Part shown: one piece after another, positions 1 to 42,285 of the stretch
How the letters are laid out: each line of letters begins with the position of its first letter
Numbering within the stretch: position 1 is the first letter of the stretch
Origin: Microcaldota archaeon
GTDB lineage: Archaea; Micrarchaeota; Micrarchaeia; Micrarchaeales; Micrarchaeaceae
Direction: 5' to 3'
Assembly: GCA_021801355.1 (NCBI GenBank)
Contig: JAJYYB010000016.1
Coordinates: 1 to 42,285 of the forward strand
Length of the DNA: 42,285 bases
Notes under the pieces: generated by a model
Seen by the model: only the letters and a program-made list of their open reading frames with translations
Told to the model about the DNA's origin: nothing
The model's database searches: none
Translations under genes and position numbers: made by a program

Positions 1-787
1 CCTCCACCAGGCGTTAGCCTAGCTTCATCCTGGTCACGCGTAGCTCACAACGGCTTCGGGTCGCATAAAAGTGACTTGGGCATTTTCATACCTTGCTCCT
101 CGCATGCTGCGAGCTCTCGCTTTCGCTACGGCTTTCGCCTCGCCACTCACTATGCACTCCCTGGCTCTTGCTTCAAGAAGAATGACAAAACACTGTTCCA
201 GACGCCTCGCCCATGCGTTTCCACATGGAGCTTCGGCGACCTTCATTCCTTTCGTGCCTTGCCTTCGTGTCACCACCTAGTTTCAGATCTGTTTCAATCC
301 CACGCGTGTGGGTTCTTTTCAGCTTTCGCTCACGCTACTTGTTCGCTATCGGTCTGTAGTCAATATTTAGGGTTGGGGTTTAATGCCCCCGTCTTCATGC
401 CGTGTACTCAGACGACATTACTCGCTTGTAGCTATGCCCATTGCACTTAGCTTACGAGGCTGTCACTCTCTATGGCAGCTCTTTCCAGAGCCTTCAGCTC
501 ATGTTCTGGGTCAAACGCTACGCCACATCTCCACGCCTTTTGCAAGGCAGGATTCGGTGCGCCCTGTGCGGCTTTCATTCGCATTACTTGCCGCATCGAT
601 TTTCTTTCTTCTCCTGCGGGTACTAAGATATTTCAGTTCCCCGCGTGCGCATGCGTATTGCTACGCACTATTCGGTGATCCCGGGTTCAAAGCCTGACTT
701 GCGGCTACCCCGGGCTTATCGCAGCTTGCCGCGACCTTCTTCGCTACTACAGCCAAGCCATCCTCTAGGTGGTTTTATTTATAATGA
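1..787 (-). rRNA. 23S ribosomal RNA, 5' part (cut by window edge)
   Basis: Read on the minus strand, the segment matches the conserved 5' third of large-subunit rRNA: the GGATGGCTTGGC start region near 763-752, AAGAAGGTCGCGGCAAGCTGCGATAAGC, the GAAACAGATCTGAAAC stretch near 280, and the CGCCTGGTGGAGG block at the window edge. The 5' end is placed about 25 nt before GGATGGC by analogy with other 23S genes, so it is uncertain by 10-20 nt. The open frames crossing this region are rRNA artefacts. No 16S gene lies upstream; the next gene upstream on this strand is protein-coding. Confidence 0.93.
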
Positions 788-950
788 CAAAAGTCTATTC
801 TCCTCAAATCAATCGCACAAACGCACGATCTCACAAGCAGCATTGATTACGCCCTCTAGGTTAAGCATTTTTCATCAAGCGAAAGAGCTTTCAAAATACG
901 GTGTGCCTATAGAAGCTCGTGCTGCATAAATTGCACCGAAGGAAGTATTT

Positions 951-970
951 GATTATAAAGGTTTATATAG
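951..970 (-). promoter_or_regulatory. Candidate TATA boxes for the 23S rRNA
   Basis: On the minus strand two overlapping TATA-like blocks, CTATATAAAC and CTTTATAATC, lie 165-180 nt upstream of the predicted mature 23S 5' end, after the stop of the preceding gene. They would start a precursor near 925-940 with a leader of about 140 nt. The stretch 788-1024 holds no credible gene, only this promoter and the presumed leader. No experimental start is known. Confidence 0.45.
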
Positions 971-1024
971 GTTCTGTGCTGCCGTTAGTAGAAAAAGTGA
1001 AGCTTTCAGGGCAAATTCCGGAGT

Positions 1025-1591
1025 TCAAGCGGTCCTGAGCTGCTGCAGCTGCCTGCCGCAGTTTATGCAGAATTTAGAGCCTGCTGGATTCTGGGTCCCG
1101 CAGTACTTGCATACAAGGTAGTTTGGATTTGGGCCTGCCGGCTGGTCGCTGACTATGCTCCTCCTTCCACCGCCCCCCCCTCCCGCGTTCCTCTGGTCCT
1201 CCGCCATCCTGTCCAGAACGTCGTTTATGTGCTTGACCAGCTCTATCGCGGCGTTGGCATTGAGGCCGTTTATCTCTTCGGTCTTACCGAAATCGGAGCC
1301 AGCGCCGCCGCCGGAGCCCCTTGTTCCTATGACTACTGTGCTCGATATTATGCCGCGGTTCATCTTGACGAACGCTATTGCGTTGTAGTTTATTATCTCC
1401 GTTGAGGTCCTTATCTTTGAGAGCCTGTTGATTATTATTATCCTTTTTGTAGTGGCGAGCACGACGCTCGGGGCCACAAGGGCTCCGCCTGGACCTACCC
1501 TCCTCTGCCTCGCGGTGAGCAGCACTCTCTCGCCCGGGCCCAGTACGTACTTGGCAAGTTCTACATAACTCTGGTTTATCAAGCTCGGCAC
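1025..1591 (-). CDS. PH-domain-like protein with C-terminal zinc ribbon
   Basis: This 188-residue protein starts at GTG. Residues about 15-115 look like a bacterial-type PH domain: GPGERVLLTAR, then a VVLATTKRIIIIN beta segment, then YNAIAFVKMNRGIISSTV. A Gly-rich linker follows (GGGGGG near 140). The C-terminus is a compact zinc ribbon with two CxxC pairs, CKYCG and CINCG. Such PH-zinc-ribbon proteins are usually membrane- or lipid-associated and of unknown role. It reads toward the 23S gene and diverges from the methyltransferase gene to its right. Fold assignment is by pattern only; function is unknown. Confidence 0.6.
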   Translation of the reverse strand: MPSLINQSYVELAKYVLGPGERVLLTARQRRVGPGGALVAPSVVLATTKRIIIINRLSKIRTSTEIINYNAIAFVKMNRGIISSTVVIGTRGSGGGAGSDFGKTEEINGLNANAAIELVKHINDVLDRMAEDQRNAGGGGGGRRSIVSDQPAGPNPNYLVCKYCGTQNPAGSKFCINCGRQLQQLRTA

Positions 1592-1706
1592 CCAATAGCA
1601 AGCTTAATTATGTTGGTTAAGGTATAATAAGATTTATCTTTTAGCTCATAAATAGCAGATTAGGCGATGCTTGGCATCGGTATCTAACGCATTTCTGGTG
1701 AGAGTG

Positions 1707-2837
1707 ATGGAGCGGAGTTACGTTGTGTTTACGGATCCGAGGTTTGTAAATGAGGCGCGGGGTGAGCTGAACGGCCTTTTCGGCGCGAGATGCATAGACC
1801 AGAGGCCGCTGTACGGGCAGATAATAACTTTCAGGTCAGATATGGACTACGCTGAAGTAGCAAAAATTTTCAGCGATGGCAGGCCCGCGTTCCTTTATTC
1901 TCCATTAGAGGTAGGCAAAACCCTCGACTTCGGAGGCGACTATTCGGGCATAATCTCGGCGCTGAGCGTATTGCTAGACAAGTCGTTGCGGTTCAAAATA
2001 GAGGTAAAGAACATTTGGGTAGAATCGCATGAAGCAGCCAAGACGATAGAGGTAAGGATAGGTAGAGAGCTTGAGAAGCTAGGTTTCTTGGCTGACTTGT
2101 CAGATCCGGATTCCATGGTTTATGTAGTTATTGTGAACAACAAAGCCTTGCTTAGCGTGTTGGACGCTAGGGCTTACGGGGCTTACGTCCTAGACCAGTT
2201 CAGAAGGGATAATAAGAGCGGTTACAGCGCGCTTAACAGATCCGAATTCAAGCTTGCCGAAGCCGCGGAGGCGTTCGGCATGAAGGTGACGCATGGGACC
2301 AGGTGCCTTGATATAGGGGCGGCACCTGGAGGGTGGAGCAACTACATGTTAAAGAAAGGGGCAAGCGTGGTCGCAGTAGACAGTGCAGCTCTGGACTACG
2401 AAAAACTTGGAGCCGGTACGATACTTGTGGTTGCAAATGATGCAGATGCGCATCCATTGAACGGAGGCAGGATAAATGTGGCAGGATTGGACGGCTTGGC
2501 TGGCGACCTGAGCAAGTATGATTTGATCCACATAAAAAGCAATGTGCAGAATATGATATCAAGTGCGCTTGCAAAACTTGGCAAGTTCGACATCGTGCTT
2601 CTAGACATGAACATAGCGCCGGAGGAGAGCGCAAAGGTGCTGGCTGAACTTGCCGGATCAATTGTCGATGGAGGTAGGGCGGTCTTGACAATTAAGCTCA
2701 TAGACAATGATGTCCAAAAACACGTCAACAAAGTGGAGAGCATACTCGCGAGCAGGTATGGGGATTTCATGCTGAAAAAGCTGCCGCACAACAGGAAAGA
2801 GATAACAATTTATGCTACCAAGAATAAGCTATCGTGA
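1707..2837 (+). CDS. RrmJ/FtsJ-type ribose 2'-O-methyltransferase
   Basis: The C-terminal half is a Rossmann-type SAM methyltransferase: CLDIGAAPGGWS is the SAM-binding loop. A K-D-K-E set typical of RrmJ 2'-O-methyltransferases is visible: Lys in SEFKLAEA, Asp in DIVLLDMN, Lys in LTIKL and Glu in RKEITIYA. The N-terminal half of about 180 residues is probably an RNA-binding extension, as in RlmM-like enzymes. The likely substrate is rRNA or tRNA. ATG 1707 is chosen over an upstream TTG at 1671 because GGTGA sits just before it and an AT-rich TATA-like segment (CTCATAAATA, about 1645-1654) would start transcription near 1676. NAC follows 4 nt after the stop. Confidence 0.75.
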   Translation: MERSYVVFTDPRFVNEARGELNGLFGARCIDQRPLYGQIITFRSDMDYAEVAKIFSDGRPAFLYSPLEVGKTLDFGGDYSGIISALSVLLDKSLRFKIEVKNIWVESHEAAKTIEVRIGRELEKLGFLADLSDPDSMVYVVIVNNKALLSVLDARAYGAYVLDQFRRDNKSGYSALNRSEFKLAEAAEAFGMKVTHGTRCLDIGAAPGGWSNYMLKKGASVVAVDSAALDYEKLGAGTILVVANDADAHPLNGGRINVAGLDGLAGDLSKYDLIHIKSNVQNMISSALAKLGKFDIVLLDMNIAPEESAKVLAELAGSIVDGGRAVLTIKLIDNDVQKHVNKVESILASRYGDFMLKKLPHNRKEITIYATKNKLS

Positions 2838-2841
2838 TTAT

Positions 2842-3192
2842 ATGATGCCGAACATAGACCCCAGGACGATGAGGAATATGATGGCGAAGATGGGCATTAA
2901 GTCATCCGAGATAAACGCCGAGAAGGTATCCATAGAATGCCCGACAAAGGTCATAATCATAGACAACCCACAGGTTACCCTGATAGAGGCGCAGGGCGTC
3001 AAAAGCTTCCAGATAACTGGCGAGATAAGCGAGAAGGAGCGCAGCGTCGTCATAGAAATATCTGAGGAAGATGTCAAGCTCGTCATGGAAAAGTCCGGGG
3101 CTGGCGAAGATGAATCGAGGAAGGCGCTTGCCGAAGCGAATGGCGATATAGCGGCCGCGATATTGAGCCTTGCTGGCAAAGAGGGTCAGTAA
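2842..3192 (+). CDS. nac: Nascent polypeptide-associated complex protein (archaeal NAC)
   Basis: This small protein of about 116 residues has the archaeal NAC layout. A Met-rich start (PNIDPRTMRNMMAKMGI) is followed by a NAC beta-barrel with VIIIDNPQVTLIEAQGVKSFQI. A C-terminal UBA helix bundle ends it (EDVKLVMEKSGAGEDESRKAL...GDIAAAILSL). The protein binds ribosomes and shields emerging chains. ATG 2842 lies 4 nt after the methyltransferase stop, so the two genes probably share a transcript. Its 3' end overlaps the convergent DUF424 gene by 7 nt. Confidence 0.9.
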   Translation: MMPNIDPRTMRNMMAKMGIKSSEINAEKVSIECPTKVIIIDNPQVTLIEAQGVKSFQITGEISEKERSVVIEISEEDVKLVMEKSGAGEDESRKALAEANGDIAAAILSLAGKEGQ

Positions 3193-3497
3193 TCGACCTT
3201 GTATGCTTGCGCGTAGGGCACGCCCTTGATGCTTTTTACGTTGTCCTTTGATATGACCGAGTTTGATATTGCCACTTGTATGGCCTCCTCGCCTATGACA
3301 TTGACAGATGATATTTTCTCTGGGCTTATGAGCTCCTTCGCTTTGGCCTTGTCGACCAGCTCGCCGACATAGAAGTCAGCGTAGCGCTTTATGTCTATGA
3401 ACATTTTGCCATCGTCCAAGACGCTGCCTATGAGCGATTCATCGCACATCGCCAGGATAAGGCCTTCATCGGTCTTGTGCGATTTTATGTATATCAT
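3186..3497 (-). CDS. DUF424 family protein
   Basis: This 103-residue protein resembles the archaeal DUF424 family: an N-terminal MIYIKSHKTDEGLILAMCDE, a central region with FYVGE, and a C-terminal GVPYAQAYKV. The function of the family is not established to my knowledge. It starts 4 nt after the stop of the glycosyltransferase gene on the same strand, which suggests one transcript. Its 3' end overlaps that of NAC tail to tail. Confidence 0.7.
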   Translation of the reverse strand: MIYIKSHKTDEGLILAMCDESLIGSVLDDGKMFIDIKRYADFYVGELVDKAKAKELISPEKISSVNVIGEEAIQVAISNSVISKDNVKSIKGVPYAQAYKVDY

Positions 3498-3501
3498 CGC
3501 A

Positions 3502-5043
3502 TCAGCCGTATTTGTAGAACAGTATGGTGGCGCATGAGTACATTACACCGTACCATAGCAGCCATACTCCGCCAGGGATGTGGTTTATGTTTATCGCGTA
3601 TATGCCCAACGCTACCAGTATACCGGTGAAGAGCAACTCCACCTTGGTATTGTATATTGAGAAAAGCAGCCTGTTTTTGTTAGGGTCTATCTCTCTTGAC
3701 CAGTGGATCGCGGAAGCGCTTTTATTGAAGATCGCGGCGACTGCGGCTTTTGTCCTGCTTATCGCGAGCGCATAGTTGAGCAGGAACACCATGACGCCCT
3801 TCTTGACGGACTTGAAGTACACCCTTGTGAGTATTATAGGGAGTATGAACGACAGCAGGAACGCCATTATCCCGAAAGCCTCGAAATCTATGGGGAGATA
3901 TTTCGCTTGCAGGAACTGGGCCAGGGTAAGGCTGACGAATGGGGCCGTTGAGAAAGCTATTAGCATGGAAACTATCGTGAAAAGCACGAGAACGAAAGAC
4001 AGGTAGTTCAGGCTGAAGCCGTGGGTTATGTAGTCCATGCTAGGCAGCGTTGATAGCTTGCGCAGCTTGGACCTCTTCAGGAAGTAGCTTATGAACTGGG
4101 TGTTCCCGTAGTTGTAGCGCCATTGCTGCCTTATCAGCTCTGTGAATGTCTTTATCGGCTTGCCCAGCGCGTAAACCTTCGGTATGTACAGGCTCTTGAA
4201 GCTGTGCATGTCTGATTCGAAGCTGAAGAACGTGTCCTCTATAACGTACTCTGGGAAGCCGCCCACGCTTTCTATCGCCTTCCTGCTTATCAATCCGCAC
4301 GAACCAGCGAAAATGGCAGTATTGTCAAGCGCCCTGGCAGGCTGTATGAACCTGAAGAAGAAGCCGTTGAATAGCTCAACAGAATCTGAGAATAGCGAAC
4401 CGCTTGCGTACTTCTTTGTTGTCTGTATGTATGAAAGCTGCTTGTCCTGGAAGTATGGTAGCAGGTCCATCAGGAAATCCGGGTCAGTGAGGTACTCGTC
4501 GTAGTCGAATATCGCTATGAGTTCCTCGTTTGAATTATGCATGAAGTTGTTCAGCGCCCCGGCCTTGAAGCCCTTCCTTGATTCCCTGTGCATGTATTTT
4601 ATGCCATGCTTAGCGGTGAACGCTTTAAGCTCTCTGGCAACCTCTGGCATTGTGGAATCGTCAAGTAAGTAGTATCTCAGCTTGTCCTTAGGGTACTTGA
4701 GAGCGACCAACCTAATCAAATTGTACTCTACCTCCTTTGGATCCTCATTGTATACAGGAACAACAACTGCAACGGTAGGGAAAGTTTTGACAGGTTTTAG
4801 TCCCCTTTTTATCTTTTCCAGGTAATCCGTATAGAAAAACGACCTGTAGTACCATATTGATGCGGTTATGTTGAAGAAGCCTGCTATAAGAGCCAAGATA
4901 GTGAAAGCTATGGCGAGCATGTACATGTACAGGCTATCAGCTATGTAAAGCATATAGAATGAGAACCCTAGGCCGCTGAGTGCGAGTAATGTGAACATCA
5001 GTATTGTAAAAAGCCTGAAGTTTATGCTCTTGCTCTCACTCAT
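3502..5043 (-). CDS. Membrane glycosyltransferase, family 2 (cellulose-synthase-like)
   Basis: The protein has 513 residues. Two N-terminal membrane helices precede a GT2 catalytic domain: VVVPVYNEDPKEVEYNL, the acidic LLDDS, the DxD-type IFDYDEY, an acceptor-site VIEDT, and QQWRYNYGN in the place of the QxxRW motif. Several C-terminal membrane helices follow. It probably transfers sugars to a lipid or polymer at the cytoplasmic face during surface glycan synthesis. ATG 5043 is preferred over the GTG at 5121, because a TATA-like AATTAAATATC (about 5097-5107) would place the transcript start near 5077, downstream of that GTG. DUF424 follows at once. Confidence 0.8.
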   Translation of the reverse strand: MSESKSINFRLFTILMFTLLALSGLGFSFYMLYIADSLYMYMLAIAFTILALIAGFFNITASIWYYRSFFYTDYLEKIKRGLKPVKTFPTVAVVVPVYNEDPKEVEYNLIRLVALKYPKDKLRYYLLDDSTMPEVARELKAFTAKHGIKYMHRESRKGFKAGALNNFMHNSNEELIAIFDYDEYLTDPDFLMDLLPYFQDKQLSYIQTTKKYASGSLFSDSVELFNGFFFRFIQPARALDNTAIFAGSCGLISRKAIESVGGFPEYVIEDTFFSFESDMHSFKSLYIPKVYALGKPIKTFTELIRQQWRYNYGNTQFISYFLKRSKLRKLSTLPSMDYITHGFSLNYLSFVLVLFTIVSMLIAFSTAPFVSLTLAQFLQAKYLPIDFEAFGIMAFLLSFILPIILTRVYFKSVKKGVMVFLLNYALAISRTKAAVAAIFNKSASAIHWSREIDPNKNRLLFSIYNTKVELLFTGILVALGIYAININHIPGGVWLLWYGVMYSCATILFYKYG

Positions 5044-5150
5044 TAAATTACGCTGTTTGATGTTAATTCTGAAACTTAGAGACAATTGGAGTAGAAGATA
5101 TTTAATTCTGCGCCACACCAATATCTCAAAGCATGAAATATGAGCGGCAT

Positions 5151-5250
5151 GCCAGGGTGGCGGAAACCGGTAACGCGCCAGTTTTTAAAGGCGAAACTCG
5201 AGATCTGGTTTCCATTCGTGGAAATTAGGGTTCAAATCCCTACCCTGGCG
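5151..5250 (+). tRNA. tRNA-Ser(CGA), with a 14-nt intron in the anticodon stem
   Basis: The acceptor stem GCCAGGG/CCCTGGC is perfect. The T arm is TAGGG-TTCAAAT-CCCTA and the long variable arm is TTTCCA-TTCG-TGGAAA, so this is a class II tRNA. Removing 5182-5195 gives a perfect 5-bp anticodon stem, CCAGA/TCTGG, and the loop CTCGAGA (anticodon CGA). The intron is framed by a bulge-helix-bulge: helix CGCC (5176-5179) with GGCG (5190-5193), and bulges AGT and AAA. The discriminator base is G, as in tRNA-Ser. The alternative is tRNA-Leu(UAA) with a canonical intron, but that leaves a T-T mismatch in the stem and a non-Leu discriminator. Confidence 0.75.
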
Positions 5251-5292
5251 AATCCCGATCGGTGCTGCTTTTTCCTGCGCTGGCAAGAAAAG

Positions 5293-5301
5293 CTTTTAAA
5301 T
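5293..5301 (+). promoter_or_regulatory. TATA box of the gene at 5342
   Basis: CTTTTAAAT lies about 45 nt before the ATG at 5342. A transcript starting near 5322 would have a short leader that contains AAGGTG (5331-5336), a good Shine-Dalgarno match at normal spacing. Confidence 0.5.
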
Positions 5302-5341
5302 CCGCATATATAATTATATATAATTACAATAAGGTGCGCTT

Positions 5342-5950
5342 ATGCAATTGGCTTCCCTCGCCGCATTTCCTGGTTTGAAAATATTCATATTCCTAATCAC
5401 CTTCTTTGCCTGGATGATGGCTGAAGGAGCTAATGCGAAACGGGACAAACAGAGACCACAAACAAAGAGCACGCTCAAGGATAGGGGCAGTAAAACTACC
5501 ATACTAGTAGCCGTCTATATCGGCATGATATCCGCCTCTATATTTGCGGTGTTTTTCACTGGAGCCGATGTGAACTCGTATTCGCCGTACATTTTCGCGC
5601 TCGGGATAGCCATGGTTTGGGTTGGAATTTACATACGTGAAACTGCGGTAAAGACTCTCGGCAACAACTTCACGACTGTTGTAATAGTTGAGAGGAATCA
5701 AAAGGTCATTAATAGCGGGTTGTACAGGTATGTGAGACATCCGTCTTATACAGGCGCACTGATCACCATGCTAGGTTTTGGGCTGTCCTTCACCAACGTA
5801 CTGAGTTTTGCAGCGTGCTTCATACCTGTGCTTATCGCAATAATCAACAGGATAGGGATTGAGGAGCGGGCGCTAAAGGGCGTAATAGGGAAGCCTTACC
5901 TGGATTATGCGCAAGCCACAAATTATAGGCTTATACCGCTCATCTGGTGA
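5342..5950 (+). CDS. Isoprenylcysteine carboxyl methyltransferase-like membrane protein
   Basis: The protein has 202 residues and several membrane helices. The C-terminal half carries the signature of the ICMT/PEMT superfamily: GLYRYVRHPSYTG, then about 35 residues later IEERAL...GKPYLDYAQAT. In this superfamily these residues form the SAM-binding site at the membrane. Archaeal and bacterial members are mostly uncharacterised methyltransferases; true prenylcysteine substrates are not expected. The start has an AAGGTG ribosome site and an upstream TATA box. It appears to be a single-gene unit. Confidence 0.72.
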   Translation: MQLASLAAFPGLKIFIFLITFFAWMMAEGANAKRDKQRPQTKSTLKDRGSKTTILVAVYIGMISASIFAVFFTGADVNSYSPYIFALGIAMVWVGIYIRETAVKTLGNNFTTVVIVERNQKVINSGLYRYVRHPSYTGALITMLGFGLSFTNVLSFAACFIPVLIAIINRIGIEERALKGVIGKPYLDYAQATNYRLIPLIW

Positions 5951-5980
5951 CTCTTGAGATATGGAAGCTGGCGAGAAACG

Positions 5981-5990
5981 CTTAAATAAG
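5981..5990 (+). promoter_or_regulatory. Candidate TATA box of the 6095-9128 gene group
   Basis: CTTAAATAAG sits about 115 nt before the ATG at 6095 and would start a transcript near 6011 with a leader of about 80 nt. That leader contains GGGAGG (about 6070-6075), farther from the ATG than a typical ribosome site. The three plus-strand genes that follow are tightly packed and probably co-transcribed. Confidence 0.4.
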
Positions 5991-6094
5991 TTTTTTCTCT
6001 ATTTTATCTGAGCATTGATACGCTTTGTTCAAGCTTGCGAACTTAAGCGTCTAATACTTCATTCTGGTTTGGGAGGCGGATTGGGTAGATTGCA

Positions 6095-7471
6095 ATGGAA
6101 GATTTAAATGTGAATGAATTTGATTGGGGGCTTTATCCGGAAGCCGAAGAGCTGATACAGAAGAACGTAGACCTTTTCCTATCAAAAAACGCTATGGCTG
6201 CAAAGCTCGCTGGGAAGCTTCCTGGCGAGACCTCTACAAGGTTCATGGATTGGATAGACCATATAGAGGTGCCTGAATCCGCGATAAGCTACGAGCAACT
6301 TGAAAAGGCCGGCTTCACAGAGGTGAAGGTGAGAGGCAAGGTTCCGGATGGTGCGAAAGTATTCAGGCACACGAAGACATACCTAATGCCGATACTTATA
6401 CACAGAGGGAAGGAATTCGAAATTGCACTGAAGCCCGAGGAGATTGACGATCTAATGCAGGTAGTTGGGTTAGGGCTAAATGTGGAGGGCGAACCTTTCG
6501 CGCCATTCAGAAAAGCGGTACTTAGGAAGGAGGGCGAGTACGTGCTCTCCGCTGTTGAGAGGAGAGGTTACGACGGTTTCGTGGTCGAAGAATCAAGCAG
6601 GGACGTAAAGAAGTACATAAGGATGCTGAGCACGTTCTTTGGCAGGCAGAGGTATTTTGGGAGTGACAAGGATGGCATGGAGTATACAGCGCGACTTGTC
6701 AAGAAGGCGGTCGGAGAGATAAAGAGCGAACGCGTTGCGGATGCGTTTTTCAGGACTGAGCGTGTTTACTGGCAGAGCAGGAACAGGGCAGGCCAGGTGC
6801 AGCACTCGAGGCAGCAAAAATTCGGCATGGGATGGGGCAACCACGACCATCATACTTTCAGATCATCGCGCGAGAACTTCAAGGCGATGATAAACATATG
6901 GGAGAGCATGGGTTACATCTGCAGGGAGCAGTTTTACGCTGGAAAGGAGGCCGGATGGGGGGCGCAGGTCATGGAACACCCGGTATGCGAGATAGTGCTT
7001 TTCACTGATGTTGACCTTTCAGATGAAGAGACTAAGGTCGACTTCGCGCACGAAGGGCTAAAGCATAACCCAAGACTAGGCACCGTAGGGCTGTGGGTTG
7101 GTCTGCACGGGGAGAGCATACTGCAGGCCGGCATGCACCATCTTGAGGCAAGGTTCGATTTCGAAAAGCTAAGGAATGACCTGGAAAGCTATGGGGTCAA
7201 AGTGATGAAGCCATTCTCAGATTTCAATTTCCTGAAGCAGGCGTTCACTGTCGGCGACAGTTGGGCAGTCGATACTGCAAGGCTGGACAAGCTGCTGAAG
7301 GATGGTTCGATAACAAGCGAGCATTATCAAAAATTCAAGGTAGATGGTGCCATAGGCAGCCATATGGAGGATCTGCAGAGGAGGGGCGGGTTCAAGGGCT
7401 TCAACAAGGCTTCTGTCACAGACATAATAACAGCGACCGACCCGAGGGCACAAGGTCGCTCTGGCGCTTAA
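6095..7471 (+). CDS. Unrecognised conserved-looking protein, possible VOC-type C-terminal half
   Basis: The protein has 458 residues, is soluble and I do not recognise it. Two parts are visible. The N-terminal part (about 1-235) contains KVFRHTKTYLMPILI and HRGKEFEIALKPEEIDDLM. The C-terminal part (about 240-410) has GWGNHDHHTFRSSRENF, MGYICREQFYAGKEAGWGAQVME and GMHHLEARFDFEKL. The HH at the start of one strand and the E in HLEARF recall the metal ligands of the vicinal-oxygen-chelate fold, as in glyoxalase and 4-hydroxyphenylpyruvate dioxygenase. This is pattern inference, not a family match. It lies upstream of a 2-hydroxyacid dehydrogenase (11-nt gap), which would fit oxo- or hydroxy-acid metabolism. 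Confidence 0.55.
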   Translation: MEDLNVNEFDWGLYPEAEELIQKNVDLFLSKNAMAAKLAGKLPGETSTRFMDWIDHIEVPESAISYEQLEKAGFTEVKVRGKVPDGAKVFRHTKTYLMPILIHRGKEFEIALKPEEIDDLMQVVGLGLNVEGEPFAPFRKAVLRKEGEYVLSAVERRGYDGFVVEESSRDVKKYIRMLSTFFGRQRYFGSDKDGMEYTARLVKKAVGEIKSERVADAFFRTERVYWQSRNRAGQVQHSRQQKFGMGWGNHDHHTFRSSRENFKAMINIWESMGYICREQFYAGKEAGWGAQVMEHPVCEIVLFTDVDLSDEETKVDFAHEGLKHNPRLGTVGLWVGLHGESILQAGMHHLEARFDFEKLRNDLESYGVKVMKPFSDFNFLKQAFTVGDSWAVDTARLDKLLKDGSITSEHYQKFKVDGAIGSHMEDLQRRGGFKGFNKASVTDIITATDPRAQGRSGA

Positions 7472-7482
7472 AAGTTGATAAG

Positions 7483-8406
7483 ATGTACGAAATATTAGTT
7501 ACAGAACCTGAGTATCTGGACGCGGACGGAAGGGCTGCACTTGACAGGATAGGTCACGTGACTGCAAAGCGCATGACGAGGAAGGAGCTGGAGCAGGTAA
7601 TACCAAACATGGATGCAATATTCATAAGGGTTGATACATCTGTTGATGCGGCGCTTATGGACAAGGCGAAGAAGCTCAAGATAATAGGTTCTGTTACGAC
7701 AGGGTTGAACCATGTCGACGTTGAAGCAGCCAACAAGAGAGGTATAAAGGTCGTGAACCTGCACGGCACGCATACGATATCGACGGCGCAGTATACGATG
7801 GCCATGATGTTGTCTTTGTGCAGGAACATACCTTGGGCTTATGATAATGTCAGAAAAGGGAGATGGGAGCGATACAAGTTCATAGGCACTGAGCTAGAAG
7901 GCAAGACGCTCGGAATAATAGGCTTAGGCAAGATAGGATTGCAGGTAGCTGCATATGCTAAGGCATTCGGGATGAAAGTTGTGGCTTATGATCCTTATGC
8001 AAAACAAGGCGATGTGCCGCTACTTGACAGCTTGGACAAGGTGCTAGCGCAGGCGGATGTGCTTACAATCCATGCGATGCTAACAAAAGAGACAAATGGG
8101 CTTTTTGGGGCGAAGCAGTTCAACATGGTCAAGAAGGGCGCTTACCTTGTAAACACAGCAAGAGCGGAGATAGTCAACCAGGAGGCGCTGCTCAATGCAT
8201 TGAACTCTGGGCAGCTCAGGGGCGCAGCATTTGATGTCTTCATCAAGGAGCCAATAGATGGCACTGACGATCCTATGGTCAAGTATGCTATAGAGCACAC
8301 GAATTTGATACTTACACCGCACATAGGCGCTTCGACAAGGGAAGCGGCGCATGCTGCATGCTTGGAAATAGCTGCCAGCATAGAACAAGAGCTCAAGAAG
8401 GTATGA
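7483..8406 (+). CDS. D-isomer specific 2-hydroxyacid dehydrogenase
   Basis: This NAD-dependent dehydrogenase has 307 residues. [20 protein letters not shown] is the dinucleotide loop. Catalytic-region motifs are [17 protein letters not shown] (Arg), the FIKEP region (Glu) and [12 protein letters not shown] (His). The closest textbook relatives are phosphoglycerate, glycerate and formate dehydrogenases. There is no C-terminal ACT domain, so the exact substrate cannot be read from the sequence. ATG 7483 is preferred because the longer in-frame extension to 7261 only overlaps the preceding gene. Its stop overlaps the next start (ATGA at 8403-8406). Confidence 0.85.
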
Positions 8407-9128
8407 CCATGCCGGCACACATACATGCTAAGGATGGCGATGTAGCGGATAACGTAGTCATATGCGGCGACCCTGCCAGGGTGGAGGCGCTGTCAAAGCT
8501 CCTGGACTCGAGGAAGGTAATAAACACGAACAGGGGATTCCTGGCCTACACAGGCAGGTTCAACGGGAAAATAGTAACGATAGCAACGCACGGGATAGGG
8601 CAGCCTTCAGTCGCTATAGTCATAGAGGAACTTGCGCAGCTTGGAGCCAAGAATATGATAAGACTTGGCACATGTGGAGGGTTAGATCCTGACCTCAAGG
8701 TAGGCGACTTCGCCATAGCAACAGGTGCGACATATTCATATGGAGGCACTGTAACGCAGTACATAGGCGCATCGCTTAGCGGCTTGGCATTAGCAACAGC
8801 CCCCAACTTCGAACTGACACGCAGGCTGGCGGCGGAGTTGGAATCGATGAAGGTGAAATTCATATTCACGAACACATACAGCTCTGATTCGTTCTATTCG
8901 CTGAAGGACGATATGGCAAGGGAGTTGGCAGCGTACGGCAACAAGATCGTTGAGATGGAAGTCGCTACGCTATTCATGCTCGGCAGCATAAAGAAGATCA
9001 AGACCGCTTCGCTTCTTGTAGTGAGCGACAACGTGATAAAGCACACAAAGCTGTTCAGCCACGAGGAGCTTGAGGAGCGCGTTACACTGGCAGGTAAGGC
9101 AGTGCTCGGTGCGATTACAAAGATTTGA
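8403..9128 (+). CDS. Nucleoside phosphorylase (uridine/purine phosphorylase family)
   Basis: This 241-residue protein belongs to the PNP/UDP family. The phosphate-binding start is VVICGDPARVEAL, followed by THGIGQPSVAIVIEEL and the central RLGTCGGLDPDLKVGDFAIAT. The IVEMEVATLFMLGSIK segment holds the ribose-contacting Met-Glu, and LLVVSDN contains the base-contacting Asp. It splits nucleosides to base and ribose-1-phosphate in salvage. Specificity (uridine, purine or methylthioadenosine) is not clear. The ATG overlaps the dehydrogenase stop; a second ATG at 8409 is possible. It converges with the Nudix gene. Confidence 0.85.
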   Translation: MTMPAHIHAKDGDVADNVVICGDPARVEALSKLLDSRKVINTNRGFLAYTGRFNGKIVTIATHGIGQPSVAIVIEELAQLGAKNMIRLGTCGGLDPDLKVGDFAIATGATYSYGGTVTQYIGASLSGLALATAPNFELTRRLAAELESMKVKFIFTNTYSSDSFYSLKDDMARELAAYGNKIVEMEVATLFMLGSIKKIKTASLLVVSDNVIKHTKLFSHEELEERVTLAGKAVLGAITKI

Positions 9129-9140
9129 TTTACGCTGCGA

Positions 9141-9599
9141 CTAAAGTCCTGCGTTCTTCTGACGCAGTATGCCTACGTATTTTATTTTTCCTGAAGCCAT
9201 CTGGCGCGAGCAATCGGATATGATGCGCCTTACGAGAGGGAATTTGACCAGCTTGACAGCGTCTTTCGCGGCGAACCAATCGTAGGCCACAGCTTCTTTA
9301 CCGTCCAACTTGACCTTCGTGCCCAATGCTTTGCATACGGTCTCGAAGTATATGAAATGCCTCCTTGCGAACCTGCCTGCAGTGGCGGATGGGCTCTCTG
9401 CGACAGCGAAGACGCCGAGCGGTTTTACGCGAATGCCTGTTTCCTCAAGAGCCTCCCGCCTTGCCGCGTCGGATATGTACTCGCCTCGTTCTATGTGGCC
9501 GCCTGGGACCATCCACTTGTTGTCAAGCTTTGGCGTCCTTATAAGGAGGATCCTCCCATGGGAATCAAAGATGTAAAGCCCGACAACGGGTTCTGGCAT
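9141..9599 (-). CDS. Nudix hydrolase
   Basis: The protein has 152 residues and a complete Nudix box, GGHIERGEYISDAARREALEETGI, fitting GX5EX7REUXEEXGU. The sequence before it (LLIRTPKLDNKWMVPGG) is typical of GDP-mannose mannosyl hydrolase-like or NTP pyrophosphohydrolase members. The substrate is not determinable. It is the last gene of a leftward group, 37 nt after pyruvate kinase. Confidence 0.85.
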   Translation of the reverse strand: MPEPVVGLYIFDSHGRILLIRTPKLDNKWMVPGGHIERGEYISDAARREALEETGIRVKPLGVFAVAESPSATAGRFARRHFIYFETVCKALGTKVKLDGKEAVAYDWFAAKDAVKLVKFPLVRRIISDCSRQMASGKIKYVGILRQKNAGL

Positions 9600-9636
9600 G
9601 CTCGCCTTTCCAGAGAGCGAATGCGCAGGCGCAGAA

Positions 9637-11004
9637 TCAACCTCTTTCTATGTACTTAAGAGTGTCTACGCCGCCGGGTCTGTCCGGCGCGCTGGATATG
9701 ACTATGTACCTGTTTATGTGCTCTCTCTTAGCCACCTCGCTGACTTTCCTGAACATGTCATCGACTGTGTTGTAGCGCTTTATCGGCATTACCTCAAGCC
9801 CCCTGTATATCGCGAGGGAACGCCCTACATCGGGCCTTATCGCCAGCGAGATGAGCCTTGTGTTAGGGCGCAACCCGCATATGATCTTTGCGGATGTACC
9901 GGTCTGCGTTGGTATGAATATGCAATCAGTCTTGAACCTGTCTGCCAGGCTTGCGGTTGCGAACGCTATGCCCAGATTAACGTTGGTTATCTTCCCGTCA
10001 AGCTGCACGGAAGGGCTCGGCTCGGCCTCAGCAACCTTGATTATGTCTGCTAGGAACTTTACGGCATTGTCTGGATACTTGCCCGCTGCAGTCTCATCGC
10101 TAAGCATCAGGCAGTCTACGCTGCTCGTTACGGCACTGGCAATATCGTTGGCTTCCGCCCTTGTAGGAACGGGGCTGTTTACCATGCTTCCCAGCAGCTG
10201 TGTAGCCACTATGACGGGCTTCTGCATCTCTCTCGCGGCCTCGATTAGCTTTTTCTGGAGCTGAGGGATGTGTATTATGTTCATCTCTATGGCCAGGTCA
10301 CCGCGAGCGACCATTATGCCATCGGCCTCGTTGACTATCTCCTTTATGTGCTCAACGGCTTCCCTCTTCTCTATCTTCGCTATCAGGCTTATCTTGCCGA
10401 CCTTTTCCCTGAGCGCCTTAAGATTGGCAGCGGACTTCACGAATGACATGGCTATGAAGTCGAAACCGTTTGACTTTGCGAATTTGGCCAGTCTGATATC
10501 AGTATCAGTAGGCGGTGAAGCGCTTATGTGGGCGCCTATAAGGGTTACACCCTTGTCTATGCCTATCACCCCATCAGACAACGCCACTGCTTGCATATAA
10601 TTGCCGCTAATGGCAGTGATATGAAAAGCGAGTTCACCGTCACCTATGTCTATTACGCAACCCTTTTTTGCGTCCTTGTGAAGCGGGTAATCAATAGGCA
10701 CCACTCCATCTTCTTCAGTTTCCTTTGAGTAAGAGAACATTATCTTCCGGCCCTTCTTTACAGATAGCGGTGCAGGCATCTTACCTGTCCTTATCTTAGG
10801 ACCAGGGAGGTCTGCAAGAAGTGCGATGTCCTTTCCAAGTTCCTTTGCTATGCCCTTTATGCTCTTGACCCCGGAAAGCCACTGGGTCTCATCGCCGTGC
10901 GACATGTTGAACCTGACCACATCAGTATGTTTCAGGACGCGCCTGAGGACTTTTTCATCAAATATGCTAGGTCCATATGTGATTATTATCTTCGTCTTTA
11001 TCAC
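9637..11004 (-). CDS. pyk: Pyruvate kinase
   Basis: The protein has 455 residues and catalyses phosphoenolpyruvate plus ADP to pyruvate plus ATP. It shows TKIIITYGPS, VVRFNMSHG, LLADLPGPKIRTG, the active-site Lys in SLIAKIEKREAVEHI, the metal-binding GIMVARGDLAIEM, and KPVIVATQLLGSM in the place of the usual VIVATQML. A C-terminal domain of normal size follows. The start is GTG at 11004, 1 nt after the stop of the small Cys-rich gene (TGAAGTG), indicating translational coupling. It is the glycolytic ATP-yielding step in an otherwise replication-like gene group. Confidence 0.92.
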   Translation of the reverse strand: MIKTKIIITYGPSIFDEKVLRRVLKHTDVVRFNMSHGDETQWLSGVKSIKGIAKELGKDIALLADLPGPKIRTGKMPAPLSVKKGRKIMFSYSKETEEDGVVPIDYPLHKDAKKGCVIDIGDGELAFHITAISGNYMQAVALSDGVIGIDKGVTLIGAHISASPPTDTDIRLAKFAKSNGFDFIAMSFVKSAANLKALREKVGKISLIAKIEKREAVEHIKEIVNEADGIMVARGDLAIEMNIIHIPQLQKKLIEAAREMQKPVIVATQLLGSMVNSPVPTRAEANDIASAVTSSVDCLMLSDETAAGKYPDNAVKFLADIIKVAEAEPSPSVQLDGKITNVNLGIAFATASLADRFKTDCIFIPTQTGTSAKIICGLRPNTRLISLAIRPDVGRSLAIYRGLEVMPIKRYNTVDDMFRKVSEVAKREHINRYIVISSAPDRPGGVDTLKYIERG

Positions 11005-11005
11005 T

Positions 11006-11173
11006 TCACCACTTCTTCTCTACTGGTATCTTGTTTGCAGTATCATGCAGGCACGTAGGGCAGAGCCCAGTCCTTGCATCGTAATGCCTCGAGCATAGGT
11101 GCTTGCCGCACATCTTGCAGACATTGGAGGACACCCTGTTGCATATCACACAAAGAGTGACTACGTCAGGCAT
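11006..11173 (-). CDS. 55-residue Cys-rich putative zinc-binding protein
   Basis: A small gene reads from ATG 11173 to TGA 11006. Eight cysteines are arranged as LCVIC, VCKMCGKHLC and LCPTCL, with a His pair nearby (SRHYDA, LHD). This resembles two interleaved zinc sites as in zinc-ribbon or B-box-like miniproteins. It lies 13 nt after the primase-like gene stop and 1 nt before the pyk start, so it is almost certainly translated in this group. No family was recognised; binding to RNA, DNA or a protein partner is possible. Confidence 0.75.
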   Translation of the reverse strand: MPDVVTLCVICNRVSSNVCKMCGKHLCSRHYDARTGLCPTCLHDTANKIPVEKKW

Positions 11174-11186
11174 ACTACCGCAATAA

Positions 11187-12131
11187 TTATTTCTCCATTA
11201 AAATACTAAAATCTATTGCACCGCCTAGTTCTTCGCTTGCGCGCTTAAGTGACATTGGGCGTGAGCCGTGCTCCTTCGAGTACTGGCATTGATAGCGTAT
11301 GTACTCCTCGTTCACCTTTGTCATTGGGTTAACTGTCTTGCAGCGTTCTATATACTCGACTATGATTACCTTCGCCGCCTCTACGTCCAAGCCTTTGACA
11401 TTGACGAGATATGGCGCGAGTATTAGATTTACGACCCTGTGCCTGCCATCATCAATCGGGAATGTCATTAGCTTTTCTATCCATGCACTCGTCTTTCCGG
11501 GTGCGCCTTGGATGGTTATCTGCGGCTTTGGCGTCTTGATCTCTTTCGCATATGAAAGTATTAGCTTTGGTATTTCGTCGTGCTTTATAGGGAGCCCTGC
11601 CATTATCGCTTTCGATATGGCTCCCTTCATCATTTGCGCTAGCTGCAGCTTGTCCAGCTCAACCTTGCCGCCATTAAGCTTCTGATTCGCCAGAGCGAGC
11701 GCAGTGCCATGCGCGCTCTTCAGGAACTGGAACATGCTGACCAGAAACGTCTCACCATGTATATCAAGAGTTATGCCAAGCTCGTTCGCCACTTTCATGA
11801 CGTTGTTCTTTGTGTCCCTCTCCAGGGCAAGATATGATCTATAGGCCTGGGCCTCGGCGTACTTGGATATATAGCCCTGGTTTTTGAGCGCGCTTACGAG
11901 AAGCCTCGAGTAGGCGTAGCTCTGTATGTAAGATAGCTCAAACTGCTCGTACTTGGTCTCATCGTAGCTCAAGAAACCATCGGATAGACATTTCTCTACA
12001 GTTGACTTGCCTAGCGCTATTAGGGCCGGATTCGGCTCGCTCACATTGAGTGTGCTAACTATGGCTTTTGCTTCATTGGAGAACGGGTACTTGTAGGCAA
12101 ATTCGAGAGCCTCAAGCTGTCTACTCATCAT
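11187..12131 (-). CDS. Probable DNA primase accessory subunit (PriL-like start, PriX-like C-terminus)
   Basis: The protein has 314 residues. The N-terminus contains FAYKYPFSNEAKAIV, resembling the YPF...A start of archaeal primase large subunits, followed by an all-helical region. The C-terminus contains DDGRHRVVNLILAPYLVNVKGL and IIVEYIERCKTVNP, which recall PriX and the helix-bundle domain of primase-polymerases. The four-Cys iron-sulfur domain of canonical PriL is absent; only two Cys lie in the last 60 residues. It would bind the catalytic subunit and help primer initiation. A TATA-like segment (about 12149-12161) is about 25 nt before the ATG, so the mRNA is probably leaderless. Confidence 0.5.
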   Translation of the reverse strand: MMSRQLEALEFAYKYPFSNEAKAIVSTLNVSEPNPALIALGKSTVEKCLSDGFLSYDETKYEQFELSYIQSYAYSRLLVSALKNQGYISKYAEAQAYRSYLALERDTKNNVMKVANELGITLDIHGETFLVSMFQFLKSAHGTALALANQKLNGGKVELDKLQLAQMMKGAISKAIMAGLPIKHDEIPKLILSYAKEIKTPKPQITIQGAPGKTSAWIEKLMTFPIDDGRHRVVNLILAPYLVNVKGLDVEAAKVIIVEYIERCKTVNPMTKVNEEYIRYQCQYSKEHGSRPMSLKRASEELGGAIDFSILMEK

Positions 12132-12183
12132 CAGTAGTATTTGCCTATAAAAATATAAATTGCATTAGCAGAATCTAAGCTGA

Positions 12184-12256
12184 GGGGCTGTACGCTAACC
12201 TGGCAGACTACCGCGTTCGGGTCGCGGTTATCCGAGTTCAAATCTCGGCAGCCCCA
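12184..12256 (+). tRNA. tRNA-Pro(CGG)
   Basis: The acceptor stem is GGGGCTG/CAGCCCC with discriminator A. The anticodon stem CCGCG/CGCGG encloses the loop TTCGGGT (anticodon CGG). The T arm is CCGAG-TTCAAAT-CTCGG. No intron is seen. CCA is not encoded. Its 3' end is the left attachment site of the 5-kb element, which keeps the tRNA intact. Confidence 0.92.
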
Positions 12257-12259
12257 TTT
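12245..12259 (+). repeat. Left attachment site (attL) in tRNA-Pro
   Basis: TCGGCAGCCCCATTT is the end of the tRNA-Pro T arm, the acceptor strand, the discriminator and 3 nt beyond. It is identical to 17275-17289 in the same orientation. Similarity continues weakly past the repeat (GAAT on both sides). Confidence 0.85.
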
Positions 12260-12355
12260 AGAATTATCGACGTTAGAAACAGTGTTCGGTGCTGAAGAAA
12301 CAGATATATTTTGTTGATGTTTTGGCATTTGAAACGCACCAATTTTGATATTCAT
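12245..12355 (-). pseudogene. Integrase N-terminal fragment (intN), separated by integration
   Basis: From ATG 12355 the minus strand encodes 37 residues, beginning MNIKIGAFQMPKHQQ and reaching KWGCR inside the tRNA-Pro 3' end. In the integrated state the frame then runs on through the antisense of the tRNA and stops at 12131-12133, so the 74-codon open frame is a chimaera. In the circular form it would continue into NSKTFASTPK of the C-terminal piece, giving about 452 residues. A TATA-like box precedes it. It is a partitioned gene rather than a decayed one. Confidence 0.75.
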
Positions 12356-12362
12356 ATAAAAG

Positions 12363-12377
12363 TTAAATATATAAAGC
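12363..12377 (-). promoter_or_regulatory. Integrase promoter (TATA box)
   Basis: On the minus strand CTTTATATATTTAAC lies 8-22 nt before the intN ATG, so the transcript should start at or very near the ATG (leaderless or nearly so). In the integrated state this promoter points into the antisense strand of tRNA-Pro and toward the primase-pyk genes. The divergent Vsr gene has its own TATA-like segments just to the right. Confidence 0.5.
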
Positions 12378-12448
12378 GAATGTGTTCGGATTTATTAACT
12401 TCAAAAGACTCCGGAAAGCATAAATACATTTTTATAAAATATACTTTT

Positions 12449-12847
12449 ATGACGGATATATTTTCTAAAAGAAAAAGAAGCGCACTTATGGCGTCCGTCA
12501 AAAGCAAGAATACCGATATAGAACTAAAGTTGATTAAGGAATTGAAATTTAGGGGTATTAAAGGTTTTGAATTACACGCCGATATGATTGGCAGACCAGA
12601 TATAGTATTCAAAAATCAAAAACTAGCAATCTTTTGCGATGGCGACTATTGGCACGGATATGGATTCGCAGAAAGAAAATCAAAAATGAAGCGATTTTGG
12701 CTAAATAAGATAAATGGAAATTTACTTAGGGACAAGCAAATAAATAAGGAGCTCAGAAACGCACACTGGAAAGTTTTGAGATTTTGGGGGCACGAAATAA
12801 AAAATGATAGCGCTTTATGCGTTACAAAAATTGAGAAGTCATTGTAG
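12449..12847 (+). CDS. vsr: Vsr-type DNA mismatch endonuclease
   Basis: The protein has 132 residues. It cuts next to T:G mismatches that arise when 5-methylcytosine deaminates. Family features are the start MTDIFSKRKRSALMASVKSK, then RPDIVF (Asp51), FCDGDYWHG (Asp64 and His69), FWLNKINGN, RD and WKVLRFWGHEI. It lacks the Cys/His zinc ligands of the E. coli protein. ATG 12449 is chosen because homology to Vsr begins there and CATAAATAC (about 12419-12427) is a suitably placed TATA box for a leaderless mRNA. The methyltransferase follows 11 nt later, the usual partner of Vsr. Confidence 0.88.
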   Translation: MTDIFSKRKRSALMASVKSKNTDIELKLIKELKFRGIKGFELHADMIGRPDIVFKNQKLAIFCDGDYWHGYGFAERKSKMKRFWLNKINGNLLRDKQINKELRNAHWKVLRFWGHEIKNDSALCVTKIEKSL

Positions 12848-12858
12848 GATGGTTATCA

Positions 12859-13881
12859 ATGGATAAAATTGTTGCTGTCGATTTGTTTTGTGGGGCTGGT
12901 GGACTTACTGCGGGATTAAGAAAGGCTGGCGTAAAAGTGGTTAAGGGGATAGATATAGATTCTGAAGTTGAAAAAACTTATAAATTAAATAATCCTGGAA
13001 GTACTTTTTTGAACAGGGATATAAGTGAAATTACGGCAGAGGACCTCATTCAAGGGATTAACAGACAAAATGACCTATTTCTACTTGCTGGTTGTGCCCC
13101 GTGCCAACCCTTTTCACTACAAAATAGAACAAAGCGTAGAGATAAAAGGAAATCGCTAATGAAACAGGTAGGCAGGTTAATTGATTTGACAAAGCCAGAT
13201 TTGGTACTAGTAGAGAATGTACCTGGTTTTATCAATAAAAAAAATCGGTATCATACGGAGTTTATTGGGATACTCAAGAAACACAAATACTTTTTTTCAG
13301 AAGGCATACTAAATGCTAGAGATTATGGTGTGCCACAAAATCGTAGGAGATATGTATTGTTTGCTTCTTTGCGTAGCAAAGTTTCTTTGCCAGAAGCAAC
13401 TTATGGGCCTGGAAAATTAGATTACGTTACAGTAAAGGATGCTATAGCAAAGTATCCTAGAATAAAGGCGGGTGGAAGCTCGAAAAGTTTTCCGAATCAT
13501 TCATCTAGAATCTTATCTGACTTAAATCTTGAAAGACTTATGATTATACCTAAAGATGGAGGCTCGAGGAACAGCTTGCCTAAAGCACTTGAACTAAAAT
13601 GCCATAATGAACATAACGGCCATTATGACGTATTAGGGAGAATGCGTTGGGATAAACCAGCTCCTACACTTACCTGCAAATGTACAAGCATAACCAATGG
13701 CAGATATGGCCATCCAACACAGAATAGGGGCATATCGTTGAGGGAGGCAGCAGCTCTGCAAACATTTTCAGATGACTATATATTCTATGGGTCCAAAACA
13801 AGCATAGCAAAACAGATAGGTAATGCCGTACCAGTCTTGCTCGCTCAAAAATTAGGATTTGCGTTAATTGCAACTAATTAA
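12859..13881 (+). CDS. DNA (cytosine-5-)-methyltransferase
   Basis: The enzyme has 340 residues and all main C5-methyltransferase motifs: DLFCGAGGL (I), GCAPCQPFS with the catalytic Cys82 (IV), VENVPGF (VI), RDYGVPQNRRR (VIII), KPAPTLTCKC (IX) and AKQIGNAVP (X). The target-recognition region between VIII and IX is about 90 residues, so it should recognise one short site. The target sequence cannot be read. GGATGGT just before the ATG may be the ribosome site. It is partnered with Vsr upstream and overlaps the convergent ATPase-nuclease gene by 4 nt. Confidence 0.93.
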   Translation: MDKIVAVDLFCGAGGLTAGLRKAGVKVVKGIDIDSEVEKTYKLNNPGSTFLNRDISEITAEDLIQGINRQNDLFLLAGCAPCQPFSLQNRTKRRDKRKSLMKQVGRLIDLTKPDLVLVENVPGFINKKNRYHTEFIGILKKHKYFFSEGILNARDYGVPQNRRRYVLFASLRSKVSLPEATYGPGKLDYVTVKDAIAKYPRIKAGGSSKSFPNHSSRILSDLNLERLMIIPKDGGSRNSLPKALELKCHNEHNGHYDVLGRMRWDKPAPTLTCKCTSITNGRYGHPTQNRGISLREAAALQTFSDDYIFYGSKTSIAKQIGNAVPVLLAQKLGFALIATN

Positions 13882-15737
13882 TCCTCTTCTTCTTTATGAT
13901 TTTTTGCTTTTTCAAATTTCTCGACTTTTTCTTCGTATTCTGCGTGAAGTCTTCTAGCCATAGATATAAGCCCTTCATAAGTCCTTACGTACCTTCTATT
14001 TCTTTCAGCTTCGTCTATGGCTTTTTGAATATTGCCAGTCCCTATGGCTCCAACTACTAAGTATCCGGCTACAGTTTTGTATCCTTTTCTATCAGAACCT
14101 AAATTCTCCTCTACAAATGCTACATAATTGAAAAGTTGTTGCATATCTTCAGTTGAAAGTTTATGGGACGGTCTTTTAAGTTCTATAACGTTTATTGTAT
14201 CGCCTATGCCTATCGATACAAAGTCTATTCTCCTATCCTTCTGGTCAAGTTTTTCATCAGGAAATTTATCTCGCAGCAGTTTAGAGTATCTAACCTCGTG
14301 TTGCCAGCGGGTCCAACTGGGATCCAATATCCATGGCCATTTCGCAAAAAATTTATGCATTTCTGGTACCTCTTTGGCATCCTTGTCTATTAAGGTACCT
14401 AATTCTTTTATTGCTGTTAACCTACCTTTTACAATTCTCAATATACCTCTGGCTTCAATAAGATCCCATTCCATAAAGATTTCCATGATTTGTGTATCAG
14501 TAGGTTGCCCAGAGAGAGTGCCAACCATTTCATGAAAAACTTCTTGGTCGAATGAATCTACCATGAATCTTGCTATCTCAATTCGTCTTTCGTCTGATAA
14601 TGTTTCGCTAGAAGTAAGAGCTGTAATCACTTTATTTGCTGTTTTGATTTCCGCATCTGGAAGACTGTCTAACCATACTTTGAAAAACGGGTCCTCACGT
14701 ATAACCTTTTCTTTTTCTTTTCTTCGATTTTCGCTCCATTCTGAAGCGATACTTTTTAATTTCGCTAAGCCCCACTTTCTGAGCGCTTCGCCTTCTTCAG
14801 AAGCCCATATTGCTGACTGTCTATCTGTAGATATTAAATCATATTTTTTATCAAAGAAATCCGCGTGTACTTCCCCAGTTAAGTATGCATACGCATATTT
14901 ATCCCCGACTTTTGAATCAAAGGTTGTGGGAGACTGCAGTAACTTGCCTCTTGCCATTATTACTATACCTATATCTGATTCATCTAATGGTTCTTTGTTT
15001 GTACCTATCCAACCAGAAACTTTCCAATCTTGGTGGCTATCATCAATTATTTCATCAACATCCCAAACATACTGCATTTTAGTCTTGTCAAATTTGTCTG
15101 CATTTGTAATTTGCTTGCCATTTACTTTTACTATAAATTTGTTGTCTATCACAGAAAAATTTCTAGCTACGCCCCTTTTAACTACCTGTTCATCTATATC
15201 CCCGGTTTTCTTCAGCTTCCTTAATGTAACCTTGGTACCTTGTTCTTTACCATAAGATTTTTCGTTTGTTTTCAATATTTTTGGGTAATAAGGCTTATTC
15301 TGTTTTGCGGATTCGAGTATATCATCTATGTTCATTTCAAATGAGTTTGCCAGACTATTTTGGACTGTTTCGATTTCAACAGATTTTGCAACACCGAAAA
15401 CAGACAATTTGCCTATACCTTTCCTTCCCATTACTGGCCTGCCTTTAGCCGTTTCGTCTTTTCCTTCTTCTTCCCTGCGTTTTCTACCAACTATCAGGTA
15501 GTTTTTTCTGATTTGATTATAGGCCATACCTAAGCCCCAGTCTTCTACGGTAATTTGCGAATTTTCATCCAAAGGTCCTGTAGGTAAAGTAATATCTACA
15601 TTTGGAGAATCCGCGTCCCAAGAGTTGGATATGATTTCTGAGATAACAGAATGTACTCTTGTATAAAGTTTTATACCGAGATCTTCTATGACCGTTAATT
15701 GTACACTCATTTCTAAAGGTTCCAGTGATTCGGCCAT
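13878..15737 (-). CDS. GHKL (MORC/MutL-like) ATPase fused to PD-(D/E)XK nuclease
   Basis: The protein has 619 residues. The N-terminal Bergerat ATP-binding fold shows EIISNSWDAD (Glu34, Asn38, Asp41), EDWGLGM (66-71), GRKGIGKLS (104-112) and GTKVTLRKL. A middle helical region of about 300 residues follows. The C-terminal domain has RRIDFV (Asp505), VIELKRP (Glu519, Lys521) and a helix with QLFNYV, the layout of a PD-(D/E)XK nuclease. A charged tail (EEKVEKFEKAKNHKEEED) ends it. MORC-like ATPases in predicted restriction-modification operons are a known theme. With the methyltransferase next door it is the likely restriction factor, perhaps an ATP-gated DNA clamp-nuclease. Confidence 0.8.
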   Translation of the reverse strand: MAESLEPLEMSVQLTVIEDLGIKLYTRVHSVISEIISNSWDADSPNVDITLPTGPLDENSQITVEDWGLGMAYNQIRKNYLIVGRKRREEEGKDETAKGRPVMGRKGIGKLSVFGVAKSVEIETVQNSLANSFEMNIDDILESAKQNKPYYPKILKTNEKSYGKEQGTKVTLRKLKKTGDIDEQVVKRGVARNFSVIDNKFIVKVNGKQITNADKFDKTKMQYVWDVDEIIDDSHQDWKVSGWIGTNKEPLDESDIGIVIMARGKLLQSPTTFDSKVGDKYAYAYLTGEVHADFFDKKYDLISTDRQSAIWASEEGEALRKWGLAKLKSIASEWSENRRKEKEKVIREDPFFKVWLDSLPDAEIKTANKVITALTSSETLSDERRIEIARFMVDSFDQEVFHEMVGTLSGQPTDTQIMEIFMEWDLIEARGILRIVKGRLTAIKELGTLIDKDAKEVPEMHKFFAKWPWILDPSWTRWQHEVRYSKLLRDKFPDEKLDQKDRRIDFVSIGIGDTINVIELKRPSHKLSTEDMQQLFNYVAFVEENLGSDRKGYKTVAGYLVVGAIGTGNIQKAIDEAERNRRYVRTYEGLISMARRLHAEYEEKVEKFEKAKNHKEEED

Positions 15738-16026
15738 AATTACCCACTTCTTAGTTAATACCTGAGTATTTTTATAATATTAGTAATTAGATATTTTTGG
15801 CAAAATATATATTTTATGCGGTAAAAAGTATTTGGGTGGTTTAATTACTTTAACGAAAACAGCCTATCAAGATGAAGATCACTGCAGCTCTTGATTTGGC
15901 TCGGAATTTACGACCCGACTGAATCTGCTGCGAAGCCCAGATGACAACGCAGTGATGTATTCAAATAGGATTTTCGTGGCGTGGAGGCTTCGCAAATATA
16001 TTGGTTTCCTGCAGCTTTAAATTAAT
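15738..16026. other. Non-coding segment of the element
   Basis: This stretch of about 290 bp has no credible gene. The left part is very A+T-rich (15765-15815, with ATATTATAAAAATAC and AAAATATATATTTTATGC). On the minus strand it probably contains the promoter of the ATPase-nuclease gene. The remaining 200 bp are less A+T-rich and unexplained. In the circular form this would be the largest non-coding region and so the best place to look for an origin. No iterated repeats were seen by eye. Confidence 0.4.
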
Positions 16027-17307
16027 TTATTTTATAAGTCTCTTCTTCATAGCATCAATATCATTAATGCTCACACTATCAATCGCATCATATAGTTGCT
16101 TCTTATTCGGGCTTATGTAAATCATCGTGGTGCTAGGGTCGGCGTGCCTTGCGAATCTGCTTGTTATTACTAAGTTGCCATTAGTCGCCTTTGACATCTG
16201 TGTTATGGCGTAGTGTCGCAGACTGTGGGTTGTAAGCAAATGCAACCTTCGCTTTGTGCGTTCATTGTTTGATTCATCAGAGAAATCGTAAACGTCATCG
16301 TTTAGCTTTGCCTTCTCGGCATAGTGCCTGAAGCGGTTTCGTATGTAGTTTATCTCGAAGTAAGGCGTCTTTCTGGCATAGCCCTGTTTGGTTCGATCAG
16401 GGAAGAAAAGGTAACCTACAGAAGCCTCTATTTCAGGCTTGTATTTCCTTATGTACTGGATCGTTTCGATAAGTAGCTGCTCTGGAATCCGCAAGGTGTC
16501 CAGCCTGCCTGACTTCTCGGACTTAAGCTTAAGCTCCCTGTTTTGAATGTCTATATTGCATAGATTAAGCCTTTGGGCTTCGCCCACCCTAAGCCCTAGA
16601 ACCGCTTGATAGCGGAATAGCATGTAAAAGCGGTCATCGTCTATGGCCTTGAAGAATAGCCCTAGCTTATAGTCGTCGAAGCCTTTGTCCAAACTGCCGT
16701 ACTTCGGCACTCGCCTCCTATGGTACTTCTTGACGTAGAACTGCCGTATATCGGTTGTTAGCGCCTCTAGCTCATGCTTTGCCAGCTTGGGCATTATCTG
16801 GTGCAGGTAGTCCTTCGTGCTCTCTAGGCTCAAATCTAAGCCTCTATTGAGTTCGGGGCTTGAGTGTTCGATTTCAGGTGTGTGATACCTCACATCTATG
16901 CCGTTCATGGTGATGACCATATTTTTGAAAGGTTGCATATTCGCAGTTAAATCCAGTGTTCGGATGTCGCTGTTTTTGCAGAGCGATTGACTGTTAATCC
17001 ATTGGTCGCGGAATGCACCATCCGGGTCCGGTTCCTTAGCCGGGCCTTTGACCCGATCATAGGTTGCAATCCTGCTTGCGGCATTGAACCTGAAGCCCGA
17101 ATATGGGAACTGGCCATTACTCCCATCGTCGGCGCCCCTAGGCGCCTCCTTGCTAGGGCTTGGGGCTCTCTCGGCATCTTGGCTAGCTTGGGGGCGTCTA
17201 GCTTGGCTAGCACTAGCTCTCTTGGAATCTTGGGTCTTGGGGTCTTTGGGGGTCGATGCAAAGGTTTTTGAGTTTCGGCAGCCCCATTTTGGAATCACTG
17301 ACGACAA
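16027..17307 (-). CDS. Tyrosine recombinase, C-terminal piece of SSV-type integrase (intC)
   Basis: The open frame has 426 codons from a TTG at 17307; the true episomal gene enters through attR (KWGCR at 7-11). Residues about 12-60 are low-complexity and basic (KDPKTQDSKRASASQARRPQ). The catalytic domain shows Arg in LGLRVGEAQRL, HSLRHYAITQM (HxxR), RFARHADPSTT and the nucleophile Tyr in MIYIS. It has no start region or promoter of its own in this state because those lie at the other end of the element. A paralogue lies just outside on the plus strand. Confidence 0.85.
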   Translation of the reverse strand: MSSVIPKWGCRNSKTFASTPKDPKTQDSKRASASQARRPQASQDAERAPSPSKEAPRGADDGSNGQFPYSGFRFNAASRIATYDRVKGPAKEPDPDGAFRDQWINSQSLCKNSDIRTLDLTANMQPFKNMVITMNGIDVRYHTPEIEHSSPELNRGLDLSLESTKDYLHQIMPKLAKHELEALTTDIRQFYVKKYHRRRVPKYGSLDKGFDDYKLGLFFKAIDDDRFYMLFRYQAVLGLRVGEAQRLNLCNIDIQNRELKLKSEKSGRLDTLRIPEQLLIETIQYIRKYKPEIEASVGYLFFPDRTKQGYARKTPYFEINYIRNRFRHYAEKAKLNDDVYDFSDESNNERTKRRLHLLTTHSLRHYAITQMSKATNGNLVITSRFARHADPSTTMIYISPNKKQLYDAIDSVSINDIDAMKKRLIK

Positions 17308-18326
17308 AATCGGAGTTCAAATCTAAGAGAATCTTAGACCCCGATAGCGAAGGCGTGTTCAGAAAAAATCTAGTTTCTGAACACAAACCTTTAAGTATTA
17401 GTGAAGCGGGGGCTTCACGAGGAGCAAGAAAACCCGAACTCCTGAAATTGAAAGATAGCCTAGAAACCGCGCTTCCCAAGTTATCGAAGCGTGAGATGGA
17501 GAACCTCACATCTGAGATTAAGAAGTATTACGTAAAGAAGTTCCATCGCAGAAAGACGCCGAAGTACGGCTCGCTGAACAAGGGGTTCGAGAGCTAAGAG
17601 TTGCAGGCGTTTTTCAGGGCCATAGACGATGACAAGTTCCATCTGATCTTTTCTTATCAGGCGCAACTCGGACTTAGGATAGGGGAAGTTTGCAAGCTGC
17701 ACCTAAGCGGCATAAACTTCCAGACAAGGGAATTGACCCTAAAGACTGAAAAGGCGAAGGTCGTAGATTCACTTATCATTCCGATGCCTCTTTTCACAGA
17801 AACTGTGAACTTCATAAGACTGCACGAAAGCCAGATAGAACAGGCTGGCGGGTACCTGTTCTTCAAGGACTCGAACAGCATAAGAAAGGAGCGCTTCATA
17901 GGCCCGAACTACGTAAGGGGGATGTTCAGGCGCTACGTGGTCAAGGCTGGCTTGGACTTCACGTATGACATAAGCGATGAGTCAAGCCCAGACAGGGCTA
18001 CAAGAAGCCTGCACAGGCTTACCACGCACAGCCTGAGGCACTATGCGATAACCCGCTTCGCCAAGCAGACGAACGGGAATCTGGTGCTTACCTGCCGTTT
18101 CGCAAGGCATAGCGACCCAAGCACCGCGATGACCTACATAAATACCGACAGGCAGGAGTTGTACGATCAGATAGGTGGCACATTTGGGGTAAGCCAGGCT
18201 CTAGGTATCCGTGTAAACTGCAGACACATAATTCAGCAACATATAGAGCGATGCGGGCACAAAAACTGTGCTCCTGAGAGGGCTACTCCCGCCGTACATG
18301 GTAGATTCTCCTGCGTTTACCAATGA
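17256..18326 (+). pseudogene. Second tyrosine recombinase, interrupted by an in-frame TAA
   Basis: Residue patterns match intC closely: HRRKTPKYGSLNKGFES against HRRRVPKYGSLDKGFDD, then AFFRAIDDDKF, LGLRIGEVCKL, HSLRHYAITRF, RFARHSDPSTAMTYI. At 17595-17597 a TAA replaces the Tyr codon found in the paralogue; both halves are in one frame, so it is a single nonsense change. Similarity ends near 18174 (YDQI), after which the frame continues with unrelated sequence. The true start is unclear because ATG 17256 lies before attR. It is probably a relic of an earlier element at the same tRNA. Confidence 0.75.
17275..17289 (+). repeat. Right attachment site (attR)
   Basis: This is the second exact copy of TCGGCAGCCCCATTT. 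On the minus strand it encodes KWGCR in frame with the integrase C-terminal piece, just as attL encodes KWGCR in frame with the N-terminal piece. Confidence 0.85.
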
Positions 18327-18335
18327 TTTTGGTAT

Positions 18336-20213
18336 TCAAGGAGCTATGGGCGGCGTAGCCCACTTGAATGTGGCGACCTGACCAGTGCCGCCCAGACCAC
18401 CGCCGGTATCAGTGCCGCCATACGTGTTGTTAACTGTTATGCCACCGCCGTTCACGTTGTACGTGCCCGGTAGATAACTACTGCCATACGCTAGCATTAT
18501 GACGCCACCTCCTGCACCACCGCCTGAATCATGGGTTTGCGAGCACGTGTGCGAACCAGATGCACCGGAGCCTGCGTACGAACTTGGGAATGAACTTCCT
18601 GCGCCGCCATTAGCACCGCTGGCTGAATCAGCACCACCGCCGCCGGATCCGGATTCCAAGTAATTCTGGAAGCCGTTTGAATTCCATAGTTGTATGTTGC
18701 TGTTCGAAAGTACCGGTGCCGTAGGTGTGCTGCCAGGGCCATCGTTCGAGCCACCTGCAATTAGGGTGCTGCCACCTGCTCCTGGAGCCGGGCAATGTCC
18801 GCTGCCGCCAGGACTGCCATTGGAAATCCCTGACGCACCGTCCTGGCCCATAGCATTTATAGTACCACCGACGATATTCGCCGCCTGTATATATATGCCG
18901 TAGCTGCTGCCACCACCTGATCCATCGACCCCTGATATTGCAGCCGCACCGCCATCGTTGGCGTTTCCTGCATTTAGCACTCCGAAGTTGCTAAAGTTTT
19001 CTCCTGCTATAAGTATGGCGCCGTCGGTTGTTAGCTCCACACCGCTGTCCACTGTTATGTTACCGGATGCAGATACGTCCCCTGTAAGCGTCGTTGCCGT
19101 GGTGTAAACTATGTCTCCTGTGCATGTGCCGCTCTGCAGATTAGCGCACGTGGATGTAAATGTTGGTAACCGTCCTGGTAGCGGCTGCACGCTCCATTGG
19201 TATGTCACAATCTGACCATTGCCACCGCTGTAACCGTTGTTGCATTGGAAGCATGGTTGGCTAGTGCCGCCAGGAGCGCCGCTCACGTTGTACGTGCCGG
19301 GCAAATAGCCTCCTGGTCCATAAGCAAGGAATATTACGCCACCACCGGAGCCACCACCACCATCAAAATTAGGGAAGCATGAACCTCCTCCCCCTCCGCC
19401 GCTACCTGCGTAAGAATCGGTAAACGAGGCGCCGCTGCCGCCATTGGTGTTGGTACCTGCATATGCACCTCCACCACCAGAGCCAGATTCCAAGTAATTC
19501 TGGAAGCCGTTGTTATACCATATCATTATATTGAGGTTAGAAACCTGCGGTGCAGATGGTGAACTACCCGAAGTCGGAGCACCACTGCCTTCAGCACCAC
19601 CAACAGCCAGGGTGCCGCCACCAGTACCGCCTGAATCACAGTATACGGAACCAGAGGCACCTATGTAGCCTGCGCCGTTACCGCCTGCCTGACCGTTGGC
19701 ATTTATGACGCCGTTAGATACATCAATGCTGTACGCTTGTATGTAGATACCATATGCGCTTTCTCCGCCTGACCCACTATTCACGCCACCGGCCGCACCG
19801 CCGTTATTCGCATAGCCTGTGTTTATAACGCCGTTATCCGTAAAGGTGCCAGACGTTATTATGCTGTGACCGTTTGCGTTCAAAGTTGTAGACGCATTTA
19901 TTATAATATTGCAGTTAGTCACCACATCATTAGACAACGAGCCGCTCAGGTAAATGGTGCATCCTGTTGCGGATGGTATGACCTTCTTCGCGCTGTTGTT
20001 CAGTGCGTTGTTTATGCCATTCTGCGCTTGAGCAGGCAATGTGGACGATACGTTTGTGAGCACGCCGATGTGCTTCGTAACCGCGTTCTGCGCCATTGCA
20101 GTTTGATAGGGTTTGTTTGTGAATCCCTGATTCATGGCGAACGCACTGGCGAATAGCGCGAACATTACTACAGTAGAAACCATCACCAATCTGGTGTTTG
20201 TATTTGCCTTCAT
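18336..20213 (-). CDS. Secreted glycine-rich surface protein with two related domains
   Basis: The protein has 625 residues. A signal peptide (MKANTNTRLVMVSTVVMFALFAS) is followed by two tandem domains of about 230-250 residues. Each has a beta-rich start (CNIIINASTTLNANGHSI; GNITVDSGVELTTDG), then YGIYIQA, INANGQ or INAMGQ, and a Gly/Ser/Asn-rich stretch with FQNYLESGSGGGGA and GGGVI-LAYG. The same unit occurs once in the protein at 37054-38601. It is probably a cell-surface or adhesive protein. ATG 20213 is chosen because the signal peptide starts there; the upstream in-frame extension is unlikely. No C-terminal anchor is visible. Confidence 0.7.
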   Translation of the reverse strand: MKANTNTRLVMVSTVVMFALFASAFAMNQGFTNKPYQTAMAQNAVTKHIGVLTNVSSTLPAQAQNGINNALNNSAKKVIPSATGCTIYLSGSLSNDVVTNCNIIINASTTLNANGHSIITSGTFTDNGVINTGYANNGGAAGGVNSGSGGESAYGIYIQAYSIDVSNGVINANGQAGGNGAGYIGASGSVYCDSGGTGGGTLAVGGAEGSGAPTSGSSPSAPQVSNLNIMIWYNNGFQNYLESGSGGGGAYAGTNTNGGSGASFTDSYAGSGGGGGGSCFPNFDGGGGSGGGVIFLAYGPGGYLPGTYNVSGAPGGTSQPCFQCNNGYSGGNGQIVTYQWSVQPLPGRLPTFTSTCANLQSGTCTGDIVYTTATTLTGDVSASGNITVDSGVELTTDGAILIAGENFSNFGVLNAGNANDGGAAAISGVDGSGGGSSYGIYIQAANIVGGTINAMGQDGASGISNGSPGGSGHCPAPGAGGSTLIAGGSNDGPGSTPTAPVLSNSNIQLWNSNGFQNYLESGSGGGGADSASGANGGAGSSFPSSYAGSGASGSHTCSQTHDSGGGAGGGVIMLAYGSSYLPGTYNVNGGGITVNNTYGGTDTGGGLGGTGQVATFKWATPPIAP

Positions 20214-20725
20214 ATTATTCCCCGTTTGTATAAGTATTAACGATATGCGCATAAATGCGCTATTGGCGGCGAAGTTGGCCGTTACGTAAGCACTTGACAA
20301 TCTACATAATAGACGTCCACGCACATATTATATGGCAAGCGATCTTATTTGCCTACATTCGTATTGTCCAAGCGATTACATATCTGCTTGCCACGTCATG
20401 CGCATGACATCAGCGTTTGTGTAGTGGTGCACGCATAAAACCATTGCTGATTTTGAAACTCTCATCTTTTTTCAATATGAACCCCATGTGATTGCCGGAA
20501 CGCCACTAAAATTATAATAAGAATAGATAGCTTTTAGATATATATAGGTATTTGTCCGGTACGTTAACGGCTGTAAATGTGTATCGATTAGTAGCCGTTG
20601 AAGCTTAGAAGCCGAGTTACTTATGTTCAGAGATCCGAACCCCGTATTTTGTGTTTGACTTAATGGTGCCATCAAATAGCCAGAAAACATGGGCTAGAAC
20701 CTGACATTCTAGTAATGCATGTAAC
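20214..20725. other. Intergenic region, no gene seen
   Basis: This gap of about 510 bp lies between the surface protein start and the antiporter 3' end. The left part presumably holds the surface-gene promoter (ACTTATAC and CATTTATG on the minus strand). An inverted repeat AACGGCT/AGCCGTT lies near 20567-20603. A 72-codon frame (20472-20690, minus) has no recognisable features and is not called. Confidence 0.35.
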
Positions 20726-21874
20726 CTATCGGATCGGCTTCTGGCCTCTTAACAGTGGAGGGAGGATAATTGAGAGACCCACCGTTGCCAGTACTATTAC
20801 AGAATACATGCTGCCGTTTATGAGCCCTGCGCTAAAAGCAATACTGCTTATTGCTATGCCAACTGCGCCGCGGCCACCTAGAAGTGCAATAGTACTCGTG
20901 TACTTCATATCATGCCCTTTAGTAAGGGACCACGCATAGCCTATTAAAAATATGGATATGAAGCCGGTAACCAGCAGTGACGCCAGCAGAAGTATATAAT
21001 TGTAGCCTATTCTAGAAACTTCCAGTCCAGCTATGCTGAAGAATATAGGTATGAAGAAGCTGTTGTTCAGCCTCCTGAAAGTATTCTTGAGCATATGGAA
21101 CATCCTGGCCCCTACAACCGCCCTGCTGATAAGCAACCCTGCAAAGAACGCCCCGAGTATGTAAGTTATGCCTATTAGCTGGAGTAGCGATGAAATCACC
21201 AGGCCTGCAACTATTACAAGACTGAATGCCGCCGTTTCTCCCCTCTCTGTCTTCCTCAGTGAACCAAATATTCTACTAATTCTTAGCTTATGTTTTATAA
21301 TCAACGAATCGATGACTAGCAATACTGCAGCGAATGCTAATAGGCCCACAAGCAGCAACCAGATATTGCTGGATCCGCTTAGAAGTGCAAGTATGACAAA
21401 TGCTGCGATATCTGAGAATACTACGCTAGCCAATATGCTCTGGCCGCCGCTCTTACGCAGCAGTCCGTACTTAAGAATCAGTATCGAAACAACGGATATT
21501 GAAGGCACCCCTATGGCTACGCCTATTATGGCGCAGGACACTAATGGCAGCCCGAAACCGAGGTAACTCACAGCAAACAGAAGAAAGGATGGTATAATAA
21601 AGCTCATAATTGAAAGGGCCGCTGACCGCAGGGGATTCTTTGTAAGCATCTCTGAAGTCGCCTCGATACCTATAAGCAGAATTATAAAGAAAAGCGCTAT
21701 TGATGCTATCGATGAGAGTTGCGGGGAGTAGCTTATCAGGCCAAGTAAGGCGGGCCCTATTATTATTCCTGCGCTAAGCTCACCGACTATGTGTGGTATT
21801 CCGAGCGATTCTACAAACAAGCCAAGCCCAGCCGAAGAGGCAAGCAACACTAAAACAGAGATGAGTATTTCCAT
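20726..21874 (-). CDS. Cation/proton antiporter, CPA2 (Kef/NapA-like) family
   Basis: The protein has 382 residues and about 12 membrane helices. Family marks are the N-terminal IPHIVGELSAGIIIGP, the ion-binding helix VFSDIAAFVILAL with a single Asp, and GGRGAVGIAISSIAF in the C-terminal part. There is no cytosolic TrkA/RCK regulatory domain. It should exchange Na+ or K+ for protons and help pH or ion balance. The direction of transport and ion choice are not readable. It is probably a single-gene unit. Confidence 0.85.
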   Translation of the reverse strand: MEILISVLVLLASSAGLGLFVESLGIPHIVGELSAGIIIGPALLGLISYSPQLSSIASIALFFIILLIGIEATSEMLTKNPLRSAALSIMSFIIPSFLLFAVSYLGFGLPLVSCAIIGVAIGVPSISVVSILILKYGLLRKSGGQSILASVVFSDIAAFVILALLSGSSNIWLLLVGLLAFAAVLLVIDSLIIKHKLRISRIFGSLRKTERGETAAFSLVIVAGLVISSLLQLIGITYILGAFFAGLLISRAVVGARMFHMLKNTFRRLNNSFFIPIFFSIAGLEVSRIGYNYILLLASLLVTGFISIFLIGYAWSLTKGHDMKYTSTIALLGGRGAVGIAISSIAFSAGLINGSMYSVIVLATVGLSIILPPLLRGQKPIR

Positions 21875-22144
21875 GATTGTTCTTGTAGGTAAAAATTAAT
21901 ATTTGGTACGATTAGGTGGAAACCGTTCAGATCCCTAGGAAAAGCTAGGTCTCAACTACTTTGTATATTTGGATGAATAGAAATCCGAATACCTTGGATT
22001 GGCAAAACCGTAGGAGGTTTTTATCATAGCCCTAATGTGCATTGACGAAGCATTAAAATGCTTCTGTATTCAATAAGATAGAGGGATTTTAAAGACTAAT
22101 AAAATTTAACCTGGATCGGTAAAAATATTTTGGGTGGGCAGATA

Positions 22145-23500
22145 ATGGTTATCGTCTCGAAGTTTGGCGGCGGCATCTTAAAGGACGGGAAAAGCTTCGA
22201 AACTGTTGCCAAAATCATCTGCAGCAAAAAGGAACCTATAGTAACAGTTGTTTCGGCTGCCAATGGCGTAACAGATTCAATAGTAGATGCGTTAAATAGT
22301 GCATCAAATGGGACTCTTGATATAGATTTTTTCACTGATGGCCTTGCCAAAAAGCACGAGATTCTCATAAAGCATATCAAAAATTCTAAAATAAAGGAAA
22401 GCGCGATATCTCGTATTCACTATAACGTAGCCTTGCTCAACAAACTTCTTTATGGCGTGCTTTTCTTAAGGGAGATATCGCCGCGCATAAACGACTTGGC
22501 TATGAGTTTTGGCGAGAGATTATCAGCGATAGTATTAGAAGCACACCTTCTTGATGTAGGTGTAAATGCTAAAGCTTTTGAAGCTGATAAAATTGGTATT
22601 CTTACAACAGCCAGGTTCGGGAAGGCAATGCCTTTACTAAAAGAGACAAGAGCAAACCTTCAGAAAAATCTGGTCCCATTCCTTAGTAAAGGGACTGCCG
22701 TGGTTACAGGATTCTTCGGGGCAGATATGGATGGAAACGTGACTACCTTGGGCAGGGGAGGCTCCGATTTTAGTTCCGGGATTATAGCGAATGCATTAGA
22801 CGCAGAAATGTTGGAGATCTGGAAGGATGTCCCAGGGTTTATGTCCGCAGATCCGAGTATTGTGCCACGGGCAAAAAAGATTGACTTGCTTAGCTACGAT
22901 GAAGCTGAGGAACTTGGATATTTCGGCGCGAAGATACTCCACCCAAAGACTATAGCGCCCGTACGCGCTAGGAATATACCGATAATTATCAAAAGCGTAT
23001 TAGAGCCATCATCTGAGGGAACGCAGATTTCAGAAAAGAGGCATAAGATGCAGCAAGTTGCAAAATCCGTAGCGGTGAAGATGAATGTAGCTATGCTGAC
23101 TATCAAGAGCGCAGAGATACTGGAAATCGTACAGATTCTGCCATTTCTATCGAAGCTAGCGGAGTACGACATTGAATTGGACGCGATTTCCACTTCGGAG
23201 ATCGGTATGTCGCTAGTTTTTGATGCAAATGATTTACACAAAGTTAAAAATGCGCTAAAACACTTCCCAAATGCGGAAGAGGTAGAGTTTGAAGAGGATG
23301 TATCACTCATCGGATTGATAGGCGAGGGAATGAAGTCCGAGCCCGGAATAAGTGGTAGACTTTTCAAGAGCACAGGGGATGCAGGAGTGAACGTAAGGAT
23401 GATATCACAGGGTGCGTCGGAGATAAATATCTCATTCCTAATAAAAAGAAACGAAGTTAATGCAGCGTTAAATGCTATTCATTCTGAGTTCATGGACTGA
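22145..23500 (+). CDS. lysC: Aspartate kinase
   Basis: The protein has 451 residues and makes aspartyl phosphate, the first step to threonine. The start VSKFGGGILKDGKSF replaces the usual KFGGTSV. The amino-acid-kinase core includes VVTGFFGADMDGNVTTLGRGGSDFSS, EIWKDVPGFMSADP and ELGYFGAKILHP. Two C-terminal ACT domains (about 310-451) suggest feedback control by threonine or lysine. ATG 22145 is chosen because GGGTGGG precedes it; TTG 22130 is less likely. The other pathway genes lie 2-6 kb downstream on the opposite strand. Confidence 0.9.
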   Translation: MVIVSKFGGGILKDGKSFETVAKIICSKKEPIVTVVSAANGVTDSIVDALNSASNGTLDIDFFTDGLAKKHEILIKHIKNSKIKESAISRIHYNVALLNKLLYGVLFLREISPRINDLAMSFGERLSAIVLEAHLLDVGVNAKAFEADKIGILTTARFGKAMPLLKETRANLQKNLVPFLSKGTAVVTGFFGADMDGNVTTLGRGGSDFSSGIIANALDAEMLEIWKDVPGFMSADPSIVPRAKKIDLLSYDEAEELGYFGAKILHPKTIAPVRARNIPIIIKSVLEPSSEGTQISEKRHKMQQVAKSVAVKMNVAMLTIKSAEILEIVQILPFLSKLAEYDIELDAISTSEIGMSLVFDANDLHKVKNALKHFPNAEEVEFEEDVSLIGLIGEGMKSEPGISGRLFKSTGDAGVNVRMISQGASEINISFLIKRNEVNAALNAIHSEFMD

Positions 23501-23502
23501 CA

Positions 23503-23960
23503 AATCCAAAAACTTGGTAGCGCCGAAAGTAGATTAATGATCTCCTCCACGGGCTTTGGCACGTGGTATCCGGCGTGGTCACATGGCAAGTTTTTTCTGA
23601 CCAGATATGTCTTGTCTCCTGATGTACTTTTTACAACATTTTCGTCCCTTGGCCCAACACTCCCGTTGCTGTATCAGGCGCTCCAGAAATTTCCGCGCGG
23701 GTACCTGAATCTGTGGTTTGGGATCTCCCTAAATACCTCATGAGAAGAAAATCCTTTCAACAATTGAACTGCGAAAGAAACGGCCTTGTAGAATTCCAAA
23801 ATATTCTTGGCATTGCAAGATGCGTTTGAAAAGGCTTCACGAGGCGAAGGCCCTGCTGAACTTAGCAGTGGTGTAGCGATTTTTGGGAAATTTTCTAAAA
23901 TTGTGTTGGTCTCGATAAAACTGGCTGTTTGCCCGAAAAATGCGTCAGCAGAGGATTTCT
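23503..23960 (-). pseudogene. Possible decayed gene fragment, unidentified
   Basis: One minus-strand frame stays open for about 90 codons, meets a single TGA, and stays open for about 55 more. The translation is protein-like: AKNILEFYKAVSFAVQLL, SSHEVFREIP, and after the stop DENVVKSTSGDKTYLVRKN and HVPKPVEEIINLL. There is no start codon context and no family was recognised. It lies next to another clear pseudogene, which fits local gene decay. The two small plus-strand frames here look like shadows. The rest of 23501-24079 shows no gene. Confidence 0.35.
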
Positions 23961-24079
23961 ACAGAGCCCTTTTTAGAATACTCTGTATAAATGATAAATA
24001 AGTATCTGAAAGAAGATAGATATCTAGCTGGAAGATAAAACACTATTAAAGCGTAATAATTGGGAAAATAGGTATTGCT

Positions 24080-24685
24080 ATGGCAAAAAATGAAACTTCT
24101 AAAACTGAGACTAAAGAAAACACTGCTGAGGCGAGCTCTTCCGCGGCGATTAAAAAACGTAATGGCACTAAGGTTACGCCAAAAATCGCCTTGAGTATAG
24201 CGCTAGTTGTTGCGGTATTGGCAATTGCATATGTTGCTTTTAGTGGAGCTTCCACAACTGTCGTGCAAAATGGCGATATTGTTGAGGTAAATTATACTGG
24301 AAGTTTTACAAACGGCACCATATTTGATGCAAGTTCTTACCATGGAGGGCCATTCAATTTCACGGTAGGAGCGAATCAAGTAATTCAGGGTTTTGACCAA
24401 GCAGTCATAGGAATGAGCGTTGGCCAGGAGAAAAACGTAACTATACCGGTGAATGAAGCGTATGGACCGGTAAACCGTGCTTTGTTCATCCAAATACCGA
24501 CTAACGTTTTAAGAGGAGACCTGAACGCAGCCCCCGTTGTAGGTATGGGAATCAAGAATAGTGCAGGAGAGCAAGGTGTCATAACGGCTGTCAATTCGAC
24601 TAACGTAACCGTTGATTTCAATTCACCACTTGCCGGCAAGGTTCTCGTATTTAGAATAACAATAGTAGGGATAAAGAAAGCCTAA
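24080..24685 (+). CDS. Membrane-anchored FKBP-type peptidyl-prolyl isomerase
   Basis: The protein has 201 residues. A charged N-terminus and one membrane helix (ALSIALVVAVLAIAYVAF, about 38-55) anchor an outward-facing FKBP domain. The domain shows GDIVEVNYTGSFTNGTIFDAS, FTVGANQVIQGFDQAVIGM and IPVNEAYGP, followed by an IF-type insert as in SlyD-like archaeal FKBPs. It probably assists folding of exported proteins. It is a single gene between two decayed regions. No signal cleavage site is evident. Confidence 0.85.
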   Translation: MAKNETSKTETKENTAEASSSAAIKKRNGTKVTPKIALSIALVVAVLAIAYVAFSGASTTVVQNGDIVEVNYTGSFTNGTIFDASSYHGGPFNFTVGANQVIQGFDQAVIGMSVGQEKNVTIPVNEAYGPVNRALFIQIPTNVLRGDLNAAPVVGMGIKNSAGEQGVITAVNSTNVTVDFNSPLAGKVLVFRITIVGIKKA

Positions 24686-24700
24686 TAAATTCAGTTACAT

Positions 24701-25371
24701 ACTTATACGGGAGAAGGAAGAACGATGTTGGAGCTGGAGAGCTAATAAAGATCGTGCTACGCGTGCTTTTCTACTTTATAGTAATATCAATACTCCTAGA
24801 GTCGTTCGGTATAAGTTTATCAACGGCACTTGCAGGTGGCGCAGTCGGAGGCATAATAATAGGACTAGCCGTACAGACCATAGTAACGAGCGTCTTATCC
24901 TGGTTCCTTGTTTCTTCCTCAAGGACCATATTACCAGGCGAGGTGCTACTCATACAATCATCTCTTGGGGCAACTTTATCTGCAAGGTGACCAAGGTAGG
25001 CATAGTATTCACATAGGTAACTACCCAAAATGGGACAAAAATGAAGATACCGAATACACCGCTGATTAGTTCCTTGCTATTTACAAGACTTAAGACAGGA
25101 GCCAGCGCATATGCTTACGCTTTCCCTGTCGCAATAAACGCTGATGTTAGTGTATAACTTTTTGAAAATACGGTGAAGCTCGCACTGAAGAAGGAGTTGC
25201 CTTTTGGTAAAGACGAGCATGCAGATGTTATTTGAGCCCAAAGACTTCAGGCACAAATACTTATACTGCAATTTGCACTTCCTCGAATTTGACGAGGTTA
25301 ACGGGCTAATGGATAGTGTTAACAAAGCATTTGATAAGGCTTATTGGGATGCAAAGAAGCAGATTTCTTGA
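24701..25371 (+). pseudogene. Mechanosensitive channel (MscS family) pseudogene
   Basis: Pieces of an MscS protein follow in order but not in one frame. The pore helix region is AGGAVGGIIIGLAVQTIVTS, followed by the beta-domain pieces RTILPGEVLLIQ and VTKVGIVFT, then GTKMKIPNTPLISS, KLALKKELPFG, and the C-terminal YCNLHFLEFDEVNGLMD to a TGA at 25369-25371. At least two frame changes (near 24986 and 25231) and internal TAG and TAA codons break it. The N-terminal membrane helices are missing. It no longer encodes a channel unless the assembly is wrong. Confidence 0.8.
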
Positions 25372-25394
25372 TTCTTTATCCGTTTTAGTAAAAT

Positions 25395-26671
25395 TTACTT
25401 GTGCTCCAGTAGTTTGATTATCTTATCCGGATCGCCATCCACCTCTATGGGCGGGTTCATACGTGATGGCTTAATTGCGGCGAGCTTATTGAGGTGATAG
25501 TCAATGGTGGTTGTTGTGTCCTTTAATATGTTACCAGTGAGTATGCAGACAACTTTCTCATCCTTTTCTATAACGCCTCTTTCCCTCAGCTTCTTTACAC
25601 CGGCTAATGATGCAGCCGAAGCAGGCTCACAGCCTATTCCGCTCGAGTCTATAACCGCTTTCGCATCAAGAATTTCTTGGTCAGAGACTTGCTCTACGGT
25701 TCCCTTGCTGCTCTTTATGGCCTTTAGCGCCTTCTTCCAGCTCACCGGATTGCCTATTTTTATAGCGCTGGCCAGCGTATCAGGATGATCTATCTTAACA
25801 AGATCGCTTCCGCCGCTCTTCCATAGCCTATAGAACGGATTCGCGCCTTCCGATTGTATAGCTGCTATCTTTGGGACCTTCTTTATCAAACCGAACTCTT
25901 TCATCTCAGAGAGGGCCTTGCCTATGGCCGATGTATTGCCCAAATTTCCAGCAGGGAGGGCGATCCAATCAGGCGATTCCCATCTAAGCTGCTGTATAAG
26001 CTCCAATGCTATCGTTTTTTGGCCTTCTATTCTCCATGGATTTATCGAATTGAGCATATACATGTTAAGCCTGCCGCATGCTTCCTGAATCAGACGCATT
26101 GCATCATCAAAGTTGCCCCTTATTTGAAGGACTTTTGCTCCGTAGGCGAGTGTCTGGGCAAGTTTGCCATACGCTATCTCGCCATTAGGTATGAAAACCA
26201 CGGCATTAAGTCCTGCCAGCGCGGCGTATGAAGCCAATGAAGCTGAGGTGTTGCCCGTCGAGGCGCAACAAACTACTTTGCAGTGAAGTCTAACTGCCTC
26301 AGAGATCCCGACAGTCATCCCTCTGTCCTTGAAAGAGCCGGTTGGATTCTCACCCTCATGCTTTAGGTACAGTTGCTTCACTCCGGCAAATCCTGATACA
26401 TTTTTGTGCATGTATAGATTTGTATCGCCCTCCCGGCGTGAGACTATCATCTTATTAGGCACTAATTGGTTTATGAACTCCTTATAGAGCCAGACGCCGC
26501 TATCGTACGGAAATTTTCTGTTCTCCAATCTTTCATCAAGATTGCTTCGTGACAAATTGGGATTTGATATTGAAACCTCAAGCAAGCCACCACAAGAACA
26601 ACGCCAAATATTACTTGGCTTATATTTCCTGCCACAATCTATACAAACAAAAGAAGTTACCGTTTGATCAT
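25395..26671 (-). CDS. thrC: Threonine synthase (apparent one-base frame break at start)
   Basis: This PLP enzyme converts phosphohomoserine to threonine. An N-terminal zinc ribbon (FVCIDCG, RCSCGG) precedes the catalytic domain with the PLP Lys in GENPTGSFKDRGM, then CASTGNTSASLA and LPAGNLGNTSAI. The natural start is ATG 26671, overlapping the thrB stop (ATGA), but it reads MIKR-stop. Adding one base in the T-run 26663-26665 (A-run on the coding strand) joins it to the zinc ribbon, giving about 425 residues. The uninterrupted part from 26585 lacks the ribbon. This may be a sequencing indel or a very recent mutation. Confidence 0.85.
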
Positions 26672-27591
26672 CCCAGCTGTTTTATACCGTCTTTTGATAT
26701 TCTGCTGATTATTATTTCGTGCTTTTCCTTGAATATACTTTCTATGCCTGTTAGCAGTTTTTTCTTTCCCTTATTCGATTTATCCCCAAGTATTAGTATG
26801 GCGGGTCCTGCACCGCTTGCAGCAACACCATAGCCTAAATTGCTAGCTAACTTCTTTATCTCATAGAAGTGCTGCAAGATTCCTGCCCTCGCTCTTGCAG
26901 GCTCAGCTATTTTGTCATCCATTGCTTTTATCACGCCCTGTACATCATCATCGGCCACCGAGCAGATTAACGATGAAAGGCACTGCATATTGTATTGCGC
27001 TGAAGAACGGCTAACCTCATTTGGTAACACTTCCCTCGCCTGCTTTGTAGATTTTTTGCCATTCTCAGGGGATACTATTACCGCCTCCATTGAGGCAGGC
27101 ACATCCATCTTCTTTATTTTAATCGGCTCTCGGCCAGTGACCACGGTGAATCCGCCGAATATAGCTGGCGCCACATTGTCTAAATGAGGCACCCCTGCTG
27201 ATACCGCCTCTCCGAATGATGCATAATGTACCAATTTTTCATTGCTTAAACCGAGATTGAAGAGTTTGTTTATAGCGTATGCGATACCGGCTGCGCTTGC
27301 AGCACTGCTGCCCATTCCGCCGCTCGGCTTGATCTGCTTCCTTATCATTATATCAAGACCGCTCTTGATGTCAAAATCGCTTCTCATCTCATTTATTACT
27401 GGACCGCACGAATTTTGATCAATTTTAATTGGCACCTCATATCTGCCTTTAGAGCTTATTCTATCAATTTCAGATACAGAGACTACCATTTCATCAAATG
27501 GCTTCTCAAGCGCTACGCCGCATATATCGAAACCCGAACCGAGATTTGCCGAAGTTGCAGGTGCCCTAATCTTTATGCTTCGCATTTTCAC
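26668..27591 (-). CDS. thrB: Homoserine kinase
   Basis: This GHMP-family kinase has 307 residues and phosphorylates homoserine. It shows RAPATSANLGSGFD at the start, the ATP loop KPSGGMGSSAASAAG, HLDNVAPAIFGGF and a C-terminal GVAASGAGPAILIL. Met at 27591 or the second Met at 27585 may be the start. It overlaps the end of hom by about 20 nt and its stop overlaps the thrC ATG, so the operon is translationally coupled. Confidence 0.92.
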   Translation of the reverse strand: MKMRSIKIRAPATSANLGSGFDICGVALEKPFDEMVVSVSEIDRISSKGRYEVPIKIDQNSCGPVINEMRSDFDIKSGLDIMIRKQIKPSGGMGSSAASAAGIAYAINKLFNLGLSNEKLVHYASFGEAVSAGVPHLDNVAPAIFGGFTVVTGREPIKIKKMDVPASMEAVIVSPENGKKSTKQAREVLPNEVSRSSAQYNMQCLSSLICSVADDDVQGVIKAMDDKIAEPARARAGILQHFYEIKKLASNLGYGVAASGAGPAILILGDKSNKGKKKLLTGIESIFKEKHEIIISRISKDGIKQLG

Positions 27592-28642
27592 ATCGTTTTA
27601 ATTCTTTCAACATTTTCTTAAGATTCCCTGCTACTCTGCTTGCCGTTACGTCACCTCCGCTGCCGGGACCCGCCAAGAAAAGGTTGAGCTCGCTATTGTT
27701 AGCCTTCCCCTTTATCTCTATTGCATTGTTTATCGAATCTATATTTGCTAGTGAATCAGTCTTGCTTAATATTTCAGGCCCTACGGAGGCCTTAATACTG
27801 CCGGCTTCTTCGCTTATTTTACAGACCAGCTTTATAGTCTTGCCCTCATTTTTCAGCTTCTGGATCAGTGGTTGGTCTATGCCCTCAATACCAAGATGAC
27901 TTTTGTCTATTCCAAAAAGACGTACATCTGTTCTGCCAATTTTTTTGTTGAATATGCGATTGCAAAGTCCAACTACCTTGAGGGCGGAGTCGTATCCCTT
28001 TACGTCATATTCGTAGTCAGCTTCCGCATAGCCACGTTTTATTGCGTCGTTAAGTGCTGATTGGAACCCCGTTTCTTGAAGCTTGCATAGTATGTAGTTA
28101 GTTGACCCGTTCAGTATCGCCCTAACCTCAATAATTTCAGAATTTATCCCATCGAACATCTCAAACACAGGAGTTCCACCCATGACACTTGCCCCGTCAA
28201 GGAACATTGCGTGCTTCTTCTCAGCCAATTTCTCAACTTTTTGCATCGCCTTTATCGACCTGAGATGGTTCTTTGAAGACACTATAACATTTACCCCTTG
28301 ATTCAAAGCGCATAATACATTTGAGAAGCCTGGTTCGCCATCCTTTACATTTGTTGGAGTAAGATCGATTAAAATATCTGGATGTAACTTTTCGATAACG
28401 TACTTGGCATCGATTTTCTTAGACAACTTGGAGCGTGAAATCTCGTTAAAGCTCACCTTTTCACGTAGTACAATAGATGGATTGATGCCTTTTTGGCTAA
28501 AAATCCCGCCGCTGCTATCTAGCGCTGCAATCAAAAATATATCAGCGCCTATTCCAGAGGCCCATAATTCCAATTGACCCCACATCTGCATAAGGCTTCT
28601 GCCGACATTGCCTAGCCCAACAACGGCTATTTTGACTTTCAT
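27566..28642 (-). CDS. hom: Homoserine dehydrogenase
   Basis: The protein has 358 residues and reduces aspartate semialdehyde to homoserine. The NAD(P) loop is VVGLGNVGRSLMQ; SSKNHLRS precedes the substrate domain with LNGSTNYILCKLQETG and GYAEADYEYDVKGYDSALK, and the end is AGPGSGGDVTASRVAGNL. There is no ACT domain, so feedback control of the pathway probably rests on aspartate kinase. It overlaps asd by 4 nt at the 5' side and thrB at the 3' side. Confidence 0.93.
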   Translation of the reverse strand: MKVKIAVVGLGNVGRSLMQMWGQLELWASGIGADIFLIAALDSSGGIFSQKGINPSIVLREKVSFNEISRSKLSKKIDAKYVIEKLHPDILIDLTPTNVKDGEPGFSNVLCALNQGVNVIVSSKNHLRSIKAMQKVEKLAEKKHAMFLDGASVMGGTPVFEMFDGINSEIIEVRAILNGSTNYILCKLQETGFQSALNDAIKRGYAEADYEYDVKGYDSALKVVGLCNRIFNKKIGRTDVRLFGIDKSHLGIEGIDQPLIQKLKNEGKTIKLVCKISEEAGSIKASVGPEILSKTDSLANIDSINNAIEIKGKANNSELNLFLAGPGSGGDVTASRVAGNLKKMLKELKRCENAKHKD

Positions 28643-29661
28643 ATGTAACCTCTGGAGAAAAGTAGTTCTCCGTCAAGTATTCCTGCTCCGGCCGCGCCCC
28701 TGACAAGGTTATCGCCGACTACGGTATACGCTATGCTCTTCTTGTCCAGACCCGCCCTTAACCTTCCTACAGTTACTGCCATGCCATTGCCATCCAGGCG
28801 AGGCTGTGGCCTGTTTAGCTCTTGACTTACGATTATGGGCTTCTTTGGGGCCGAAGGCAGTCCCTCAAGGCCAGGGAAGTTGCTCATTAAATCCTTAACA
28901 TTATCAACATCGACGTTTTCTGCGAATTCTACGTATACGGATATTGTATGCCCATTCAGGACAGGAACCCTGTTGCATGAACCGAATATATCAATGTGCT
29001 TGTTTTCTATCTTGCCGTTTTCGATTTTACCGAAAATCTTTGGCGTCTCTTCCACCAACTTTTCCTCTTCATCGTGTATGTAAGGTATTACATTGCCCAA
29101 TGCTTCTACAGAAGCTAATCCTGGATGCCCTGCACCGCTCAGTGCCTGCATCGAGGTTGCGAAAATCCTCTTTACAGCAAATTCATCAAATAGAGGCTTC
29201 AATGAGAGGCACATTATTATTGTGGTACAGTTTGGATCACAGACCAATCCTCCTTTAATCGATTTTCTCTGTTTGTCCAACAACTTGAGGTGATCCGCAT
29301 TTATCTCCGGTATCATTAGTGGCACTCTTTTATCCATCCTGTTTGTGCTGGCCTTGCTGATTACGGTTTTACCTTCTTTAGCAAGGCGCCATTCAACCAA
29401 TTGGGCTATGTCCGATGGCAATGCCGAGAACACCACCTTAGACTCGAATTTGTCCAGCACGCCTTTTACTTTTACATCATCCAGATAGTCTCCAGTTTCA
29501 GCTAGTATGCCTCTATTTACTTCTCCGAAGCGCTTGCCCTTTGATTTCTCAGATGCTGCCAACTCCTTGACCTTGAAGTATGGGTGATCCGCCAGCAATT
29601 CGATAAACTTCTGACCTGCCAGCCCTGTTGCACCCAATACTGCGACATCAATGCTCCTCAT
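28639..29661 (-). CDS. asd: Aspartate-semialdehyde dehydrogenase
   Basis: The protein has 340 residues and reduces aspartyl phosphate. It shows VLGATGLAGQKFIELL, SALPSDIAQ, the catalytic Cys in VCDPNCTTI, SGAGHPGLASVEALGN, and CNRVPVLNGHTISVYVEF with the active His. It is the archaeal/fungal type. ATG 29661 is chosen because GGTGGG precedes it; a TATA-like CGATTAAATGG (about 29702-29711) would start the operon near 29680. It is the first gene of asd-hom-thrB-thrC. Confidence 0.93.
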   Translation of the reverse strand: MRSIDVAVLGATGLAGQKFIELLADHPYFKVKELAASEKSKGKRFGEVNRGILAETGDYLDDVKVKGVLDKFESKVVFSALPSDIAQLVEWRLAKEGKTVISKASTNRMDKRVPLMIPEINADHLKLLDKQRKSIKGGLVCDPNCTTIIMCLSLKPLFDEFAVKRIFATSMQALSGAGHPGLASVEALGNVIPYIHDEEEKLVEETPKIFGKIENGKIENKHIDIFGSCNRVPVLNGHTISVYVEFAENVDVDNVKDLMSNFPGLEGLPSAPKKPIIVSQELNRPQPRLDGNGMAVTVGRLRAGLDKKSIAYTVVGDNLVRGAAGAGILDGELLFSRGYI

Positions 29662-29879
29662 TTTCCCACCTAGATAAATTCTGGTACTTGCTTTGTAATG
29701 CCATTTAATCGCAAGACACACTTTGTTTATAGCCTGCTAGTTCAGTTGCAATGGCTATACCCCAGAAAACGAAAACAGATTATAACATTTTCAGAGATTT
29801 AGCTAGCACTACGACTAGCGCGTTGTAGCTGTTGTGCTTAAACCTCCGACTAATGCCATGATACTATTTCATAATACTG

Positions 29880-29890
29880 CTTTATAAATG
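29880..29890 (+). promoter_or_regulatory. TATA box of the threonine aldolase gene
   Basis: CTTTATAAATG predicts a transcript start near 29911. This lies downstream of the first in-frame ATG-like start at 29893 and upstream of ATG 29950, so it decides the start of the next gene. Confidence 0.55.
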
Positions 29891-29949
29891 TTTTGTGGAG
29901 GAGAAATGCGGTTATAAAGTTGTTGGACCATAGAATAGAAAGTGATTCC

Positions 29950-30990
29950 ATGCTTATGCAAAAAGGCTTCGCAAGTGACAACAATTCTGGTGTCCACCCT
30001 GATGTGATTAGGGCTATAGAGGCAGCAAACTCGGATCATGTTGTAGCTTATGGCGATGACGTTTATACCAAGCGTGCGATAGAGAAGATGAGGCAGGCTT
30101 TTGGCAAGGACATAGATGTGCACTTCGTATTTGGAGGCACAGGTGCTAACGCGGTCGCGTTAAAGGCGATGACAGACTCTTACAACGCTATAATATGCGC
30201 GGAGACCGCCCACATGAACGTAGAGGAGGTCGGCGCACCTGAGAAACTTACCGGTTGCAAACTGCTGACTATCCCTTCAAAGAACGGAAAGATAACAGTA
30301 GACGGGATAAAGAGCCATCTTCATGCACTGGGCAACCAGCATCACGCACAGCCAAAGGTGGTATCAATCACCCAGTCAACCGAATATGGGACGGTTTACA
30401 CACCTGATGAGATAAGAGATATAGCTGACTTTGCCCATGAAATGGGGCTTTTATTGCATGTGGATGGAGCAAGGCTAGCCAATGCTGCGGTTTCACTTGG
30501 AACGGGGTTCAAGCAGATAACTGCTGGCGTAGGCGTTGATGCGCTTTCCTTTGGTGGGACGAAGAATGGGATGATGTACGGGGAGGCGGTAATTTTCTTT
30601 GATAGAGAACTCTCTAAGGACTTCAAATACATACAGAAGCAAGCGACGCAGTTGCCATCAAAAATGAGATTTATATCGGCACAATTCGATGCAGTCTTAT
30701 CGAATGGCTTATGGAGGAGTATGGCAGCCAACGCGAATGAGATGGCTAAGACCCTTGCTAACGAGCTTAGGAGCATACCTCAAATCAAAATAACGCAGAA
30801 TGTAGAAGCGAATGCAGTTTTCGCGCTAATCCCAAAAAGGTATCTTGCAGAGATAAGGAAAAGGTACTTCTTTTATACGTGGCACGAGGACGCAAAATCT
30901 GCTGAGGTGCGTCTTATGGCTTCATTTGACACAACAATAGAAGACATAGACGCGTTCGTTGAATTCCTTAAGGATGTTATCGAAAAGTGA
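29950..30990 (+). CDS. ltaE: Low-specificity threonine aldolase
   Basis: This PLP fold-type I enzyme has about 346 residues and splits threonine to glycine and acetaldehyde. It shows FASDNNSGVHPDVIRAI, FGGTGANAVAL, the His-containing ETAHMNVEE, LHVDGARLANAAVSLG, and the PLP Lys in SFGGTKNGMMYGE. ATG 29950 (or 29956) is the start consistent with the TATA box. It is divergent from the threonine operon, so the two could serve a threonine-to-glycine route. Confidence 0.9.
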   Translation: MLMQKGFASDNNSGVHPDVIRAIEAANSDHVVAYGDDVYTKRAIEKMRQAFGKDIDVHFVFGGTGANAVALKAMTDSYNAIICAETAHMNVEEVGAPEKLTGCKLLTIPSKNGKITVDGIKSHLHALGNQHHAQPKVVSITQSTEYGTVYTPDEIRDIADFAHEMGLLLHVDGARLANAAVSLGTGFKQITAGVGVDALSFGGTKNGMMYGEAVIFFDRELSKDFKYIQKQATQLPSKMRFISAQFDAVLSNGLWRSMAANANEMAKTLANELRSIPQIKITQNVEANAVFALIPKRYLAEIRKRYFFYTWHEDAKSAEVRLMASFDTTIEDIDAFVEFLKDVIEK

Positions 30991-31012
30991 TTGTGGGCGC
31001 GCACAATCAAAT

Positions 31013-31939
31013 CTATTTTTCCAACTTCTGAAGAAGCTCCAATGCTGCGGAATAAGGATCCACGCCTTCATCAAGCATCTTGGCTATGCTCGCAGCGTTG
31101 CCTTGGGTCAGTTTGTCGATGCTTTTTGACATGAGCTCCTTTGCTATGCGATCGACCTCCGTGCCGAAAGCCTTTGATATGAACGCTGCGGTGTCAACGC
31201 CATTTTCATGCTCAAGTGTCAGATCCGCAAGCTCCTTTATGCCATGCTTTGAAACGCAGCTTGTGGTCGTTACTTTCTTAGTGTTCTTGCCTTGCTGCGA
31301 CGAAAGGTAAGCCATAATCGACCTCTTGGCCTGATCTGCCCCGGGCAGTTCTGACTTGTTAATCACGAATATATCAGCTATCTCCATTGTGCCTGCCTTC
31401 ATCGCCTGGATCTCGTCCCCCAGACCTGGCGCGAGCACAAGAAGTATGGTTGATGATATGTTCAGTATATCGAAGTCAGCCTGGCCTGAACCGACCGACT
31501 CGACAATCACAAGGTCAAAGCCAGCGCAAGAAAGCGTTATGAGTGCGTTCATTACTGACGCAGTAAGGCCGCCCTTGGCGCCCCTGGTTGCTATGCTGCG
31601 CATGAATATGCTGCTGCTTGATAGCGTGTCTTCCATCCTTATCCTATTGCCCAGAAAGGCGCCGCCGCTGAACGGGCTTGATGCATCAATCGCTATTATG
31701 GCAAGCTTATGCCCTGATGCTGCTATGATAGGTGCGAGCTGCGATATCAGTGTGCTCTTACCGCATCCGGGCGGGCCGGTTATCCCTATTACATGCGGTA
31801 TCTTCTTTGGATCGTAGAGCCCCTTTATGACCTTTGAGAAAGCCTTTGGATCGTCCTCTGCCATGGTTATGCAGCGGGCTATGCTTCCTCTATCTCCAGC
31901 CTTCAACCCTTCTGAAAGCCTGCTCGCCTCGACGCCCAA
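31013..31939 (-). CDS. MeaB/ArgK-type GTPase, mutase chaperone
   Basis: The protein has 308 residues and the G3E-family layout: Walker A GITGPPGCGKSTL, the AIDASSPFSGGAFLGNRIRM segment, VIVESVGSGQAD and the base-recognition NKSE. MeaB proteins load and protect B12-dependent acyl-CoA mutases. It starts 4 nt after the mutase small subunit (TTG start), which fits this role. It is the last gene of the leftward mutase group. Confidence 0.9.
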   Translation of the reverse strand: MGVEASRLSEGLKAGDRGSIARCITMAEDDPKAFSKVIKGLYDPKKIPHVIGITGPPGCGKSTLISQLAPIIAASGHKLAIIAIDASSPFSGGAFLGNRIRMEDTLSSSSIFMRSIATRGAKGGLTASVMNALITLSCAGFDLVIVESVGSGQADFDILNISSTILLVLAPGLGDEIQAMKAGTMEIADIFVINKSELPGADQAKRSIMAYLSSQQGKNTKKVTTTSCVSKHGIKELADLTLEHENGVDTAAFISKAFGTEVDRIAKELMSKSIDKLTQGNAASIAKMLDEGVDPYSAALELLQKLEK

Positions 31940-31943
31940 AGCC

Positions 31944-32405
31944 TCACCACTTATTAGCCCTTGCCTCCTCTGCCCGCTTTCTTATATGCGATATTATCTC
32001 GTTCATTGGCGTACCTGGGCCATAGTTACCAGTGACGCCTATCTTTTCCAGTTTCGGCCTGTCTGCTTCTGGTATTGTGCCTCCGCCGACCACTGCGATA
32101 TCGCCTTCCGCGTGCCTCTTCTTCAGCAACTCCATGACCTTCTTGAATATAGTCATGTGAGAGCCATTCAGCAGGCTTATTGCAATCACGTCCACGTCCT
32201 CGTCTATTGCTATGTTTATTATCTCCTCGGGGGTGGGGAGAAGCCCCGGGTATATGACCTCCATTCCAGCATCCCTGAAGGCTCTGGCTAGCACATAGAT
32301 TCCCCTGTCATGGCCATCTATCGCAGGCTTTGCAAGAAGTATCCTTATAGGCCTTTCAGATGATTTTTGGTTCTTTCCACTCCCCATATACCTCCCTTCC
32401 GACAT
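31944..32405 (-). CDS. Acyl-CoA mutase small subunit, cobalamin-binding
   Basis: The protein has 153 residues. The B12-binding motif DxHxxG is seen in IDGHDRGIYVLARAF (lower axial His), followed by YPGLLPTPEEI, AISLLNGSH and VVGGGTIPE. It pairs with the large subunit encoded just upstream. ATG 32405 gives a 50-nt overlap with the large-subunit gene; ATG 32387 would shorten it. Cobalamin must come from outside or from genes not in this window. Confidence 0.92.
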   Translation of the reverse strand: MSEGRYMGSGKNQKSSERPIRILLAKPAIDGHDRGIYVLARAFRDAGMEVIYPGLLPTPEEIINIAIDEDVDVIAISLLNGSHMTIFKKVMELLKKRHAEGDIAVVGGGTIPEADRPKLEKIGVTGNYGPGTPMNEIISHIRKRAEEARANKW

Positions 32406-34065
32406 TAACTATTTCCCCTATAGTAGCATAAGCCTTGACCGCATCCATTACATAAGGCACGAGATTTTCCGAACTCGAAGCCATGGCTACACGTAGCCTC
32501 TCAAGGTGCAGTCTGACTTTGGATTCGTTTCGCGCCTTCTTTACTTGTGCTATCCTTGCGCGCTGCGTCCTTTGGGCCCTCATACTTATCTTTAGCGTAT
32601 TGATCTGCTTCTCCTGCTCCTCCCTGTACTTGTTGACCCCTACCATTACGTCGTCCCCGTTCTCAAGCCTCATCTGCCTCTCGTACGAGGCATCGGCTAT
32701 CTCGCCCTGCATATAACCCTTCTTTATTGCTTCAAGAACCCCTCCTATCTTCTCTATCCTATCAAAGTACTCGTAAGCCTGCAGTTCCATCTTCTTTGTA
32801 AGCGCCTCTACATAATAAGACCCGCCAAGTGGGTCAACTGGACTGAGTACGCCGGACTCTTCAGCTATTATCTGCTGGGTTCTGAGCGCGACCTTGGCGG
32901 CGTCCTCTGTTGGCAGCGCTAAGGCCTCATCGTATGAGTTCGTGTGTATGCTCTGCGCCCCTCCTAGCACAGTGTAAAGAGCCTCAAGGGCAGTCCTGGC
33001 AATGTTGTTGAGCGGCTGTTGCCATGTGAGCGTGTATCCTGATGTCTGCGCGTGGAACCTGAGCTTCAGAGACCTGTCACTCTTTGCGCCGTATTTCTCC
33101 TTCATAACAGTAGCCCATATCCTCCTGGCAGCCCTGAACTTGGCTATCTCCTCGAACATATTCATCGATGAATCAAAGAAAAACGATATCCGCTGGGCGA
33201 ATGAGTCGACGTCAAGTCCTGCTTCTATCCCCATATCAACATAATGGAACCCGTCCGCAAGCGTGAATGCGAGTTCCTGCACTGCAGTGGCTCCTGCTTC
33301 TCTTATATGATAACCAGATACGCTTATGTAATTCCATTTTGGTATGTTCTTTACAGAATAAAGCATCATGTCTCTAATCATTCTAAGGTGCGCTTCTGGA
33401 GGGTAGAACCATTCCTTCTGCGCGATGTACTCTTTGAGTATGTCTGCCTGGAGCGTGCCTGAAAGCATCTCTGGTTTTATGCCTCTCTTCTGCGCAACTG
33501 CGATGTACATTGAGAAGAGTATTATCGCTGGCGCGTTGATTGTCATAGAAGTGCTTACCTTATCGAGCGGTATGCCATCAAAAAGCACCTCCATGTCCTT
33601 GAGTGAGGTTACGTTTACACCGCATTTGCCTATCTCACCCTCTGCTCTTTTGTTATCGCAATCGATACCGTAAAGTGTAGGTTCATCAAACGCTATGCTG
33701 AGCCCTGTCTCTCCGTGTTTAAGTAGGTATTTGAGCCTCGTATTTGTGTCTTCTGGTGTGCCGAAGCCGGAGAACATCCTCATTGTCCACGGCTTGCCTA
33801 TGTACATATTAGGATAGATCCCTCTTGTGAAAGGATAAACGCCTGGCATCTCGTCCGGCTGCGGCGCTACGTCATCTTTGGTGTAAACCTCCCTGATCTC
33901 TGAACCTTCAACAGTCTTGCCAAGCCATGGCTCGAGCACGTTTTTATGCCACTTTTCATATGCAGCATTGCCTTTCCTATGCGGAGCTGAAAGTTCTGCC
34001 ACTTTTTTGCTCCAGTATGATTCCGTTGCTGAAGTTTTTGCTTTCTTGCCCATAGGAGTTACCAT
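32356..34065 (-). CDS. Acyl-CoA mutase large subunit (isobutyryl-CoA mutase-like)
   Basis: This TIM-barrel mutase subunit has 569 residues, with KPWTMRMFSGFGTPEDTN, ISVSGYHIREAGATA and QTSGYTLT. In methylmalonyl-CoA mutase the position in MRMFSG is Tyr89; here it is Phe. Arg207 in the KEFMVRNTY segment is Gln here (KEYIAQKEW). Phe and Gln are the residues of isobutyryl-CoA mutase. The split large/small architecture also fits IcmA/IcmB. It would interconvert isobutyryl- and butyryl-CoA, though methylmalonyl-CoA or another substrate cannot be excluded. Confidence 0.85.
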   Translation of the reverse strand: MVTPMGKKAKTSATESYWSKKVAELSAPHRKGNAAYEKWHKNVLEPWLGKTVEGSEIREVYTKDDVAPQPDEMPGVYPFTRGIYPNMYIGKPWTMRMFSGFGTPEDTNTRLKYLLKHGETGLSIAFDEPTLYGIDCDNKRAEGEIGKCGVNVTSLKDMEVLFDGIPLDKVSTSMTINAPAIILFSMYIAVAQKRGIKPEMLSGTLQADILKEYIAQKEWFYPPEAHLRMIRDMMLYSVKNIPKWNYISVSGYHIREAGATAVQELAFTLADGFHYVDMGIEAGLDVDSFAQRISFFFDSSMNMFEEIAKFRAARRIWATVMKEKYGAKSDRSLKLRFHAQTSGYTLTWQQPLNNIARTALEALYTVLGGAQSIHTNSYDEALALPTEDAAKVALRTQQIIAEESGVLSPVDPLGGSYYVEALTKKMELQAYEYFDRIEKIGGVLEAIKKGYMQGEIADASYERQMRLENGDDVMVGVNKYREEQEKQINTLKISMRAQRTQRARIAQVKKARNESKVRLHLERLRVAMASSSENLVPYVMDAVKAYATIGEIVNVGREVYGEWKEPKII

Positions 34066-34078
34066 GCAATTCGATTTT

Positions 34079-34531
34079 CTATTTCGCTGCGCTCTCCAAG
34101 TGTGATTTGATAGCTGTGATTATAATGTTTATCTTGTCCTCGCTTACCTTCTTTATTATGCTAGCGCCTACGCCGCTTATGAGGCCGCCAAGCTCAAATG
34201 TAGAATCCCAGACCATGTCCGTTGCGCCGGCGCCTTTCTCCTTCAATTGTATGTCAAGCAATATTTTTACATTGCTGCCTATGCCATTGCCCTCAATAGT
34301 GTATGAAACTGCGCTCCCTTCTTTTTTCACAAAGCTGCCGCGCAGGTCGAATAGCCCTCTTACCATACCTATTCCTACCTTTGCCTTGAGGGTGAAATTC
34401 TTGTCATCTATTTTTTTGAAGCCTTCCGTATCTGGTATGCATCCAGATACGCTCTGCGTATCAGTGAGGAAACCGTATGCTGAAGCTATCGGTGCGGTTA
34501 TTTCCATATTGCCATCAAGTTTTATCTGCAT
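34079..34531 (-). CDS. CoxG-like SRPBCC domain protein
   Basis: The protein has 150 residues and an SRPBCC (START-like) fold of the CO dehydrogenase subunit G family. It shows GNMEITAPIASAYGFLTDT, SGCIPDTEGFKKI, and a C-terminal amphipathic helix after LGGLISGVGASIIKK. Such proteins bind hydrophobic ligands; no CO dehydrogenase is nearby. ATG 34531, 1 nt after the dehydrogenase stop, is preferred over 34558. The position between acyl-CoA dehydrogenase and mutase suggests a role with acyl-CoA or membrane electron transfer, by inference. Confidence 0.72.
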   Translation of the reverse strand: MQIKLDGNMEITAPIASAYGFLTDTQSVSGCIPDTEGFKKIDDKNFTLKAKVGIGMVRGLFDLRGSFVKKEGSAVSYTIEGNGIGSNVKILLDIQLKEKGAGATDMVWDSTFELGGLISGVGASIIKKVSEDKINIIITAIKSHLESAAK

Positions 34532-34532
34532 G

Positions 34533-35756
34533 CTAATCAAACGCTCTGAAGTCGTCACCGAGTACGCTGGATGCTATCTTCAGTTCCTGCACTTCGTCGG
34601 TACCTTCATAAATCCTAGTGACTCTGCTGTCGCAGAAGAGCCTGCCTGCTGGTGATAAAAGTGAGTAACCGAAGCCTCCGAAGACCTGAACTGCGTGGTC
34701 CGCGGACTCAAACGCGAGACGAGATGCTATCTTCTTCGCAAGCGCGGACTGAAGGTCGATTTCCTTGAGAAGAGCCTGGTTGGACAAATCCTTTTCGTAC
34801 GCATCCTTTCTTATTGCAGCGAAATATGTGGGCCAGCGCGCCATCTCGAGATTCTGCCTTATCTCTGCTATGTGCCTCTGTATCAGCTGGTGCCTGCCTA
34901 TCGGCTTGCCGAACTGCTTGCGTTCACGCGCTCTCTCTATGGCAGCGTTAAGGGAACCATCTATTATGCCTATACAGCCAGATGCTATGCCTATGCGCCC
35001 GTTAAGGAGTGCAGAATAGGCTACGCGCATGCCCTTACCGAGTTCCCCGAGTAGGTTTGCCTTAGGCACCTCGAGCTCGTTGAACTCTAGCATCGCAGTA
35101 TCAGAGGTGAAAAGCCCTATCTTCTCCTCGAGCCTCATCGAAACACTGAATCCAGGGCTTTTAGTATCAATGATGAAGGCGCTTATGCCGCTCTTATCGC
35201 CCTTTGAGCGCGCAAACAGTATCATGGCGTCAGCTATGGAACCGTTTGATATTAGGTACTTTGAGCCATTAATTACGAACTTGTCACCTTGCGCTTCGTA
35301 TGTGGTCTTCATTGAAGCGGGATCGCTGCCTGCTTCCGGCTCTGTCAGCCCGAATGCCAGTATCTTATCGCCCTTGGCCGCAGGCTTGAGATATTTCTGC
35401 TTCTGCATCTCTGTGCCCCAGCGCTGTATCGTCAATGCACCCAATAAGACTTGCACATCGTAAAACGTGCCGAAGCCCATGCCCATTTGGCCTAGACGTT
35501 CCATTGTGAGTGAGGTTATGAGCGTGCCTGCGGCGAGGCCGCCATATTCTTTGGCTATTGGTATGCCTATTATGCCGAACTTCTTGGCTATTTCTATGCC
35601 TTCCCTGTTGAGCTCATGCTTAAGGTAATGCTCCAGCTCTGGAACTGCTATCTCTTCGGCTGCTTTATCTACCATATCCAGTATGCCAAGTTCATTATCT
35701 GTGAAACTGTGCAAAGCCTTCAAATCAGTTATCGCCTGATTGAGCAACGCTTCCAT
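34533..35756 (-). CDS. Acyl-CoA dehydrogenase
   Basis: This FAD enzyme has 407 residues and desaturates an acyl-CoA at C2-C3. It shows the FAD-binding FGLTEPEAGSDPASM and the C-terminal ACAD helices with QVFGGFGYSL and RIYEGTDEVQ, the Glu being the expected catalytic base. No electron-transfer flavoprotein genes are in this window. It is first in the leftward group dehydrogenase, CoxG-like, mutase large, mutase small, MeaB, which points to branched- or short-chain acyl-CoA metabolism. Confidence 0.92.
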   Translation of the reverse strand: MEALLNQAITDLKALHSFTDNELGILDMVDKAAEEIAVPELEHYLKHELNREGIEIAKKFGIIGIPIAKEYGGLAAGTLITSLTMERLGQMGMGFGTFYDVQVLLGALTIQRWGTEMQKQKYLKPAAKGDKILAFGLTEPEAGSDPASMKTTYEAQGDKFVINGSKYLISNGSIADAMILFARSKGDKSGISAFIIDTKSPGFSVSMRLEEKIGLFTSDTAMLEFNELEVPKANLLGELGKGMRVAYSALLNGRIGIASGCIGIIDGSLNAAIERARERKQFGKPIGRHQLIQRHIAEIRQNLEMARWPTYFAAIRKDAYEKDLSNQALLKEIDLQSALAKKIASRLAFESADHAVQVFGGFGYSLLSPAGRLFCDSRVTRIYEGTDEVQELKIASSVLGDDFRAFD

Positions 35757-35863
35757 GCTAAACGACCGTAAGGACCATTATAAGAATAATAATTGTGATT
35801 AAATAATGTTTCGTGGCTGCATATGTAATTAATATGCAAGAGTGCTTATAACAAGAAGGTAGT

Positions 35864-36319
35864 TCATTGCCTAAGTAGATGGCGCGTAGCGTTCATGTTG
35901 TGGCTCGCAGCAAGGCTCACTGCATTGTCCTCATCATCTACAAGTCTCTCGAGAATCTCGTCCTGCGTTGCGGGGTTTGAAGCAACCGACATCCTGACCT
36001 CCCAGTTATCATCCTTCGATAGAACCTCGCTTATCTCGGTAGGCACGCTGGGATTCCTTGCAACACTGCACCTTACGTAATCATCTTTGTCCTTTGAAAG
36101 CGCAAGTAGGATTTCAAAAGGCGCGCTAGGGTTTGAAGCTACTGAAATGCGTACTTCTGCTTCAGAATCCAAAGCGAGAAGAGCAAGCGCTTGAGAAGGT
36201 GTGTTTGGGTTCTTCGCAACGCTTGACCTAACCTTCGGATCGCTGCTCTTTGAGAACATTACTAGGATATCAACTGCCGGGTTTGACTCCGTGCCAAGTG
36301 GAACTGTAGCTTCAACCAT
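35864..36319 (-). CDS. Leucine-rich-repeat-variant (LRV) / HEAT-like repeat protein
   Basis: The protein has about 151 residues built of some five repeats of about 24, each of the type DxxVRxSVAxNPxTPxExLxxL: KVRSSVAKNPNTPSQAL, EVRISVASNPSAPFEIL, YVRCSVARNPSVPTEIS, EVRMSVASNPATQDEIL. Such solenoids bind proteins or nucleic acids. ATG 36319 is chosen over GTG 36367 because a TATA-like TTTAAATAT (about 36352-36362) overlaps the longer start. Partner unknown. Confidence 0.75.
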   Translation of the reverse strand: MVEATVPLGTESNPAVDILVMFSKSSDPKVRSSVAKNPNTPSQALALLALDSEAEVRISVASNPSAPFEILLALSKDKDDYVRCSVARNPSVPTEISEVLSKDDNWEVRMSVASNPATQDEILERLVDDEDNAVSLAASHNMNATRHLLRQ

Positions 36320-36388
36320 TTGAACACTTGATAACCCATCATAATACTTTGAGATATTTAAATGCACCTATGTATTAATCCGGTGTTT

Positions 36389-36985
36389 TTAAGGAAGCTC
36401 ATTTGCCACTGTTTCTACAAAATAGCTTGGTGTTGGTGAGATTGAGTTAGGTGATGAGATTATAGTCAGCGAAACAAAGTAATCACCCTTCAGGCCAATA
36501 ATGTGCAGGATTTGTGAAGGTGGACTCAGAGGCTCTAACGTATAGGCGTACTGCATGCCATTAAATGTTGAGTATGACGTGCTGTTAGGGTTTATCTCTT
36601 GCACTGTTAGCGCATACGTCTTTGAAGCATTGGTAGAATTAATAATCGACTCGTAAAGCTGTGCGCCACTGCTGATTATGTAGTCAGTCGTCCATATATT
36701 AGAGTAAGACCCGTTGTATCCTGCCGTCTTGTTGTCCTTTTCCTTTGCAGTATACTTGCCTGATGATCCTAAAAGCGAAGAAGCCTGCGATGGCGATATG
36801 TATGGGCCGCTAGGCAGTGTTAAGTTTGCACTTAAATTCTGCTGCGAGGCAACTGTTGTGGTAGCAATCGTGCTTATTGAAGATGTGTATATCGGCTTGT
36901 TATTTGCAGATAAAAGCAGCAAAGCACCAATTATTATTATGACTAAAATCACAGCCGATATGATAATAACATTTTTACTAACCAT
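36389..36985 (-). CDS. Single-pass membrane protein, unknown function
   Basis: The protein has about 198 residues. An N-terminal hydrophobic helix (VIIISAVILVIIIIGALLLL) is followed by a Ser/Thr/Asn-rich, presumably extracytoplasmic region with several N-glycosylation-like NxS/T sites. No domain was recognised. ATG 36985 is preferred over the TTG at 37009. It is downstream of the glycine-rich pilin-like gene on the same strand and may belong to the same surface apparatus. Confidence 0.6.
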   Translation of the reverse strand: MVSKNVIIISAVILVIIIIGALLLLSANNKPIYTSSISTIATTTVASQQNLSANLTLPSGPYISPSQASSLLGSSGKYTAKEKDNKTAGYNGSYSNIWTTDYIISSGAQLYESIINSTNASKTYALTVQEINPNSTSYSTFNGMQYAYTLEPLSPPSQILHIIGLKGDYFVSLTIISSPNSISPTPSYFVETVANELP

Positions 36986-37053
36986 AGAATCAATTCCCAA
37001 TAAATCCAAAAATTTGCCTTATAATTTGCATGATAAAGCGCCCCAACGTTGTG

Positions 37054-38601
37054 TTACGGAATTGTCACTGGTGGTGTGCTATACTGATACGTTATTGTTA
37101 TACCGCTACCACCGCTGCCGCCAATGTCCGATACTGCACCGTTGCACGATTGGGAGTAAGCGCTTGATCCGCCGCTCACGTTGACGCCACTAGCAGTATA
37201 ACTCGACTGGTAAGCTAGAAGTAATGAACCGCCACCTCCAGAACCAGCGCTTGCTACGTCAGTCCCATTGCAGGCATCATCTGTTGAACTACCATTCTGC
37301 CCATTTAGGTTTATCGTGCCCGTGGTTATTGTAGTGGCCTGTATGTACAAACCGTAGGAGCCGCTTCCACCTCCTGCGTCTCCTCCACCACCGGATCCAG
37401 CGCCACCTCCTCCGGCACCTTCAAGATAATTCTGCATACCACTCGTATACCATGTGTTTATTTCAGAACTTGTTAGGCCAACTGGCTGCGATGCTGTGGT
37501 GCCGCTGCCCCCATATTGTGTGCCAGATCCTGCTGTGTTGGGATTGCTCCCGCCTCCAATTGCTATAGTATCGCCACCGGATCCAGCAGATGGACCACAA
37601 CAACCACTTGTCGCGGCGCCACCGCCGCCGGAACCTCCATAGCTCGAGGTTGCAGAACCCCCATTTCCGCAGCAACCCGCGCCGTTGCTCGGATTCCCGG
37701 CGTTTATCGTACCGGAATTGGAGAATGTAGTGCCCGCGAGGAAATTGTGTCCATTTGTAGTTACAGTGACTCCGCCGTTTATCGTTATACTGCCAGCAGC
37801 CTCGACATCGCTCGAAAGAACGGTGCTTGCATCAAATACCACATTTCCATTGCATACGCCGCCAGTATATCCACCGCTTGCTGTGCACTGCTGTATAGAG
37901 GTTGTCGATGTTGAGCTGGAAGTCGATGTTGAAGTTGAGGAAGTCGTTGATATTGTACTGGAAGTGCTGCTAGTAGAGGTGGAAGTCGTAGTAGGTGAAC
38001 TCGAAATTGCACCAGAGAATGCGCTGCCTGCCTCACTTGCAGAAACCGTGCCTACCTCTATGAAGTCGGTTGGTACTGGGCCGCAGTCCTGCACCGTACA
38101 ATATCCTATCCAGACGGATCCGGTAAACTTATTACCTACTGGTACATTTCCGACAGGTATAGCGCCCGAATGTGCTAGAGTGACGTTCTCATAGTTCAAT
38201 GTTACTGTCTCGCCAGGACCCATTTCCGGGGCCAAGAATACCATACTCGAATTGCTTAACTCAGAATAGTTTATTGGAAGACCGGTTGTTCCATTTAAGT
38301 GTTCGTTTGAAGAAACAATGAAGCCGTACACATCGAAATAAGGCTGCCCGGTATTCTGACCTACAGAAACAGATATGCCGTTAAGCGTGTATACAGGGTC
38401 AGTGCAGCTATAAAGCGGTGCAGGATTGCAGGTGTTAGGGGTGCTTGAAGAGGACTGGCCGAATAAGCCTAGGGCGAAAAGCGCTGCGGCAACAATTGCG
38501 ACAATGAGTATGGCCCATCCATAAGTGGCCAGGTATTCCATTGCAGACTGCGCCTTTCTTGTGCTGCGTTTATTGCTTTGCTTTCTGCTGAGAGGTTGCA
38601 T
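37054..38601 (-). CDS. Class III signal peptide protein with glycine-rich domain
   Basis: The protein has 515 residues. The N-terminus RKAQSAMEYLATYGWAILIV is a class III (archaeal type IV pilin-like) signal with the expected Gln and Glu positions. A beta-rich part follows (about 50-210), then a Ser/Thr-rich linker (about 210-240). The C-terminal Gly-rich domain has SITINGGVTVTTNGH, GTINAGNPSNG, MQNYLEGAGGGGAG, YGLYIQATTI and GTINLNGQ. This domain is the third copy of the unit found twice at 18336-20213. It is probably a pilus-borne or membrane-tethered adhesin. Confidence 0.7.
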   Translation of the reverse strand: MQPLSRKQSNKRSTRKAQSAMEYLATYGWAILIVAIVAAALFALGLFGQSSSSTPNTCNPAPLYSCTDPVYTLNGISVSVGQNTGQPYFDVYGFIVSSNEHLNGTTGLPINYSELSNSSMVFLAPEMGPGETVTLNYENVTLAHSGAIPVGNVPVGNKFTGSVWIGYCTVQDCGPVPTDFIEVGTVSASEAGSAFSGAISSSPTTTSTSTSSTSSTISTTSSTSTSTSSSTSTTSIQQCTASGGYTGGVCNGNVVFDASTVLSSDVEAAGSITINGGVTVTTNGHNFLAGTTFSNSGTINAGNPSNGAGCCGNGGSATSSYGGSGGGGAATSGCCGPSAGSGGDTIAIGGGSNPNTAGSGTQYGGSGTTASQPVGLTSSEINTWYTSGMQNYLEGAGGGGAGSGGGGDAGGGSGSYGLYIQATTITTGTINLNGQNGSSTDDACNGTDVASAGSGGGGSLLLAYQSSYTASGVNVSGGSSAYSQSCNGAVSDIGGSGGSGITITYQYSTPPVTIP

Positions 38602-38725
38602 ATGATTTTTATCCAGCGCATATATAAAAATTTATGCATCTTCTCGCGATTGGACCAAACTTAAGACGGTGCGAAGACCTTATAATAAATAGCGCTCGAT
38701 GTTGATTTTGACCAATCAGATTTAC

Positions 38726-39292
38726 TCATTCTACATGAGTGTCAAATGACCCAATATAAGTTTGGAGTGGTGCGTTCAAGCAGCTTTGGGTCGTGAAGTT
38801 GAAATTAGGGACCAAGCCGCAGTATGGGGCCGTTATGTATATGGTACCGAAAATCAATGTGCCTACACTTGTTTGGAGCGGTGCGTTTATCTCGCATATG
38901 ATGGAATTGCCAGGATTATACAGGGCGGCGCTTGGCAGACATAAACCTATACTACTTAACGAGGACGAATTTGTGCCGTTCAAATTGTATATTATTGACA
39001 TCGTACCGTTTATTGGGAACTGCTGGGCATTGTAGAAGGCTATAGTGATTAGGGTGTTAGCTGGATTGATTGTGTTTGGAACGGCAACTATGTCGGTGCA
39101 TACCACGCCCATTGCAAAAGAGCATGATTCGGGTGCGATTATATTAGGTGCAATAAGGAAAAAGTATATCAGCGAGATCACTATCACTGCTATGAGCACC
39201 GCCCAACCGTAAGTGGCGAGATACTCAATGGCGATTTGCCCGCGCATGGGGTTCTTACGTGCTACGTTTCTACCTGGTTTTGTAATTTGCAT
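38726..39292 (-). CDS. Class III signal peptide protein, pilin-like
   Basis: The protein has 188 residues. MRGQIAIEYLATYGWAVLIA is a pilin-type N-terminus, nearly the same as in the neighbouring 37054-38601 gene. The mature part has four to six Cys, NxS/T sites and a beta-rich look, and no glycine-rich domain. GGTAGG precedes the ATG and TTTTAAATAAAT (about 39310-39322) is a likely TATA box. It probably forms a minor or major pilin subunit. Confidence 0.7.
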   Translation of the reverse strand: MQITKPGRNVARKNPMRGQIAIEYLATYGWAVLIAVIVISLIYFFLIAPNIIAPESCSFAMGVVCTDIVAVPNTINPANTLITIAFYNAQQFPINGTMSIIYNLNGTNSSSLSSIGLCLPSAALYNPGNSIICEINAPLQTSVGTLIFGTIYITAPYCGLVPNFNFTTQSCLNAPLQTYIGSFDTHVE

Positions 39293-39337
39293 CCTACCAT
39301 TCTGTTATCATTTATTTAAAATGATTTGTTAGCATTG

Positions 39338-40129
39338 TCATAAAATGCCTTCCTTCCGGAAAGTCTTTGCGCTGATGTACATTATTACCAAGTCTATTAC
39401 AAAGAGTACCGCTATCAGAGCGGTGAAAAATGTAACGGAAAGGTCAGCAATGCCAAGGACTGATATGAAAGGTATTATAAGTATGGGCAGCACCAGTATC
39501 GTGCTTATCTGCTGGGCCTCTTTTGTGCCCCTTACATGCGCGGATATTAAGACAACCAATCCGATAGTAGCTATCGCTAGAAATGGAGATGCCATAAGCA
39601 TCATAATCCATGGCAAGGTAGGCAGTATGTAAACCTGAAATGTTCCGTAAACTATAGTGTTAATGACTGTGCCGTATATGGCGAATACGAAGACCGTGAG
39701 CAGGGTTGTCGGTATAAATGAGGCCAGTACCTTGCCAAGAAGCAGCTCCGAGGAAGAAACTGGGGTCGCGAGGAGCGCCTCGGATGTCTTCCTCTCCTTC
39801 TCTCCGGCGAAGCTGTCGGCTGCTATGACTGAAGCCGTAAGTATTGGCATGGTCATGAATATGGGGCCTAGCACATTCACGGAAAAGAAATTGATGAATA
39901 GAAGGCCGCTCATGCTTACTGCGCTAGTTGAAGTGACGGCTATGGAAGCTAGCTTCTCTGCCAGCGTAGGGCCTGCATAAATTGCAACGTAATAAGTCAG
40001 GATTGGCAGTATTAGCGCGAAGAAAGATGGCACGCCGATCATCGGACCGTATATAGAGACGCTGCTGAACACCTCTTTCATGTCCTTGGATGTTATAGCA
40101 AGCACTTTTCCCAAGTCCAAATCAATCAC
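39338..40129 (-). CDS. ABC-2 type transporter permease
   Basis: The protein has 263 residues and six predicted membrane helices. ADSFAGEKERKTSEALLATPVSSSELLLGKVLASF is the hallmark coupling segment of ABC-2 permeases. GTG 40129 overlaps the end of the ATPase gene by 8 nt. Cargo is unknown; drugs, lipids, glycans or peptides are possible. Confidence 0.88.
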   Translation of the reverse strand: MIDLDLGKVLAITSKDMKEVFSSVSIYGPMIGVPSFFALILPILTYYVAIYAGPTLAEKLASIAVTSTSAVSMSGLLFINFFSVNVLGPIFMTMPILTASVIAADSFAGEKERKTSEALLATPVSSSELLLGKVLASFIPTTLLTVFVFAIYGTVINTIVYGTFQVYILPTLPWIMMLMASPFLAIATIGLVVLISAHVRGTKEAQQISTILVLPILIIPFISVLGIADLSVTFFTALIAVLFVIDLVIMYISAKTFRKEGIL

Positions 40130-41057
40130 CTACCTTGCCCGATGAGAGGCCGCTTATTACCGGCTCTATGTAGTCTACGCTAGCTATGTAAGCATCGTTA
40201 TCGATAAGGTACGAAAGGACTTTGTTTATGCTTTTGTAATCCCTTACCCTTATCTTCACCATTGTAGGCTTTGCTGAATTGGCCTCCTGGAAACCTGGAA
40301 TAGACTTTGCTAGCTTCAACGAAATTGGCGTTGCAAGCCTTATGCTCACATCTATATCGCGCAACATCGAACCGTAGAGCTGCTCTATGGTGACGTCCTT
40401 TACAACCGAACCTCTCCGTATCACCACAACTCTCCCATTGAACCTTGTAACCTCATCTAGTTTCTGCGTGACGAAAAGTACGGTACGCCCTTCCTTTTCG
40501 TAGTTAAGCATGAAATTCCTCACCACTTCAGATGCGCTTGCGTCAAGGAATGCCGTAGGCTCATCAAGAAGCAGTATCCGCGGATCGTTCAGCACGGAAC
40601 GGCAGAATGCTACCTTTTGCTTAGTTCCACGGCTGAGTTGGTACACTCTGGAGTTAATGTACTGCATCGCGTCAAGCTCTTTCAAAAATCTTTTGGCCGA
40701 TTCGTCTATTTCTGCATCCTTGAGACCGTCCAGTCTACCGAAGAATTTAAGGTTGCCGATCACAGAAAGATGGTCATAAAGGGCATAATTATCTGATAAT
40801 AGCGACATCTGCGTCTTCAATCCGTTGGATAGGTAGGGATCTTCGCCTAAAACGCTTACTCGACCATTATCGGCTTTGTATAGACCGTCTATACACCTAA
40901 GCAGCGTGCTCTTGCCTGCGCCGTTGGGCCCGAGTATTATGTTGAGGCCTTTTGAGAATTCTAGGCTTACGTTGTTTATTGCGGTGACCCGGCCGAATTT
41001 CTTGGTCAGATTGGTAAGCCTTATTATGCTTTCTGCCCTCTCGCTTTTGATAGCCAT
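40122..41057 (-). CDS. ABC transporter ATP-binding protein
   Basis: The protein has 311 residues, with Walker A GPNGAGKSTLLRC, signature QLSRGTKQKVAF and Walker B ILLLDEPTAFLD. The switch position that is normally His (FVTH) is Gln here (VLFVTQKLDEV), which is unusual and may slow hydrolysis. A C-terminal extension of about 90 residues may be regulatory. It is coupled with the permease gene downstream. Confidence 0.9.
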   Translation of the reverse strand: MAIKSERAESIIRLTNLTKKFGRVTAINNVSLEFSKGLNIILGPNGAGKSTLLRCIDGLYKADNGRVSVLGEDPYLSNGLKTQMSLLSDNYALYDHLSVIGNLKFFGRLDGLKDAEIDESAKRFLKELDAMQYINSRVYQLSRGTKQKVAFCRSVLNDPRILLLDEPTAFLDASASEVVRNFMLNYEKEGRTVLFVTQKLDEVTRFNGRVVVIRRGSVVKDVTIEQLYGSMLRDIDVSIRLATPISLKLAKSIPGFQEANSAKPTMVKIRVRDYKSINKVLSYLIDNDAYIASVDYIEPVISGLSSGKVGD

Positions 41058-41098
41058 TTAATTAGCACTGCTTTGATAGCTGGACATTATTTGTTATT

Positions 41099-41935
41099 TT
41101 ACCTTTTTACTACTGTGCACTGTTCATCCCTGCCAAGGATGATCGATTTCATAATGCCGGGTTTTGTTGCATTGGCTATGTAACCGATTGCACCTGTTGA
41201 CCTTACTATCTCGTACATTAGCGAGACTTTTATCTTCATCCCACCAGTTACATCGACTTTCTTCGTTGTTCCAACTGTTGACATTATTTCCGATATGTTT
41301 TTGTTGTTGAGCTCGCCAACCAACTTTGCTTTTGGATCGGCGGGGTTTCTATCAAAAACGCCATCGACATCGGTACCGAATATAACCTTTGAGGGTTTGA
41401 AGTGCCTTGAAAGGAAATTAAGTATCTCTTCTGTCGAAACTATGCATACGCCCTGCTCGGCGTCCACGCCTACATCTCCGTATACGACAGGGATAAAGCC
41501 GCGTGCCATCGCCTCCCTTATCTGGGAGACACTGCCTTCTGATATCTTGCCCTTCTTAGAAAGAGTAAAGCTCGATGGCGAAAATGGGAAAATTGGAATA
41601 CCTATCTCTACGCCACATTTTATGAATATTGAGTCGAGTTCACGTGCATCTGACAAAGTAATTATGGCACCCTTCCTGCTCTCTTCATTGACCAAGCCGT
41701 TCTGAACCCCGTATTTGCTTGCCGATATGTGCGGGAATGAGCCCCCACCATGACCTATTATTATATCTGCGCCTGTCTCCTTCTTTGCCTCATATATTTC
41801 CTTCAAGAGCCGCTTAATCACTTCGGGCTTCGCCTCTTTTTGAACGGCAGTGTTTGTTATTACGCTGCCGCCCAATTTTATCAGGCATAGTTCATTCTCC
41901 ATGAAATCGCTGTAGTTTATTCTAATCTGTGGCAT
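41099..41935 (-). CDS. Isopentenyl phosphate kinase
   Basis: This amino-acid-kinase-fold protein has 278 residues: LIKLGGSVIT, IIGHGGGSFPHISASKYG with the conserved His (here SFPH instead of the usual SFGH), FIPVVYGDVGVD, FGTDVDGVFD and VDVTGGMKIKV. It phosphorylates isopentenyl phosphate to IPP in the archaeal mevalonate variant that makes membrane lipids. The start at 41935 or at the internal ATG 41902 (MENELCLIKLGGS) are both possible. No other isoprenoid gene is adjacent. Confidence 0.88.
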   Translation of the reverse strand: MPQIRINYSDFMENELCLIKLGGSVITNTAVQKEAKPEVIKRLLKEIYEAKKETGADIIIGHGGGSFPHISASKYGVQNGLVNEESRKGAIITLSDARELDSIFIKCGVEIGIPIFPFSPSSFTLSKKGKISEGSVSQIREAMARGFIPVVYGDVGVDAEQGVCIVSTEEILNFLSRHFKPSKVIFGTDVDGVFDRNPADPKAKLVGELNNKNISEIMSTVGTTKKVDVTGGMKIKVSLMYEIVRSTGAIGYIANATKPGIMKSIILGRDEQCTVVKR

Positions 41936-41999
41936 TCCTTAAAACACTTTTGCTTTTGCTAGGGCATGCTAAGCGGCTGAATACAAGTGTGAGCATTAG

Positions 42000-42117
42000 G
42001 TGCCAAACAGCAATATGATTTCCCACCCGAGGGCAGTACACACATATCGTGAGCAGTCTTAGCTTCCGAGTTCGGAATGGGATCGGGCGTTTCACTGCTC
42101 CTATTACCGTTTGGCAG
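42000..42117 (-). rRNA. 5S ribosomal RNA
   Basis: On the minus strand the ends CTGCCAAACGG and CTGTTTGGCA form helix I. The interior carries the conserved CCCGATCCCATTCCGAACTCGGAAG loop, spanning about 42056-42089, and the GGGTGGGA segment. Length is about 118 nt. It stands alone: the gene to its left is isopentenyl phosphate kinase and no 23S 3' end is visible on its right within 170 nt. Confidence 0.95.
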
Positions 42118-42135
42118 ATTTATTCTGTAGCACAA

Positions 42136-42143
42136 ATTTATAA
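42136..42143 (-). promoter_or_regulatory. TATA box of the 5S rRNA gene
   Basis: TTATAAAT (within CCTTATAAATTTG on the minus strand) is centred about 24 nt before the first base of 5S, the standard archaeal spacing. This supports separate transcription of 5S. Confidence 0.75.
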
Positions 42144-42151
42144 GGCTTGTG

Positions 42152-42210
42152 ATTTGTTGAGTTTGTCCAACAAATAGGTAAAAACAAACCTACCGGTGTT
42201 TAGGTTTGTT
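42152..42210 (-). other. Two tandem hairpins upstream of 5S
   Basis: Two perfect inverted repeats lie side by side: AACAAACCTA/TAGGTTTGTT (42183-42210, 10-bp stem, 8-nt loop) and ATTTGTTG/CAACAAAT (42152-42175, 8-bp stem, 8-nt loop). On the minus strand the first is followed by a short T-run, so it may terminate the gene that lies beyond the window. The second sits just before the 5S TATA box. The rest of 42211-42285 shows no feature. Confidence 0.45.
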
Positions 42211-42285
42211 CTGACGGTTAGTTCATCACTGCAAATCTGTTCAAGACGTTTATTTTTGCGACAATCTCTTTTTCGATGTTTCGCT

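Follow-up and report, generated by a model that had tools for sequence, protein, structure and literature searches.

Do the three genes carried by a small integrated element in an archaeal genome form a new kind of defence system, or do they represent a known one? The stretch of DNA analysed here, referred to as the window, comprises 42,285 nucleotides. In it, the initial annotation had described a mobile cassette composed of a Vsr-type endonuclease, a C5 cytosine methyltransferase and a GHKL ATPase joined to a PD-(D/E)XK nuclease, and had suggested that this minimal form on an SSV-type element is undescribed. Our results place the well-preserved cassette within a known kind of defence system; it does not represent a new one. 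It is very probably a mobile Type II restriction-modification (R-M) system, accompanied by a Vsr repair enzyme, on an element that targets tRNA-Pro(CGG).

The integrated element and its tRNA target

The element comprises 5,030 bp and is integrated at the 3′ end of a tRNA-Pro(CGG) gene (Table 1). Its 15-bp core TCGGCAGCCCCATTT is present in two copies in the whole window, spaced 5,030 bp apart, and joining int(N) and int(C) over this core yields an intact ORF of 452 aa. Such an integrase, split by the integration and intact once joined across the core, is the hallmark of SSV-type integration. The initial classification as an SSV-type element is thus upheld: the integrase gene is split by the integration, the attachment site in the tRNA is duplicated, and the orthologous tRNA site in the sister genome G002 is empty. 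In G002 the same tRNA-Pro and flanking genes were found with the element absent, and an aspartokinase orthologue is located about 3.2 kb downstream, compared to 9.9 kb in the window genome. In a second sister genome (G003), no element was found over the 2.1 kb available before the contig end. The G+C content of the cargo region is 36%, whereas that of the window is 46%. By an ORF check, the three cargo genes proved to be intact at the positions listed in Table 1, and family matches were obtained for all of them. In agreement with the initial annotation, they are the only recognised cargo of the element. An older integrase gene, which is located adjacent to the element (17256-18326), carries a stop codon.

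Table 1. Features of the integrated element and its target site, with positions in the window.
Feature	Position	Strand	Evidence
tRNA-Pro (CGG), integration target; 3′ end = attachment site	12184..12256	+	ARAGORN; tRNA and the gene upstream of it also present in sister genomes G002 and G003
Left att core TCGGCAGCCCCATTT, terminating tRNA-Pro	12245..12259	+	Exact 15-bp duplication
int(N), N-terminal piece of split tyrosine recombinase; reads towards the tRNA from 12355	12260..12355	-	Reading frame continues into int(C) across the core
Vsr-type T:G mismatch endonuclease, 132 aa	12449..12847	+	PF03852 E=2.6e-19; TIGR00632 98.2 bits
C5 cytosine DNA methyltransferase, 340 aa	12859..13881	+	PF00145 E=1.5e-55; dcm 150.7 bits
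GHKL ATPase + PD-(D/E)XK restriction enzyme, 619 aa	13878..15737	-	NF050001, PADLOC REase_II
int(C), C-terminal catalytic piece of split tyrosine recombinase	16027..17274	-	PF00589 E=7.6e-10; in frame across the core
Right att core	17275..17289	+	Second copy of 15-bp TCGGCAGCCCCATTT

A decayed remnant, that is, non-functional genes left over after the integration, was considered as well. The split of the integrase and the stop codon in its older neighbour could be understood in this way, and because the sister genomes do not have the element, there is no sign of long-term retention. However, SSV-type integration normally leaves the integrase split, and its ORF is intact once the pieces are joined, while the three cargo ORFs are of full length with conserved catalytic residues. 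On the grounds of these intact ORFs and motifs this reading was rejected, and we assign it next to no probability.

The GHKL-nuclease and its family

The GHKL-nuclease is matched over its full length by the NCBIfam model NF050001, "BbrUII/HgiDII family restriction enzyme" (E=3.8e-116, residues 9-610 on profile positions 2-650 of 659). Further matches were obtained with PADLOC REase_II (E=5.8e-49) and HATPase_c_3 (E=2.7e-18), together with a weak HSDR_N signal at residues 498-542. The initial statement that no ordinary restriction enzyme is encoded has therefore to be revised, since the ATPase-nuclease itself is a full-length relative of the BbrUII/HgiDII Type II enzymes. With 384-389 bits, the protein does not reach the NF050001 equivalog cut-off, which was curated at 550 bits; L012 (Halobaculum record, 801 bits) and the Chloroflexota genome of L101 (813 bits) are both above it. 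Scores like that of the window protein were found for the haloarchaeal genomes of L028 and L033 (358 and 345 bits). In a tree of 93 restriction enzymes (R proteins), the window protein pairs with L025 from Spirochaetia (SH-aLRT 94) and is not part of the clade that includes L012 and L101. Due to this score and this placement, the protein is regarded as a member of a sister subfamily and not as an equivalog; by sequence comparison it is assigned to the BbrUII/HgiDII-like group of GHKL restriction enzymes.

The catalytic residues were compared with those of 55 relatives. E34, N38, D66, G68, K106, G107, G109 and K110 of the GHKL ATPase are invariant, and G70 and T168 are at least 90% conserved. 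In the nuclease part, the same level of at least 90% is reached by E456, D505, E519, K521 and Q534, and Y538 is invariant. The combination of an E-D-ExK signature with a QxxxY helix is typical of RecB/Cas4-type nucleases, and the nuclease residues found here fit this combination. Glu34, Asp505 and Lys521, which had been singled out by the initial annotation, are all among these conserved positions.

An AlphaFold prediction from the single sequence was not usable (pLDDT 35), and a model based on the alignment of 55 sequences was used instead (mean pLDDT 86.9), which displays a GHKL fold and a nuclease core. The PD-(D/E)XK-type alpha-beta core is modelled at residues 456-586 (block pLDDT 63-95), with strands at 506-509, 514-520 and 555-562 and helices at 456-466 and 529-546 in the nuclease region. 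The initial annotation had made its reading depend, in advance, on a nuclease core in residues 480-600; since the alignment-based model has the secondary structure of such a core, the reading stands on this point. In a Foldseek search of the PDB, the model matched TRAP1/Hsp90 and MORC structures over about 430 columns; the GHKL part dominates these matches, and no separate match for the nuclease part was obtained in this search.

The fold, which resembles Hsp90/TRAP1 and MORC, and the complete GHKL motifs (E34, N38, D66, G68, K106, K110) would also be expected of a new ATP-gated clamp, as proposed by the initial annotation, in which the GHKL part acts as a sliding or topological clamp, detects the methylation state from a distance and then cuts, unlike an ordinary Type II enzyme. 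Likewise, VcSduA, a GHKL-nuclease of the Shedu family, loses its phage defence by the equivalent ATPase mutation E27A, as well as by the nuclease mutation K557A (PMC12137116). However, a GHKL domain is present in 55 of 55 relatives and is thus a property of the whole family and no peculiarity of the window element. Moreover, the characterised relatives are treated as ordinary Type II systems with the site GTCGAC (PMC5867850, PMC5005818). We consider such a clamp to be very improbable.

Association with the methyltransferase and Vsr

The genes of the GHKL-nuclease and the methyltransferase are convergent, with 3′ ends that overlap by 4 bp. In the methyltransferase the motifs FCGAGG, PCQ, ENV, QNRRR and GNAV are all intact; its target-recognition region can be aligned to those of methyltransferases linked to R proteins but is diverged. 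Both M.HgiDII (PMC5867850) and M.BbrUII (PMC5005818) are reported to be 5mC methyltransferases with the site GTCGAC. By relation to these known members, GTCGAC is the best guess for the target site of the window system, albeit a doubtful one. The host genome contains 179 GTCGAC sites versus 305 sites of the reversed palindrome, which is no clear depletion and by itself uninformative on specificity.

The score of the Vsr protein with TIGR00632 is just above the cut-off of 97.85 bits, and the protein aligns with the Vsr structure 1cw0 (E=1e-12). The catalytic Asp (GRPD) and His (WH) are retained. In the segment that reads HGCFWH in the E. coli enzyme (1cw0), the first His is replaced by Asp, as is also the case in several relatives, and the zinc-site Cys is missing, as it is in L017 and L053.

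An alignment-based scan of reference genomes delivered at least 551 relatives of the GHKL-nuclease, 80 of which were kept for neighbourhood counts; a scan of the same genome contigs with the single protein as query returned no relatives. Of the 80 kept relatives, 52 have a C5 methyltransferase located within 500 bp, a number that rises to 60 for a distance of 3 kb; 24 have both methyltransferase and Vsr within 3 kb. The more distant flanks (372 kb) contained 6 methyltransferase matches. The full trio was found on a Deinococcus plasmid (L017), on a Rhizobium plasmid (L018) and in the Chloroflexota locus L101, which has Vsr nearby and belongs to a genome with an R protein above the HgiDII-family cut-off. 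Viral contigs hold 94 relatives of the GHKL-nuclease, and an Escherichia phage carries a pair annotated "ParaMORC3" and Dcm. The expectation of the initial annotation that methyltransferase and ATPase-nuclease co-occur elsewhere is borne out by these counts. At the same time, its view of the minimal form as undescribed does not hold, as the pairing with a C5 methyltransferase is widespread, often includes Vsr, and R-M operons of this kind were published in 2008 (PMC2292703).

The nuclease family is not everywhere tied to C5 methylation, since a 3-kb neighbourhood devoid of C5 methyltransferase genes was found in 20 of the 80 kept relatives, among them the closest one, L025 (41% identity). Some of these relatives are found together with KAP NTPases or Z1/AIPR/DUF4420 genes. 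The 20 loci lacking a nearby C5 methyltransferase would be in line with a standalone anti-phage nuclease of the Shedu/VcSduA type, triggered by DNA ends or phage structures, with methyltransferase and Vsr as a separate epigenetic or orphan unit that shares the element. VcSduA has the same layout and works without a methyltransferase (PMC12137116), and the Pfam family SduA_C is weakly matched by 21 of the 55 relatives. However, the window protein gave no match to SduA_C/DUF4263 at E<=0.1, and its full-length family match is to Type II restriction enzymes. The methyltransferase within 3 kb in three quarters of the kept relatives (60/80) argues in the same direction, as does the correlation between the identity matrices of R and methyltransferase (Mantel r=0.58, 62 pairs, 0 of 2000 permutations as high), to which vertical descent may contribute. 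A standalone nuclease thus appears improbable. The preferred reading remains a restriction enzyme linked to its methyltransferase, as in Type II R-M systems, and the two proteins are predicted to be a cognate pair.

Proposed function, spread and known systems

For the cargo as a mobile R-M cassette, the roles proposed by the initial annotation were retained as predictions: self-marking by the methyltransferase, repair by Vsr and restriction by the ATPase-nuclease. The methyltransferase would methylate cytosine at C5 within a single short target site in the host, and the GHKL-nuclease would cut both strands at the same site if it is unmethylated, using a centre of E456, D505, E519 and K521. Host and element would thereby be protected from unmodified DNA. 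Once the GHKL domain has bound ATP, the dimer would probably close and cleavage would be licensed; such an ATP-dependent control of the nuclease is plausible by analogy to GHKL biology and to the VcSduA mutants. Vsr would nick the T:G mismatches that arise when methylated cytosine is deaminated.

Further integrases from the family of the window element's integrase (about 50% identity) recur many times in related genomes. In the host genome, five of them lie directly downstream of tRNA genes, namely Leu(TAG), Ala(TGC), Gln(TTG), Gln(CTG) and Glu(TTC). In the sister genomes, two elements were detected at tRNA-Pro(TGG), bounded by exact tRNA duplications of 62 bp and 76 bp. One tRNA-Pro(TGG) element carries a NucS/MrcB-like protein, an N6/N4 methyltransferase, a GHKL protein with a weak Mrr_cat match and DpnI, and the other encodes AIPR/AbiU, a DpnII-type enzyme and an N6/N4 methyltransferase. 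Because these elements share the integrase family and carry other R-M genes, the comparison points to an integrase lineage with R-M genes as recurrent cargo, with three elements being too few to establish it. Going further, small tRNA-targeting elements with a tyrosine integrase could serve as a dedicated shuttle for R-M and other defence genes in this archaeal lineage with small genomes, swapping cargo between species. The window element would be the minimal form, consisting of integrase and one R-M-V unit, and its nuclease may stand for a GHKL restriction-enzyme subfamily that recognises a new target site and cuts under the control of ATP. We regard this as a possibility somewhat below even chance.

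With these results the claimed new defence mechanism gives way to a known one. What is gained is a clean case from the archaea, its boundaries being exactly defined, in which an R-M system is the sole recognised cargo of a site-specific element. For the GHKL restriction-enzyme family, the question is raised why Type II-like enzymes have a GHKL ATPase at all.

Among known systems, BbrUII and HgiDII share with the window system the homology of R over its full length, GHKL and nuclease part included, and the adjacent C5 methyltransferase; the window protein differs from their equivalogs by its sub-threshold score and by its grouping with L025 on the R tree. Iyer, Abhiman and Aravind (2008) described paraMORC3 as GHKL ATPases with a C-terminal RE-fold nuclease, and R-M operons in which MORC/paraMORC genes occur alongside those of cytosine methyltransferases and Vsr, a helicase being absent from some of these operons (PMC2292703). 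In the same manner, the window protein consists of a GHKL and S5-like domain followed by an RE-fold nuclease with E-D-ExK, with Dcm and Vsr as neighbours. This likeness is one of domains and motifs, with direct sequence comparison made to a single phage protein annotated ParaMORC3 (26% identity). Unlike paraMORC3, the window system is archaeal, is located on a tRNA-targeting element and has no helicase.

That phage protein belongs to PhiR44_1 (PV340563), in which ParaMORC3 and Dcm are likewise convergent GHKL-nuclease and C5 methyltransferase genes on a mobile element. In contrast to the window element, PhiR44_1 is an Escherichia coli phage, and no Vsr was found within 3 kb of the pair. With VcSduA, the window protein has in common the fusion of a GHKL ATPase to a PD-(D/E)XK nuclease; it is distinguished from VcSduA, which acts without a methyltransferase (PMC12137116), by having no detected DUF4263/SduA_C.

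The initial annotation had regarded the minimal three-gene form as seemingly undescribed on an SSV-type element; archaeal integrated elements with a split SSV-type integrase or with R-M genes have already been catalogued. Among the cryptic integrated elements of Thaumarchaeota, NitEve-E3 has an SSV1-like split integrase and other elements carry R-M genes (PMC6563490). The window element differs from these in lineage, integrase and cargo, but it is likewise archaeal and integrated, and a split integrase is a feature that it shares with NitEve-E3.

Apparent repeated use of tRNA genes as integration sites

Next to the element, a second integrase reading frame is broken by an in-frame TAA near 17593 and is probably the remnant of an older element. 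Because the window element is placed between tRNA-Pro and this remnant, the tRNA-Pro site was apparently used twice. In the same 1.07-Mb genome, integrases of this family also lie directly downstream of tRNA genes for Leu(TAG), Ala(TGC), Gln(TTG), Gln(CTG) and Glu(TTC) (loci L143, L144, L145, L146 and L147). The elements in the sister genomes are bounded by tRNA duplications of 62 bp and 76 bp (L240 and L247); they share the integrase family with the window element and carry different restriction-modification or defence cargo.

The repetitive protein that follows the integrase remnant in the window is probably secreted and gave no Pfam match. Its two halves look alike by eye.

Coordinates of interrupted integrase frame, repetitive protein and sister-genome elements
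Feature	Position	Strand	Remark
Second integrase reading frame	17256-18326	+	same family as the integrase of the window element
Gly/Ser/Asn-rich repetitive protein	18336-20324	-	662 aa
Integrated element, tRNA-Pro(TGG), sister genome	L240 970-10100		exact tRNA duplication at bounds
Integrated element, tRNA-Pro(TGG), sister genome	L247 1067-9167		exact tRNA duplication at bounds

Cargo genes and their relatives

In the Vsr protein of the window (12449-12847), the HGCFWH segment lacks the Cys and Asp replaces the first His; the same changes are found in the Vsr of the Deinococcus plasmid trio (L017). The nuclease has its nearest relative (41%) in a Spirochaetia locus (L025), where no C5 methyltransferase was found nearby and the adjoining genes include those for a Methylase_S-like, a RES-domain and an FRG-domain protein.

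Other GHKL proteins accompanied by C5 methyltransferase and Vsr were detected in the related genomes G021, G043 and G039 (L242, L243 and L244). A further HATPase domain is present at the C terminus of one of these, which also lies beside a HerA-like protein, and one resembles MzaB/MzaC.
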